Assembly (NCBI GenBank): GCA_947372355.1
Contig: CANBTI010000013.1
Location: 1-51,651, forward strand
DNA: 51,651 bases
Source: Bdellovibrionales bacterium
GTDB lineage: Bacteria; Bdellovibrionota; UBA1018; CAIMNF01
Reading direction: 5' to 3'
Program-made: the position numbers and the translations under genes
Notes under the pieces: generated by a model
Told to the model about the DNA's origin: nothing
Seen by the model: only the letters and a program-made list of their open reading frames with translations
The model's database searches: none
Shown here: piece after piece, positions 1 to 51,651 of the stretch
How the letters are laid out: every line of letters starts with the position of its first letter
How positions within the stretch are numbered: the stretch's first letter is position 1

Positions 1-807
1 ATTGAGTTGTGTAGAGCTAAAACCTGCTGATGCTAGCGACACCATTGCTTCAAGGCCTTCCGCATCAGGGTGTTTTTCAAAGATTTTACTTTGTACATAA
101 AAGCTTCGGTCGTCTCGGCTTAGGGGAAGATCGCTGATAAACCCAAGGACGATTGAGGCAATTAAAAGTGTACCGAATAATTTTACGGTTCGATCTCTCA
201 TTTGCTTCTTTTTCAATGCATGGATATTTTTACTCAAGTTAATTATTTGATCTGGATGATCAGAAAGTTTATTCCGTAGAGAATAGACAACTGCGGTGAG
301 TATCAACGCACCAAAATATTCATCCCCGATAGAGGATTCTTTGAACATTAAAAAATAAATGAAGAAACCGAATGCAAAGTAAACAAAATTTTGTTGATTA
401 CTTGAAGGTCGTTTAATGAGCAATCCTGCTTTTTCTAATCTATCATTTGTTCTTTTTTTATTAAAGATAGGAAAGTGCATCTTTCTTCCATTGATTAATT
501 CAACATGAAGATGACCCAGGAATAAAAATGCAGAAGATCCTTGTTTTAATAAATAGATCTTTTTGACGTTATTGATACGAACTCTTAGTTCACCTGATCT
601 AAATGAAATATGGTAAAACGGCCTAAAAATCCAAGGAAGGAGAGAATATGCAATTGAAAACAAGATCACTCCAAGAGCTAAGATCGCAAGATTGATCATT
701 GGATGTGAGAAGGAATTAGCAATAATATTATAACTGCTATCCCACCAAAGATAGCTAACGATTAAACTAAAAAGAATCCAAATGCGCTTTGATTTTTTTG
801 AAGACAT
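1..807 (-). CDS. Membrane protein of unknown function, C-terminus cut by window edge
   Basis: An open frame runs from an ATG at 807 down to base 1 without a stop, so at least 269 codons are present and the C-terminus lies outside. The N-terminus is basic (MSSKKSKR), followed by hydrophobic stretches at about residues 9-20 and 27-50, a soluble part, another pair of hydrophobic segments around residues 135-170, and one near residue 215. An in-frame ATG six bases upstream (813) is an alternative start; neither has a strong Shine-Dalgarno. I do not recognise the family. The layout of paired membrane segments with a short cytoplasmic part resembles small membrane-anchored PH-like or DUF proteins, but this is only an impression. 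Confidence 0.6.
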   Translation of the reverse strand, partial: MSSKKSKRIWILFSLIVSYLWWDSSYNIIANSFSHPMINLAILALGVILFSIAYSLLPWIFRPFYHISFRSGELRVRINNVKKIYLLKQGSSAFLFLGHLHVELINGRKMHFPIFNKKRTNDRLEKAGLLIKRPSSNQQNFVYFAFGFFIYFLMFKESSIGDEYFGALILTAVVYSLRNKLSDHPDQIINLSKNIHALKKKQMRDRTVKLFGTLLIASIVLGFISDLPLSRDDRSFYVQSKIFEKHPDAEGLEAMVSLASAGFSSTQLN

Positions 808-869
808 CCCCATCTCACGATTATCTCAGAAAGCGCAATTGAATGGAATGTGTCGGTTTTGATTTGGAA

Positions 870-1274
870 TTAAACTAAAATCAATGAGGCTAACTTGCGT
901 AAATCAGCTTCTGCGGCATGAACCCTCGGGCGGTTAAAGTTTAAGTCATCGGGGCTATTGATGGGAACAAGGTGAACATGAGCATGCCGAGTTTGTAAGC
1001 CAATGATGGCTACTCCAATTTTTTGGCAAGGCACCGCTTTTTTAATCGATACAGCAACTGCTTTTGCAAATACCATGATTTTAGAAAGTTCATCATCAGT
1101 GAGGTCAAAAAATGAATCTTCTTCGCGTTTTGGAAAAACCACGCAATGACCAAGAACAAGAGGTTTTTCTTCGAGAATCGCCATAAAGTTTTCATTTTCA
1201 GCTACAACCCAATCCATTTTTAATTTTGAAATATAGGGCGCAAACGGTGAATGGGATGATGGCGAGTGATTCAT
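870..1274 (-). CDS. HIT family protein (nucleotide hydrolase/transferase)
   Basis: The 134-residue product carries the histidine triad H97-A-H99-V-H101 near its C-terminus, preceded by the usual fold elements (GHCVVFPKR around residues 42-50). HIT proteins hydrolyse or transfer nucleotidyl groups from substrates such as Ap4A or AMP-lysine, using the middle histidine as nucleophile, in the cytoplasm. The length is normal for a bacterial HIT protein. The N-terminal 20 residues before MDWVV are not typical of the domain, so the true start could be internal. The gene stands alone, divergent from the secreted-protein gene that begins near 1354. Substrate cannot be predicted. Confidence 0.88.
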   Translation of the reverse strand: MNHSPSSHSPFAPYISKLKMDWVVAENENFMAILEEKPLVLGHCVVFPKREEDSFFDLTDDELSKIMVFAKAVAVSIKKAVPCQKIGVAIIGLQTRHAHVHLVPINSPDDLNFNRPRVHAAEADLRKLASLILV

Positions 1275-1353
1275 AAAATGAGTATAAACTGACTCAGGTG
1301 AAAAATGCGAGGATCTCTTGCTGCAGTCTTCATTCTCCTTTATTCTATTAACA

Positions 1354-2226
1354 ATGAAGAGTTTTCTTATCGTGCTAGGTATTTTAATATTTATGGGGCT
1401 TGGTTATAGCCTTCATTCTGCGCTTGCCCCCACGGTGCAGCCTTCGATTCATGAAGATTGTGGTTTGCCCACCAATGAAAGTGTGGATTCAATTAAAAAG
1501 AAATTTGAGGTAATTGCAAAGGCTGATTACGAAGAGTATTTACAATTAAAAACTGAAGCTGAAAAATTCAAAAAGGCGGATGAAATTTTAACTAAAATCA
1601 TGTCGATATTTATGGCAGATCTTGGTCTTCACTTGGTTCATGCAGTGCCTGCTCCTTCAATCGTTCCAAGTCCACCTAAGGCAGAATCCAAAGTGATTAC
1701 GCCCCAAACTAATTATACCGAAGCAAAAGATTTAGTTGAAAAACTTAGAACTGATTCTCAAAATGAAGACTTCTTAAAAAAATCCGTTTTAAGTAACCCT
1801 AAACAAGGACTTTTTGATGCTGGCCCCATCACGCGAATCAATCCTAAATTAAAGGGTTGTTTTGAGGGGGAGAGCACGAATAGTGGACGAAATTTAAAAA
1901 TGAAATTATGGATTGGAAATATAGCAAATTCAGGGCCTTCCTTACAAAATTTCAAATCCGTGATTCTTGAAAATGGGAAAATGATCAATCATCAATCAGG
2001 ATTATTTCGAAATAGTTTTTTAACTATGAATGCCAGCGATCAAAATGAGTTTATTTTTAATTCCTCACCAGGAACTTTTAATCAACTTTACTATGTTCCT
2101 TTGGAGGATAAATTGATCGGTGAAAACTATAGCATTCAGCCTGATGCGACTTACAAACTTACTGGCACCACAAATCTCAACCGGGGTGAGTCTACTTGTG
2201 CATGGATCAAAGAGATTGTTTGGTAG
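1354..2226 (+). CDS. Secreted protein of unknown function
   Basis: From the ATG at 1354 the product starts with a textbook signal peptide (MKSFLIVLGILIFMGLGYSL, then HSALA), so it should be exported. The open frame extends upstream to a TTG at 1318 with a GAGGA-like stretch before it, which would add 12 residues; I prefer the ATG because of the signal peptide. The mature part is about 265 residues. It has a charged, probably helical region up to about residue 70, a proline-rich linker around residues 100-115, and a C-terminal domain containing three cysteines (in KGCFEGES and STCAWIK, plus EDCGLP near the mature N-terminus). No known family is recognised. Confidence 0.65.
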   Translation: MKSFLIVLGILIFMGLGYSLHSALAPTVQPSIHEDCGLPTNESVDSIKKKFEVIAKADYEEYLQLKTEAEKFKKADEILTKIMSIFMADLGLHLVHAVPAPSIVPSPPKAESKVITPQTNYTEAKDLVEKLRTDSQNEDFLKKSVLSNPKQGLFDAGPITRINPKLKGCFEGESTNSGRNLKMKLWIGNIANSGPSLQNFKSVILENGKMINHQSGLFRNSFLTMNASDQNEFIFNSSPGTFNQLYYVPLEDKLIGENYSIQPDATYKLTGTTNLNRGESTCAWIKEIVW

Positions 2227-2235
2227 AATAACGAA

Positions 2236-2535
2236 CTATTTTTTCACTACTAATACTAACTGTTCTCCCTCAAGCATTTCACTGGGAAGATAAATTTTAC
2301 GGGTCTTACTTCCGGGGGTGATGGCACCCACCTTGAATTTCACGTTTTCCGAGATATACAGTTCTTGGTATCGCTTTTCTACGCTAGGCCAAGGGCGATC
2401 TAAATAAGCGGAGACGCGAATCTCTTGATCCTCTTTTGCGGAACTTAAAAACTCAAAGGTTTTCTCTTGGATGTTTACGAGAAGATCACCCGGACTTTTA
2501 GTGTTAGAGATCAAACGAAGTTCAATTAAATGCAT
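2236..2535 (-). CDS. Hypothetical small protein
   Basis: A 99-residue product from the ATG at 2535; the open frame extends 12 bases upstream to a TTG inside the edge of a palindromic repeat, so the ATG is the better start. The protein looks like a small mixed alpha/beta domain. The ending (SKTRKIYLPSEMLEGEQLVLVVKK) is regular beta-rich sequence, with no signal peptide and no cysteines. It is convergent with the secreted-protein gene, only 9 bp away. I do not recognise the family. Confidence 0.5.
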   Translation of the reverse strand: MHLIELRLISNTKSPGDLLVNIQEKTFEFLSSAKEDQEIRVSAYLDRPWPSVEKRYQELYISENVKFKVGAITPGSKTRKIYLPSEMLEGEQLVLVVKK

Positions 2536-2548
2536 ATCTATTCCCAAC

Positions 2549-2584
2549 AGGTGTCTGACACCTTTTTGATGCTTGCCGCGTTAA
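2549..2584 (+). repeat. Palindromic dispersed repeat, copy 1
   Basis: The core AGGTGTCTGACACCT (2549-2563) is a perfect dyad with 7-bp arms. It is followed by TTTT and then a conserved tail GATGCTTGCCGCGTTAA. The same core and tail recur five more times up to 9.5 kb, always in this orientation. This copy separates the divergent genes starting at 2535 (minus) and 2614 (plus). Confidence 0.85.
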
Positions 2585-2613
2585 GTGTGATTTGTTATAC
2601 CATACCATATATT

Positions 2614-2952
2614 ATGATTCTTAGAAAAACTTACCGCTTTAAAAATTGGGACCGTTGGGATTACGAACTAGATGATGCTGTAAAATCTTTTTTCTCCGCC
2701 TCCAAGCAATGGCCTAATATTCTTCTAGCAAATGGCTCAACTCTTGAACAAATTGATCAAATCGAGAACGAAAAAAGAGAAGAAGAAAACACTGAACCTC
2801 AATCGGTAAACAGTTTTTCAACTGCTAAATATTCTCTCGATTTTTGTGAAGCCGAAGAAGTGGCGGATGAATCATTTTCCCTGATTTTTGATTCAGATCC
2901 TGAAGGCGAAAATGAAGACGAAGAGCCAGTGCCTGAAGAAGATAATCTCTAA
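2614..2952 (+). CDS. Hypothetical acidic protein
   Basis: The open frame begins at 2530 but its first 28 codons run through the palindromic repeat, so the ATG at 2614 (MILRKTYRFKNWDRWDYELDD) is the likely start and gives 112 residues. The N-terminal 40 residues are mixed and aromatic-rich. The C-terminal half is strongly acidic and low in complexity, ending in a run of Glu and Asp. There is no signal peptide from this start. The gene is bracketed by repeat copies 1 and 2. No family is recognised; a small cytoplasmic regulator or chaperone-like acidic tail is possible but unsupported. Confidence 0.5.
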   Translation: MILRKTYRFKNWDRWDYELDDAVKSFFSASKQWPNILLANGSTLEQIDQIENEKREEENTEPQSVNSFSTAKYSLDFCEAEEVADESFSLIFDSDPEGENEDEEPVPEEDNL

Positions 2953-2957
2953 ATCCA

Positions 2958-2995
2958 AAAGGTGTCCGACCACTTTTGGATGCTAGGTGCGTTAA
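2958..2995 (+). repeat. Palindromic dispersed repeat, copy 2 (degenerate core)
   Basis: AAAGGTGTCCGACCACTTTTG followed by GATGCTAGGTGCGTTAA. The dyad is partly lost by point changes, but the tail matches the consensus best of all copies. The TTA at 2992-2994 in the tail is the stop codon of the minus-strand methyltransferase. Confidence 0.75.
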
Positions 2996-3705
2996 GAGGT
3001 CTTTTTCCAGATTTTCAAAAAGTCTGATCCAAGCGCTTTTTGATAATGAAGCGAGTATTCATCAGGTAGGGTTGCACCTAGTCCGTAATAGGTCATGACC
3101 AAGCTTCCTTTTTTTTGTTCACGGAGCCTCTCCAAGGTGGATTGGAGAAATGTACCATAGAGCGATTCGTTCATCGGAACATCATTGCGCATGCGGCGCT
3201 CTGGGGTTTTTTGCTCACAAAATGGATTAAAAAAATACACACAATCAAATTCTTTCCAGCTGAGATCAAAAGCACTGCCGGTAATGAAATTTACATTATT
3301 CAATCGAAATGCGTTCTTTGCTTTTTTTGCAGCAAGCGACAGAAATTCCCGTTGCTCCACGCCCGTAACTTGTATTTCACTCAAAATAGAGGTGATTAAA
3401 CAAAATTTTCCACATCCTGAACCCACATCGAGCAATCGCTCCACTTTCATTTCTTTTAAAAGTTCAGCGGCTTTTGTTGCAACGGCAAGAGGGGTCCAGT
3501 GAATGTGTGAAAAATTTCTCACTTCAGGTGAAAAAACGAGATCAAAAGTATTATCGTTCAAGGCATCACTCGAGTGAACTTGATCCAGAAGTTTGCGTTT
3601 TAGCCCATTAGCTAATATGCCTTCTTCTTTTTTAGTCAGTCGTTGAGGCTCGGGAAGTGTTAATGCATTCGTGCGATCACGTGAATTATTTTTTAAGTGC
3701 TTCAA
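2992..3705 (-). CDS. Class I SAM-dependent methyltransferase
   Basis: The 237-residue product has the Rossmann-fold motif I of SAM methyltransferases (LLDVGSGCGKFC at about residues 89-100), an acidic residue ending beta-2 (VEQREF) and a motif IV-like FFNPF around residue 163. The N-terminal 85 residues are a helical lead-in domain (LTKKEEGILANGLKRKLL). The general build resembles methyltransferases of small molecules or proteins, but the substrate is not evident. It overlaps the upstream peroxiredoxin gene by 20 bp, so the two are probably co-transcribed. Its stop codon lies within repeat copy 2. Confidence 0.75.
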   Translation of the reverse strand: MKHLKNNSRDRTNALTLPEPQRLTKKEEGILANGLKRKLLDQVHSSDALNDNTFDLVFSPEVRNFSHIHWTPLAVATKAAELLKEMKVERLLDVGSGCGKFCLITSILSEIQVTGVEQREFLSLAAKKAKNAFRLNNVNFITGSAFDLSWKEFDCVYFFNPFCEQKTPERRMRNDVPMNESLYGTFLQSTLERLREQKKGSLVMTYYGLGATLPDEYSLHYQKALGSDFLKIWKKTS

Positions 3706-4144
3706 TATCGCTCAATAATACTTTTTCATGACCTTCTGGGCTCACATTTTGATAAATCTTACGAATGATGCCGTTTGGATCCACCACGAAAGTAGTGCGG
3801 TCCCAATATTTGGTTCCCTTGTATTCACTTTGACCCACATGAAGTGCGGTTAAAAGTTCAGCTTGAGGATCAGCCAATAAATCAATCGTGAATGAAAATT
3901 TATTGCAGAAATTTTTATGAGATTCAACATCATCAGCGCTTAAACCCACAACCTTAATGCCTGCTTGATCGAATGCTTCTTTGGTAGCGGTAAATGATTT
4001 ACCTTGGATGGTACAGCCAGGTGTATCATCTTTTGGATACACATAAAGAACAAGCCAGCTGCCAGCATAATCCTTTAGGGTAGTGGTGCGATTGTCTTGG
4101 TTTTTTAAACTAAAATTTGGAAAAGTGGTTCCTGTATCTAACAT
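3686..4144 (-). CDS. bcp: Thioredoxin-dependent peroxiredoxin, BCP/PrxQ type
   Basis: The 152-residue product has the peroxidatic motif DDTPGCT with C44. The second cysteine is C80, 36 residues later, rather than five residues later as in E. coli BCP. A wide C-C spacing of this sort is known in the PrxQ subgroup whose resolving cysteine lies in helix 3, so an intramolecular disulfide is plausible. The enzyme would reduce hydrogen peroxide and organic hydroperoxides in the cytoplasm using thioredoxin. It is the first gene of a two-gene unit with the overlapping methyltransferase, and it is divergent from alkC with 56 bp between them. Confidence 0.92.
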   Translation of the reverse strand: MLDTGTTFPNFSLKNQDNRTTTLKDYAGSWLVLYVYPKDDTPGCTIQGKSFTATKEAFDQAGIKVVGLSADDVESHKNFCNKFSFTIDLLADPQAELLTALHVGQSEYKGTKYWDRTTFVVDPNGIIRKIYQNVSPEGHEKVLLSDIEALKK

Positions 4145-4200
4145 ATGAAGACTCCTTTGTTTTAGTGATTATACACCAAAATGATGTTAAAAAATATTAA

Positions 4201-5301
4201 ATGAAAAATTCAATCAATCCAGCAGTAGTCAGCACTATTGCACAACAAATATCTAAGTTTTATCCGCAGTTTGATAAAAAAGAGTTCTTAAAGGTTGCAT
4301 CAAAACTACCAGCGTTAGAATTAAAAGCACGAGTGATTGCGGTGGCGGAAGAGCTTAAAAAGCATTTGCCTGAATCCTATTCAAAATCAATACAAATCAT
4401 CAATCAAGTTGTAGCTTCAGATCAATTAGAAGGATTTGCGCTTTGGCCATTTTCTGAATACATCAGTAAATACGGAATTCTTGATTTTGACTTATCCATG
4501 CTGGCGATGCATTTGCTCACTCAAAAATTCACTTCTGAATTTGCTGTTCGCCCATTTTTCATTCATGATTCAAAAAAAGTTTTAAAATATTTTAAGACTT
4601 GGACTAAAGACGAAAATCATCACGTGCGTCGTTGGGTTTCAGAAGGATCACGTCCGCTTCTTCCTTGGGGAATGCGTTTACCTCAATTTGTAACAGATCC
4701 AAGTGACACTTTGATTTTGCTTGAACAGCTTAAATATGATGAAGAGTTATATGTGAGAAAAAGTGTGGCTAATCATCTCAATGATATTTCAAAACATCAT
4801 CCTAAATTAGTGATTGAAACTATTTCTCGTTGGGAAAAAAATGCACCAACAAAACATCAGCCTAAAATGATTTGGATCAAACGCCAAGCTCTTCGTACTT
4901 TGATTAAAAAAGGTAATCCCGAAGCACTAAAGCTCATGGGAGTGAAGGGGGATGCAAAAATTAAAATGAGCCCGATTCTTTTGAATCAAAGTAAGTTTAA
5001 AATAGGGGATCAACTTCAGTTTTCATTTGAAATTACTTCCACAGCAAAAACTAAACAAAAACTAGTTGTGGATTATCTGATCCATTTTATGAAATCAAAC
5101 GGAAGTGCAAAACCGAAAGTTTACAAGTTAAAAACCTTGGAATTAATGCCAAATCAAAAGCAAAAAATTGATAAATCTCATTCTTTAAAACTCATCACCA
5201 CTATGGTTTATTATCCAGGAATGCATCGTATTTCTATTCAAGTGAATGGGAAGATTTTTAGTGAAAAAAACTGGCTGTTTGATTGTTTGGGAAAAAAATG
5301 A
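4201..5301 (+). CDS. alkC: DNA alkylation repair protein, AlkC-like DNA glycosylase
   Basis: The 366-residue product has an N-terminal helical-repeat (HEAT-like) region to about residue 240 with the AlkC-type block RRWVSEGSRPLLPWGMRL and the repeat element VRKSVANHLNDISKHHP. A beta-rich, Ig-like C-terminal domain follows (about 255-366, LQFSFEITSTAKTKQKL...). AlkC/AlkD proteins excise N-alkylated bases such as 3-methylcytosine and 3-methyladenine from DNA without base flipping; the Ig-like domain is a feature of some AlkC proteins. The ATG at 4201 has no obvious Shine-Dalgarno. The stop overlaps the next ATG (ATGA), so it is translationally coupled to the TAXI-like gene, an unusual partner. 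Confidence 0.82.
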   Translation: MKNSINPAVVSTIAQQISKFYPQFDKKEFLKVASKLPALELKARVIAVAEELKKHLPESYSKSIQIINQVVASDQLEGFALWPFSEYISKYGILDFDLSMLAMHLLTQKFTSEFAVRPFFIHDSKKVLKYFKTWTKDENHHVRRWVSEGSRPLLPWGMRLPQFVTDPSDTLILLEQLKYDEELYVRKSVANHLNDISKHHPKLVIETISRWEKNAPTKHQPKMIWIKRQALRTLIKKGNPEALKLMGVKGDAKIKMSPILLNQSKFKIGDQLQFSFEITSTAKTKQKLVVDYLIHFMKSNGSAKPKVYKLKTLELMPNQKQKIDKSHSLKLITTMVYYPGMHRISIQVNGKIFSEKNWLFDCLGKK

Positions 5302-6578
5302 AAAATAAAAAATTATTGGCGTTGGTCCCATCCTTTTTACTACTCGCCGTTGCTATTGTTGTGGCCTTTAAATACATCAAGCCACCAGGCAACCAGATCG
5401 TGATTTCTACCAGTACCGATGAAGGCGATTACCAAACCTACGCCAAACTTTATCAAGACATCATTAAAGACGAAGGCGTGAATTTGATCATTCGTCCTTC
5501 TGCGGGTGCGGTTGAGAATTTACATCGATTGGAAGATCCTCATTCGGATGTGGATGCCGGTTTTTTACAAGATGGATTGGCTGCTACTTCTGAAAATGGA
5601 CCAGATTTAGTTTCTTTGGGTAGTTTATATTACGAACCGGTTTGGGTTTTTTATGGTCAAGGAGTGAAGGATCTCACCCGATTCTCGCAATTGTTGGGTA
5701 AAAGGATTGCGATCGGGCATCCGAATAGTGGAACGACTATCCTGACTAAACGCTTGTTAAAGGGAAGTGAGATTGATGAAAAGAATGCGAAATTTTTTGA
5801 ATTAGGATGGCAAGATGCCTTGGATGCTTTAAATCAAGGAAAAGTGGATGCGGCTTTTTTTATTGCAACTCCAGAGGATGCATTAATTCAAAAAATGATG
5901 CTGGAAAAAAATATTCATTTAATGAATGTAGATCAGGCAGAGGCGATCACTCGAAAAATATCCTTTTTACACCACTTAGTTTTACCTCATGGGGCAATCA
6001 ATTTGAGTAAAAATATTCCTGCCAAGGATGTGAATTTAGTTTCTCCCACCGCAACTTTAGTGGTTCGTGATTCATTGAATCCTGCTTTAGTGAACTTATT
6101 ATTAAAGGCTGCATCGCAAGTTCATGGCGAGCCAGGTATTTTTGAAAAAAAGAACGAATTTCCAATTGATAAAGATGATGAATTTGCACTGAGTGATGAG
6201 GCGAAAAGGTTTTATAAATCAGGTGCACCATTCTGGCAGAGATTTCTTCCTTTTTGGATTGCTGTTTTGATTGAACGGTTTCTGATTGTGATGTTGCCCT
6301 TGATCGCGGTGGTTTATCCCATGGTGAAGATGATTCCTAAACTTCTGGATCGAAGGGTGAGAAATAAAATTCATAAACAGTATGGTGAACTACAGTTTCT
6401 AGAAACCATGATTAAGAGTCATTCCAACCAAAAGGATTTAAGTTCGTTTTTGCCAAAGCTAGATCGAATTGAAGACCAGGTTAATCAACTTAATCTGCCA
6501 ATTGAGTACTCGGAGCATATTTATGTGCTCCGTGAGCACATTGATTTTGTTCGTAAAAGGTGTCTGACACCTTTTTGA
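5298..6578 (+). CDS. TAXI-family solute-binding protein with C-terminal membrane segments
   Basis: The product from the ATG at 5298 has an N-terminal hydrophobic signal/anchor (residues 5-25). It continues with a TAXI-type substrate-binding domain (ISTSTDEGDYQTYAKLY, then the second lobe with IAIGHPNSGTTI), and then a strongly hydrophobic stretch at roughly residues 315-345 (FWIAVLIERFLIVMLPLIAV). The tail after this is charged and probably helical. TAXI receptors normally bind substrates for TRAP transporters in the periplasm and end after the second lobe. Here the domain is tethered at both ends and no TRAP permease is next to it. The last residues (CLTPF) and the stop come from repeat copy 3. 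Confidence 0.8.
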   Translation: MKNKKLLALVPSFLLLAVAIVVAFKYIKPPGNQIVISTSTDEGDYQTYAKLYQDIIKDEGVNLIIRPSAGAVENLHRLEDPHSDVDAGFLQDGLAATSENGPDLVSLGSLYYEPVWVFYGQGVKDLTRFSQLLGKRIAIGHPNSGTTILTKRLLKGSEIDEKNAKFFELGWQDALDALNQGKVDAAFFIATPEDALIQKMMLEKNIHLMNVDQAEAITRKISFLHHLVLPHGAINLSKNIPAKDVNLVSPTATLVVRDSLNPALVNLLLKAASQVHGEPGIFEKKNEFPIDKDDEFALSDEAKRFYKSGAPFWQRFLPFWIAVLIERFLIVMLPLIAVVYPMVKMIPKLLDRRVRNKIHKQYGELQFLETMIKSHSNQKDLSSFLPKLDRIEDQVNQLNLPIEYSEHIYVLREHIDFVRKRCLTPF

Positions 6579-6594
6579 TGCTTGATGCGTTAAT
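6558..6594 (+). repeat. Palindromic dispersed repeat, copy 3
   Basis: Perfect AGGTGTCTGACACCT core (6558-6572) flanked by A's on the left and T's on the right, so it could also act as a short bidirectional terminator-like stem. The tail GATGCTTGATGCGTTAA follows. The TGA at 6576-6578 within it is the stop codon of the TAXI-like gene. Confidence 0.85.
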
Positions 6595-6640
6595 AACGCT
6601 TACACCCATAGAACAAATGCCCTTATCCTAACACCCACTT

Positions 6641-7921
6641 ATGACAAAGAATAAATCGCCTAAAAGTAACACTGATTACATGAACGAATTCAATACAGAT
6701 ATGGATGAGGAGTTGGAAACGACGACCTCAAAAAAGGATGATGATTTTGCATCCATGTTTTCTGAATCATTGAAGGGTGCTGAAAAGAAACTCAGAGTAG
6801 GCGATAAGATTCGTGGAAAAATTTTAAATCTTGGTTCTGAAGAAGTGTTTGTCACTACAGGCACTCGTCATGATGGAATCATGAGCCGCCGTGATCTTCT
6901 CGATGCGGAAGGAAATTGCCAATACAAAGTGGGCGACATTACCGAAGTTTATGTGACGATGGTGAAGGGCAGTGAAATTCGCCTTTCTAAAAATGCTACT
7001 GATCGCAATATGGCTGAAGATTTTAAAAGTGCTTATGAAAGCAATCTTCCCATCCAAGGACGCATTGTTGAAGTTTGCAAAGGTGGAGTTCGTGTAAACA
7101 TCAAAGGTAAAATGGCATTTTGCCCAATCAGCCAAATTGATTCTAAACACATTGAATCGGCAGAAGAGTACGTGGGAAAAAGTTTTGAATTTAAAATTAC
7201 AGAGATCACTGAAGGTGGAAAAAACATCGTGGTTTCTCGTCGTAAACTTCTCGATGCGGAACGCGAAGTGGGAACCACGTCTTTCTTATCTGAAACCAAA
7301 GACGGCGATATTGCCACTGGCCGTGTCACTCGTTTTGAACCCTTCGGAGCTTTTATTGAACTTGCTCCTGGAGTAGACGGACTCGTTCATATTTCTGAAA
7401 TTTCTTGGTCTCGCATCGCTGATCCTGCAGAAGTATTAACCTTGGGACAAACCGTAACCGTGAAGTTGTTAAAACGTGAAGTTCTCAATGGACGCGCAAA
7501 AATTTCTTTATCCATCAAACAAGTGACTCCACGTGAAGATAAAGCGGTAGATGCGGCAAAAGATTCAGCCCCTAAAAAAGATGATCCATGGGCAAAACTC
7601 AGTGTGGGACAAACCTTCACTGGAAAAGTAAATCGTAAGGAGCCTTATGGTTTATTTGTTCAACTTGAACCGGGCATTACAGGTTTACTTCATAAATCAC
7701 GTACCAATGATGCAAAAGATTTCCATTTTGAAAAAGTGCGCGTGAACGATGAAGTGGCAGTGCAAATCGTAGAAATCCGTTTGGGCGAACGCCAAATTTC
7801 ACTAGGTTTGCCTGGGGATGCGAGTGAAGACGACTGGAAAACTTCTTATAAACAAGATTCAACAGCTTCTATGGGCACACTAGGTGGCCAAATGGCTGCA
7901 GCTTTGGCGAAGAAAAAATAG
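6641..7921 (+). CDS. S1 domain protein, ribosomal protein S1-like with four domains
   Basis: The 426-residue product has an acidic N-terminal extension (to about residue 50) and four consecutive S1 RNA-binding domains: about 53-118, 127-195, 215-285 and 310-380. The third and fourth have the strongest signature (FEPFGAFIELAPGVDGLVHISE and KEPYGLFVQLEPGITGLLHKS, here quoted in part). Canonical S1 of proteobacteria has six domains, so this is a short S1-like protein that may bind mRNA on the ribosome or act as a second S1 paralogue. The first ATG has no clear Shine-Dalgarno; an internal ATG at 6680 is an alternative. It is flanked by repeat copies 3 and 4. Confidence 0.88.
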   Translation: MTKNKSPKSNTDYMNEFNTDMDEELETTTSKKDDDFASMFSESLKGAEKKLRVGDKIRGKILNLGSEEVFVTTGTRHDGIMSRRDLLDAEGNCQYKVGDITEVYVTMVKGSEIRLSKNATDRNMAEDFKSAYESNLPIQGRIVEVCKGGVRVNIKGKMAFCPISQIDSKHIESAEEYVGKSFEFKITEITEGGKNIVVSRRKLLDAEREVGTTSFLSETKDGDIATGRVTRFEPFGAFIELAPGVDGLVHISEISWSRIADPAEVLTLGQTVTVKLLKREVLNGRAKISLSIKQVTPREDKAVDAAKDSAPKKDDPWAKLSVGQTFTGKVNRKEPYGLFVQLEPGITGLLHKSRTNDAKDFHFEKVRVNDEVAVQIVEIRLGERQISLGLPGDASEDDWKTSYKQDSTASMGTLGGQMAAALAKKK

Positions 7922-7954
7922 TTGTCTGACACCTTGTGATGCTAGGAGCGTCAA
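7921..7954 (+). repeat. Palindromic dispersed repeat, copy 4
   Basis: GTTGTCTGACACCTTG followed by GATGCTAGGAGCGTCAA. The left arm is imperfect. It fills most of the 36 bp between the S1-like gene and the next ATG at 7958. Confidence 0.8.
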
Positions 7955-7957
7955 TCT

Positions 7958-8695
7958 ATGAATAAACTCCCACGAATCACTTTGTATTTTTGGATCATGA
8001 AAATTTGCGCTACCACTTTAGGGGAAACCGCGGGTGATCTTTTTTCCATGACCTTAAAAGTCGGATACGCAATGAGTTCAATCGTGCTGCTTTCGTTTTT
8101 TGTGATCGCACTGGTGTTTCAACTCGTTTCAAAGACCTATCGTCCACTCCTTTATTGGGGTGTGATTTTACTCACGAGCACGGCTGGAACCACGATGTCT
8201 GATTTCATGGATCGAACCCTGGGTCTAGGTTACGCAAAAGGAAGTGCGATTTTAGTGGCTCTTCTTCTTTCTACTTTAGCATTATGGCGTTTTACCTCTG
8301 GTTCACTTTCAGTGGATAAAATTAGAACAACTCGGGTAGAAATTTTTTATTGGATTGCGATTTTATTTTCAAATACTTTAGGCACCGCTCTCGGAGATTT
8401 TCTTGCTGATGATTCCGGACTCGGTTTTGCCGGTGGCGCCTTTCTTATTGGCGGCTTAATCCTCGTCATTTCCCTCCTTGCCCTCTACACTAAAATTTCA
8501 AAAGTTTTATTGTTCTGGCTTGCGTTCGTACTCACACGTCCGTTTGGTGCAACTTTGGGTGATTTTCTGACCAAAGAAAAAGGTGGACTCAACCTTGGTA
8601 CGGTCTATTCCTCACTGGTTCTTGCCGCCATCCTTGGCGTGGTGATGGTGATCACGATCAAGAATAAGGATATGCACGAAAAACAAGGTGTCTGA
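7958..8695 (+). CDS. Integral membrane protein built from a fourfold repeat (COG4705-like)
   Basis: The 245-residue protein is almost entirely hydrophobic, with about eight membrane segments. A short motif recurs four times at similar spacing: TTLGETAGDLFS, TAGTTMSDFMD, NTLGTALGDFLA and PFGATLGDFLT. Each is followed by a GL/K-GY/F-type turn and a second membrane helix. This matches the uncharacterised membrane-anchored proteins grouped as COG4705, as far as I recall that family. Function is unknown; the conserved polar Thr, Gly and Asp inside the membrane pairs suggest transport or ion binding. The last residues (KQGV) and the stop codon come from repeat copy 5. Confidence 0.7.
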   Translation: MNKLPRITLYFWIMKICATTLGETAGDLFSMTLKVGYAMSSIVLLSFFVIALVFQLVSKTYRPLLYWGVILLTSTAGTTMSDFMDRTLGLGYAKGSAILVALLLSTLALWRFTSGSLSVDKIRTTRVEIFYWIAILFSNTLGTALGDFLADDSGLGFAGGAFLIGGLILVISLLALYTKISKVLLFWLAFVLTRPFGATLGDFLTKEKGGLNLGTVYSSLVLAAILGVVMVITIKNKDMHEKQGV

Positions 8696-8710
8696 CCTAT
8701 TTGGCACCTA
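8684..8710 (+). repeat. Palindromic dispersed repeat, copy 5 (degenerate)
   Basis: AAGGTGTCTGACC followed by TATTTGGCACCTA. Only the left part of the core is intact and the conserved tail is missing. The TGA at 8693-8695 is the stop of the membrane protein, and the repeat end abuts the stop of the convergent protease gene. Confidence 0.6.
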
Positions 8711-9478
8711 TTTTCGAATTCGAGTCACTGCCTCAGTAAACCAATCCTGATATGCCGATATTTTGGTGTAAATCACGTCGATATCGCAGTTTCCTGCACC
8801 TCGGCTGGTGATTCCAAAAAGGTAAGGATGTTGATTGATCATGAGGTAGGCTGGTCCACCTGAATCGCCATGGCAAGCGCCTCCACCTTTTGATTGATCG
8901 AATTCAATTTCTGCCTTCGAGTAATTTGGATTTAAAACATTCACATCTGTTTTTCTTAAAACTCCAGCACCGGAATTCGCACTCACGTTTGAGATTCCAT
9001 ATCCAGCGAGAGTTGCTTTTTCACCACGGTTGAACTCATGATCAAAAGGTAAAAGATCTGAAGGGGCGTAGCCGGTGGGGAGTTCGCCTACGAAGTGAAT
9101 GAGCGCTACATCGGAGGTATCTTTTTCGGGTGAATGAGCCGGATTCCATTCCGCTGGTATTTCTACCCGATCAATCATGCGGATTTGTTCAACGCTCGCG
9201 CTATGGATATCTTTTGCAAAAACCAATTGGAGTAGTGATAGTGAAAGATCTTCACTGGTTACACAGTGAGCGGCGGTGATCGCTAAATCTGGAGCCACGA
9301 GTGAAGCAGTGCAGAGCGATTCTCCAGCGTGATTCTTAGAGATGAGTGCCACTACGGTGTGTGAAATCCAATCTTGAGAAATAACATTTGTTCCATGGAT
9401 GATCATTGTTTCCATGGGATTCGCTCGGGCTGATTGGGTGAATAAAAAGACGATGGATAATATTGAGTACAATTTCAT
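8708..9478 (-). CDS. Secreted trypsin-like serine protease (S1A)
   Basis: A signal peptide (MKLYSILSIVFLFTQSARA) precedes a chymotrypsin-fold domain with the complete catalytic triad: H71 in ITAAHC, D123 in SDVALI, and S206 in CHGDSGGP. Cysteines are present at the usual disulfide positions around H71 (C56/C72) and before S206 (C202). The 256-residue length fits a stand-alone protease without a C-terminal anchor. There is no long pro-region, so the domain starts soon after the signal peptide. In predatory or scavenging bacteria such enzymes degrade external protein; that role here is inference. Repeat copy 6 lies just upstream of the start. Confidence 0.93.
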   Translation of the reverse strand: MKLYSILSIVFLFTQSARANPMETMIIHGTNVISQDWISHTVVALISKNHAGESLCTASLVAPDLAITAAHCVTSEDLSLSLLQLVFAKDIHSASVEQIRMIDRVEIPAEWNPAHSPEKDTSDVALIHFVGELPTGYAPSDLLPFDHEFNRGEKATLAGYGISNVSANSGAGVLRKTDVNVLNPNYSKAEIEFDQSKGGGACHGDSGGPAYLMINQHPYLFGITSRGAGNCDIDVIYTKISAYQDWFTEAVTRIRK

Positions 9479-9498
9479 AGGTTCTCCTGATTGTGTTT

Positions 9499-9533
9499 AG
9501 TGTCTGACACCATTGTGATGTTAGGTGCGTCAA
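9499..9533 (+). repeat. Palindromic dispersed repeat, copy 6
   Basis: AGTGTCTGACACCATT followed by GATGTTAGGTGCGTCAA. It lies between the divergent protease and GNAT genes. It is the last copy found; none is seen in the remaining 42 kb. Confidence 0.8.
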
Positions 9534-9579
9534 AGCAGGATCTAGGCCAAATTAAAATTAAATATGTTAACGTTGAATC

Positions 9580-10107
9580 ATGATTCAATTTTCCACAGCT
9601 CAAATCCAAGACGCTGAAAAAATTTCAAACTTAGTGAATTCTGCATATCGGGGAGAATCTTCGAAAGTGGGGTGGACGACCGAAGCCGATCTTCTTGGCG
9701 GACAACGAACCGACCGAGAGAAAATCGTGGAAATGATTGAGGAGCAAGACTTACAAATTGAACTAGCGATTGATTCTGAAACTCAAGAAATCATCGGATG
9801 TGTTTATATTAGAAATGAAAAGCCAGAAACGCTTTATTTTGGAATGCTGGTGGTTAATCCTGGCCTTCAAGCAAAGGGTCTTGGTAAAAATATTTTAGCT
9901 CATGTGGAGCAACTCGCGCGATCATTTGGTGCAAAAAAAATAAAACTCTCGGTGATCCCCATGCGAACAGAGTTAGTCTCTTTTTATGAACGAAGAGGTT
10001 TTGTAAAAACAGGAAATTTTGAAGAATTCCCTGCTGATGATCCACGTTTTGGAATTCCAAAACGAGATGATCTTCAGTTGATGGAGATGGTTAAGCTTTT
10101 AGATTAA
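9580..10107 (+). CDS. GNAT-family N-acetyltransferase
   Basis: The 175-residue product has the GNAT fold: the acetyl-CoA pyrophosphate-binding loop in GLQAKGLGKNIL (about residues 93-104) and the C-terminal FYERRGFVKTG strand-helix motif. It is a single-domain enzyme that would transfer an acetyl group from acetyl-CoA to an amine. The substrate is not predictable from the sequence. It stands alone, and its stop codon overlaps the convergent downstream gene by 4 bp. Confidence 0.88.
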   Translation: MIQFSTAQIQDAEKISNLVNSAYRGESSKVGWTTEADLLGGQRTDREKIVEMIEEQDLQIELAIDSETQEIIGCVYIRNEKPETLYFGMLVVNPGLQAKGLGKNILAHVEQLARSFGAKKIKLSVIPMRTELVSFYERRGFVKTGNFEEFPADDPRFGIPKRDDLQLMEMVKLLD

Positions 10108-10463
10108 TTCGGAAACAATACTTTGAGTGCTGCTTCTGGTGCCATGAAACCACCTGCAACGGATTGCAAAATCACAAGTCTCGCTTCGTTTTCATTTTTT
10201 GGCTCTGCAATGGGAGTGGTGGGTGAGGGCGCTTGATTCGGCACTTCAATACCATTTGTCATGTACATGATGCGGGCCATTTTCTCACGAAAATTTGCTG
10301 GCATACTTTGTTCAAATGCCATCACCTCTTTAGCAACATCAAAACCCGCCATTGAATTATGCATCAATGATTGCATTTTCATCATTTGCTCGGGGGTGAG
10401 TGTTCTCATGAGTTCAGAAATTTCAGCAATTGCCTGCGGACTTAACTTAGATGGATCAAACAT
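10104..10463 (-). CDS. Hypothetical small helical protein
   Basis: A 119-residue product rich in Met, Ala and Glu. The N-terminal two thirds is predicted helical (LSPQAIAEISELMRTLTPEQ), a Pro/Thr-rich linker follows at about residues 78-90, and a short helical tail ends in KVLFPN. There is no signal peptide and no cysteine. I recognise no family. It is divergent from the small lipoprotein-like gene at 10529 with 65 bp between them, and it overlaps the GNAT gene tail-to-tail. Confidence 0.6.
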   Translation of the reverse strand: MFDPSKLSPQAIAEISELMRTLTPEQMMKMQSLMHNSMAGFDVAKEVMAFEQSMPANFREKMARIMYMTNGIEVPNQAPSPTTPIAEPKNENEARLVILQSVAGGFMAPEAALKVLFPN

Positions 10464-10528
10464 GGAATTGATTCTAGCATCAACTTGTACATTTCTTGCA
10501 AATAAATATGGAGTCAGGAGAGATTCAT

Positions 10529-10732
10529 ATGGAAAAAAAATGGATGTTTTTTTTAGGAGTGGCAGTTTTTTTAGCCTTAGGAGTTCAGAATTGTAGATTT
10601 AATCGTTCTGTTCCCCCTATTAGCTCACATTCACAAATGAACAATTCTTCCTCGCTTAGGGTAGTAGAGCGTGGCAATTGGAAATCAAAATCAAATGAGT
10701 TTGATTTTGATTTCCAATTGCCAGTTAACTGA
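10529..10732 (+). CDS. Small exported, lipoprotein-like peptide
   Basis: The ATG at 10529 has a good Shine-Dalgarno (AGGAGA, 7-8 bp upstream), better than the upstream in-frame ATG at 10496. The 67-residue product starts with a charged-then-hydrophobic segment (MEKKWMFFLGVAVFLALG) and then VQNC, which is a weak lipobox at best, so it is either a lipoprotein or membrane-anchored. The mature part is Ser/Asn-rich. Its last 17 codons lie in a perfect inverted repeat. Function unknown. Confidence 0.55.
   Translation: MEKKWMFFLGVAVFLALGVQNCRFNRSVPPISSHSQMNNSSSLRVVERGNWKSKSNEFDFDFQLPVN
10672..10723. repeat. Perfect 24-bp inverted repeat with 4-nt loop
   Basis: Bases 10672-10695 are exactly complementary to 10700-10723, leaving TGAG as the loop. 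The arm begins TGGCAATTGGAAATC. The hairpin lies inside the coding end of the small gene at 10529 and finishes seven bases before the first base of its stop codon (TGA, 10730-10732). There is no U-tract after it, so it is not a classical terminator. Confidence 0.95.
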
Positions 10733-10738
10733 ACCAAA

Positions 10739-11254
10739 CTAGTGTTGGATTGTTATATCTTTACGAGGTGATTTTCTGTTGAAGTTAATGAGATCATTAA
10801 ACTCCTCAGATAATAGCTGGAGTAATTTTTTTGCGGTGATGATTCCAATTAATCCGCCTTCTTCATCGACAACGGGAAGTCTACCAATGCCTTCTTTTTT
10901 CATGGTTTTAATTAATTCATAAATGCCATCGGTTTCTTTCGCTACCGTAACGGGATGAATCATCAAATCACTTGCTCTCATTGTTTCTGGAGATTTTTTA
11001 TCTGCAATAATTGTCAGCACTAAATCTCGATCAGTGATGATTCCAACAGGTTTTGATTTATTCTCAGAATACTTGGTGACAATGACATCGCCTACTGAGC
11101 GATCGCGCATTAATTTTGCAACTTCAATGATTGGCATATCTTGATCCACAAAAACAACATCTGTTTTTAAAAAGCCTTTTGCAAACCCTTTGCCTTGAGC
11201 TCTGGGTCTGTTGCTGAGTTCTGTTTTGTCGTTCTCTACTGATTGATCTTTCAT
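10739..11254 (-). CDS. Tandem CBS-domain protein
   Basis: The 171-residue product is a pair of CBS domains, about residues 28-85 (VVFVDQDMPIIEVAKLMRD... GIITDRDLV) and 95-152 (PVTVAKETDGIYELIKTMKK... IGIITAKKLL). Both keep the GI-I-T-x-[RK]-[DK] ending. CBS pairs bind adenine nucleotides (AMP, ATP, SAM) and act as energy or ligand sensors, often for a partner protein. A basic, disordered N-terminus precedes the first domain. It is a stand-alone gene, so the partner is not visible. Confidence 0.88.
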   Translation of the reverse strand: MKDQSVENDKTELSNRPRAQGKGFAKGFLKTDVVFVDQDMPIIEVAKLMRDRSVGDVIVTKYSENKSKPVGIITDRDLVLTIIADKKSPETMRASDLMIHPVTVAKETDGIYELIKTMKKEGIGRLPVVDEEGGLIGIITAKKLLQLLSEEFNDLINFNRKSPRKDITIQH

Positions 11255-11440
11255 AAATATCGTCCTTCCTATTGATTGTACTCAAAACTAGAAGCAATTC
11301 TTATGCCTCAGTTGTCGGGTAGAATGTGATTCATTGGAAACGGATGGGGTGTTGAATGTGTCCCTTATTGAGATAAATCATCACGTTAGAACACTTCAAA
11401 AATTTGACGAAAAATAAATGCATTTTATTAAAAAGAAATA

Positions 11441-11469
11441 TTGAATGTTCGGCTTTTGTTCGGTATCCT
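11441..11469 (+). promoter_or_regulatory. Putative LexA-controlled promoter (GTTC-N7-GTTC within the spacer)
   Basis: A -35-like TTGAAT (11441-11446) and a -10-like TATCCT (11464-11469) are separated by exactly 17 bp. The spacer contains the direct repeat TGTTCGG (11446-11452) and TGTTCGG (11457-11463), that is GTTC-N7-GTTC. This is the LexA box form known in alphaproteobacteria. It lies 35 bp upstream of the ImuB-like start. Confidence 0.5.
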
Positions 11470-11503
11470 ATTTTTAACAACTTAGAAATAATGAGGAGAA
11501 TAT

Positions 11504-12136
11504 ATGGAAAATTTAAGCACAAAAAAACAAGCAAAATGGTGGTGTATTCATTTTGGACAAAAGAATCTCGATCTCGTTTCTGCTAAAAAATTACAGTATT
11601 TCTTCAAAAAAATAACTCCACATGTAATTTTTGGTCATCAAAAAGTTTTTTTAGATGTTAGCCAAAGTAAGTGGAATAAGTCTCTCTATTCATTTCAACT
11701 TAAACTTTCTGTCATTTCCAAAAAGTTAAATTTAAGCTCAGAACACTGGCAATGGGGTGTGGGTAATAGCATTGCTGAATCGTGGGTGATGGCTAGATGG
11801 AAAACTCTTTCCCCAGAATTTTTACCATTAGAAGCAATTTCAGATTTTTTAAATCCTTTGGAATTAGATAAAAATAGATTGAATGAGAATCATCGAATTA
11901 AATTACTCAGATCTTTTGGTGCAAATACATTGCAGGATTTGATCGAAATTCCTGAGGATATTCTTTTGTCTCGATGTGGATTTTGGATCACCGAATTTAC
12001 ACGTGAACACTTCTCTAAACTTCAATCCTTAAGAGAAGAGTGGCTTGAAACTACCACTGCTAAATCATTTTTTCAGGAACATCTTTCATTTCAACTTGAA
12101 GATTGGATTCCAGAAGCCTATTTGCAAGTCGCTTGA
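11504..12136 (+). CDS. ImuB-like (inactive Y-family polymerase-like) protein, short
   Basis: The ATG at 11504 has a strong Shine-Dalgarno (GAGGAG, 6 bp away). The 210-residue product resembles the N-terminal part of ImuB/DinP-type proteins: a start of the type W-x-x-I-H-F (KWWCIHFGQ), a strand VFLDVS where the family has its first metal-binding region, a segment like GVGNSIAESWVMARW, and a helix-hairpin part (LLRSFGANTLQDLIEIPEDIL). ImuB proteins are usually 450-500 residues, so this is about half-length. No imuA or dnaE2 is adjacent. The assignment rests on pattern memory, supported by the putative LexA box upstream. DNA damage tolerance would be the role. Confidence 0.4.
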   Translation: MENLSTKKQAKWWCIHFGQKNLDLVSAKKLQYFFKKITPHVIFGHQKVFLDVSQSKWNKSLYSFQLKLSVISKKLNLSSEHWQWGVGNSIAESWVMARWKTLSPEFLPLEAISDFLNPLELDKNRLNENHRIKLLRSFGANTLQDLIEIPEDILLSRCGFWITEFTREHFSKLQSLREEWLETTTAKSFFQEHLSFQLEDWIPEAYLQVA

Positions 12137-12179
12137 TCATGGCCTAAATTTTGCTTCTCCTCAAACCGAGGAGAAGCTT

Positions 12180-12617
12180 ATGAATAAAGTGCCGACAGCG
12201 TTTGCCCGTATACTTTTGGGAGCCATTTTTTTAGTTTTTGGCTTAAATGGATTTTTTGATTTTATGGCTATGCCACCCATGCCTGATAAAGCTAACGCTT
12301 TTCTTGCCGGATTGGGAGCAAGTGGGTATTTTTTCCCATTTCTAAAATCAATGGAAGTAACCTGCGGTGTTCTTTTGTTAGTGGATGCTTATGTTCCCTT
12401 AGCTTTAGTGATTTTAGCACCAATTGTGGCTAATATACTTATGTTTCACGCGTTTTTAGCTCCCAAAGCCATTTATTTACCATTAGGTATCGCAGTACTT
12501 TTGATCTATTTATCTTTCTTCTCCCACCCATATTCAAACATAGTGAAGAAGATTTTCTTAATTCCAATGAAGGAAAAAACAAGCTCGAAAAAAATTGGTG
12601 GTCTTCAACATTCTTAG
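12180..12617 (+). CDS. DoxX family membrane protein
   Basis: From the ATG at 12180, which has a good GAGGAG Shine-Dalgarno about 6 bp upstream, the product has 145 residues and four membrane segments. It fits the DoxX/DoxD-like family (ARILLGAIFLVFGLNGF at the start and a conserved loop GLGASGYFFPFLKSMEV). These are small quinone-linked or redox-associated membrane proteins of mostly unknown function. A longer open frame from 12045 overlaps the ImuB-like gene and is not supported. The gene lies 44 bp after the ImuB-like gene and may share its promoter. Confidence 0.85.
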   Translation: MNKVPTAFARILLGAIFLVFGLNGFFDFMAMPPMPDKANAFLAGLGASGYFFPFLKSMEVTCGVLLLVDAYVPLALVILAPIVANILMFHAFLAPKAIYLPLGIAVLLIYLSFFSHPYSNIVKKIFLIPMKEKTSSKKIGGLQHS

Positions 12618-12661
12618 TCTTCTCCTATTCACACTATTCAATTTGTGATTTAATGGAGTGA

Positions 12662-13717
12662 ATGAAGATTCGTCTTACTCAAACGGTTCAAAAAGGTGGT
12701 TGTGCTGCAAAAATATCTGCTGAAGTGCTCAGAGAGGTTTTAGGGAAGCTTGATTTCTCCACAAAAGATCCTAATGTGCTCATCGATGGGAAAGATTTCG
12801 ATGATGCGGGAATTTATAAAATAACAGAAGAAATTGCTTTGGTTCAAACCTTGGATTTTTTCACCCCCATTGTGGATACGCCTTTTCTATTCGGGCAAAT
12901 CGCAGCCACTAATGCATTGAGTGATGTTTACGCTATGGGTGGAACACCAAAAACTTGTATGGCGATTCTAGCTTTTCCGCTTGCTACTCTTGATCCAGAA
13001 ATTATGGGTGAAATTTTAGCAGGAGCTCAAAATAAAATTAATGAGTCAGGGGCTTCTATGGTGGGTGGTCATTCCATTGATGACGACACGATTAAATTTG
13101 GTTTATCGGTTACCGGATTAGTGAATCCGAAACACCTATGGAGCAATAAAACAGCTAAAGTAGGTGATCAGCTCATACTCACTAAAGCACTTGGAACCGG
13201 AACACTAACTGCCGGATTAAAAAATTCTGATTACTCTGAATTTGATATTAAGGAAGCTCTTGATTCGATGATCACACTGAATCAGGTGGTGGATTTATTA
13301 AATGAAGACGAACTGCAAAGTATTCACGCCGGTACCGATGTTACTGGTTTTGGATTAATGGGGCATGCCATGCAAGTTTCAAAAGCATCTCAAGTTTCAC
13401 TCCAAATTTCATTTTCTTCTCTACCAGTTTTAGAAAAAGCATTTGATTCAATCGAAGCTGATAATTTAACTAAAGCTCATCGCACCAACGCTTCATACAC
13501 AAAAAATTATTTGGAGTTTTCAACGGAATTAAATCCATCACACTCTCAAATTTTATTTGATCCACAAACGAGCGGTGGACTCCTACTTTCAGTGGATCCA
13601 AAATTTGCTGATTCCATTCTAGTAAAATTACAAAAACGTTTTAAAAGAGCTGCAATCATTGGAAGTGTGGCAATACAGAAAAATCAAGATGGACCTAAAA
13701 TCATTATTCAAAAATAA
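12662..13717 (+). CDS. selD: Selenide, water dikinase (selenophosphate synthetase)
   Basis: The 351-residue protein has the SelD signature at its N-terminus, GGCAAK with C14 in the position that is selenocysteine in some bacteria, and K17. The ATP-binding motifs of the PurM-like fold follow (NALSDVYAMGGTPKTCMAI, and DPQTSGGLLLSV near the end). It makes selenophosphate from selenide and ATP in the cytoplasm. It overlaps the following mnmH gene by 29 bp, so here its product is most likely used for 2-selenouridine in tRNA. No selA/selB or tRNA-Sec is seen in the window. Confidence 0.95.
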   Translation: MKIRLTQTVQKGGCAAKISAEVLREVLGKLDFSTKDPNVLIDGKDFDDAGIYKITEEIALVQTLDFFTPIVDTPFLFGQIAATNALSDVYAMGGTPKTCMAILAFPLATLDPEIMGEILAGAQNKINESGASMVGGHSIDDDTIKFGLSVTGLVNPKHLWSNKTAKVGDQLILTKALGTGTLTAGLKNSDYSEFDIKEALDSMITLNQVVDLLNEDELQSIHAGTDVTGFGLMGHAMQVSKASQVSLQISFSSLPVLEKAFDSIEADNLTKAHRTNASYTKNYLEFSTELNPSHSQILFDPQTSGGLLLSVDPKFADSILVKLQKRFKRAAIIGSVAIQKNQDGPKIIIQK

Positions 13718-14723
13718 TATTCCATTGATTGATGTTAGAGCTCCGGTTGAATTCGAGGCAGGACATTTTCCGACTTCGATCAATCTTCCAATCATGAATA
13801 ATGAAGAACGCCACCTTGTGGGTATTCGTTATAAAGAATCAGGTCAAGATGCTGCAATTAAGCTTGGTCATGAATTAGTGAGTGGAATAGTGAAAGAAGA
13901 GCGAGTGAGGCACTGGCTTGATTTCATCAAAGATCATCCCAATGCTCAGCTTTATTGTTTTCGAGGAGGACTTCGTTCAAAAACTTCTCTGCAATGGATC
14001 AAAGATGCTGGGATTGATATTGAAATCATTCCTGGAGGATACAAAAAACTTCGTCGTTTAATGATCGATACGATTGAAGAGGAATCAAAGAACAGAAAAT
14101 TTTTGGTCATGGCAGGAAGAACGGGTTCTGGTAAAACTTCTTTGCTGAAAGAATTTCAAAGTAATTTTATTGATTTAGAAAAGCATGCTCATCATAAAGG
14201 ATCAAGTTTTGGTTTGATGGGAGTTCAACCTGCGCAAATCTCCTTTGAAAATCTCATCGCTATTGATTTTTTGAAGTTGAAGTCGCATTCTTTAGCATTT
14301 TTTGAGTCTGAATCCATCATGATTGGTTCGATGATTGTTCCTCGGAGTCTTTTTTTAAAAATGTCTGAGTCTCCCCTGGTTGTTTTAGAACAATCGATGG
14401 AAGAACGGATGAAACATATTATCCATGAATATGTATATCAAAGTAATCACACCTATCCATTCATGCTCAATGCCCTCAATCGGATTAAGAAAAAACTAGG
14501 CGGATTAAATTATGATTTGATCAAAAAACAACTCACTGAAGCTTATCAACCCGAACGTTGGAAATTGCCAGAAGCCCATCATTCATGGGTACAAAATCTT
14601 TTGATTCATTATTATGATCCATTTTACGATCATTCATTGAAGAAAAATGCTGATAGAATTATTTTTAAAGGTAATCAAAATGAATGTTTGGATTATCTAC
14701 GTGAATTAGTGGTAAAGGAATAA
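13689..14723 (+). CDS. mnmH: tRNA 2-selenouridine synthase
   Basis: The likely start is the internal ATG at 13689 (MDLKSLFKNNIPLIDVRAPV), giving 344 residues. The N-terminal rhodanese domain carries the catalytic C90 in YCFRGGLRS. The C-terminal P-loop domain has the Walker A GRTGSGKT at residues 143-150. MnmH (SelU) replaces sulfur by selenium in 5-substituted 2-thiouridine at tRNA position 34, through a geranylated intermediate, using selenophosphate. It is translationally coupled to selD, which supplies the selenium donor. Confidence 0.95.
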   Translation: MDLKSLFKNNIPLIDVRAPVEFEAGHFPTSINLPIMNNEERHLVGIRYKESGQDAAIKLGHELVSGIVKEERVRHWLDFIKDHPNAQLYCFRGGLRSKTSLQWIKDAGIDIEIIPGGYKKLRRLMIDTIEEESKNRKFLVMAGRTGSGKTSLLKEFQSNFIDLEKHAHHKGSSFGLMGVQPAQISFENLIAIDFLKLKSHSLAFFESESIMIGSMIVPRSLFLKMSESPLVVLEQSMEERMKHIIHEYVYQSNHTYPFMLNALNRIKKKLGGLNYDLIKKQLTEAYQPERWKLPEAHHSWVQNLLIHYYDPFYDHSLKKNADRIIFKGNQNECLDYLRELVVKE

Positions 14724-14724
14724 T

Positions 14725-15144
14725 ATGCAAATCGAACATTTTATTTTAGCAAATAATTCTTCAATTGATATCAATACCAATACCCTCAGTGTATTTGGAA
14801 TTTTAGATGATATGCAAATTCAGGCGCCAGCCGGAATGCCTTTGAATTTAACTTTTCATGCAATTTTGATTGTTAAAAGAGAAACAGAAAATGGCCCGAT
14901 TAATTCGAGTTTCGTGATGAGTGTGATTGGTCCAAATGGAATGAATATTGGCCAAGAAATTAAAATGCCAGCAGTGATGCAAGCGGTTCATCGCAGATCT
15001 AGATTGCGAGTGATCACCGAAATTCCAGTTGTCTTGAGTGGTGTTTATCGTGTGCGGATGGTGAATCAAGATCATGAAAAAATATCGAGTGAGGTAAGTT
15101 TGAACATTCAAATTATGCCGGTAGTGGTTCCAACCCTTCAATAG
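14725..15144 (+). CDS. Hypothetical protein, DUF6941-like
   Basis: The 139-residue product starts one base after the mnmH stop with an AAGGA Shine-Dalgarno. It is beta-rich: a start of the form FILANNSSIDINTNTLSVFGI, a middle strand ILIVKRETENGP, and a end of alternating hydrophobics. This pattern (small cytoplasmic protein beginning with a conserved 'A-x-x-x-x-D' strand and 'G-I/V-x-D' turn) resembles the DUF6941 group, but I cannot verify it. There is no signal peptide or cysteine. It could be the third gene of the selD-mnmH unit by position only. Confidence 0.6.
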   Translation: MQIEHFILANNSSIDINTNTLSVFGILDDMQIQAPAGMPLNLTFHAILIVKRETENGPINSSFVMSVIGPNGMNIGQEIKMPAVMQAVHRRSRLRVITEIPVVLSGVYRVRMVNQDHEKISSEVSLNIQIMPVVVPTLQ

Positions 15145-15150
15145 AGTAAG

Positions 15151-15166
15151 TTTGCACTGGTGCAAA
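15151..15166. promoter_or_regulatory. Inverted repeat, possible operator
   Basis: TTTGCAC-TG-GTGCAAA is a perfect dyad with 7-bp arms and a 2-nt centre, 7 bp after the preceding stop codon and about 130 bp upstream of the cysteine-octad lipoprotein gene. The loop is too short for an RNA hairpin terminator, so a protein-binding site is more likely. Confidence 0.4.
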
Positions 15167-15293
15167 ATGGTTCATTATTGCTACCAAAGTATAACGCAAT
15201 GCAAACCTATTAATATTCCTTAAGTTTTTTCGTGTTACTCTTGGCACGTTGGTTGCTGATCCAATATTGAATTCTTTTTTCAAGGGGGGAAAT

Positions 15294-16256
15294 ATGAATC
15301 AGCAAAAAATCTTATTAACAATACTACTTTTAACCGCTTTCGGATGTGGATCAAAAGATCAGCCGGTAAGTTCACGTTTGCCAGAATCATCACCGATCAC
15401 CGCTGATCGTGGTACTGAACAACAAACCATTCAACTAGGACAAGCGATCACTCAAATCGAAATGAACCATAAAGAAATGGAAACCATTTTTGAAACAAGG
15501 GATGTTCCTTCTACTTGTACCCGCGTTGTTCAAAGTGGAACTCGTACTGAGTGTCACACTGAAAATGATCGCCAATGTAGAGATGTTTCATTTCCTGTTT
15601 GTAGAAATGAATCGGAAAATGTTTGTGTGAATGTTCCTGATCGCGTTTGTCATACGGAGCAGTTTCCAGTTTGCCAATCTATTCCACGTAGAGTTTGCGA
15701 ATCAGTTCAAAAGTGCGAAACCGTCAATGATCAAGTTTGCCATGGAACTCCTCCAAACCAATCTTGCACCACTGTTCCTCGTAGAGTTTGTCATGCGGAA
15801 CAAGCATGTCATACGGAGAGCGATCAAGTTTGTCATAATGAATCTCGTGAAAGATGTGAGCAAGTGAATCGTCCTGTTTGTCACACAGAAACTCACCAAT
15901 CTTGCCATAGTGAAACCAGACAAGAGTGTACCAATGTTCCTCGTCAGTCTTGCATGGAAGTTCCGGTAACCACTCAGCAACAATATCCTTGTATGCAGCC
16001 TCAGCAGGTTCCAGTGGGTGAGCGTTTGAGTCTTCACACTCTTGCTCAGGTACGAATCAATTTACTGAATCCAAGAAACTTAGATGTTTCTCAAGATCAA
16101 TTGATCGTAACCATGAATCAAGGCATGATTTCAGCGGTAGCGAGAAGTGCGAAGGGGATTCAATACCAAATTCGCGAAGTTTCTCACTATGTAAACCGCA
16201 TCAGTGACACTGAAGAAGTGATCACCGAAGTTCTTGAAGTAACAGCAATGTACTAG
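15294..16256 (+). CDS. Lipoprotein with cysteine octad repeats
   Basis: The ATG at 15294 follows an AAGGGGGG Shine-Dalgarno. The signal peptide (MNQQKILLTILLLTAFGC) ends in a somewhat atypical lipobox with C at residue 18. The central part, about residues 78-235, contains 20 cysteines spaced almost strictly every eight residues (C-x7-C, with two C-x5-C steps). The repeat unit resembles C-H-T-E-x-x-x-V or C-x-x-V-P-R-R-V. The C-terminal 90 residues have no cysteines and look like a beta domain. Expected location is the outer membrane or periplasm. I know no characterised bacterial family with this pattern; disulfide ladder or metal binding are both possible. Confidence 0.8.
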   Translation: MNQQKILLTILLLTAFGCGSKDQPVSSRLPESSPITADRGTEQQTIQLGQAITQIEMNHKEMETIFETRDVPSTCTRVVQSGTRTECHTENDRQCRDVSFPVCRNESENVCVNVPDRVCHTEQFPVCQSIPRRVCESVQKCETVNDQVCHGTPPNQSCTTVPRRVCHAEQACHTESDQVCHNESRERCEQVNRPVCHTETHQSCHSETRQECTNVPRQSCMEVPVTTQQQYPCMQPQQVPVGERLSLHTLAQVRINLLNPRNLDVSQDQLIVTMNQGMISAVARSAKGIQYQIREVSHYVNRISDTEEVITEVLEVTAMY

Positions 16257-17294
16257 CTACTTTTTAATGGGATCGATGACCGTCTCAGCCTGTCCTTTAG
16301 GGTTGAGACGGGTCACTTTAGTGCGAGTGACTCTGATTTCTTTCACTTCAGCCTGATCACCAAATTTTTCACTTAAATTTTCAAGTTCAAAAGGGAGCAG
16401 CTGTCTGGCTCCCTTTCTTCCTGGGTGAAGTCGCCATTGATGAGCACAGTTTTTTGAACAAGTATCTTGTTTGATTTCTTCTTGAGTGCAAGTGACACAA
16501 ATTTTTTCATGGAAATCGCATCTTTTGCATTCAATTTCGGTATCTGCAGGTTGGCCACAATGTGGGCAAAGAGTATAGCGGGTGGATGCTCCTAGTTTTT
16601 GATCAACTGAAACGCGGTGATCAAAAACAAAACATTCCCCATCGTATTGATCATTGGGATACTCGGCGAGATAATTTAAAATTCCACCTTCAAGCTGATA
16701 AACTTCATCGTATCCTTGTTTTTGAAGTTCTAAGATTCCTTTTTCACAGCGAATGCCACCGGTGCAAAAAATAAGCATTTTTTTATCTTTTTTGATTCCT
16801 TGTTTTTCAATGTATTCAGGAAAATCAGTGAATTTTTCAATGTTCGGATTGAGTGCGCCCTTGAAGGTTCCGATATTGTATTCATACCAATTACGGGTAT
16901 CGATCATCACGTAATCATTTTCTTCTTTTAAAACTTTATTCCATTCGGTGGGGGAAAGATGGTGGTTTTTTCCTTCCGGAGGCATCACATCGGGTAATCC
17001 TGCGGTAACGATTTCATCTCTGATTTTTACTTTGTAGCGGCGAAAAGGAGGACGATCGCATTCGGAATCTTTAAAGGCAATTTTTGGAGCCTTAAAATAA
17101 CTGGAGATCCATTGCTTAAATAATTCTAAATTTTCTTTTGAAGGGGAGGAACAAGTGGTGTTGATGCCTTCGTTTCCGAGTACGAGTAATCCTCGAACAT
17201 TGAGTTCTTCGGCCTTATTTTCAAGATCAGATTTAATGTTTTCAAGATTCTCTAGGCGAGTGAAATGATAGAAAGCGGAAATATAATAGGTCAT
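16257..17294 (-). CDS. trhO: tRNA uridine(34) hydroxylase, rhodanese family
   Basis: The start is set at the ATG at 17294 because a GAGAGGAG Shine-Dalgarno lies 8 bp upstream; the longer frame is not needed. The 345-residue product has the N-terminal acylphosphatase-like domain (ISAFYHFTRLENLENIK, GNEGINTTCSS). It continues with a rhodanese domain with the catalytic cysteine in FCTGGIRCEKG and a C-terminal cysteine-rich zinc-binding region (CPHCGQPADTEIECKRC, then CVTC). TrhO (YceA) uses oxygen and prephenate-derived chemistry to make 5-hydroxyuridine at the tRNA wobble base. The gene is convergent with the lipoprotein gene, directly adjacent. Confidence 0.93.
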   Translation of the reverse strand: MTYYISAFYHFTRLENLENIKSDLENKAEELNVRGLLVLGNEGINTTCSSPSKENLELFKQWISSYFKAPKIAFKDSECDRPPFRRYKVKIRDEIVTAGLPDVMPPEGKNHHLSPTEWNKVLKEENDYVMIDTRNWYEYNIGTFKGALNPNIEKFTDFPEYIEKQGIKKDKKMLIFCTGGIRCEKGILELQKQGYDEVYQLEGGILNYLAEYPNDQYDGECFVFDHRVSVDQKLGASTRYTLCPHCGQPADTEIECKRCDFHEKICVTCTQEEIKQDTCSKNCAHQWRLHPGRKGARQLLPFELENLSEKFGDQAEVKEIRVTRTKVTRLNPKGQAETVIDPIKK

Positions 17295-17429
17295 GATCGG
17301 CTCCTCTCCAGAGTTCAAGTCTGGTGGTTGTTTGAGATAGGTATAATTTACTTTTCCTAAAATGTAAAATCCTGTGTATTTACGCAACGCAGCTCAGTTA
17401 CTATTTTAATTAAGGTACGCAAATTGAGC

Positions 17430-17897
17430 ATGAAATATAAAGTTCTCATCGTTTGTTTAGGTAATATTTGTAGATCTCCGCTAGCGGCGGGATTGCTGAA
17501 CTTCGCTGCTGAAGCTAAGGGACTCGCTGATCATTTGGAAATTGATTCTGCCGGCACCAATTCAAATCACATCGGGCAAGCTCCTGATCCTCGCTCTCAA
17601 ACGGTAGCAGCCAATCATGGTTTTGTTCTCACCCACGAAGGACGCCAAATCGATGAAGAGGATCTGGATTATTTTGATGAAATATTGGTGATGGATGATT
17701 CCATTCATCAAGCAGTGATGGCCATCGCAAAAACGGCAAAGCAAAAATCAAAAGTGCGACTCATTACCGAATACGATCCTCGGAAAGATAAATTGAACGA
17801 AGTAGTAGATCCATATCATATGGAACTGGAGCAGTTTGAAGAAATGTATGAGCAACTTTGGTATTGCTGTATGGGATTTTTACGTCAAGCGAGATGA
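17430..17897 (+). CDS. Low-molecular-weight protein tyrosine phosphatase
   Basis: The 155-residue product from the ATG at 17430 has the C-x5-R-S active-site loop at its N-terminus (VCLGNICRSPLAAGLL) and the general-acid aspartate in VVDPYHME near the C-terminus. Length and order match the cytoplasmic LMW-PTP family. A TTG six bases upstream is the only other start. The 3' end overlaps the convergent FliG-like gene by 13 bp. The 5' region at 17390-17399 is complementary to part of the predicted RNA at 18.3-18.7 kb. Confidence 0.93.
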   Translation: MKYKVLIVCLGNICRSPLAAGLLNFAAEAKGLADHLEIDSAGTNSNHIGQAPDPRSQTVAANHGFVLTHEGRQIDEEDLDYFDEILVMDDSIHQAVMAIAKTAKQKSKVRLITEYDPRKDKLNEVVDPYHMELEQFEEMYEQLWYCCMGFLRQAR

Positions 17898-18313
17898 ATC
17901 TCACCCTTTTCATGTAACTCACGTGCCTGTTCCGTGATTTTTTCCTGAGCTAGTTTTACATCCGAGAGTTTACTCGGGCCAATGGATTGAATTTCCTCTT
18001 CAAGAGCTCGCGCTTGGCGCTCTCCTAATTTTGAAAATAATTTGGTTTTTAAATCGGGTTCCAATCCTCTGAGTGAAAGAGCAAAAAGGGAAGTGGGATG
18101 GGCTCGAATCACTTTTTGAAGCTCGATCGATTCAAGCGCCAGAACTTGGTTAAAATTAAATAAACCTTTTCTCAGTTTGATTGCCAACTCAGGATCTTGA
18201 GCGGCAATGCCGAGCAGAATTTTTTCACGATGTTCAGAATCAAGTGCACTCAAGAGTAGTGCAGCTTCTTTTTTGCCATCAATTTTTATGTCACCATTGT
18301 TAGGATTGCTCAT
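17885..18313 (-). CDS. Stand-alone FliG-like domain protein
   Basis: The 142-residue protein aligns by eye with FliG motor-switch sequences: an opening KKEAALLLSALDSEHREKILLGI like the FliG N-terminal helix bundle, then LFNFNQVLALESIELQKVIRAHPTSLF like the middle/C-terminal armadillo region, quoted in part. The segment GPSKLSDVKLAQEKITEQARELHEKGEI is typical of the FliG end before the extreme C-terminus. Full FliG is about 330-340 residues, so this is a shortened relative lacking one or more domains. No flagellar gene is adjacent. A terminator lies only about 13 bp upstream of its ATG, and no Shine-Dalgarno is evident, so its expression may be conditional. Confidence 0.65.
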   Translation of the reverse strand: MSNPNNGDIKIDGKKEAALLLSALDSEHREKILLGIAAQDPELAIKLRKGLFNFNQVLALESIELQKVIRAHPTSLFALSLRGLEPDLKTKLFSKLGERQARALEEEIQSIGPSKLSDVKLAQEKITEQARELHEKGEIHLA

Positions 18314-18325
18314 AGCTCATTTTAA

Positions 18326-18359
18326 CAAAAAAAAAGACCCGAGACAAATGCTCGGGTCT
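18326..18359 (-). terminator. Intrinsic terminator of the minus-strand RNA
   Basis: On the minus strand AGACCCGAG (18359-18351) pairs with CTCGGGTCT (18343-18335) across a 7-nt loop. A run of nine U's follows at once (18335-18327). Nine paired bases plus a U-tract make this a strong terminator, located just upstream of the FliG-like start at 18313. Confidence 0.92.
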
Positions 18360-18656
18360 AAACGTCATTAAGACAATTTATTTAAGGGGGGGGGTAGATC
18401 GTCGCCAATGAAGTATATCATTTTTAGGCTCCCTAACCGTCCATTCCCTATGATTTAATATTTAATTGTATTTTCACTAGCTGTAGCTGATCAACCTGGC
18501 CAGGCTGAAGACTACAGTTCACGAGCTTCGCTGATATCTAGCGCCTCACTCGTGCCTATCTTACCGTCGGAACCTCACACATATTCGAACAATTTTATCG
18601 TCTTTTGCGTTAGATGCCAGCTCAGTTGCTGCGTTTATTTTCATTCAAGCCCCCTT
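18327..18656 (-). ncRNA. Candidate structured non-coding RNA, about 320-330 nt, unassigned
   Basis: No reading frame of useful length occupies this stretch on either strand, while it is bounded by a consensus promoter and a strong terminator. The predicted 5' end (AAGGGGGC) pairs with CCCCCCCCCTT near the 3' end (plus-strand 18650-18659 with 18381-18390), closing the molecule. Inside are a two-part hairpin (CACGAG 18520-18525 with CTCGTG 18549-18554, enclosing CGCT/AGCG), a stem CTGTAG/CTACAG (18481-18486 with 18512-18517) around the palindrome CCTGGCCAGG, and a small hairpin AATGA/TCATT (18407-18422). Consensus elements of tmRNA, RNase P RNA, SRP RNA and 6S RNA were looked for and not found. 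It may alternatively be a long leader for the FliG-like gene. Confidence 0.72.
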
Positions 18657-18662
18657 AAAACT

Positions 18663-18691
18663 AGTATCTCATCTTCAATTGTTAGGGTCAA
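18663..18691 (-). promoter_or_regulatory. Sigma-70 promoter of the candidate RNA
   Basis: On the minus strand TTGACC (18691-18686) and GATACT (18668-18663) are spaced by exactly 17 bp. The expected start point, about 7 nt downstream, falls at the first bases of the closing stem of the RNA. Confidence 0.75.
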
Positions 18692-18767
18692 TTAATATTT
18701 AAACTTTGTGTAAAAAATATTAATTAAAAAGTTGAATAAAATCGAGGTGGGTCAAAAAGGACAGCGT

Positions 18768-18804
18768 AAAAAAATAAAAAAGCCGTTCATTTTCATGAAC
18801 AGCT
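18768..18804 (-). terminator. Intrinsic terminator of the cyclophilin gene
   Basis: On the minus strand AGCTGTTCAT (18804-18795) and ATGAACGGCT (18790-18781) form a 10-bp stem with one G-U pair and a GAAA tetraloop, followed by a U-rich tract (18780-18768). It sits about 30 bp after the stop codon of the peptidyl-prolyl isomerase gene. Confidence 0.92.
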
Positions 18805-18834
18805 TCTCTATATTTGATTTTAGATTTAAATAAA

Positions 18835-19425
18835 TTATTTATTAATTTTAATGTTCTCAATCTTTACTTCTTTAGTCGGGCGATCCATTGATCCACGATC
18901 TACTTTAGAGATTTTCATCACTACATCCATGCCTGAAGTGACTTCACCAAAAATAGTGTGATGGCCATTTAAGTGTTGAGTGGGAGCAACGGTGATGAAA
19001 AATTGTGATCCATTTGAATTCGGGCCAGAGTTAGCCATCGCTAAAATTCCTGGTTTAGAGAAGCTATCGAGTGGACCCACTTCATCTTGAAATTTATATC
19101 CTGGTCCGCCGATGCCTTGACCAAGTGGATCTCCACCTTGAATCATGAAATCAGGAATCACACGGTGGAAAATAGTTCCATTGTAGAGAGATTTACCCTT
19201 CATGGATTTTCCAGTTTTTGGATCTGTCCATTCTTTGGTTCCGGTAGCAAGACCAATAAAGTTCTCAACCGTCAGTGGAGCTTTATCTTTAAATAAAGTA
19301 ACCGTGATGGTTCCCATATTGGTTTTGATTACTGCAGTGGGGTTTTTCTTTGCTTCTACTTTTTTATCAGCAGCAAATGAAGGAACAGATGTGAATAAGA
19401 GTGCGAGGATAGTTAATGTTTTCAT
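18835..19425 (-). CDS. Secreted cyclophilin-type peptidyl-prolyl cis-trans isomerase
   Basis: A signal peptide (MKTLTILALLFTSVPSFAA) precedes a complete cyclophilin domain with the active-site arginine in FHRVIPDFMIQGGDP, the downstream GSQFFIT strand, and the HLNGHHTIFGEV ending. The 196-residue protein is expected to be periplasmic and to help fold exported proteins. A clear terminator follows the stop codon. The upstream DUF2461 gene ends only 10 bp before its start, so the three minus-strand genes from 20828 downward may form one unit. Confidence 0.95.
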   Translation of the reverse strand: MKTLTILALLFTSVPSFAADKKVEAKKNPTAVIKTNMGTITVTLFKDKAPLTVENFIGLATGTKEWTDPKTGKSMKGKSLYNGTIFHRVIPDFMIQGGDPLGQGIGGPGYKFQDEVGPLDSFSKPGILAMANSGPNSNGSQFFITVAPTQHLNGHHTIFGEVTSGMDVVMKISKVDRGSMDRPTKEVKIENIKINK

Positions 19426-19435
19426 GTTTCAAATT

Positions 19436-20176
19436 TTACTCATCCCAGTCCATTTTGCGCAACTGAACTTTTGGGAGGATATCGATCGAATTCGATTTAG
19501 GCCAGGATTGGGTGTATTGATCTAAGATGCGATTGAGACGCATGATTTGATGCCAGTCTTCAATCAACACATCTGAAAAATTTTTAGAAAAAAGAATCTT
19601 TTTGCTGATGGGGCGCCACACATACCAGCCCGATAATTTTAGCCATTCAAACTTGGGATGATCAAGGGGGTAGTCACGAGGTTTGGTTTTGAGCATTCGC
19701 TCTGTGCCCAGTTCCTTAAAAAGTTTTTTAAAATCACGATCTTCAAATAGTTCCTCAAGCGCTGAGGGATCTTGATCAATCCATTTTCGGATGTGTTTGG
19801 TTTGATCCGCAGAAGGCATGTAGAGTCCGCCGGCTGAAAAGAGATCATCGCCCGAAATGTGAAAATAAAGATTGGGCATACTATCGTAGCGACTCCCAGA
19901 ATCACGGGATACCGAAACCCCGATCCAATCACGAAAAGGGCCCATCGATTGATCTGCTCCGCGGCGAAGTCGAGCATGCTGACGGGTGGGAAAACGATAG
20001 CCCGGCGCTTCAGGCTTAATGGCTAAAGCTGCTTTCTCCATCAAATCTCGCATGGGTTCCACGAGTACTTTTTCATACTCCTCGCGGTTTTTATCCAGCC
20101 ACTCCGATTTTTTTTGACGGGAGGCCTTCACGATAAAATCAAGACTTGCTTGCGAAAATTTTGGAGCACTAGCCAT
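19436..20176 (-). CDS. DUF2461 family protein
   Basis: The start is put at the ATG at 20176, 16 bp after the stop of the esterase gene, with an AGGA Shine-Dalgarno; the longer frame would overlap the esterase. The product has 246 residues. It shows the DUF2461 pattern: an opening F-x-x-x-x-L-x-F-I then WLDKNREEYEKVLVEPMRDLM, a middle YFHISGDDLFSAGGLYMPSADQ, and a late helix region. The biochemical function of this family is unknown. It lies between an esterase and a cyclophilin gene on the same strand. Confidence 0.82.
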   Translation of the reverse strand: MASAPKFSQASLDFIVKASRQKKSEWLDKNREEYEKVLVEPMRDLMEKAALAIKPEAPGYRFPTRQHARLRRGADQSMGPFRDWIGVSVSRDSGSRYDSMPNLYFHISGDDLFSAGGLYMPSADQTKHIRKWIDQDPSALEELFEDRDFKKLFKELGTERMLKTKPRDYPLDHPKFEWLKLSGWYVWRPISKKILFSKNFSDVLIEDWHQIMRLNRILDQYTQSWPKSNSIDILPKVQLRKMDWDE

Positions 20177-20192
20177 GGTTTCAAATCCTATC

Positions 20193-20828
20193 TTAAAGTT
20201 TATCTTCGATCCATTTGCGAATATCACTGAGTTCTAGTTTGGGATCTATCGTATGAGATTTTCGATATTCACGGTAATCCATTTTAAAGCCGCGACTCAT
20301 GAGTTCCTTCATTTGAGACCGAGTGGTTTCGATGTCGAGAACATCATCGATGGTTCCATGGGTAATCAGCCAATCCCCTTCATGAATGTTTTCGGGGCGA
20401 GCTTCCGAGAGTAAATTTTCCACATTAAAGCAGTAACCGCTGATGCCGATGTAACCCTTGAGTTTTTGTGGATAGCGAGAACCAAATTCTAAGGTCATTA
20501 AACAACCTTGCGAAAAACCAAATAAGAAACATTGGTTTGCTTTAAAACCTTGAAGTTCTAGTTCAATAAATAACTCGGATAATAATTGTCGAGAACGGAG
20601 GATTCCGGGTTGTTGGTTGGGCGGAAGATCATACCAACTAAAGCCCTCGTAATAATCATCCGGAGCTTGAAGCAGTAAATAATTCAAATCAGGAAGAGCT
20701 AATTCATTAGGCATCCAAGTGAAGCCTTCAATCGAATCTCCACGACCATGAAGTACGATCATGAGTGATTTTCTTGATCCAGATAAAGACGGAATCCATT
20801 GGTGTACAAAAGTATTTAATTTTTTCAT
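20193..20828 (-). CDS. Carboxylesterase/phospholipase of the alpha/beta hydrolase-2 family
   Basis: The 211-residue product has an oxyanion-loop HGRGDS at residues 27-32, the nucleophile S106 in GFSQG, the acid D161 or D162 in HGTIDDVL, and H192 in RKSHTID. These fit the short carboxylesterase/lysophospholipase family (YpfH-like). There is no signal peptide, so a cytoplasmic enzyme acting on short acyl esters is expected. It is the first gene of the minus-strand group and is divergent from the receiver-domain gene. Confidence 0.9.
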   Translation of the reverse strand: MKKLNTFVHQWIPSLSGSRKSLMIVLHGRGDSIEGFTWMPNELALPDLNYLLLQAPDDYYEGFSWYDLPPNQQPGILRSRQLLSELFIELELQGFKANQCFLFGFSQGCLMTLEFGSRYPQKLKGYIGISGYCFNVENLLSEARPENIHEGDWLITHGTIDDVLDIETTRSQMKELMSRGFKMDYREYRKSHTIDPKLELSDIRKWIEDKL

Positions 20829-20887
20829 AAGGTCAAATTTATGTCAGTATTTACTCTAAACAATTTCTAAAGTATTGTAATATTTAA

Positions 20888-21301
20888 ATGAACGATAACT
20901 TAACATCAATTGAATTAAATAATAGAAAAGCCCATGAGTTTTCTATATTGGTGGTGGATGATGAGCCCGATCTATTAGAGCTCATCGCTGAAGAACTGGC
21001 CATGTCTGGTTTTAAAGTACTCACTGCATCAAGTGGTAATAAGGCTTTCGCTATGATTAAAGAAAACAGGATCGATTTAATCATCACCGATATCCGTATG
21101 CCTGATGGTGATGGAATCGAGTTAATCAGAAATGTTAAAACCATTAATCATAAGGCTCAAATCATTTGCGTAACCGGAAATTCAGTAAAAACGCATTGTG
21201 AACTCATTGATATGGGAGCCTTGGCCGTTTTTGATAAACCCTTTTACATCAAAAAAGTTCAAACGATTATCTACAATGCTTTAGGCATTTCACCCAATTG
21301 A
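20888..21301 (+). CDS. Stand-alone response regulator receiver domain
   Basis: The 137-residue protein is a single receiver domain with all key residues: the acidic pair D24/D25, the phospho-acceptor D68 in ITDIRMPDGDG, T96 in VTGNS and K117 in DKPF. There is no output domain, so it resembles CheY or SpoOF-type relay proteins. It has a short Asn/Glu-rich N-terminal extension of about 16 residues. No kinase gene is adjacent; the nearest histidine kinase in the window is at the far end. No good Shine-Dalgarno precedes the ATG, and the 3' end overlaps the ABC ATPase gene by 12 bp. Confidence 0.93.
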   Translation: MNDNLTSIELNNRKAHEFSILVVDDEPDLLELIAEELAMSGFKVLTASSGNKAFAMIKENRIDLIITDIRMPDGDGIELIRNVKTINHKAQIICVTGNSVKTHCELIDMGALAVFDKPFYIKKVQTIIYNALGISPN

Positions 21302-21946
21302 ACCATCAATCAAGTTGATTTGACGACCAGCCAATTTTGCAAAATCAGGATCATGCGTGATGAGTACGATGGTTGTTTTTTCTTCCTCATGGATTTTCTT
21401 TAACTGATTCATCACTAAATCACCGTTGTGAGTATCGAGATTTCCTGTAGGCTCATCGGCGAATAAAATTTTAGGTCTTAAAATCATGGATCGAGCAATG
21501 GCAACACGCTGTTGTTCACCACCCGAGAGTTGTCCTGAAAAACGGGCAGCCTTATCGGCGATCCCAAAGATATCGAGTAATTCCATCGCCCGAGTTTTAT
21601 TTTTTTCTTCTGCGTGCGTTTTCATCGTCGGCAGTAGAACGTTTTCTAATACCGAGAGTTCAGGCAATAAATAATGGAACTGAAAAACAAATCCAAGTTT
21701 TTGATTGCGAAATGCATGCACTTTTTTTGAGTCCCAAGTAGATGCGTCTTCATCATCAAAAAGCACTTTGCCTTCGCTGGCTTGATCCAGGGTACTTAAA
21801 ATATAGAGTAATGTGGATTTACCTGATCCTGATCTGCCTGTGAGTGCGATGAATTCTCCGGAATTAATGATGAAATCAATTCCATGAAGAACTTCTTGAG
21901 GAGGCATGCCGAACGATTTTTTAATTCCGCGAGCTTCAATTTTCAT
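21290..21946 (-). CDS. ABC transporter ATP-binding protein, LolD/MacB type
   Basis: The 218-residue subunit has Walker A (GRSGSGKST), the signature [13 protein letters not shown], Walker B ([12 protein letters not shown]) and the switch histidine in LITHD. It belongs to the type of ATPase that partners FtsX-like permeases (LolD, MacB N-domain, FtsE). It is the last gene of a three-gene operon, in which the permease stop overlaps its ATG by one base. It would energise the permease from the cytoplasm; export of lipoproteins, peptides or small toxins is typical for the class. Confidence 0.95.
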
Positions 21947-23190
21947 TAGTCAGACCTCATGATATCCATTGGTTCCATTTTTCCTGCAGATCTTGCGGGG
22001 ATGAAACTGGAAAAAGCGGATGATGCAAATGCGGTGGTAAAGCCAATGAGATAAATTCGTGGTGCAAAGCTGATCATCATTTTACCCATTCCCATTGCTC
22101 TTCCTGGTGAAACTTCGATCGTGGAGAGGAGTTTGCAAATGATAAAGCCGATGATGAGGCCGATGAGCCCTCCAATAAAACCAAGAATCATACCTTGAAG
22201 TAAAAACAACTCGGTGATGTCAAATGGCTCATAGCCAATCGATCTCAAAATGGCGATTTCTTTTCGCTTTTGAGTCACTGTCATGCTGAGAACGTTAAAA
22301 ATTCCAAATCCAGCCACGACTAAGATGGCGATGGTCATGGAGTATCGAACAATATCTTGAGTTTTAAATACAGAAAGAGTGCTCTCGTTGATTTGTTCCC
22401 AGCTTTGAACGAGCTCTTGGCTTTTGGCTGAAAGTTCTTGGGCAAACGGAAGTGAGATTTCAGGATCAATCAATTTTACGGTGATATCACTCACTTTACT
22501 AGGAGATCGATTGAGTGATTGGGCATCGACTAAGCGGGTGTAGATCGTTCCTTCATCGGTTCGTTTCATTCCAAATTTAAAAGTACCAATCACTTTGAAG
22601 GGTTGAGACCCTTTGTTTCCTAGCGAGAGCACCAAATAATCGCCGATTCGTGCGCCTACTTTAGAAAGTAAGGCTTCACCCACCATGATTTGATTTGCGC
22701 CTTTGGAGAGATCTTTAAATGAACCAACAGTCATGTAGGGTTCAAGATTAGAAACTCGTAATTGATCATCAGGATTGATACCGATGAGTTGCGTAGTGGT
22801 AGTTACTTTTGCAAATTGAGTGATCACAGGAATTTGCAATTGAAGTGCATAAGCAAGAACTCGTGGATCCTTACTGAGGCGTTCTGTCCAACCGGGAACG
22901 TTATCAATGTTGTCTTCGCCTCTGCGGCCCGAAGGTGGGGTAATCCAATGAATCGAGTTTCCTTCTGGAAATAATAAATTTCGAACTTCTGGTTCTGTAA
23001 CCGGTTCATCACGGGCTTGAATTCTTACGTGACAATCACTATTGATGAATTGATCCAGTAAGTAAGTTTGAAATCCGAGCATGATTCCTGAAATAGAAAT
23101 ATACCCAGCCGTTCCAAGGGTGATACCGAGGAGGGTGAGGATCGTTTGCTTCTTTTTTGAAAGCAGATATCGGATGGCTAAAAAATTCAC
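21946..23190 (-). CDS. ABC transporter permease, FtsX/MacB type
   Basis: The 414-residue permease has an N-terminal membrane helix (ILTLLGITLGTAGYISISGI) and a large periplasmic domain of about 220 residues. Three C-terminal helices (about 275-300, 325-350, 375-395) carry the FtsX-family signature QKRKEIAILRSIGYEPFDI. Unlike MacB it has no fused ATPase; that is the separate downstream gene. Its ATG overlaps the adaptor stop codon (ATGA), indicating translational coupling. Confidence 0.93.
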   Translation of the reverse strand: MNFLAIRYLLSKKKQTILTLLGITLGTAGYISISGIMLGFQTYLLDQFINSDCHVRIQARDEPVTEPEVRNLLFPEGNSIHWITPPSGRRGEDNIDNVPGWTERLSKDPRVLAYALQLQIPVITQFAKVTTTTQLIGINPDDQLRVSNLEPYMTVGSFKDLSKGANQIMVGEALLSKVGARIGDYLVLSLGNKGSQPFKVIGTFKFGMKRTDEGTIYTRLVDAQSLNRSPSKVSDITVKLIDPEISLPFAQELSAKSQELVQSWEQINESTLSVFKTQDIVRYSMTIAILVVAGFGIFNVLSMTVTQKRKEIAILRSIGYEPFDITELFLLQGMILGFIGGLIGLIIGFIICKLLSTIEVSPGRAMGMGKMMISFAPRIYLIGFTTAFASSAFSSFIPARSAGKMEPMDIMRSD

Positions 23191-23972
23191 TGTTTGCTAA
23201 CCCAAACTTCCATGCCTACTTTTAGGGTGGTATCACTCGATTCCAGTAGTTCTACATTCTCGGCATCTTGCAGCCCAATTTTGACATGAATTTTTTTTGT
23301 TTCTCCGTTTTCACGAATCATGAGCATTCCACGTTGAACGGATCGGATGGGTACGATCAATGCCTTTTCTTTTTCTCCGGTGATGATGGCAGTATCAGCG
23401 GTCATGCCTGGAAGGGTGGATTTAGGGAATTCTTTCAAATCTACCTTAATCACAAATTGACCATCTTTTGGATATACACTTCGAACCATGCCATCAATGG
23501 GAGTTCCTTTTAAACTTTCAAATTGTGCGCGCACTGGAAGGGCGGGATGAACACGGATTGCCGATGCCTGCTCTAAATTGATCGTGAGCGCTACTTTATT
23601 GAGGTTCATCACTGTGATCAGATTAATGTTTGGAAAAACGGTTTCACTTTCCTTGGTGTCGAGTTGTGTAACCACACCATCAATGGGAGAACGAATGGTT
23701 GCTCCTTCAGAGAGTTGAATTAAGACATCGCCTTTTTTAACTTGATCGCCTTCCTTCACATTTAATTTTTTAATTAACGAAGTGATACCCACGCGATAAC
23801 GAAAAATTTCATCTGAATCAATGGTTGCTAATCCATAAATAGCATCCGTAATTTTTGATTCTTTAATTTGAACCCATTCGCCGGAATGATTTTTTTTATA
23901 AATGAATGAACCAATCAAAATGATGATGAGTGCTGGAATTGAAATATAGAAAATTTTCTTAGTGATCGACAT
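23187..23972 (-). CDS. Membrane fusion protein (HlyD/MacA-like adaptor) without coiled-coil hairpin
   Basis: The 261-residue protein has one N-terminal membrane anchor (residues 5-25), a lipoyl-type half motif (LIKKLNVKEGDQVKKGDVLIQL) and directly after it the second half (ATIRSPIDGVVTQL). A beta-barrel and a membrane-proximal domain (GMTADTAIITG, ALIVPIRSVQR) follow. The alpha-helical hairpin that MacA-type adaptors use to dock on TolC is therefore missing. It is the first gene of the three-gene operon. Substrate is unknown. The short adaptor suggests a system that works without a TolC channel, or with a different partner. Confidence 0.88.
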   Translation of the reverse strand: MSITKKIFYISIPALIIILIGSFIYKKNHSGEWVQIKESKITDAIYGLATIDSDEIFRYRVGITSLIKKLNVKEGDQVKKGDVLIQLSEGATIRSPIDGVVTQLDTKESETVFPNINLITVMNLNKVALTINLEQASAIRVHPALPVRAQFESLKGTPIDGMVRSVYPKDGQFVIKVDLKEFPKSTLPGMTADTAIITGEKEKALIVPIRSVQRGMLMIRENGETKKIHVKIGLQDAENVELLESSDTTLKVGMEVWVSKQ

Positions 23973-24022
23973 AGCTGCATCATACCGAGATGTTGCATAA
24001 TAAACAATGAGCTAGATCATGA

Positions 24023-24589
24023 TTAATGACCAATGCCGGTATGCGTCCTAAAGAGTTTGATCGCGATAGCAAGTACGACCACTCCAAAGATCTTTTTTAA
24101 AATCGCAATACCACTGACTCCCAGCAAGCGTTCAAGAAAATCAAGGTTTTTTAGGACAAAATAAACAAAAATAATATTTACAAAAATGGCGATTAAAATT
24201 GAAGACAATTGATATTGCGCACGAATCGAGAGAAGTGTGGTGAGTGTTCCTGTTCCGGCAATAAGCGGAAACGCAAGAGGTACCACGGATGCGGTAGCAA
24301 GTTCATCTTCTTTATAAAGCTTAATTCCCAAAATCATTTCCAAAGAGATGAAGAAGAGGATGAGAGAACCCGCAATCGCAAAATCACTCACTTTAATTCC
24401 AATGATTCCTAAAATTGATTCTCCCACAAATAAAAATGCGAGCATGATTCCAAGTGAAGCAATGGAAGCTTTACCTGCATCGATTTTACCCATTTTTTGT
24501 TTTAAAGGAAGAATGACGGGGATGGCTCCAATGATATCAATCACAGCAAATAAAATCATGATGACGGTCAGTATTTCCTTCAAATTCAT
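24023..24589 (-). CDS. MarC family integral membrane protein
   Basis: The 188-residue protein has six predicted membrane segments and the MarC (UPF0056) blocks: a first helix with DIIGAIPVILPL, IAGSLILFFISLEMILG, and the loop PLAFPLIAGTGTLTTLLSI. Despite the name, MarC is not established as a drug transporter and its function is unknown. It starts one base after the rlmC stop codon and is co-transcribed with it. Confidence 0.92.
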   Translation of the reverse strand: MNLKEILTVIMILFAVIDIIGAIPVILPLKQKMGKIDAGKASIASLGIMLAFLFVGESILGIIGIKVSDFAIAGSLILFFISLEMILGIKLYKEDELATASVVPLAFPLIAGTGTLTTLLSIRAQYQLSSILIAIFVNIIFVYFVLKNLDFLERLLGVSGIAILKKIFGVVVLAIAIKLFRTHTGIGH

Positions 24590-24590
24590 T

Positions 24591-25718
24591 TTAGTTTTTT
24601 CTTTCTAGCATCACGAGCGTTTCAAAATGTTCCGTATGAGGAAACAAATCAAAGAGTTGTATTTTTATCATTCTATACTGAGTGGATAGTTTTTGGATAT
24701 CTTTTGCAAGAGTTTCCACTGAGCAGCTGGAATAGATCAAATGCTGAGGCATGGATTCCAAAATAATTTTGATGCTATCGGTGAGTCCGCGGCGGGGTGG
24801 ATTCACCAGTAGGAGATCTGCGCCAATAGAGGGCGCATCGTGAGCATCCTTTGCTTCAAAAGAAACATGAGAAAGTTGTAGTTTTTTAGCGGTTTGATTT
24901 GCAGTGTTTACCGCATCTTCGTTGATTTCAATTCCAAGAATTTCTTTGGCAGATTGGGCTGCAAAAAAACTAAAAGCTCCTTGACCGCAAAAAAGTTCAA
25001 GCATTTTATTGGGTTTAATTTCAGCGATCCAAGCCGCAGCAGTTTGATAAAGTTTTGTGGCCACTTCCACATTAGTTTGAACAAAAGCTTGAGGGGAAAG
25101 TGCTAAAGTGATTTGCCCTAATGAATGATCGATGAATTTTTGTTCTGTAATAAAAATTTCTTCCTTACCCTCTAAAATGGCATGAGGAGTGGGCTGAATG
25201 TTTGCAGTCACACACTTTAAAAATGGAAATTGATTTTGAAGTTTTGGAAGCAGTTTGATGATTCGGGAAACACACTCTTTTGATCTCAAAACAAAACGTA
25301 AATACATATGATCGCTACCTGGGGAATAAAATAAGATGAGTCCTTTGAGTTCGCCTTGTTTGGATTCAATTTGATATGGAATCAAGTTGAACTCGCGGAT
25401 GAAATCGGGAAGCGCTTCGATCACTGTATTTAATTTTGGATGATGTATCGGGCAATGAAGAAGTTTACGGCCTTGATCTAAATGGTCTTCCCCCGTTAAT
25501 CCAATGATGGGATCAGAACTGGTACCAGTGACGCTCATTTTTGCGCGGTTACGAAAGCCTTTTGTTGAGGATGACGTCGATTTCTCAAAAGGAAACTGAA
25601 CGTTCAATTCTTTTCGGATGATGGATTCTTTTTGTAAAAGTTGCTGAGAGTAATCCTGTTCGATCCAATTGCAGGATCGACAAGTGTGTGCGTTAAAATA
25701 TTCACAAATTAGTCTCAT
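24591..25718 (-). CDS. rlmC: 23S rRNA (uracil-5)-methyltransferase RlmC-like
   Basis: The 375-residue enzyme has the N-terminal iron-sulfur cysteines (C5, C13, C16 in CEYFNAHTCRSC, plus the cysteine of LLHCPIHH), and lacks the TRAM domain of RlmD. The C-terminal SAM methyltransferase domain has motif I (LELFCGQGAFSFFAA), motif IV (LLVNPPRRGL) and the catalytic cysteine in IYSSCSVETLAKD. This layout is that of RlmC (RumB), which makes m5U747 in 23S rRNA, though related RumA-type specificity cannot be excluded. It is divergent from mmsA, with marC downstream in the same unit. Confidence 0.9.
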   Translation of the reverse strand: MRLICEYFNAHTCRSCNWIEQDYSQQLLQKESIIRKELNVQFPFEKSTSSSTKGFRNRAKMSVTGTSSDPIIGLTGEDHLDQGRKLLHCPIHHPKLNTVIEALPDFIREFNLIPYQIESKQGELKGLILFYSPGSDHMYLRFVLRSKECVSRIIKLLPKLQNQFPFLKCVTANIQPTPHAILEGKEEIFITEQKFIDHSLGQITLALSPQAFVQTNVEVATKLYQTAAAWIAEIKPNKMLELFCGQGAFSFFAAQSAKEILGIEINEDAVNTANQTAKKLQLSHVSFEAKDAHDAPSIGADLLLVNPPRRGLTDSIKIILESMPQHLIYSSCSVETLAKDIQKLSTQYRMIKIQLFDLFPHTEHFETLVMLERKN

Positions 25719-25816
25719 CGTTCATTATTTTATAGGCTTTTTAGTTTCATTGCAAGGCGTCGTTATGAAAGCAATCTCTTGTCAAAAAATACTGATCAAG
25801 TTACTTTTTGGCTTCT

Positions 25817-27283
25817 ATGATTAAACACTATATTAACGGTACTTGGCTCACCTCAGAATCAAAAGAATCGCTGGCGGTTCATAATCCAGCAACAGGCGAA
25901 GTGTTAGCTCATTGTCCTCTTGGAACAGCAAAAGAACTCGATCAAGCAGTTCAAGCTGCGAAGATTGCATTTAAAACTTGGCGTTCCACACCAGCCGTAG
26001 ATCGTGTTCAGTATTTTTTTAAATTAAAAAATTTGCTGGAAGAAAACTTTGAAGAGATTTCTAAACTGATCACACTTGAGCATGGGAAAACGCTCGCGGA
26101 AGCTCGTGGTGATATTCGTCGCGGAATTCAAATGGTGGAAACTGCTTGTGGTATCCCTACCTTAATGATGGGGGATCATTTTGAAGACATCGCTCCCGGT
26201 ATTGATTGCAAAGCGGTGAATCGCCCCATGGGTGTATTTGGTGTGATTGCTCCTTTTAATTTTCCAGCCATGGTTCCTTTTTGGTTTTGGCCGTTTGGGG
26301 TAGCAACAGGAAACACGGTAGTTTTAAAACCAAGTGAACGTGTTCCACTTACGCAGATGAAAATTTTTGAACTCATTGAAAAGGCAGGCTTTCCTAAAGG
26401 TGTAGTGAATATGGTTCACGGAGGAAAAGATGTAGTGAATGCAATGTGCACTCATCCTGATGTGAAGGGTGTATCGTTTGTGGGATCCACTCCGGTTGCA
26501 AAACATGTTTATGTCACATCCACCAGCCATGGAAAGCGGGCTCAAGCATTAGGTGGAGCAAAAAATTTCATGGTGGTATTACCCGATGCTCAATTGGATA
26601 AGGCTGCTGCCACTGCTTACGAATCCATCACGGGTTGTGCGGGTGAGCGATGTTTGGCGGGTTCGGTAGTAGTTTCAGTTGGTGCTGATACCGCGAAAAA
26701 AATCGAAGAATTAGTAGTGATGCGCGCGAAAGAAACAGTGATCGGAAGTGGACTAGATTCAAAAGTGACTATGGGTCCGCTCATTTCTCAAGCCGCAAAA
26801 GATCGAGTGAAAGCGCTCATTCAATCAGCGATTGATGATGGTGCGAAAGTTTTAGTGGATGGTCGCGAAGGGGTAGATCAATTGCCAGGATACTTCTTAA
26901 AAACCACTGTTTTAAAGGGTATTTTACCGCACATGAAAATTGCAAAAGAAGAAGTCTTCGGACCAGTGGTATTGCTTGCTGAATCCGATTCTCTTGATTC
27001 TTGTATTTCGTGGATCAATTCCTCATCTTTTGCCAACACCACCACCTTATTCACGACATCGGGTGCAGCTGCTCGTAAGTTTTCATATGAAGTGGATCCG
27101 AGCATGATTGGTATCAATATCGGAGTTCCAGCACCGATGTCGTTCTTCTCTTTTGGGGGAAGTAAGGATTCGTTTTTTGGAGATGTGAAGGCGCATGGAA
27201 ATGCATGCATTACATTTTATACAGATACAAAGGTGACTGTGGAACGCTGGGGTAGTGATGCCAACATTTGGTCTCAAAAATAA
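25817..27283 (+). CDS. mmsA: Methylmalonate-semialdehyde dehydrogenase (acylating)
   Basis: The 488-residue protein starts best at the ATG at 25817. It is an aldehyde dehydrogenase of the MMSDH type: the oxyanion asparagine N148 in FNFPAMVPFWF, and the catalytic C279 in the family-specific GCAGERC rather than the general GQ-x-C. It converts methylmalonate or malonate semialdehyde with NAD+ and CoA to propionyl- or acetyl-CoA and CO2. With the following class III aminotransferase, 10 bp downstream, it makes a plausible route for beta-alanine, beta-aminoisobutyrate or valine breakdown. Confidence 0.95.
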   Translation: MIKHYINGTWLTSESKESLAVHNPATGEVLAHCPLGTAKELDQAVQAAKIAFKTWRSTPAVDRVQYFFKLKNLLEENFEEISKLITLEHGKTLAEARGDIRRGIQMVETACGIPTLMMGDHFEDIAPGIDCKAVNRPMGVFGVIAPFNFPAMVPFWFWPFGVATGNTVVLKPSERVPLTQMKIFELIEKAGFPKGVVNMVHGGKDVVNAMCTHPDVKGVSFVGSTPVAKHVYVTSTSHGKRAQALGGAKNFMVVLPDAQLDKAAATAYESITGCAGERCLAGSVVVSVGADTAKKIEELVVMRAKETVIGSGLDSKVTMGPLISQAAKDRVKALIQSAIDDGAKVLVDGREGVDQLPGYFLKTTVLKGILPHMKIAKEEVFGPVVLLAESDSLDSCISWINSSSFANTTTLFTTSGAAARKFSYEVDPSMIGINIGVPAPMSFFSFGGSKDSFFGDVKAHGNACITFYTDTKVTVERWGSDANIWSQK

Positions 27284-27293
27284 TGAGTGAGTT

Positions 27294-28607
27294 ATGAAAA
27301 AACTTTCCAATGATGATATTGCTCACCAAAGAAAAAAGCATTTTTTGCCTACGGCAGGACACTATCATGAGCATCCTCTTCAGTTAGTAAAGGCTCAAGG
27401 CGCTTTGGTTTGGGATGAGCAGGGCAAAGAGTACTTAGATGCCATTGGTGGAATTGTTTGTATTTCAGTGGGGCACCATCATCCGAAGATAAAAAAAACA
27501 ATGATCGAGATGCTGGAGAATGATGAGATTCAACACACGAGCACTCTTTACTTTAATCGCCATCCTGTTCGCCTAGCAGAAAATCTTTTACGTCATTTGC
27601 CGGATCATCTTTCCCGATTTCATTTTACTAACTCTGGAAGTGAAGCCAATGAAACAGCCCTAATGGCCGCGAGAAATGCCACGGGTGAAACGATGGTGGT
27701 GAATCTTCGTCATAGCTATCATGGAGGCACAGCAGGAACGCTTGCCAATTGTGGACACCATACTTGGAAATTCCGCGCTCAACCCGTAACGAATGTGACT
27801 TCAGCGATGGAGCCTTACTGTTACCGTTGTCCCTTTGGGCAGAAACCAGAAAGTTGTGCGCTTGAGTGTGCTGCCAATGTTGAAGCCACGATTCAAACCA
27901 CTACGCATGGAAAAATTGCCGCTTTGATTGCTGAGCCAGTGATGGGAGTGGGTGGATTCATTACTCCACCTAAGGAATACTTTGAAGAAATCGTAAAAAT
28001 CACCCATAGATATGGCGGTAAATTCATCAGTGATGAAGTGCAAACAGGATCAGGGCGTACGGGTGGGGCTTTGTTTTTAAGTACTGAACTTGAAATCAAG
28101 GCGGATGCAATCACCACTGCAAAGGGACTAGGCAATGGAGCCGCAATTGGCGCCGTAGTGATGAGCAGTGAGATGGCTGAATCATTAGCTGGAAAAATGT
28201 TTTTTAATACTTTTGGAAGTGATCCTTACCAAACGATGCAAGCGGCTCTCACGATTGAAATCATCGAAGAAGAAAATTTAATTGAGAATGCACGAGTGGT
28301 GGGAGCTTATCTGATGGACGGATTAAAGCAATTAATGCGTTCGCATCCTTTGATGGGTGAAGTGCGCGGGCGCGGCTTGCTCATCGGAATTGAATTAGTG
28401 AAAGATCCGGTCACTAAAGAACACGCAACTCAAGAAACACTTGCCTTGATGGATCTTTGCAGAGACAAAGGATTACTTCTAGGTAAGGGTGGACTCAAGG
28501 GAAATGTGATTCGAATTGCGCCCCCATTAACTTTAAATCAAAAACAAGCAGACTTTATTTTACAAACGATTGACCGTTCTTTGAGCGAGCTAGGAAAAAA
28601 ACAATGA
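27294..28607 (+). CDS. Class III aminotransferase (AGXT2-like)
   Basis: The 437-residue PLP enzyme has the class III motifs: FTNSGSEANETALMAAR for phosphate binding, D247 in ISDEVQTGSGRTG, and the Schiff-base K277 in TTAKGLGNG. It also carries CYRCPFGQKPESCALEC, four cysteines (176, 179, 188, 192) typical of the alanine-glyoxylate aminotransferase 2-like subgroup. Such enzymes accept beta-alanine or beta-aminoisobutyrate as amino donors, giving malonate or methylmalonate semialdehyde, the substrates of the mmsA product upstream. It overlaps the next gene by 4 bp (ATGA). Confidence 0.92.
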   Translation: MKKLSNDDIAHQRKKHFLPTAGHYHEHPLQLVKAQGALVWDEQGKEYLDAIGGIVCISVGHHHPKIKKTMIEMLENDEIQHTSTLYFNRHPVRLAENLLRHLPDHLSRFHFTNSGSEANETALMAARNATGETMVVNLRHSYHGGTAGTLANCGHHTWKFRAQPVTNVTSAMEPYCYRCPFGQKPESCALECAANVEATIQTTTHGKIAALIAEPVMGVGGFITPPKEYFEEIVKITHRYGGKFISDEVQTGSGRTGGALFLSTELEIKADAITTAKGLGNGAAIGAVVMSSEMAESLAGKMFFNTFGSDPYQTMQAALTIEIIEEENLIENARVVGAYLMDGLKQLMRSHPLMGEVRGRGLLIGIELVKDPVTKEHATQETLALMDLCRDKGLLLGKGGLKGNVIRIAPPLTLNQKQADFILQTIDRSLSELGKKQ

Positions 28608-28999
28608 AACATCCAAACGCAGTTCTTCTTACTAAGATTTACCATCACTTTACCGAAGGTAATTTCATTGAAGTGCTCGATGCTTGTGCCGATAATATTA
28701 CTTTTCAAGTTGCTGGAAAAAGTGCACTCGCTGGAAAATACAATAAAACAAATTTTCTCACGGGTTTTGCTCAAAAATTAAAAGAATTATCGGGCGGAAC
28801 TTTTAAACTTGAGGTGCATGATATTTTAGCGAGTGATTTACATGCCGCTGTTTTGGCTTCAAGCAAAGTGACTGTGCATGGAAAAGATGTGGAAATGAGA
28901 ACCGTTCACATTTGGCGTTTTGATCATGGTAAGCCCATTGCTTGGTACGAATACCCACGCGATCTTTATCAGTTTGATGCAACCTGGGGCGGCGTCTAA
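28604..28999 (+). CDS. SnoaL/NTF2-like protein
   Basis: The 131-residue product fits the SnoaL-like polyketide cyclase/NTF2 fold: an N-terminal helix (LLTKIYHHFTEGNFIEVLDACADNITF), a long middle region, and the C-terminal strands with VHIWRFDHGKPIAWYEY. These proteins are small-molecule binding or isomerase-like cups. Translational coupling to the aminotransferase suggests a linked metabolic role, such as handling an aldehyde or lactone intermediate, but nothing specific can be read from it. The motor-type operon promoter lies downstream. Confidence 0.85.
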   Translation: MKHPNAVLLTKIYHHFTEGNFIEVLDACADNITFQVAGKSALAGKYNKTNFLTGFAQKLKELSGGTFKLEVHDILASDLHAAVLASSKVTVHGKDVEMRTVHIWRFDHGKPIAWYEYPRDLYQFDATWGGV

Positions 29000-29086
29000 A
29001 ATTTGACGCTCAGACCACGATTACTGACTGCAATATTAGTTAAATAGCTTATTTATCTCACTTTCTCCTTTCGTCAATCTTCATGC

Positions 29087-29115
29087 TTGACACAGCCTTG
29101 ACGTGTGCCGATTAT
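29087..29115 (+). promoter_or_regulatory. Candidate promoter of the Glt-like operon
   Basis: TTGACA (29087-29092), a perfect -35, and GATTAT (29110-29115), a fair -10, are 17 bp apart. It lies 50 bp upstream of the first gene of the ten-gene operon and is the only gene-free space of note there (29000-29165). Confidence 0.55.
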
Positions 29116-29165
29116 AAGGTGAACAGGATGTTTTTTATAAAATTGCATAATCGAAGGAGATGAGT

Positions 29166-29861
29166 ATGTGGTTCGCGCAGAAGTTTAACGAAGGTGGAGT
29201 ATTCATGTACTTCATCGCTATTTTTGGGGTTCTTTCATTTACATTAATTATTGAGCGTTATTTCACGCTTTTTAAAAAAGAATCAGAACCTAAAGCCACA
29301 TTTAGAAATCAATTATTGAGTTTCATTTCTCAAGGTGATTTTAATTCAGCGATTCGATTCACTGAAAATCAAAATGCTTCCGAGAGTGCATCATTATCCA
29401 GAATTGCAAAAATCGGATGCACACTACGCGCTCAAGGCGCTGGCGATGAAGAAATTCAAGCCCGCATGGATGAAGCGCTCACAAACGAAATTCATAATAT
29501 CGATCGCAATACAGGCTTTTTAGGTATGTTTGGTAACGTTGCCACTCTACTTGGATTGCTCGGAACCATCACTGGAATGATTCACTCATTTGCGGCAGTT
29601 GCTAGTGCCAATCCTGCTGATCGTGCAACCATGCTTTCTCGCGGTATTTCTGAAGCGATGAACTGTACTGCTTTTGGTTTGATTGTAGCGATTCCTGCCT
29701 TGGTGGCTTTCGCGGTTTATCAAAACAAAACAGATCGTTTAGTTTCAAAAATTACTGGTTTCACTAGTGAAATTTTTCACGATCTTTTATTTTTAACGAC
29801 AAAACGTCCTGCTCAAGTTGCAAGTAATTCTTCACGTAACGACGCACATCCAATGAACTAA
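29166..29861 (+). CDS. MotA/TolQ/ExbB proton channel family protein (AglR/GltR-like)
   Basis: The AAGGAG Shine-Dalgarno is correctly spaced from the second ATG (29166) rather than the first (29160), giving 231 residues. Three membrane segments are seen: one near residues 13-30, and the family-defining pair around residues 118-145 (GMFGNVATLLGLLGTITGMIHSF) and 163-185 (NCTAFGLIVAIPALVAF), with the cytoplasmic domain between. It would form the pentameric stator/channel that uses proton flow to drive the TolR-like partners encoded next. The gene opens a ten-gene operon that resembles the Agl-Glt gliding-motor clusters of Myxococcus and relatives. Confidence 0.95.
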   Translation: MWFAQKFNEGGVFMYFIAIFGVLSFTLIIERYFTLFKKESEPKATFRNQLLSFISQGDFNSAIRFTENQNASESASLSRIAKIGCTLRAQGAGDEEIQARMDEALTNEIHNIDRNTGFLGMFGNVATLLGLLGTITGMIHSFAAVASANPADRATMLSRGISEAMNCTAFGLIVAIPALVAFAVYQNKTDRLVSKITGFTSEIFHDLLFLTTKRPAQVASNSSRNDAHPMN

Positions 29862-29899
29862 TTGTTCTTTGGATGGGCTGGTAAGAAATAGGGGGAAAT

Positions 29900-30400
29900 A
29901 TGGCATCTGTATCTGGTGGTGGGGCATCTTTTGGTTCAGGACGTAAGCGTTCTTTAGACGCGGAAATCAATCTAGTTCCGTTTATTGATTTGCTTTCAAT
30001 GTGCATCTGTTTTTTGTTGATGACCGCAGTTTGGACTCAACTCGGAGCAGTTCAAGTGAAGCAGGCAAATGGAACGGACGCGGCTCAAACGGCTGCTCAA
30101 AAAACCGTAGATTTAGATCTTAAGTTTTCTGGAACTCACGAAGCAGTGATTACCATGAAAAAGGCAGGCAAGCTCACTCGTACGGTGAAGGTTGCTGGGG
30201 CAACGGATCTTGAAATCGGCAATCAACTCAATTCTCAACTTCAAAGCATGAGATCAGAACTTACCAAAGAAGGTTTAAAGGTGAGTTCTGTTTTTCTTAC
30301 CGCCCATGAAGGTGTGGATTATGGTTCATTGGTTTCAATGATGGATATTTTTCGTAAAAATGAAATGTCAAATATTGGAGTGATTTATGCAAGTCGGTAG
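29900..30400 (+). CDS. TolR/ExbD-like biopolymer transport protein, first copy
   Basis: The 166-residue protein has a Gly/Ser-rich cytoplasmic N-terminus, then EINLVPFIDLLSMCICFLLM with the proton-carrying D30 at the start of its single membrane helix, and a periplasmic domain ending in VGVIYASR-type strand (NIGVIYASR). It forms the force-transmitting partner of the TolQ-like protein. It is preceded by a GGGGAA Shine-Dalgarno and overlaps the next gene by 14 bp. The presence of two TolR-like genes after one TolQ-like gene matches the AglRQS-type motor of deltaproteobacteria. Confidence 0.94.
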   Translation: MASVSGGGASFGSGRKRSLDAEINLVPFIDLLSMCICFLLMTAVWTQLGAVQVKQANGTDAAQTAAQKTVDLDLKFSGTHEAVITMKKAGKLTRTVKVAGATDLEIGNQLNSQLQSMRSELTKEGLKVSSVFLTAHEGVDYGSLVSMMDIFRKNEMSNIGVIYASR

Positions 30401-30908
30401 TCAAAGCATTGCTCCAAGAACATTTCAAAAACACATCATTGCCAGAGCTCACGCAAAACGTAAATCAAGAAGAACCATCTTACTTGCTCTTTCGCTCACC
30501 TCCATGGTGGATATGTTCAGTTTGCTCGTGATTTTTCTTCTTCAAACCTTTTCCACTTCTCCAGAGATGTTGATGGTGAGTAAAGAAGTTCGCTTGCCAA
30601 CGGCACAATCGGGTAGAGAAATTTTAGATGCACCAGTATTGGCTGTGACTAAGGAAGGTCTATTTTTAGATCAAAAGCTAGTGGGACCAGTTGCTGAAGT
30701 GCTTCAAAATCCTGATCAATTCATGGATCGCTTAAAGACAATGCGTGAATTATGGCAAAAAACTCATCCAGAACAAAAGTTCAAGGGCGAGTTAAATTTT
30801 CAAGCACATCGTGAAATTTCAAGTGTGGTGGTGGCAAAGATCATGGGAATGTTGCCCACTCAAAATTATGATTCTATTCAGTTGATCGTCACTTCCGGGG
30901 GGAATTAG
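30387..30908 (+). CDS. TolR/ExbD-like biopolymer transport protein, second copy
   Basis: The 173-residue protein starts with a basic cytoplasmic segment (about 30 residues, rich in Arg and Lys), then SLTSMVDMFSLLVIFLLQTF with the essential aspartate at D42, and a periplasmic domain of about 110 residues ending before GGN. It differs clearly from the first TolR-like copy in its N-terminus and longer periplasmic part, so the two are probably different subunits of one heteromeric stator rather than a recent duplication. The next gene starts immediately after its stop. Confidence 0.94.
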   Translation: MQVGSQSIAPRTFQKHIIARAHAKRKSRRTILLALSLTSMVDMFSLLVIFLLQTFSTSPEMLMVSKEVRLPTAQSGREILDAPVLAVTKEGLFLDQKLVGPVAEVLQNPDQFMDRLKTMRELWQKTHPEQKFKGELNFQAHREISSVVVAKIMGMLPTQNYDSIQLIVTSGGN

Positions 30909-33644
30909 ATGAAAAAGGTTTTCGCATCGTTTGCTTTGGTTTTTTTACTCACTCCAGCTTTTGCTAATCGTGTGGTGATTGATGAATTACGTAAGTTAAA
31001 AGCTTCTCTCCCTGTGAATGATCCTGCTCGTGGTGAAATCACTCTTCGTCTAGCGGATCGAATTGCAGATGAATATTTAGTGGGTAAGGGTAAAACTCAA
31101 GTTAAATCTGAATCCGATCGCACGGAAGCGATTGCACTTTATCAGGAAACTCTTCCAACCCGTACCGGGGAAGCGAAACTTAAAATTCAATTTCAATTGG
31201 CTCGATTATTTTCCGAAAAAACGGGAGACAGTTCAGCTTCGAAATCTGCTCACGATTTATTTGAACAAGTGAGTGTGAATTCTGAAGTCAAAGAATTAAA
31301 ACGTGAATCTATTTTACGATTGGCTGAAATCGCGGAGAGTTCTCCAAAAATATCTGCAACTGCCGCTGATTATTACCGCAAAGCTTTAGTGCTATGTGAG
31401 GGTACTGATAGTTGTTCTTATTCTCATTATCGTTTGGGCTGGATTGAACGTAACCGTGAAAATTTACCAGCAGCGATTGATGAAATGAAATTAGCACTTT
31501 GGGATTCTAAAGGGCAAATTCGTGAAGAGGCTATTCGTGATCTAGTGAGTTTCATGGGATTGGCATCCACTCTAGTGGAACAAAGTATTCCTTATTTAGA
31601 TCAACTCTCCTCAAAAGTGAGTCGTCCGGCTCTTTTGCAAGATCTTGCTTACGCCTATTTTTCATCTGGAAATAAAGCTGCGGGAGTGAAAGTTCTTGCC
31701 CTCACTCACGCGCGCGCGCCAACGATTAATGGCGAAATGCGCTTGATGGAAGAATATTATGGCTTACGTCAATGGGATCAGTTCCGCGCAGTGCTGGCAG
31801 AATTTAATCAATCGGTTCATGCTGTTTCAATAACCGCGGCGCCGGTAGCAACTACGGTGAGTGCTAACGAATCAAATAAGGATTCCGTTGAAATTGAAAA
31901 AATTGGTCGTCGCTTAGCCACTCAGTTAGATGGTGAGCGCACGAGTGATGCTTCCCACTTTGAGGATTTCAAACAATTTACCTTGAGTTACCTCGATCTT
32001 TTTCCTCGTTCTACTGAACGGGCAAAAATCATGGAAGGACTCATCACTGCGGAACCAAAATCAGAAGCAAAACTTGCTCAATTAAAAATATGGTTATCAG
32101 CACCTCAGTTTGCATTGTCTTTGAACGATGAAGTGAAGCTTCGCGAGTTGAGAGCAGCAATTGCGCAAAAATCAGTAGATCAAGATCCAAGTTTAAATCA
32201 AGCCATCATTGAAGAGATGAGCGCGTTGATTGCAAAGGGTGGGGCTAAGGTTCGTGAATATCGTTATGTGCGTGCTCGTGCACAGTATGCTCAAAAAGAT
32301 TTCATAGCATCATCAGCTGAATTTACAGATCTTGCGCAAATCCAAGGAATTCCCGATTCATTTGCGATTCAATCGCAACATCTTTTGCTCGATATCTACA
32401 ATCAGCAAAAAGATTTAGCAAAAATCATCTCTCAAGCAAAACTCTGGACCACAAACGAAAGTTTAATTAAAAATCCTAAATTTGCTCAAGACATTAAAGA
32501 AATGAGCCAAATTGCTGAACAAGCGGAGTTTGAAAAAGCAACTCAACAAAGTGAAAGCTTGGAATCTTTGGCTGTATTTTTCGATTATTGCAGTTCGGGT
32601 AAGTTCTTACCTCAATCTTGCGATAATGCAAAAGTACTATCGGTAAAACTCAATCAACATCCAAAATTGATCTCAATTTTAGAGCTTCAAGCTAAAAAAG
32701 ATCCAAGCATTGCTACTCAATTGTTAGAACAGTATGAAGAGGGTGGATACTTTGTAAAAACTGCGGAGATGATTCATCAAGCGAACACTAAGGCTCCAGA
32801 TTTCAAATCGCAAATCAAAACTGCGTTGATGTATGAAGTGGGTCGTGATGTGAATGGAAGAGATGCAACCTTGAAGCAACTCACCCAATTGATCATCAGT
32901 AAAAAGATCAAACTCATGGAACCTGAAGAAAAAGCGGTTCTTTCTTTCCTCGCTGAAACTCATTTACTCAACTCAGGATTACTCAACGTGGTTCAATCGA
33001 AAGAATCAAAAACATTTTTAGCGGAGAACTTAGAAGAGCAAAATCTAGGGAATAAAATCACCAGCCAAATTCTACTGTCACAAACTGAGTATCAGGGTTC
33101 TGCTTGGTCTAAAAAAGTGGTAGAAAAAGCGGAATTACTTGCCAATGAAGAAGCTAAAATTAAGTTTTATGGCCGTAATGGACAAGTGGCATTTCAAAAA
33201 CGAGTGAACCGCTTGAAAGAACTCAATCAATTTTCTGATCAATATTTAAATGGTAGCGATACCCTCACCAGAACGAAATTGTTGGCATTGCTTAAAGATA
33301 GTCATGAAAGAATTGGAAATGAGATTCTAGCGAGTCCTTTGCCCGCGAATCTAAATGAAGAGCAGCTCACGCAAGTGAAAGCAAGTTTGGCTGAAATGGC
33401 ATTGCCTTTTCAAACCAAGGTTGAAGCTCTAAAAAAATTATTGTCCACTGAAGAACAAAAAGTGAGTCTTTCTCAATCGAGCGCAAAAACGCCATTTGAT
33501 GAAAATCAATATCAAGTTTCAATCAATCAACTACATCAAAATCCGAAAAATGTAGCAGCGCTCACTCAATTGAAGGCGTTGTTTGCAAATGCTGGAATGA
33601 ATCGTCCGGCAGCATATTTCGAAGGAAGGATCCAAGGATTATGA
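30909..33644 (+). CDS. Large periplasmic TPR-like repeat protein
   Basis: A signal peptide (MKKVFASFALVFLLTPAFA) precedes about 890 residues of mostly helical sequence. The first third has tetratricopeptide-like pairs, for example EAIALYQETLPTRTGEAKLK, FQLARLFSEKTGD and SCSYSHYRLGWIERNRENLP. The rest is longer, less regular helices with another repeat-like part around YVRARAQYAQKDFIASSAEF. It should be a periplasmic scaffold. Myxococcus Glt complexes also include TPR proteins in the periplasm (GltD/E-like). It overlaps the next gene by 4 bp. Confidence 0.85.
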   Translation: MKKVFASFALVFLLTPAFANRVVIDELRKLKASLPVNDPARGEITLRLADRIADEYLVGKGKTQVKSESDRTEAIALYQETLPTRTGEAKLKIQFQLARLFSEKTGDSSASKSAHDLFEQVSVNSEVKELKRESILRLAEIAESSPKISATAADYYRKALVLCEGTDSCSYSHYRLGWIERNRENLPAAIDEMKLALWDSKGQIREEAIRDLVSFMGLASTLVEQSIPYLDQLSSKVSRPALLQDLAYAYFSSGNKAAGVKVLALTHARAPTINGEMRLMEEYYGLRQWDQFRAVLAEFNQSVHAVSITAAPVATTVSANESNKDSVEIEKIGRRLATQLDGERTSDASHFEDFKQFTLSYLDLFPRSTERAKIMEGLITAEPKSEAKLAQLKIWLSAPQFALSLNDEVKLRELRAAIAQKSVDQDPSLNQAIIEEMSALIAKGGAKVREYRYVRARAQYAQKDFIASSAEFTDLAQIQGIPDSFAIQSQHLLLDIYNQQKDLAKIISQAKLWTTNESLIKNPKFAQDIKEMSQIAEQAEFEKATQQSESLESLAVFFDYCSSGKFLPQSCDNAKVLSVKLNQHPKLISILELQAKKDPSIATQLLEQYEEGGYFVKTAEMIHQANTKAPDFKSQIKTALMYEVGRDVNGRDATLKQLTQLIISKKIKLMEPEEKAVLSFLAETHLLNSGLLNVVQSKESKTFLAENLEEQNLGNKITSQILLSQTEYQGSAWSKKVVEKAELLANEEAKIKFYGRNGQVAFQKRVNRLKELNQFSDQYLNGSDTLTRTKLLALLKDSHERIGNEILASPLPANLNEEQLTQVKASLAEMALPFQTKVEALKKLLSTEEQKVSLSQSSAKTPFDENQYQVSINQLHQNPKNVAALTQLKALFANAGMNRPAAYFEGRIQGL

Positions 33645-33889
33645 TTACTCGTTCAATGATCATGATGATCATGCTGACTAGTTTTACATTGAGTGCAAAA
33701 GCGGAAGTGAAATACTCTGCTGGTAAAGATGTGAATTTTGAAGAATTACTCATTCAGGGACAATTAAAACGTCCTGAAATTTCAGTAGTCACTGGAAATG
33801 TAAAGCAAGGGGCGGATGGCTTGCTTCAACTCCGTGAAAACTTTTTAGATCGAGTGACATCTGATTCAGGAGAGGAGTCTGCCGAATGA
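33641..33889 (+). CDS. Small secreted protein in the Glt-like operon
   Basis: The 82-residue precursor has a hydrophobic signal peptide with several methionines (MITRSMIMMIMLTSFTLSAKA), leaving a mature peptide of about 60 residues: EVKYSAGKDVNFEELLIQG, then KRPEISVVTGN and QLRENFLDRV. The mature part is compact and charged. I have an impression that such short proteins accompany AgmX-like genes elsewhere, but cannot check it. It overlaps both neighbours by 4 bp, so it is certainly translated as part of the operon, and likely a periplasmic partner of the AgmX-like protein. Confidence 0.8.
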   Translation: MITRSMIMMIMLTSFTLSAKAEVKYSAGKDVNFEELLIQGQLKRPEISVVTGNVKQGADGLLQLRENFLDRVTSDSGEESAE

Positions 33890-35076
33890 TTGCTTTAGCA
33901 AATAATAACGGTGAATTGATTAAAATCTTACCTCTCGAAAATGGTGAATTTGGATTGCACCAAGTTTTCGGCTTTATCTTTAAAGAAAATTTGCCTGAAA
34001 GAGTTCAGCGCAGAAAAGCTCAAGGGATTAGCACGCAAGATAATGCTTGGATTTGTCAGTTGAAGCTTTCCAAAACGGCAAAAAACTTTACGGTTGAATC
34101 CATATCTGGTTGCGATGTGAAGGCAACTTCAGATCAAACCTGGAGTATCACTACCGAACGTGGTGTATTTCAATTATTGCCTGTGAGTGATGCGAAGTTA
34201 ATTCCGATCACAAACAGTTTTGATGCCACTCCCGCTTCTTCACTTCGTAAACCAGCAGCGATTGCGATCATGCTTTTGCTTGCAATCCCTCTCATGATGG
34301 GACGAATAAAAACAGCTGATCCATTAGTAGTGATGGAAGAACCAATTTTAGTGAAACTAAAACCACAAGTTCAAAAAACAGTGGTGGTGCCGAGCACGAT
34401 GCCAGTTGAACTTCCTAAAACGATTCAAACTCAAGATAAAGTAGTGAAACGCGCTATTCAACAAAACTTAGGTTTCCTTGGTTTACTTGGAAATAAAAGC
34501 ATCACCAAAGCAATCGGTGGAGCAACCACTCAGTTAAAAGATTCTTCTGCAGGTGCAGGCGCCGGCGGAAAAGAAGGAAGTGGTGGAGAGTATCTCACTG
34601 GTCTTGGTCGTGGTGTGAAGCACGCAACTGTTGGAAATTCTGGAGTGAGTGGTCTCGGCGGCATCGGTACTAAAGGTGCTGGTGGTGGAGCGGGCGGCTA
34701 CGGAAATTCTAAAATTGGTTCAGGTGAAGGAAGTTCGCTTTCTAAAGTTGCTCTTTCCAACGATCTCATGCTGGAAGGTGGATTAGATAAAGCAGTGATT
34801 CAAGCTACGATTGCAAAATACTTGAGCCAAGTTCGTGCATGTTATGAGGCAGGATTACAATCGAACTCTGCATTGCAAGGCCAAGTGAATATGGCTTTTC
34901 AAATTTCTGGAGAAGGCGATGTTTCCCAAGCAAATGTGGCTAAATCTTCACTCGGTAATGCCGGTGTTGAATCTTGTATCTCTTCAAAAATGTTGAATTG
35001 GAAATTCCCAAAACCTGTGGGTGGCGTGAATGTTAAAGTTAATTATCCATTCGTATTAAGACCGGTAGGAGCATAA
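33886..35076 (+). CDS. TonB-like envelope protein with AgmX/PglI C-terminal domain (GltG/GltJ-like)
   Basis: Residues 1-120 form a cytoplasmic domain, residues 123-139 a single membrane helix (AAIAIMLLLAIPLMMG). A Pro/Val-rich stretch follows, then a Gly/Ser/Ala-rich flexible region (about 215-285), and a C-terminal domain from about 295 with IQATIAKYLSQVRACYEAGLQ, two cysteines (C320, C365 area) and a KFPKPVGGVNVKVNYPF ending. This ending is the AgmX/PglI C-terminal domain, a TonB-like module. Such proteins connect the inner-membrane motor to outer-membrane components in gliding complexes. It is the central link between the TolQR-like genes and the barrel and lipoproteins downstream. Confidence 0.88.
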   Translation: MIALANNNGELIKILPLENGEFGLHQVFGFIFKENLPERVQRRKAQGISTQDNAWICQLKLSKTAKNFTVESISGCDVKATSDQTWSITTERGVFQLLPVSDAKLIPITNSFDATPASSLRKPAAIAIMLLLAIPLMMGRIKTADPLVVMEEPILVKLKPQVQKTVVVPSTMPVELPKTIQTQDKVVKRAIQQNLGFLGLLGNKSITKAIGGATTQLKDSSAGAGAGGKEGSGGEYLTGLGRGVKHATVGNSGVSGLGGIGTKGAGGGAGGYGNSKIGSGEGSSLSKVALSNDLMLEGGLDKAVIQATIAKYLSQVRACYEAGLQSNSALQGQVNMAFQISGEGDVSQANVAKSSLGNAGVESCISSKMLNWKFPKPVGGVNVKVNYPFVLRPVGA

Positions 35077-37110
35077 ATGAAATCACTAATTCTTGTCCTT
35101 AGTTTAATTGCTTGTTTAGCGCTAACCGGATGTAAGCAAAATCCTTATGGAGATGTTTCCTCCATTCCCGGACAAAAAGTGGTTACTGAAAATCCAGAAA
35201 ATAATCATCAAGCTCCAAAAGTTTTTTCGATCGAAGCTCCTGATGTTTTAGAATGTAATGAATCCGCAACCTGCGGAACAACGATCTTAGGACATGTTCC
35301 AAATCCAGGTAATGCAATTGTTCAAATTAAGGGATTGCCTAGTGGTGCAACTTACGATGCTTCTACAGGAGCATTTTCTTATACGCCTGATTTTGATGTG
35401 GTGGATGTATCTAAACATCCTGAACAATCGATGGTTAATATTCCATTAACCGTAACAGTTCGAAGTTCTGCCGATTCAATTAACGAAACTTCTCGGATCA
35501 TCACCCTCATTGTTAAAAATAAAATGCAGCCAGTGGATTTAGTTTTTTCTGGAACGGATAATGTAAAAGAGGGGGAAACTCTTGAACAAACGGTAGAAGT
35601 GAAGAGTAATGATTTTCCTCAAGGACCATTTTCTCTCTCCGCGATCAATGCACCAGTGGGCACAGAAGTTAAACCAATGAGTGGAAGCAGTACTTTATTT
35701 AAAGTACGATTCACACCGGGATTTTCATTTGCCCTAAATAATAAGCCTAAATCAGTCAAGATCTCCTACATCGCCAGTTTACCCGTTGGTCAATCGATTG
35801 CTAAAGATGTTACCTGGACAGTAGATGATGTGAGACAAGTACCAGCAATTTCAGCTCCTGAAAACATCACTCAAGGATTAGATGTAAACTTTTCTATCCG
35901 TGCTGAAGATTTAAATGGTGAAGTGTCACCTAAAATCACGGTGAGTTCAGTGGTTCCCTTTGGTCGTATTTCCAGCACAACCGTAACAGAAACGACTGGG
36001 CAAAGTGGAACACTTCCATCAAAAGTAGTGAATGTAAGATGGGATCAACTGAAAACATCCCAACTTGGAACGTCAACTCCAATCAACTATGAAGTGTGCG
36101 TACAAAAGGGAAGTGGTAGTTACACTTTTTGTACCCAAAAAATAGTGATGGTCACTTTGAAAGCTGACTTACATCCAACTCCAAAAATTGATCGTGTGAA
36201 TTGGAAATTAGGAGACCTTAAGTTTTTAAAAGCGGGATCACCATTCACGATTGGCATGCCGATTTTCGATGTAGAAGATCAAAAAATGCCAGTGGATGTA
36301 AAAATCAATTCAAATCAAGCAAATGCAGTGAGTTGGAGCAACGGTGTATTAACCATCAATCCAATCGCTGAAGGAATCTTGCAGTTTGGAATTCAGGCCG
36401 AAAGTATTTTCGGTCAAAAAATGAATGAAGATTTCGTGGTAGAAGTTTTGCCTTCGACTTGGGCAAAAACAGTGATGTTTACTAGTGATTCGGTTCAAAG
36501 TGAATCACTTGAGACTGCAAAACTCACTTCATCAGTAGAATTACTTTCAACTAAGTTTCAGGTTTTTGACCGCAATTTAGCACTTCGTGAAAGCTGTGTT
36601 TTCACCACTGAAGCTCTGGGGCTAGCCAAAGCAGATGAATCACTACAAAATAAAATGTATCAAAAGGTTTCCTCTTTGATTGTTTCATCGTCTTTGGCTA
36701 ACAACCTCAAGGGTAAAATTCAAGATGATCTAAAAACTTTTGGAATTAAAGTATTAGGTAGACTCAGCAGCCAGTTATCCCACGCTGATCTTTCTTCTTT
36801 AACTTTAGTGGTGGATTCAAGATCAAGTTTAGAGAGTCCTAAGGTTCCGGCAGGATTAAAGGGTACTTTAACTTCAGAATCGATGGATCCAGTGGTTTTT
36901 GATCTATCTCGCATGAGTTCTAATTGTGTAGCACTTTTTAATCTTCAAAAACCGGCTGTTTCATTGGCGGTAGGTTTTACTTGTAAACATAATGATGGAA
37001 AATCTCTTACCGTTTTAGGTTTTGAACTAGCAGATGTATTGCTCAATCAAAGTGATTCTAACTTGATGGGTAAATGGATGAATGTATTTTTAACAGGGAA
37101 GGCTAATTAA
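35077..37110 (+). CDS. Lipoprotein with Ig-like/cadherin-like domains
   Basis: The 677-residue precursor has a clear lipobox LTGC with C19 after MKSLILVLSLIACLALTG. The next region has an Ig-like putative domain (GLPSGATYDASTGAFSYTPDFDVV, here in part) at about residues 85-145. More beta-rich segments of the same kind follow to about residue 460, and then a helical C-terminal part. Cysteines occur in pairs (ECNESATC; VCVQK...FCTQK). It should be anchored in the outer membrane on the periplasmic side. It starts immediately after the AgmX-like gene and is likely a structural part of the same complex. Confidence 0.85.
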   Translation: MKSLILVLSLIACLALTGCKQNPYGDVSSIPGQKVVTENPENNHQAPKVFSIEAPDVLECNESATCGTTILGHVPNPGNAIVQIKGLPSGATYDASTGAFSYTPDFDVVDVSKHPEQSMVNIPLTVTVRSSADSINETSRIITLIVKNKMQPVDLVFSGTDNVKEGETLEQTVEVKSNDFPQGPFSLSAINAPVGTEVKPMSGSSTLFKVRFTPGFSFALNNKPKSVKISYIASLPVGQSIAKDVTWTVDDVRQVPAISAPENITQGLDVNFSIRAEDLNGEVSPKITVSSVVPFGRISSTTVTETTGQSGTLPSKVVNVRWDQLKTSQLGTSTPINYEVCVQKGSGSYTFCTQKIVMVTLKADLHPTPKIDRVNWKLGDLKFLKAGSPFTIGMPIFDVEDQKMPVDVKINSNQANAVSWSNGVLTINPIAEGILQFGIQAESIFGQKMNEDFVVEVLPSTWAKTVMFTSDSVQSESLETAKLTSSVELLSTKFQVFDRNLALRESCVFTTEALGLAKADESLQNKMYQKVSSLIVSSSLANNLKGKIQDDLKTFGIKVLGRLSSQLSHADLSSLTLVVDSRSSLESPKVPAGLKGTLTSESMDPVVFDLSRMSSNCVALFNLQKPAVSLAVGFTCKHNDGKSLTVLGFELADVLLNQSDSNLMGKWMNVFLTGKAN

Positions 37111-37112
37111 TC

Positions 37113-37814
37113 ATGAAAATGACTAAAACTTTATTTCTACTCCTCGCCATTACATCACATCAAGCATTTGCATCGGATACCAATCTTTCCAACCAGTTGG
37201 ATGATCTGAAAATTCCTGCAAATACTGCTCCTGTAGGTGTTACCTCGGAAAAGCTTTATTCGGTTCAAAATCGATATATTAAATTGGATAAAAAATTCGA
37301 ATTCAATCTTGGTGGAGCAAAGAACTTTACGGGAAATGGTTTTTTGCAAATGAGTCAAATCAATGCAGGTGTTGCTTATCATTTTAACGATCGTTGGTCA
37401 GTAACAGCTTCAGGAAGTTATGGCTTCAATGATTTTACTGCTTCAGCTAATCGATTGATGATGAATGATGGAATTATGCCTGATGCCGCTATCGTCAAAT
37501 GGCGTAGTGATTTAATGGCGAGTTACAATCTTTTTTACGGAAAATTTCGCATGAACATGGATCAAGTTTTTTACTTTGATCAATATGTTTCAGTGGGCCC
37601 TGGTTTAGTGAATACACAATACGCAACTGTTCCAGCTGCGGTTGCCGACGTAGGATTCGCCCTATGGTTTGGAAAAAACTGGTCTGCTCGTTTTGGTGCA
37701 AAAAATGATGTATTCCGTGAGCAAAAAATGGTTCACAACGATCTTGCTTATCATTTACTCGGACACATCGAAGTGGGTTACCTATTAGGGGGATCAGATA
37801 GTGCTTATGAATAA
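37113..37814 (+). CDS. Outer-membrane beta-barrel protein
   Basis: A signal peptide (MKMTKTLFLLLAITSHQAFA) precedes about 213 residues with alternating hydrophobic strands and aromatic girdles: VAYHFNDRWSVTASGSYGF, then WRSDLMASYNLFYGKF, and the late strand VGFALWFGKNWSARFGAKND. This matches the short outer-membrane barrel domains found in myxobacterial and Bdellovibrio gliding clusters (GltH-like). It probably forms the outer-membrane part of the complex. The 3' end overlaps the next gene by 8-14 bp depending on that gene's start. Confidence 0.87.
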   Translation: MKMTKTLFLLLAITSHQAFASDTNLSNQLDDLKIPANTAPVGVTSEKLYSVQNRYIKLDKKFEFNLGGAKNFTGNGFLQMSQINAGVAYHFNDRWSVTASGSYGFNDFTASANRLMMNDGIMPDAAIVKWRSDLMASYNLFYGKFRMNMDQVFYFDQYVSVGPGLVNTQYATVPAAVADVGFALWFGKNWSARFGAKNDVFREQKMVHNDLAYHLLGHIEVGYLLGGSDSAYE

Positions 37815-39447
37815 AACCAATCATATTTTAATCATTGCAGGTTCAGTTCTTTCTCTCAGTGCTAATGCACAAACGAGTTCTTCTGGTGCGGATGCACTTT
37901 TAAACTCACTCGGAACATCAGTTACCAATAGCGCCACTCCAACTACGGTGAACGCATCCATTCAAACTGAAATTCATCTGGATAACCCGGTAGCTCGCCA
38001 ATTATTTAATGAATGGAGCAATCAAAAAGGACTCACTTACGAAGTGAATGCTTGGGTTCAACAATTCTTATCTGGAAAATTTGAAACCTTTGCTCACTTA
38101 AAAACTGCAATGAATGCTGCGGTTGAAAATCGTTCTACTTCTTTCCAAAATTCAATTCAAGCGGCCTATCTCTATAGTCTTTATCGTTTAAATCTTTCTC
38201 AAAGTTTCATCAGCGATTGGCTCATGAATATGGAGAAGGATTCATTTGTGGCTTCTCCCGCTTCTGTGGCGTTAGATGAATCCCTCATGAGTGGTGATCT
38301 GCTGAAGGATGCATCTTTTGATCAATGGCTCATCACTAAAAAAATTCAGCTCACTGCTGCTCAAGAAGCTTTGGTGAAAAAAATTGGTCCTGCTCGCCAT
38401 CCGAGTTGGTTGGTATTCAATGCCTTTGTTCTTCAAAGAAAAGGCATTTTAGCAGAAGAAGTATTATCAAAATTAGCAATCAACAGCCCATTCAGACCAA
38501 AGCTTGCAATGACCGTAGCGCTTGCGTATGCACGGAAGGGTGATTTGGGAAATGCTGGAAAAACATTAAAGGTTTATTACGAACCATGGATGAATCAATC
38601 AAAGGATGCGGTGGCAAACTCTCGCTATTCTTTAGAGATTGCACGTTTACTTTACCAAGCAGGATCTTTGGATGGTGCCATTCAATATTATCAAAAAGTT
38701 CCAAAAGGCAGTTCTGATTTTATTACGGCGAGAGAAGAGCTTTCTTGGTGTTGGCTACGTCAGGGTAATTTGGAGCAACTTCGTGGGAATTTAGCTACCT
38801 TGAATTCATCTATTCTTTCAGATCAATTTCGCCCCGAGAGTGCATTAGTAAAATCGATTTCAGATTTAAAAATGTGCAATTACTCTGAAGTGGAAAAAGA
38901 TTTTACGGCATTTGTGAAAAAAAATAAGGATTGGGCAAAGAAAATTGAATTAGCGATTCAAAATCCTGAAAGTGCAACACCAAGAGTGATCGATGATTTC
39001 TCTCAGTTTTTTGTAGATTCGGTCAAAGCTCAAAATATTGAAATTGCAGCCTTAGAAGATTTAGCGAATAGAAGTGTTTCGGCTGCATTGCCTGCTGTAG
39101 GACAGCAAAAACATTGGTTAACCGCGATCCAAGGATTAAAGTTAACGTTAGAGACGACGAAGAAACGTCAAACTGAGGAATTCAGACGCCAATGGAAGAG
39201 CGATCAAGCCATCCTTCAGGCAGCGATTCGTAAAATGCAATTTGTAAAAGTGGAGTTACTCAGCCAAGTGAGTCAGATCGAAGCAATCACGAATAAAGAG
39301 CCAACTTCAAACGATAGTATTAAATCTGCAAAAGCAAAAATCAATGAACAAGGTGATCAGAGTTTTCCTTTTGATGGAGTGGTTTGGCCAGATGAGCTTT
39401 TTAAGTTAAGAGCGGTTTCTAACGGACAATGCGCGGGGAAATTATAA
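37801..39447 (+). CDS. Secreted TPR-like/helical protein of the Glt-like operon
   Basis: The GTG at 37801 sits 8 bp after an AGGGGG Shine-Dalgarno; an ATG at 37807 is the alternative. A signal peptide (NKTNHILIIAGSVLSLSANA) is followed by about 520 residues of mainly helical sequence. Repeat-like parts include AMTVALAYARKGDLGNAGKT, then RYSLEIARLLYQAGSLDGAI, and ELSWCWLRQGNLEQLRGNLA, which read as tetratricopeptide repeats. It resembles the larger repeat protein upstream in layout, so the operon has two periplasmic repeat scaffolds. It overlaps the VWA gene by one base. Confidence 0.82.
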   Translation: MLMNKTNHILIIAGSVLSLSANAQTSSSGADALLNSLGTSVTNSATPTTVNASIQTEIHLDNPVARQLFNEWSNQKGLTYEVNAWVQQFLSGKFETFAHLKTAMNAAVENRSTSFQNSIQAAYLYSLYRLNLSQSFISDWLMNMEKDSFVASPASVALDESLMSGDLLKDASFDQWLITKKIQLTAAQEALVKKIGPARHPSWLVFNAFVLQRKGILAEEVLSKLAINSPFRPKLAMTVALAYARKGDLGNAGKTLKVYYEPWMNQSKDAVANSRYSLEIARLLYQAGSLDGAIQYYQKVPKGSSDFITAREELSWCWLRQGNLEQLRGNLATLNSSILSDQFRPESALVKSISDLKMCNYSEVEKDFTAFVKKNKDWAKKIELAIQNPESATPRVIDDFSQFFVDSVKAQNIEIAALEDLANRSVSAALPAVGQQKHWLTAIQGLKLTLETTKKRQTEEFRRQWKSDQAILQAAIRKMQFVKVELLSQVSQIEAITNKEPTSNDSIKSAKAKINEQGDQSFPFDGVVWPDELFKLRAVSNGQCAGKL

Positions 39448-40409
39448 TGAAATCTATTTCGCATGTTTTTCTTTGTTTCTTGATCGGTATTTCTCTCACT
39501 GCTTGCAGTAAAGAAAACTATATCTATGTTCAAAAAGCAGGTAACCATACGGATAAAAGTTATCCAGTGAAGGAAATGCAGGGATCTAGTTCGGTTGATA
39601 TTTTATGGGTGATTGATAACAGCGGAAGTATGAGTTCGTATCAACAACAGGTGGTCACCAATTCTCATGCTTTCATGCAAGATTTCATCAAACAGCAACT
39701 CAATTGGAAAATGGGACTGATTTCCACAGATAAAAGTGATCATCCTTATGCAGGATTCAGTGGGTCAGCTAAGTTAGATGCAACTGTTTCAGATCCTGTG
39801 GGAACATTTCAGCAAGCAGTGAATCAATTGAGTACAAATGGAGATTCAACTGAAAGAACTTTCACTCCTATCATTCAATCAATAACCAATGATCCTAATT
39901 TTTTAAGACCCAACACACCTTTAGCGGTGATCATGGTTACGGATGCTGAAGAGCAATCTTCGATTTCTGCGCAAACATTTGTGTCCCAATTATCTTTACT
40001 CACTCAAGGTCGAAATATATTTGCCTATGGAGTTTTCGCCTCTGCTGATTTTGGCTGTGATTCTTCTGAGGGGGCTTGGAATTATAAAGGAAGCCCTTAT
40101 GAGGGGTTCATCAGTACGGCGATGAATGGCCAAACCTTTCCATTGTGTAAGGATTTTGGTACCTCACTGGTCAATATTGCTCACGATATTGTAACCAGAG
40201 TTGCTTATTCTGCAATTTATCTCAAAGGTCGTCCGGATACATCCACGCTTCAAGTGATCTATCAGGGTAAAGAGTTGCCAGCAGGACCAACCGAAGCCGG
40301 TGGGTACTGGACCTACGATTATCGCTTAAATGCAGTAGTTTTCAATAATCTTGACTTCGCCAAGAACGATACTGATTCAGTCAGAGTTCTATTTGAAGAA
40401 GAAAACTAA
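39447..40409 (+). CDS. VWA-domain lipoprotein (CglB-like adhesin candidate)
   Basis: From the ATG at 39447 the 320-residue precursor has a good lipobox (GISLTAC) and then, after about 30 residues, a von Willebrand A domain with the MIDAS motif WVIDNSGSMS (D-x-S-x-S) and the later threonine/aspartate positions (VIMVTDAEEQS). Cysteines C-x-D-S-S and PLCKDF could form a disulfide. In Myxococcus the outer-membrane lipoprotein CglB, a VWA-like adhesin, couples the Glt machine to the surface; this gene in the same kind of cluster is a candidate counterpart by domain and position. It is the last gene of the operon, and a small gene overlaps its end on the other strand. Confidence 0.82.
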   Translation: MKSISHVFLCFLIGISLTACSKENYIYVQKAGNHTDKSYPVKEMQGSSSVDILWVIDNSGSMSSYQQQVVTNSHAFMQDFIKQQLNWKMGLISTDKSDHPYAGFSGSAKLDATVSDPVGTFQQAVNQLSTNGDSTERTFTPIIQSITNDPNFLRPNTPLAVIMVTDAEEQSSISAQTFVSQLSLLTQGRNIFAYGVFASADFGCDSSEGAWNYKGSPYEGFISTAMNGQTFPLCKDFGTSLVNIAHDIVTRVAYSAIYLKGRPDTSTLQVIYQGKELPAGPTEAGGYWTYDYRLNAVVFNNLDFAKNDTDSVRVLFEEEN

Positions 40410-40534
40410 TCGCGAGCGTAACAATTGTGATTGCCTGAACCAGAGCACTGGATGCAAACCCAACGTTTGCAAGTTTCACATTGATGTTCTGAAGGTGCAC
40501 GTTTACAAAAGAAGCATATTTGACTCATACTCAT
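40406..40534 (-). CDS. 42-aa cysteine-rich, zinc-finger-like microprotein
   Basis: The minus strand has an ATG at 40534 (second ATG at 40528) and a TAG at 40406-40408, encoding 42 residues. Seven cysteines are arranged as C7-x2-C10, C19-x2-C22, C27-x2-C30 and C38, with H18 and H36 nearby. Such a cross-brace of CxxC pairs is typical of small zinc-binding domains. The gene fills the space between the VWA gene, which it overlaps by 3 bp, and the divergent SUI1 gene. It is too regular to be chance, but the Shine-Dalgarno is poor. A similar cysteine spacing is seen at the start of the neighbouring SUI1 protein. Confidence 0.55.
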   Translation of the reverse strand: MSMSQICFFCKRAPSEHQCETCKRWVCIQCSGSGNHNCYARD

Positions 40535-40542
40535 AGTTTATC

Positions 40543-40905
40543 ATGAATAAAACCACTCGTCTTGTTTACTCTTCCGATCCAGAACTCAATAAAAAGTGCC
40601 TTAAATGCAAAGAGGTGGTTTCTGAGTGTACTTGTGTGCCAGAGGTAGATCCAAAATCATATAAATTCGTTGCAGTGATGAGGATGGAGAAACAGGGAAG
40701 GGGCGGCAAAACGGTTACCGTAATTGATCAACTTCCAAAAAATGAAATTTTTCTAAAAACCCTCACCACACTCTTAAAGAAAAAATGTGGAAGCGGCGGA
40801 AACTACCTTATGGATGGAAAAGAAGGCGTGATTGAAATTCAAGGTGATAAAAGAGAGATCATTCGCCCACTCCTATTAAAAGAAGGAATCAAATCGAAGG
40901 GCTAG
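40543..40905 (+). CDS. yciH: SUI1/eIF1-family translation factor (YciH-like)
   Basis: The 120-residue protein has a short N-terminal cysteine element (CLKCKEVVSECTC, residues 19-31) and then a SUI1 domain with the basic loop RMEKQGRGGKTVTVID, followed by the conserved LKTLTTLLKKKCGSGGN and the end IEIQGDKREII. YciH-like proteins influence start-codon fidelity on the ribosome, though their precise role in bacteria is unclear. It is divergent from the zinc-finger-like microprotein, with about 8 bp between starts. Confidence 0.93.
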   Translation: MNKTTRLVYSSDPELNKKCLKCKEVVSECTCVPEVDPKSYKFVAVMRMEKQGRGGKTVTVIDQLPKNEIFLKTLTTLLKKKCGSGGNYLMDGKEGVIEIQGDKREIIRPLLLKEGIKSKG

Positions 40906-41040
40906 TCGGACTCGATTCAATTTTAATGTTTTTTTGCAGAGTGTCTTTAGTTTCGTGACTCAAATGCCACCTAATGCGCATCCTCTCATCATAGTCAGAA
41001 CAATACCTAGTGTGCTCAAAATTATGGTAAGGTAACTACA

Positions 41041-42138
41041 ATGATTGACGTAAATAGTTTTGGTAAAGAAGTTCAGGATAAGGTTCATCAGTTTTTTAAA
41101 GAGAACAATATTTCAGAGCAGGCTGATACAGCTGCATATATTAGAATTCTGGTTCTTTTTACATTATTTTTTGGAATTTACTTCACGGTTCTTTTTTCTG
41201 GAGTTTCTCTCACCATTTCATTTTTTCTCTGTATCTTAATGGGTATGACCATGGCAGGTATTGGATTTGGTGTGGGTCATGATGCACTTCATGGTTCGAT
41301 TTCAAAAAAACCATGGGTCAATAATTTACTTGGTTTCTCTTTTGAGCTTTTGGGTGCAAACACTTATATGTGGAAACTCACTCATAATTCTATTCATCAT
41401 ACTTACACCAATATTTATCCACTCGATGATGATTTAGATTCTACTCCTCTCCTTCGCATGTCGCCTTATGCGAAATATAAAAAATTTCACCGTTTTCAAC
41501 ATTGGTATGCAATCCCTGCTTATAGTTTGGCAACATTGGTTTGGGCAATCTCTAAGGATTATACCTACTTCTTGAAAAAAGATTTAGGACCATTTAAAAA
41601 CAAAAAACATCCTAAAAAAGAAGTGTTTTTATTGTTTTTTTATAAGGCAATTTACTATTTCTTATTCATCGCTTTACCATTAATGATTCTTCCCATCACC
41701 GTAGGCCAGTTCATCATTGGTTATTTAGCGATGCATTTAACTACAGGAATCATTATCGGCGTTATTTTTCAACTTGCTCATTTGGTTCAAGAAACTTCAC
41801 ATGTTCTTCCAACTGGAAAAGAAAATTTTATCGATAGTTGGTACATTCATCAAATGCACACCACAGCTAATTTTGACTGTGAAAATAAATTTTTAACTTT
41901 TTATGTGGGTGGACTAAATTTTCAAATCGAACATCATCTTTTTCCACGTGTTTGTAGCACTCATTATCCAATGATTCGCCCAATCGTGAAAGAAGTGGCT
42001 AAAAAGTACGGAGTTCCCTATCACGAAAATCTTACTTTAATTACAGCAATTCGTTCTCATGTAAGAACTCTGAAGGCGCTTTCACGACCGATAGTTGAAT
42101 TGCCAACCCAATCACCAATCATGGGTCAATCGATCTAA
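41041..42138 (+). CDS. Membrane fatty acid desaturase
   Basis: The 365-residue protein has the three histidine boxes of integral-membrane desaturases: H80-DAL-H84, H115-NSI-H119-H120 and QIEHH near residue 300. Membrane segments lie at about 38-60, 62-85 and 195-240. It belongs to the acyl-lipid or acyl-CoA desaturase superfamily that inserts a double bond using a di-iron centre. The regioselectivity cannot be determined from motifs alone. It stands alone, with an AAGG-type Shine-Dalgarno. Confidence 0.93.
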   Translation: MIDVNSFGKEVQDKVHQFFKENNISEQADTAAYIRILVLFTLFFGIYFTVLFSGVSLTISFFLCILMGMTMAGIGFGVGHDALHGSISKKPWVNNLLGFSFELLGANTYMWKLTHNSIHHTYTNIYPLDDDLDSTPLLRMSPYAKYKKFHRFQHWYAIPAYSLATLVWAISKDYTYFLKKDLGPFKNKKHPKKEVFLLFFYKAIYYFLFIALPLMILPITVGQFIIGYLAMHLTTGIIIGVIFQLAHLVQETSHVLPTGKENFIDSWYIHQMHTTANFDCENKFLTFYVGGLNFQIEHHLFPRVCSTHYPMIRPIVKEVAKKYGVPYHENLTLITAIRSHVRTLKALSRPIVELPTQSPIMGQSI

Positions 42139-42205
42139 GACCTACTTTAAATGTATAATAATGTCGAAATTCAGCTAATACATTGATTTTCCATTTAAAT
42201 ATATG

Positions 42206-42213
42206 TGTATACA
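42206..42213. promoter_or_regulatory. Small palindrome upstream of the toxin-antitoxin pair
   Basis: TGTATACA is a perfect 8-bp palindrome 29 bp upstream of the antitoxin start, in the region where its promoter must lie. Ribbon-helix-helix antitoxins of this class autoregulate through short palindromes, so this is a candidate operator. Confidence 0.35.
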
Positions 42214-42242
42214 TTGTCATCACGCGGTGTTAAACTTAGTTT

Positions 42243-42533
42243 ATGTCTACTGCAAGAAAAAGAATAGATATGTTAAATATGCGGGTTGAACCAACTCAGA
42301 AACGCTTGCTTGAAAAAGCTGCTGAAGTGTCTGGCCAATCCGTTACCTCCTTTGTGCTTGAGCATGCAGTTCAAGCAGCTCATCGAGAACTTGATGAAGT
42401 TCGAAACTATTCACTCAGCCTACGAGACGCACAAGTATTTATGGCTGCACTTGAAAAAGCTCCAGACGCAAATCACGCACTCAAAAAGGCTTTCTCAAAT
42501 TATGAAGCAAAGTATGCAAAGGCTAAACGGTAA
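42243..42533 (+). CDS. Antitoxin, DUF1778/TacA-like ribbon-helix-helix
   Basis: The 96-residue protein starts with a ribbon-helix-helix DNA-binding segment (RKRIDMLNMRVEPTQKRLLEKAAEVSGQSVTSFVLEHAV, here in parts at residues 5-45). It ends in a lysine-rich helical tail that would wrap the toxin (MAALEKAPDANHALKKAFSNY). It belongs to the DUF1778 class of antitoxins paired with GNAT toxins such as TacT or AtaT. The toxin gene starts 8 bp after its stop codon. It should also repress its own promoter. Confidence 0.93.
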   Translation: MSTARKRIDMLNMRVEPTQKRLLEKAAEVSGQSVTSFVLEHAVQAAHRELDEVRNYSLSLRDAQVFMAALEKAPDANHALKKAFSNYEAKYAKAKR

Positions 42534-42541
42534 TTTTGGAA

Positions 42542-43042
42542 ATGCACCGTTTTGAATTCTTCCTACTTGATAAGTCTTTTGATCGCGAACCCTTCGATTG
42601 TGGAACCCCGCCACTCAATGCGTTTCTAAAAGCTCAGGCTCGTCAGGCGCAGTCTAAAGGTTTCAATAGAACTTACGTGGCTATTATTGAGGGTGATCCT
42701 AAAAAGGTCGTCCAAGGTTACTATTCTATTAGTATGGGTCAAATAGATTTAGCGACTCTCCCAAAAGATCAAATTAAATCACTTCCAAAACATCCTGTTC
42801 CGGTTGGTCGGATCGGGCGATTAGCGGTAAGCCAATCAATGCAGGGTCAGGGTTTAGGTCGTGAACTTCTGGTAAATGCAATGACTCGAATTCGTGATGC
42901 AAGCCAGTCGATTGGAGCCTATGCAATCGTTGTAGATGCAAAGGACGATCAGGTTCGAAAATTTTATGAAAAATATGGTTTCATTTTATTAGCTGATGAT
43001 GCACTCACTCTTTTTTTACCAATAGCGAGCATACCACTTTAA
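42542..43042 (+). CDS. TacT-like GNAT toxin
   Basis: From the ATG at 42542 the 166-residue protein shows the toxin subgroup of GNAT enzymes: an opening LLDKSFDREPFDCGTPPLNAFL (family form D/E-x-F-x-C-G-x-x-x-L-N-x-F-L), the cofactor loop RLAVSQSMQGQGLGRELL, and the late FYEKYGFILL with the catalytic tyrosine region. These toxins acetylate aminoacyl-tRNA and stop translation. It is preceded by its antitoxin. The pair sits alone between unrelated genes, consistent with mobile acquisition. Both key motifs are intact, so it is likely functional. Confidence 0.92.
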   Translation: MHRFEFFLLDKSFDREPFDCGTPPLNAFLKAQARQAQSKGFNRTYVAIIEGDPKKVVQGYYSISMGQIDLATLPKDQIKSLPKHPVPVGRIGRLAVSQSMQGQGLGRELLVNAMTRIRDASQSIGAYAIVVDAKDDQVRKFYEKYGFILLADDALTLFLPIASIPL

Positions 43043-43044
43043 AA

Positions 43045-43638
43045 TCATAGTTTCAGATTCGGGCAGTGAGTTCGCTTGAACTCTTTGGTGAAATCACAAT
43101 CGCGCCCTTCACAGCCTCTCTGGGTTTTTATTCTCTCAAATGTCCAACTCATCGATTCTTTTTCAGGCACATAGACATCCTTACTAATAAATGAACCTGA
43201 AATACACGCATATCGCGTTCCTTTCAAAACCCCCGCTGCATCCTTAATAAATCGCTTACAATCCTTTATGGGCCAAAACCTACGTTCAATATATTCATGT
43301 AGAATACGATCAGTGGCTGCTTTAACTACTACTAATGCCATGATTCCTTCGTGTTCATCTGGAACCCCATTACTCTCACAGTCAAAAGAAACTCTCTTAC
43401 TTTCAAAGCATTGCCAATATGAATAAGAGTGAGACTTCGGTGTAATTGGAATAGGAGTGGCAAGACAAGCATTGATGGCTAAGTCATTTTTGGTCAAAGT
43501 CCCATAGTCATCAGTCAAGATCCCGTAAGGAAATCTTAATTTCAATTCATAAAGATGTCGACTCGGAGTTGCGTTGGAAATAAATGAAAAAAAAGACACT
43601 ACTAAAAGGGAAATACAAAAAATTACTTTTATTTGCAT
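43045..43638 (-). CDS. Secreted cysteine-rich protein of unknown function
   Basis: A signal peptide (MQIKVIFCISLLVVSFFSFISNA) precedes about 174 residues with eight cysteines, for example in NACLA, WQCFESKRVSFDCES, KDCKRF, RYACIS, GCEGRDCDF and THCPNLKL, probably forming disulfides. No known domain is recognised. It overlaps the transglycosylase gene by 10 bp and follows it in the same transcript, so it may be a partner, such as an inhibitor or binding protein of that enzyme. Confidence 0.7.
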   Translation of the reverse strand: MQIKVIFCISLLVVSFFSFISNATPSRHLYELKLRFPYGILTDDYGTLTKNDLAINACLATPIPITPKSHSYSYWQCFESKRVSFDCESNGVPDEHEGIMALVVVKAATDRILHEYIERRFWPIKDCKRFIKDAAGVLKGTRYACISGSFISKDVYVPEKESMSWTFERIKTQRGCEGRDCDFTKEFKRTHCPNLKL

Positions 43639-44444
43639 TTTTGAAGATCCTCATAGAAGTCATTGAATATTTTCCTGATCTTATCAGCATCTTTCTTAGT
43701 TTTTGCTTGCTTTACAGATTTATATTCCCAGACAGTTTCTATCCAAGACGACGGCCTTTTCAAAGAATTAGTGATTAAACGTCTTTTCTCAAAAAGCCAT
43801 CTTACTCCTGCACAGATATTTACATTTGGATCGTTCAATTCCTCTTTAGTGACAGTTATTAAATGATCTTTCAAGTCGCCATGAAACCCGCCCAAGAGTT
43901 TTCTTGTGTCGTTCGTTATTTGAGTGAGTCCTCGAGCGCTATCTGAATTTTTTTGATTAGCCAATATGGTCGGGATAAACTTCGACTCTGAAGCAATCAG
44001 CGCTTTAACGAGATTAGGATCAAGAGGTTCATCGGGATTTAAAATATCATTCCAGTATTGAACCCATCCAGCGATCAGTTCATCATATTGATCACCATTT
44101 CCCTTAAATCCTAAGTCAATAGGACAAGGCTTGTTCTTTACCTCAGAAAAATGCTGATTTGCCATTTCACCCATTTCTTCCGGATAAAGTTGATCAAGGC
44201 CAGATGGATTTCGTGCACAGTGTTCTCGCCGCGTTACTGTGTGACCTTCAGGATAGGTTTTACTTGGAGGAATTTGTAATGGATGCTTTCTTACCCAATG
44301 TTCACCATAAGGACAAATGCGCCAAGCATGAACAGGAGGTAGTGGTTCTTTTGGAAGTTCCTTCCTTTTGTGGGTTTTCCTCACTTTTGTTTTTTTTGAG
44401 GATGATTTTGTATTTTTCTTTGGCACCGAACAATAATATCCCAA
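43629..44444 (-). CDS. Lytic transglycosylase-like (SLT domain) protein, start uncertain
   Basis: The second half holds an SLT-type domain: the catalytic E153 in LIASESKFIPTI, then SARGLTQITNDTRKLL and NICAGVRWLFEKR, all in the usual order. These enzymes cut the glycan strand of peptidoglycan. The N-terminal part has a basic low-complexity linker (Lys, Ser, Thr) and a cysteine-containing segment (WRICPYGEHW, REHCARNPSG). The frame opens only with a TTG at 44444 and has no signal peptide, but a good signal-like peptide is encoded just upstream in another frame (ending near 44405), so a frameshift may separate the two. Followed by the overlapping secreted protein gene. Confidence 0.75.
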   Translation of the reverse strand: MGYYCSVPKKNTKSSSKKTKVRKTHKRKELPKEPLPPVHAWRICPYGEHWVRKHPLQIPPSKTYPEGHTVTRREHCARNPSGLDQLYPEEMGEMANQHFSEVKNKPCPIDLGFKGNGDQYDELIAGWVQYWNDILNPDEPLDPNLVKALIASESKFIPTILANQKNSDSARGLTQITNDTRKLLGGFHGDLKDHLITVTKEELNDPNVNICAGVRWLFEKRRLITNSLKRPSSWIETVWEYKSVKQAKTKKDADKIRKIFNDFYEDLQKCK

Positions 44445-44485
44445 ACAGAAAAATTCTGAAATAAATTTTCAAAATTTTTAAACTT

Positions 44486-45082
44486 TCACCGTCTCTTCCA
44501 CCATCCGGCAAAACCCATCCGAGGTTTTTTTGCAGGTAGAACTTCATGAAGGATCTCGGCACTAAAAAAACAGACTAATTTTCCACCGGTTGGGACGACA
44601 TCCATCGGGGGGAGTGATGGATCTTTTTGATGAATGCGAAGTTCACCTCCATTGCTGAGTGCCCATTCATCGTTGAGATATAAAACCATGGAAATGGTGC
44701 GGGCATCATCCTTACTAAATCGATCGAGATGTGCTTGATACAATCCACCGATGGGATAGTAAGAGTAGTGGGCTTCAAAATCCCATAGGCCTAAATAAAA
44801 ACCTTGATTGAGTTCTTGTTTTAAGAGTTCAAGTTTATTCCAAAGGGTTTGCTGAGAGGAATTCAATGCAAGTGAATCGAGCCAATAGGTTTCATCGCTG
44901 CGAACTTGATCGTTCAAATGAAGATCGCTGCCTTTTCCAATTCCCGCGCGCTTGAATTTTCCCTCATTCCGTAAATCGAGATAATCTTTTTGGATGAGGG
45001 TGAGTTCTTCCCCAGTTAAAAAATCATCAATGATGGTGAATCCATTTTTTTCTAAATCATGAATGGCTTGATTGATCATCAT
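44486..45082 (-). CDS. 2-oxoglutarate/Fe(II) oxygenase (prolyl 4-hydroxylase-like)
   Basis: The 198-residue protein has the double-stranded beta-helix iron site: H118-x-D120 in QAHLDRF and H179 in ILHEVLP, followed by R188 in KPRMGFAGWW for 2-oxoglutarate binding. The ISMVLYLNDEW and GGELRIH strands match the P4Hc family. It would hydroxylate a side chain, either in a protein or a small molecule. Its start overlaps the stop of the metallophosphoesterase gene by 4 bp, so the two are co-expressed. Confidence 0.9.
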   Translation of the reverse strand: MMINQAIHDLEKNGFTIIDDFLTGEELTLIQKDYLDLRNEGKFKRAGIGKGSDLHLNDQVRSDETYWLDSLALNSSQQTLWNKLELLKQELNQGFYLGLWDFEAHYSYYPIGGLYQAHLDRFSKDDARTISMVLYLNDEWALSNGGELRIHQKDPSLPPMDVVPTGGKLVCFFSAEILHEVLPAKKPRMGFAGWWKRR

Positions 45083-46194
45083 GCCTTTACAAAAACGAGT
45101 TCAGTGATTTCGCACTGTGTTCCTAGACGGATAGGAGGGCCCCAGTATCCACTTCCCATGTTTACATAGACCCAGAGGTTTTTTAATTTCCCTAGTCCCT
45201 TATCAAATTGATACATGCGTTTTACTGCCAAATTCCAAGGAAAAAACTGCCCACCGTGAGTATGCCCCGAAAGTTGAAGGTGGTAGTGATGTTCGGCAAT
45301 TTCTTTAGCAAAATGAGGTTGATGAACTAAGATCATGTTTAATTTAGAATGCGAAGGAATGATGGGAATGATTGGTCCTACTCCTTTGAATTGAGTGATT
45401 GCTGGATCATTGATGCCGGCGATGAAGATCGTGTTCCCTCCAATCACTTTTTCAATTCCTTGATTTTCTAAAACAGTGATCCCAATTTTTTTCATCGAAT
45501 CAATGGCATCTTGATGCTTCCAATAACACTCATGATTGCCGAGAACAAAGTATACGCCTTGAGGAGCTTTTAATCGTGCTATCTCTGCAAGTTCGGCCGT
45601 GATCTCTGAAGTATTTCCATCAATGATATCTCCAGTGAGAACGATCAAATCAGGATTCAAGAGTAAGGTGCGATCCACCAGTTTTGCTACTTGTTTTGGA
45701 TTGGGGCCGGTACCGAGGTGAATATCACTGAGTTGAGCAATTTTAAGACCTTCTAGTGATGCAGGCAATTGATCAATTGGGATTTCAATTCTAGGCATGA
45801 AGAGTCTCATTTGTGCATTCATCACACCCAAAATGAAACAAATGAAACTCAAACTTAAAATGATGATTGAACATTTTTCCCCATATAAATACGACGAATA
45901 ACCGAAAGGCAGAAGGATTAAGCCGATGAGATCTCTGAAGAGCGTGAAGCTAAAGAGAAAGCTGATGGCTCCCATTCCATAAAATGCAAAATTTCGAATT
46001 GGTTTTTCAAAAGGAATGATTTGTTCAGAGGTACTTTTAAAAAACACAAAAAATAACCAACCCAAGGAAATGAATACAATTTGAAGAAATGTAAAACTGA
46101 TCCAAAAGAGCAAAAAATGATTGTTTTGGAGAGGATGGAGGAGTGCGGCTGAGAGATAAGTATCAAACAAGAGCAATAAAATGGTAAAAATCAT
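45079..46194 (-). CDS. Membrane-anchored metallophosphoesterase
   Basis: The N-terminal 135 residues contain about four hydrophobic segments. The C-terminal calcineurin-like domain has the full metal-binding set: IAQLSDIHLGTG, LIVLTGDIIDGN, FVLGNHECYWKH and QLSGHTHGGQFFP. This arrangement matches YkuE/YaeI-like membrane-bound phosphodiesterases. The substrate is unknown; lipid-linked phosphates are common in this class. It is the first gene of a two-gene unit with the 2OG oxygenase. Confidence 0.92.
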   Translation of the reverse strand: MIFTILLLLFDTYLSAALLHPLQNNHFLLFWISFTFLQIVFISLGWLFFVFFKSTSEQIIPFEKPIRNFAFYGMGAISFLFSFTLFRDLIGLILLPFGYSSYLYGEKCSIIILSLSFICFILGVMNAQMRLFMPRIEIPIDQLPASLEGLKIAQLSDIHLGTGPNPKQVAKLVDRTLLLNPDLIVLTGDIIDGNTSEITAELAEIARLKAPQGVYFVLGNHECYWKHQDAIDSMKKIGITVLENQGIEKVIGGNTIFIAGINDPAITQFKGVGPIIPIIPSHSKLNMILVHQPHFAKEIAEHHYHLQLSGHTHGGQFFPWNLAVKRMYQFDKGLGKLKNLWVYVNMGSGYWGPPIRLGTQCEITELVFVKA

Positions 46195-46229
46195 TGGGAT
46201 TATCTTAACATTAAAGGTAGTTTGATTCT

Positions 46230-46487
46230 ATGAGCAACATTCCAGCACAGCCAGCCAATTCATATCGAGTGATTTTAACCCTTCCTTCTGGTTCTCCTCG
46301 ATTAGATTCGGTTTTAATGGAAGCATTAAGAAATCAGGGTAAGAATTTAGACCTTAAAACCTTATCCCGCGGCGCATTCAAGACCTTATTTAAAGAAAAA
46401 CGTATTTTAATTAAGGGTCAGCCTGCGCGTCCGGCATCATCTATTTCGCCGGGCACTACTTATGTAGATATTTTGGGTTTTGAGTAG
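46230..46487 (+). CDS. Small S4-like RNA-binding domain protein
   Basis: The 85-residue protein has a pattern similar to an isolated S4 domain: RLDSVLMEAL, a central LKTLSRGAFKTLFKEKRILIKG, and the final SPGTTYVDIL strand. S4 domains bind structured RNA and are common in pseudouridine synthases and Hsp15-type proteins. This would be a minimal stand-alone member. It is divergent from the phosphoesterase gene and convergent, 3 bp away, with the methyltransferase gene. Confidence 0.65.
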   Translation: MSNIPAQPANSYRVILTLPSGSPRLDSVLMEALRNQGKNLDLKTLSRGAFKTLFKEKRILIKGQPARPASSISPGTTYVDILGFE

Positions 46488-46490
46488 CAC

Positions 46491-47276
46491 TTACTTCTCA
46501 CCGGTAACCACAAATTTATTATAAAAAAGTGTGGCAGCAGGCTTCATCATTTCTTCTAAAAATATTTTTTTAAATCGATAAGCTTTTGTTTCTGATCCAA
46601 AGATTTGGCTCAATAAAGGGATCGCAAAAGTGAGTCGCTCTGCGTTCATTTTATACTCATTGAGTAGATCTTCACCTTGAAAGCTATGAGCAGTAATGTT
46701 CCATTGAATATTTTTAAAACCTGCATTTTTTAATAGTTCAGGAATTTTTCTACCGGCGTACAAATCAAAAGGAGCTTTATTTTTAAGAATTTCCATCATC
46801 AGGTTAAGTTCTGTACTCATTGGAAAAAGATTATATAAAACACCGTCAAAGTTAATCACATAAGCTTTTCCACCATTTTTTAAAACTCTATAAAATTCTT
46901 GAACCGCTTTTTCAGGTTCAGAAAGATGTTCGATCACATATCGACAGGTAATTAAATCGTATCTATTAGATTCAGAATTAATTGCATCGAGAGAGGTTTC
47001 GAAATATCGAATATTTTGATTCAAATTTAATTTCGTTTGTTCGCGAGCATTTTCGATTCTAGTTGCAGAAAAATCGCAACCCTCAATTTGAGTTCCAATG
47101 GTGTGATCAGCCAAAAATCGAGCAACTAAACCTGTTCCACAACCGCAATCTAAAATTCGATCGCCTGGTTTGGTACGAATGAGGCTCAATTCTTCTTTTA
47201 ACTGATATGCCGATTGGGTGGATTGTTTTTCAAGACGCGCCGCTTCTTCGTTGTTTTCAAGTACGTAATTTGACAT
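46491..47276 (-). CDS. SAM-dependent methyltransferase, UbiE/class I type
   Basis: The 261-residue enzyme has motif I ILDCGCGTGLVARFLADH, an acidic loop GCDFSATRIENAREQ, motif IV DLITCRYVIEHLSEPEKAV and a post-domain IYRVLKNGGKAYVIN-type segment. It is a single-domain class I methyltransferase; small molecule methylation is likely, but the substrate is unknown. It is divergent from the alpha/beta hydrolase gene at 47347, with 70 bp between them. Confidence 0.9.
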   Translation of the reverse strand: MSNYVLENNEEAARLEKQSTQSAYQLKEELSLIRTKPGDRILDCGCGTGLVARFLADHTIGTQIEGCDFSATRIENAREQTKLNLNQNIRYFETSLDAINSESNRYDLITCRYVIEHLSEPEKAVQEFYRVLKNGGKAYVINFDGVLYNLFPMSTELNLMMEILKNKAPFDLYAGRKIPELLKNAGFKNIQWNITAHSFQGEDLLNEYKMNAERLTFAIPLLSQIFGSETKAYRFKKIFLEEMMKPAATLFYNKFVVTGEK

Positions 47277-47346
47277 AGTGATCCTTTGATTGCCTATCGG
47301 TTTTTAATAGAATTAATTAACTAAAAAAAGTGGAGAATATTCGAAA

Positions 47347-48165
47347 TTGAATAATTCAGAAGTTGTCTTTTTCATCCATGGTGGGCCGGGGTTCAATTCT
47401 GTTGCTGAATCAGAGATTCTCTCGCCCCTGCTAAGATCAAAGAATAAAAGGGTTGTGTTTTGGAATGAGCCATCGTTTGAAGGTGTGGAATCACCTTCAA
47501 AGAGCAACAATGCATTTAACTATTGGTGTGAATCACTCATTTCTTCTTTGGATGAGTTAGGGGAGGAGAATATTCATCTGATCGCACATTCATTTGCAGT
47601 GCAGCCAGTTTTACATCTACACGCAGAGTTAAAAAACCGAATTTCACGTTTAACCATTATTTCACCGGTTACCAATTTAAATCAAGCTTATCGAAACATA
47701 TTAAAAATCGCTGAAAATGATTTCACCATTTCTAGCCCTGAAAAAGCGTTGTTATTATCAGAATTACATCAGAAAAATAAAAAATTTTATGATGAAGCGA
47801 TTCAAAAAGGATTAGCTTTAGCAGCAGAGGATCCAACTTTGTTTTTAAATTACTGGTGTAACAAAGAGGTGATGAATCATTTTTTTGAAATTTGGAGTCA
47901 AGCGCAAGTTGGATTAAAAATGGATTCTTTTGAAAAGGTAATTTCATCCATGGAACGATTTTCTTTACCCGAAGTTCCTGAAGCAATTCTGATCACAACA
48001 AAAATTGCATATGGTGAAAAGGATCCAGTTGCAACATATTTAGATCAAAATGAGCCAACTTCAACCATCTTTAAAAATAGTGTGAGTCGTGTTTTTAAGA
48101 ATAGTGGTCATTTCACTCACTTAGAAGAAGCTCAAGAGTTCTTAGACTGGGCTTTGGCAGAGTAA
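47347..48165 (+). CDS. Alpha/beta hydrolase (prolyl aminopeptidase-like fold)
   Basis: The frame opens with a TTG at 47347 behind a GTGGAG Shine-Dalgarno; there is no upstream ATG. The 272-residue product has the oxyanion motif HGGPG, the nucleophile serine in AHSFAVQP, an acid in AYGEKDPVA and the final histidine in NSGHFTHLEE, which complete a catalytic triad. The HGGPG form is common in the proline iminopeptidase subgroup. No signal peptide is present. Substrate unknown. Confidence 0.88.
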   Translation: MNNSEVVFFIHGGPGFNSVAESEILSPLLRSKNKRVVFWNEPSFEGVESPSKSNNAFNYWCESLISSLDELGEENIHLIAHSFAVQPVLHLHAELKNRISRLTIISPVTNLNQAYRNILKIAENDFTISSPEKALLLSELHQKNKKFYDEAIQKGLALAAEDPTLFLNYWCNKEVMNHFFEIWSQAQVGLKMDSFEKVISSMERFSLPEVPEAILITTKIAYGEKDPVATYLDQNEPTSTIFKNSVSRVFKNSGHFTHLEEAQEFLDWALAE

Positions 48166-48227
48166 TTTGTTAGATATTCCAATTGGCATTGATTGACATT
48201 AATTTGTGATCTGTATATAAAAAGAGT

Positions 48228-49106
48228 GTGACACCAGAAGAAAAAAAAGCAGCAGTTAAAACGGCAACTATCATTCGAACAGCACGAAAGCTGAGAGGAT
48301 GGAATCAAGTGGATGTAGCACAGAAAATTGGAATTTCCCAAAGTGCACTCTCAAAAATGGAAAGTGGTATTTTGATACCCTCTGTTCATCAATGGTTTGA
48401 ATTTTGCTCTAGTGCTGGAATTCCAGCAGATAGTCATGTTCATGGGTATTTAGATCGTCTGGAATTAATTCGGTTTCAAGAAAAAATTGATCAAAATGAT
48501 TTTAAAATTAAAGACATTTACCGCGTAGATGCTGGCTCATCGGCTCGAAGTCTAGCACCTTTGATTCAATTACTGTACTCTGAAATTGGAGATGTAAAGG
48601 CAAAGAAATTTTTAAAAGAATTGGGTGTAGATCCTGATTATTTTGTAGATTTGGATAATCAAATCAATTTTAGGTTTTTTGTGGATCTTTTTCAGTCGAT
48701 GAAAAAGAAAGGTCTTTATAAAAAAGCAGATTTAAAACAATTTACTCATCAAGTTGCTTCTCAGAAATCTCATGGTGGTTTGTTTACGAATTATCAAAAT
48801 GCAAATAATTGTGAATCCATTTTGAAAGTTGCATTTTCTAAATCTGAATTTTACGAAGTGAACTTCAATTATAAAATTGAAGAGAGTAATCACAAGAAGA
48901 TTTCATTTTCAGTATCCCCTAAAGAGCATTTATTAAAAAATAAAGATCTAATGTTTATTGAAGCTCAAGAGTTTTTGAATGATTATCGTGGTGGATATTT
49001 TAAGAGTTTAGTTGATCAGCTCAATACCAATAAAATTTCTATTAAAAACGTAAATTGCATTTCTCATGAACAAAAACGCAGCATTTATGAAATGAGCTAT
49101 AGTTAA
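48228..49106 (+). CDS. HTH XRE-family regulator with C-terminal sensor-like domain
   Basis: The start is the GTG at 48228. Residues 15-65 form an XRE helix-turn-helix (IIRTARKLRGWNQVDVAQKIGISQSALSKMESG, in part). The remaining 220 residues form a domain with SARSLAPLIQLLYSEIGDVKAKKFLKELGVD that matches the second gene's corresponding part (SSSLFQFIESYFGEDYKNRI). It ends in a beta-rich section. The two are therefore paralogues with a shared sensory-like architecture. The second gene starts 5 bp after its stop codon. Ligand unknown. Confidence 0.8.
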   Translation: MTPEEKKAAVKTATIIRTARKLRGWNQVDVAQKIGISQSALSKMESGILIPSVHQWFEFCSSAGIPADSHVHGYLDRLELIRFQEKIDQNDFKIKDIYRVDAGSSARSLAPLIQLLYSEIGDVKAKKFLKELGVDPDYFVDLDNQINFRFFVDLFQSMKKKGLYKKADLKQFTHQVASQKSHGGLFTNYQNANNCESILKVAFSKSEFYEVNFNYKIEESNHKKISFSVSPKEHLLKNKDLMFIEAQEFLNDYRGGYFKSLVDQLNTNKISIKNVNCISHEQKRSIYEMSYS

Positions 49107-49111
49107 AGCTA

Positions 49112-49939
49112 ATGAAATATAATGTTTTACTTTCTGAAATTAAAGAAGCAGGTTCTTACACGGATCAAGAACTTTCTGGAATTTTGGGCGTGAGTAAAAA
49201 TTTCCTAAATAAAAACAAATCGATCAATGATTTAAGGCTGGATCAACTATCTAGACTATCAGAAGAGCTCGATTGCAGTGTCGAGACATTTGCTCAAGGA
49301 ATGTTTGATTTAGATGTTTTAAAGTCAAAAAAAGATCAAATTCAATTACCTAAACGCTATCAGATGGCTGCTTTTAGTAAAATAAGAACTTCTTCCAGTC
49401 TTTTTCAATTTATTGAGTCTTATTTTGGTGAAGATTATAAAAATAGAATTCTTAAAACTTTGCAGGTGAAAAATAAGCATCTTGAAAACCAAGATGAAAA
49501 TATTAGCATGAGGCTTGTGATCGATATTGCAAATTTACTTTCATTTAGAAAAGTAAACCCCATTACACTTCAAAAAATGGGTGAATTTTCAGCTTTTTCA
49601 AATAGAGTGGGTAGAGTTGGGGAGTTTTTTAGTGAATGTCGAACGGTGACAGAAGTTTATGAAAAGCTCGTTCCTGTGATGGGTGATTTTTTTGAAAAGA
49701 ATCATCATTATAAAATTTTAAAATTGAATAAAAATGAATGTTGGATCGAAGCTAAAACCAGTCAATTGGTTCAAGATTCATTGAGTAAAAAATGTTTTGG
49801 CAGTATGGCAACTTGTGATGTCCGAAGTGGTGTAGCGGGTTCTTTTTCTTTATATGTTGGAAAAAAAGTTAAAAAAGTAAATCATCCCCTGTGTATGCAT
49901 CGTGGAGATCCTGCCTGTGTTTACCATGTCTTTTTTTAA
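49112..49939 (+). CDS. HTH regulator with sensor-like domain ending in a C-x-x-x-G-D-x-x-C motif
   Basis: The 275-residue protein has a short N-terminal HTH-like part (TDQELSGILGVSKNFLNKN), a middle domain similar to its upstream neighbour, and a C-terminal part ending HPLCMHRGDPACVYHVFF, quoted in part. The C-x3-GD-x2-C ending looks like V4R/heme-NO-binding-associated sensory domains that bind a hydrophobic ligand, but this is pattern memory only. It overlaps the convergent acyl-transferase-like gene by 4 bp. Confidence 0.72.
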   Translation: MKYNVLLSEIKEAGSYTDQELSGILGVSKNFLNKNKSINDLRLDQLSRLSEELDCSVETFAQGMFDLDVLKSKKDQIQLPKRYQMAAFSKIRTSSSLFQFIESYFGEDYKNRILKTLQVKNKHLENQDENISMRLVIDIANLLSFRKVNPITLQKMGEFSAFSNRVGRVGEFFSECRTVTEVYEKLVPVMGDFFEKNHHYKILKLNKNECWIEAKTSQLVQDSLSKKCFGSMATCDVRSGVAGSFSLYVGKKVKKVNHPLCMHRGDPACVYHVFF

Positions 49940-50688
49940 GCTGCCTTTTTAATGAACTGATCTAAAATTGGTCGATTAAAGATGAGTCTGTTTTTCCATT
50001 GAATTTTAAATTTTTCAGCTACTTCAATTGAATCATCACTGTGTTTTGTTAACCGCAAAGCAACAACATCTTCATTATTAAGATTGTATTGTTTGAAACT
50101 ATTTAAGTTTTTAGCTTCATCTTTAAAAAGCTCATAACCTAGCCATTGGATGTATTCATGTGTTTTTAATCTCAGTGACCCGCAGGCAAGTTTGATTTGA
50201 TTTAAATCCTCATGAAAAGAATGAACATTCATCGTAGTGAGCAATTGATAAACATGTTCATATGTTTTCGGATTCTTTCTTAATTTTGGCGATACAGTCC
50301 AAGAGCTTGTATAGACGAGAGGTTTATTTTCTTGAACGCTTTGGGTTTTGATTTTTTCTAGCAAATTTAGATGTTCTAGTGCTTCGGTTCCTTTAAAAAT
50401 ATTTTCTATGGGTAAAGCGAGCTTGAATTCACTACAACGAGCTAATGTTATCGTTCTGTAGCTCATTAAGATCTCCAGTCCTTCATTCGTTTCGGTCATC
50501 ACTCCATAGTGTTTTCCAATAAAGTCATAAGTATCAGTGGGTAATACGCCATATTGATGGCGACTCAAATACCCTTGTTTGCGCAAGTGTAAAATTGCTG
50601 AAAAGAGATCCCGTTCGTTTCGTTGATCTAAGTGATCAAAGGGACAGTCAAATTCAAATAGTTTAAGTTTATTTTCTAAGTATTCCAT
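49936..50688 (-). CDS. Unassigned protein, possible LuxI/FeeM-type N-acyl transferase
   Basis: The 250-residue protein has no signal peptide. Its middle shows a pattern resembling autoinducer synthases or FeeM-type N-acyl transferases: TDTYDFIGKHYG (like D-x-YD...Y), an ILMSYRTIT strand at the R-L-x-P place, and then a late SSWTVSPKLRKNP like the R-L-A-V-x-P-x-x-R segment. The match is weak and rests on motif order only. No other family is recognised. It is divergent from the histidine kinase gene (about 112 bp apart, shared promoter region) and convergent with the second HTH regulator. Confidence 0.45.
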   Translation of the reverse strand: MEYLENKLKLFEFDCPFDHLDQRNERDLFSAILHLRKQGYLSRHQYGVLPTDTYDFIGKHYGVMTETNEGLEILMSYRTITLARCSEFKLALPIENIFKGTEALEHLNLLEKIKTQSVQENKPLVYTSSWTVSPKLRKNPKTYEHVYQLLTTMNVHSFHEDLNQIKLACGSLRLKTHEYIQWLGYELFKDEAKNLNSFKQYNLNNEDVVALRLTKHSDDSIEVAEKFKIQWKNRLIFNRPILDQFIKKAA

Positions 50689-50750
50689 TCCGAATACATC
50701 GGATTCTCTCCCGAGAAGCTTTAATTATTATTCATTTTGGAATTTTATTC

Positions 50751-50789
50751 TTTACACTTTTACTTCAAAAAAGTATTCTAAATAGAATA
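50751..50789 (+). promoter_or_regulatory. Promoter of the histidine kinase gene with overlapping dyad
   Basis: TTTACA (50751-50756) and TATTCT (50774-50779) are 17 bp apart, a fair -35/-10 pair. The -10 lies within a dyad TATTCTA-AA-TAGAATA (50774-50789) with 7-bp arms. A repressor or regulator binding here would block the promoter. Confidence 0.5.
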
Positions 50790-50800
50790 ATGGTGAAATT

Positions 50801-51651
50801 TTGACTACTTTTAAAACTCCTGAATTAAGTTTTTTGATGCAGAATCGAGGACTGATAAATCTTCTCGATCAATTGAGTGGGAGTGTTCAAGCTTCTTGTA
50901 TCATTGCCTCATTTTTAAAAGAGGATCAAACTTGGATTAGATCTGTTTGGGGTGATTTAAATGGGGAAGAAGATCAGTTTCTTAATTTTTTTGAAAACCT
51001 CAAGCAAAAGGATCAATCATTACAATTTGAAAATTTTTACGGTTTTCCAATCAAGCAAGAGCACTTATTTCAAAAAGGATTTCTTTGTATCATTAAATCT
51101 AATCACCTAAATTTGAGTAACAAAGAATTGGAATGCATTGCCATTGTAAAAGATCAAATTGAGTTGCACCTTGAAAATCAATGGCTTCATCAAGTGATTC
51201 ACAATCAAAATGAAGTGATTCTCAATGCGTCTAGATTGGCCACTTTGGGTCAAATGGCCTCTGAAATTATCCATGAAATCAATAATCCGATTTCAAATAT
51301 TCATGCCCGATTAGAGTTGATGGCCACTGAAATAAAAGGAAATAAAATTGATCATGAACTACAATTGCAGTGGCTGGAAAAAATGCAATTGAATGTGAAA
51401 AGAATCAATAAAATTATTAAAGGAGTGAAGAGTTTTTCTAGAAACGTGGACCAAGATCCTTTTGAAGATGTACCCGTTTCTGAACTCATTGAATACTCTT
51501 TGGGCTTTTGTACTGAGCGATTAAAATATGCTTCTGTGATTTTGAATGTAGATCCTATTCCTTCTGATTTGAAAGTTAATTGTAGAAAAGTTCAAATTTC
51601 TCAAGTGATCATTAACCTCGTGAGCAATTCCATTGATGCAACTGCAGGCAT
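50801..51651 (+). CDS. Sensor histidine kinase, C-terminus cut by window end
   Basis: From a TTG at 50801 (or an ATG at 50837) the frame is open to the window end, with 283 codons present. An N-terminal domain of about 130 residues looks GAF-like. The dimerisation/phospho-acceptor region has the H-box SEIIHEINNPISNI with the conserved H-E. The start of the ATPase domain has the N-box QVIINLVSNSIDA. Hence it is a cytoplasmic or soluble-sensor kinase with no membrane segment in the visible part. The G-boxes lie beyond the end. The local HTH-sensor and acyl-transferase-like genes suggest a small-molecule signalling locus. Confidence 0.88.
   Translation, partial: MTTFKTPELSFLMQNRGLINLLDQLSGSVQASCIIASFLKEDQTWIRSVWGDLNGEEDQFLNFFENLKQKDQSLQFENFYGFPIKQEHLFQKGFLCIIKSNHLNLSNKELECIAIVKDQIELHLENQWLHQVIHNQNEVILNASRLATLGQMASEIIHEINNPISNIHARLELMATEIKGNKIDHELQLQWLEKMQLNVKRINKIIKGVKSFSRNVDQDPFEDVPVSELIEYSLGFCTERLKYASVILNVDPIPSDLKVNCRKVQISQVIINLVSNSIDATAG

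Follow-up and report, generated by a model that had tools for sequence, protein, structure and literature searches.

We identified a bacterial RNA family that is well supported by the comparison of relatives and had not been described before. One copy is located on the minus strand at 18326-18691 of the window, the whole stretch of 51,651 nt analysed here. The family is so far known only from one order of uncultivated Bdellovibrio relatives. Its core consists of two hairpins, P1 and P2, the latter with an inner hairpin, and a short open reading frame (ORF) carrying the motif GPP[R/K] is found in front of P1. The covariation of the hairpins, the selection on GPP[R/K], the fixed spacing of its codons to P1 and the preservation of palindromes in both apical loops are well supported, too. 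Ribosome pausing, dimer formation, a coupling of both and a purpose of the RNA are what we infer from these patterns. As best explanation we propose, at about even chances, an autonomous hybrid of mRNA and structured RNA, on which a ribosome would pause at GPP against P1 and which would form a homodimer by kissing loops. In the window lies a derived paralog, in which the ORF is retained and GPP is lost. Its features are, from 5' to 3' of the RNA:

18663-18691, minus strand: sigma-70-like promoter TTGACC-17-GATACT, with TG before the -10 element
18650-18656, minus strand: AAGGGGG, which is a Shine-Dalgarno-like site and also forms the 5' side of the closing stem (most copies of the genus have CGGAGG)
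18561-18644, minus strand: 27-codon ORF, MKINAATELASNAKDDKIVRICVRFRR-stop (stop codon 18563-18561 included)
18564-18575, minus strand: place of the GPP[R/K] codons of the family, 21 nt before P1; here AGG TTC CGA CGG (RFRR)
18520-18554, minus strand: hairpin P1, CACGAG (18554-18549) with CTCGTG (18525-18520), a covarying helix
18533-18538, minus strand: self-complementary hexamer GAUAUC in the apical loop of P1, proposed kissing-dimer site
18481-18517, minus strand: hairpin P2, CUGU (18517-18514) with ACAG (18484-18481) and an inner hairpin at about 18507-18492, with covariation
18498-18501, minus strand: self-complementary tetramer GGCC in the apical loop of P2
18397-18433, minus strand: 3' domain of the genus, GGGAGCC ... 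GGCGACGAUC, GCC pairing with GGC (helix 7)
18386-18394, minus strand: run of nine C that forms the 3' side of the closing stem, a feature of the genus (helix 1)
18326-18359, minus strand: intrinsic terminator, hairpin 18359-18335 and T run

A preliminary description of this stretch had proposed an own promoter, a closing stem, several internal stems, a strong intrinsic terminator and a nine-C run near the 3' end. All of these were found. TTGACC was detected at the promoter place in 10 of 12 copies compared; taken alone the promoter is weak, as the scanned 2 kb contain 7 promoter-like sites with 4.5 expected. The closing pair AAGGGGG (18656-18650) and CCCCCTT (18390-18384) is part of the MFE structure of the window copy. 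This fold (-92.8 kcal/mol, z -2.27) was reached by 2 of 100 shuffles and is a modest result by itself. Both the closing stem and the C run characterise the genus and, judged by eye, were not present in the inspected copies of other genera; the C run is also missing from copy G002b. Variation on both strands of the closing stem was seen only in the window copy and in G003a. Since these are close relatives, the covariation of this stem is weak. By a strict definition, 29 of 55 copies have a terminator. In the window, the cyclophilin gene is followed by another strong terminator-like hairpin (18774-18811, minus strand), which lies directly ahead of the RNA promoter; thus, the RNA is insulated from this gene.

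With blastn further copies were found in 8 other genomes out of 58, together with a second copy in the genome of the window. For the 12 genomes of the window's genus, blastn matched one copy in 11 and the covariance model matched in all 12. Over the 55 genomes of the order the number of matched genomes increased from 28 (model R1) to 36 (R2) and 37 (R3), the latter holding 56 copies. Counts per copy refer to the 55 rows of alignment A6; the 56th copy (G030) is part of no covariance model and was used as prospective test only. The remaining 18 genomes of the order were unmatched, many assemblies being incomplete. Model R3 gave no match in three other genomes of the class. Model R2 was applied to 368 genomes of the phylum and matched 36, all within the order, and 0 of the 313 others, an absence that holds for the stricter filters and the 10 candidates per genome used in searches of more than 40 genomes. 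One genome of another family (G047) holds a copy (L024) with 95% identity to that of genus member G002 and with the same neighbours. Contamination is likely, transfer being the alternative, and therefore G047 was not counted as independent evidence across families. In another genome (G037, locus L141) two tandem copies about 450 nt apart were observed upstream of smc.

The absence of a known RNA consensus, as described before, was confirmed with Rfam 15: at the gathering threshold neither the window nor 20 loci with further copies gave a match. With the cut-off relaxed to E<=10, the two top rows covering the stretch align mostly to the terminator hairpin. No account of the family was found in the literature searched, the scope of which held few subscription papers. 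A phage origin was considered and set aside, as no phage record was matched by blastn, a test that an integrated or unlisted phage would escape.

Conserved pairing in relatives, which the preliminary description had named as a check, was shown for the core hairpins. Within the genus (19 sequences) 96.7% of the cells are paired, and 69 double changes were counted, compared to 21.2 after shuffling and 9-19 after sliding. For the order-wide core the alignment of 55 sequences, which was fitted to the covariance model, gave 94.9% paired cells and 208 double changes, compared to 78.1 (shuffled) and 25-53 (slid). One of five order-wide measures was weak: 15 pairs were changed on both sides, with 12.5 in shuffled alignments (19/500 shuffles).

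The stretch had also been called non-coding, and this part has to be revised. A Shine-Dalgarno-like GGGGG and the 27-codon ORF are present, and in every copy with an existing 5' end (G011 is cut by the contig end) an ORF of 17-36 codons was found, the start of which has a purine-rich site upstream. GPP, mostly as GPP[R/K], is common to 52 of the 55 copies and is missing only from the window copy, G003a and G007a. In all 52 its codons are located exactly 21 nt before P1, with the position of P1 taken from the same covariance model that spans these codons. The prospective copy fits this rule, as its ORF MKEAKRFKVYSKLLELKVREHGPPKAK-stop (ending HGPPKAK) has GPP 21 nt before P1. Of 49 copies measured, 48 have the stop codon 3, 6 or 9 nt ahead of P1; the exception is a misread frame in G028. 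The bases between GPP[R/K] and P1 (positions 12-17) are unconserved, and both linker sequence and stop position vary. Hence, with GPP at fixed distance and a varying stop, the kept spacing is that of the GPP codons to P1 and not that of the stop codon.

Selection acts on the amino acids GPP[R/K], because third bases are free and Arg and Lys are exchanged. The first and second bases of the GPP codons are near-fixed, any of the four letters occurs as third base of Gly and of the first Pro, and the following codon is Arg (CGN) in 37 and Lys (AAR) in 15 of 55 copies. For the ORFs of the genus pN/pS was 0.68 in frame, compared to 1.26 and 1.11 in the shifted frames, and pN was below pS in 118 of 136 pairs; the shifted frames hold stops in 16/17 and 14/17 cases. 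A hairpin over the GPP codons does exist in the genus, but the R/K exchange and the free third bases favour the peptide as cause of conservation. Programmed frameshifting was rejected, too, as the -1 and +1 extensions after GPP are mostly short and variable. The second Pro codon (18569-18567 in the window) shows a bias of its own: its third base is A in 35 and G in 20 of 55 copies (CCA/CCG, window-type variants included), unlike the first Pro codon with CCC or CCU in 47 of 55 rows. A tRNA preference is possible.

The apical loops of both hairpins carry palindromes. At one fixed offset from the 3' end of P1 the hexamer is a strict palindrome in 41 of 55 copies and a palindrome including G-U pairs in 49. 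Six copies (AGACTC three times, TGTACT, GACGCC and GGACCT) are non-palindromic even with G-U, and the prospective copy has the non-palindromic GGACCT as well. Regarding distinct hexamers, 7 of 16 are strict palindromes and 12 of 16 are palindromes with G-U, with shuffled means of 1.07 and 3.50; none of 20,000 shuffles was as high. The offset was chosen after seeing the sequences, a choice that the shuffles leave uncorrected; the other offsets, which serve as control for it, gave 0-2 distinct strict hexamers. The P2 tetramer is palindromic in 55 of 55 copies (GGCC 49, GAUC 4, CGCG 2).

Bases next to each other in a loop are unable to pair with one another in the same molecule, and thus the palindromes point to a second molecule. 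An intramolecular partner of the hexamer is unlikely, since only 4 of 55 copies contain the hexamer a second time. Paralogs in one genome can differ in their hexamer, each being self-complementary or nearly so (G003, G025, G027, G031, G032); therefore, homodimers fit better than obligate heterodimers. A symmetric loop with a palindrome preserved through sequence change, which is the criterion for homo-oligomeric RNAs, was found here. We regard this as good evidence, short of proof, that the palindromic loops form homotypic kissing contacts.

The preliminary description had placed the RNA at a fliG-like and a cyclophilin gene. This is correct for the window copy, which as a derived paralog is not typical in its place; more copies are found upstream of smc than anywhere else. 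The gene smc follows on the same strand within 3.2 kb in 28 of 55 copies. Among 80 smc loci, gathered by a scan for the smc protein because sequence patterns had matched few known copies, 29 contain the RNA, which in 28 of them lies upstream of smc and in the same orientation. A gene with a FliG_C domain follows the window copy and G007a; for G003a, the third copy without GPP, the downstream side is ended by the contig end. The window genome also contains a canonical sister copy (G000:C45, near 6918-7300, locus L014) between a divergent family-2 glycosyltransferase gene and smc. Its ORF end is of the GAGPPR type, its loops are GAUAUC and GGCC, and the P1 hexamer is thus the same in both copies. 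Elsewhere in the window (15249-16256, plus strand) a protein of 335 residues with many Cys-rich CR/CH repeats is predicted, for which no Pfam match was obtained.

That many copies precede smc suggests a possible link to chromosome segregation and leads to the main rival explanation, a cis-acting leader of smc. A ribosome on the ORF would set readthrough of the terminator, or the smc site GGGGG would be masked, a role of the C run in the genus. The window copy and others away from smc would be leaders that were displaced or have decayed. In agreement with this, the gap between terminator and smc (75-148 nt) contained no promoter-like site above shuffles in 9 copies of the genus. Furthermore, the Shine-Dalgarno-like GGGGG of smc, complementary to the C run, is present in 12 of 12 copies of the genus, with a background of 16 among 151 ORFs in the loci of the genus, some of these being smc itself. 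However, smc has GGGGG in front of it also for three copies from outside the genus (G054a, G050, G012), and by eye the C run is missing from the inspected copies of other genera. RNA and smc are several kb apart at L164, L170 and L180, and the copy of G016 is divergent beside smc and points away from it. For at least 11 of 55 copies the ORF that comes next downstream lies on the opposite strand, and ORF, GPP and structure are kept nevertheless. In this respect the RNA appears autonomous. We consider a cis-acting leader unlikely.

According to our preferred explanation, the window copy would be transcribed from its own promoter to its own terminator into an RNA of about 320-330 nt, which would serve as small mRNA and as structured RNA at once. 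Its short ORF would be translated, and in canonical copies the ribosome would pause once the nascent chain ends in GPP. Because the GPP codons are 21 nt before P1, the paused ribosome would abut this hairpin. By analogy to arrest peptides, P1 would begin 12 nt after the A-site codon. About 12 nt after this codon the mRNA exits the ribosome. The self-complementary loops of P1 and P2 would join two RNA molecules as homodimer by one or two kissing contacts. Pausing and dimerisation would affect one another, and pausing might need P1 or the dimer. The window copy should still dimerise, since ORF, P1, P2 and both palindromes are kept, and it should not pause at GPP, since GPP is lost. The system is compact and testable, as changes of codons, spacing and palindromes predict separate outcomes.

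Two further readings are both rather improbable. The RNA may be mainly a gene for a small protein, a peptide of 17-36 residues with conserved C-terminus that, once released, would act in trans, with a folded 3' part that only stabilises the message. The selection on GPP[R/K] at the peptide level and the purifying selection on the ORFs of the genus agree with such a gene. But the N-termini are free in length and sequence while the spacing of GPP to P1 is fixed, conservation is higher for the structure than for the peptide, and the window copy, G003a and G007a keep the structure without the motif. Alternatively, the RNA might be a device for pairing ribosomes, with one paused ribosome per RNA and the RNAs joined by the P1 and P2 loops. 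The state of translation would then control dimerisation, or dimers would tether two ribosomes, and paralogs without GPP, such as the window copy, would be partners without ribosome.

Least probable is a trans-acting base-pairing regulator with secondary ORF, in which the C run or the loops bind target mRNAs, e.g. at GGGGG sites: the C run of the genus does complement the smc site, and dual-function small RNAs with short ORFs are known (RNAIII, SgrS), but the C run was not seen outside the genus and is absent in G002b, and strict self-complementarity across changing hexamers is unexpected for target pairing.

Regarding known RNAs, a resemblance to abundant housekeeping RNAs had been proposed. 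This found no support, as the family is unmatched in a third of the genomes of its order and in the other genomes of the phylum searched, and separate housekeeping RNAs were detected. With tmRNA the family shares a similar length, a closing stem of 5' and 3' ends and a short reading frame, but its reading frame begins with a start codon behind a Shine-Dalgarno-like site. A tmRNA, with tRNA-like domain and tag reading frame, was detected in this stretch neither by ARAGORN nor by Rfam, and tmRNA was found elsewhere in 5 of 6 genomes of the order tested. The exclusion by a separate tmRNA rests on these five relatives, because the draft genome of the window shows none above the cut-off. Similarly, no match to 6S RNA (RF00013) was obtained in the window, and a separate 6S RNA above the cut-off was detected in 6 of 6 genomes. 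Dual-function small RNAs such as RNAIII/hld and SgrS combine a short ORF and a structured part in one transcript. No sequence or structure shared with them was shown, and here the peptide motif is tied to a hairpin by its spacing. The merRNA and the attack-phase sRNAs of Bdellovibrio bacteriovorus come from the same phylum and, in the accessible part of their description (PMC3627812), likewise look abundant and have own promoters; merRNA, however, holds a c-di-GMP riboswitch, whereas no Rfam match was obtained here.

RAPP-like arrest peptides (ApdA, ApdP, SecM; RQH family) resemble the family in their short ORF and C-terminal x-(A/G)-P-P. In the accessible part of PMC12992588, the C-terminal motifs RGPP and RAPP are reported to arrest ribosomes, RGPP strongly, the Arg-less AAPP not, and Arg-to-Ala versions of RAPP-type motifs are arrest-defective. 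The residue before GPP is T in 23, A in 10, V in 9, H in 2 and others in 11 of 55 copies, with neither R nor Q. As no copy has Arg at this position, the family does not show the motif of the RAPP-like class (R/Q/H-A/G-P-P). It also differs by the lack of a secretion signal, judged by eye, and by the fixed spacing to a conserved hairpin. A co-directional downstream gene, as found behind such arrest peptides, gives a mixed picture here, with smc behind 28 of 55 copies and an opposite-strand neighbour behind at least 11. An arrest-peptide survey included TGPP in its query motifs, as far as given in the accessible text of PMC10987492. The excerpts consulted from the literature on polyproline stalling yielded no passage on GPP.

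Few natural RNA homodimers are backed by evolutionary evidence. For OLE, GOLLD and ROOL symmetric kissing loops were inferred from co-changing palindromes, comparable to GGCC, GAUC and CGCG here. The accessible text of PMC12286853 describes switches of the L9.3 palindrome of OLE between GGCC, GAUC and AGCU, which were used to support dimer contacts, and published excerpts apply the signature of changing, yet self-complementary loops to homo-oligomers of OLE and GOLLD. In contrast to these RNAs, the family is about 330 nt long with a short ORF, occurs in other taxa and has no Rfam match at the gathering threshold. In the literature searched we found no other case of a homodimer signature paired with a nascent-peptide motif at fixed distance. 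If our explanation is true, this would be a new kind of coupling between ribosome and RNA, in a phylum of predatory bacteria with few known structured RNAs.
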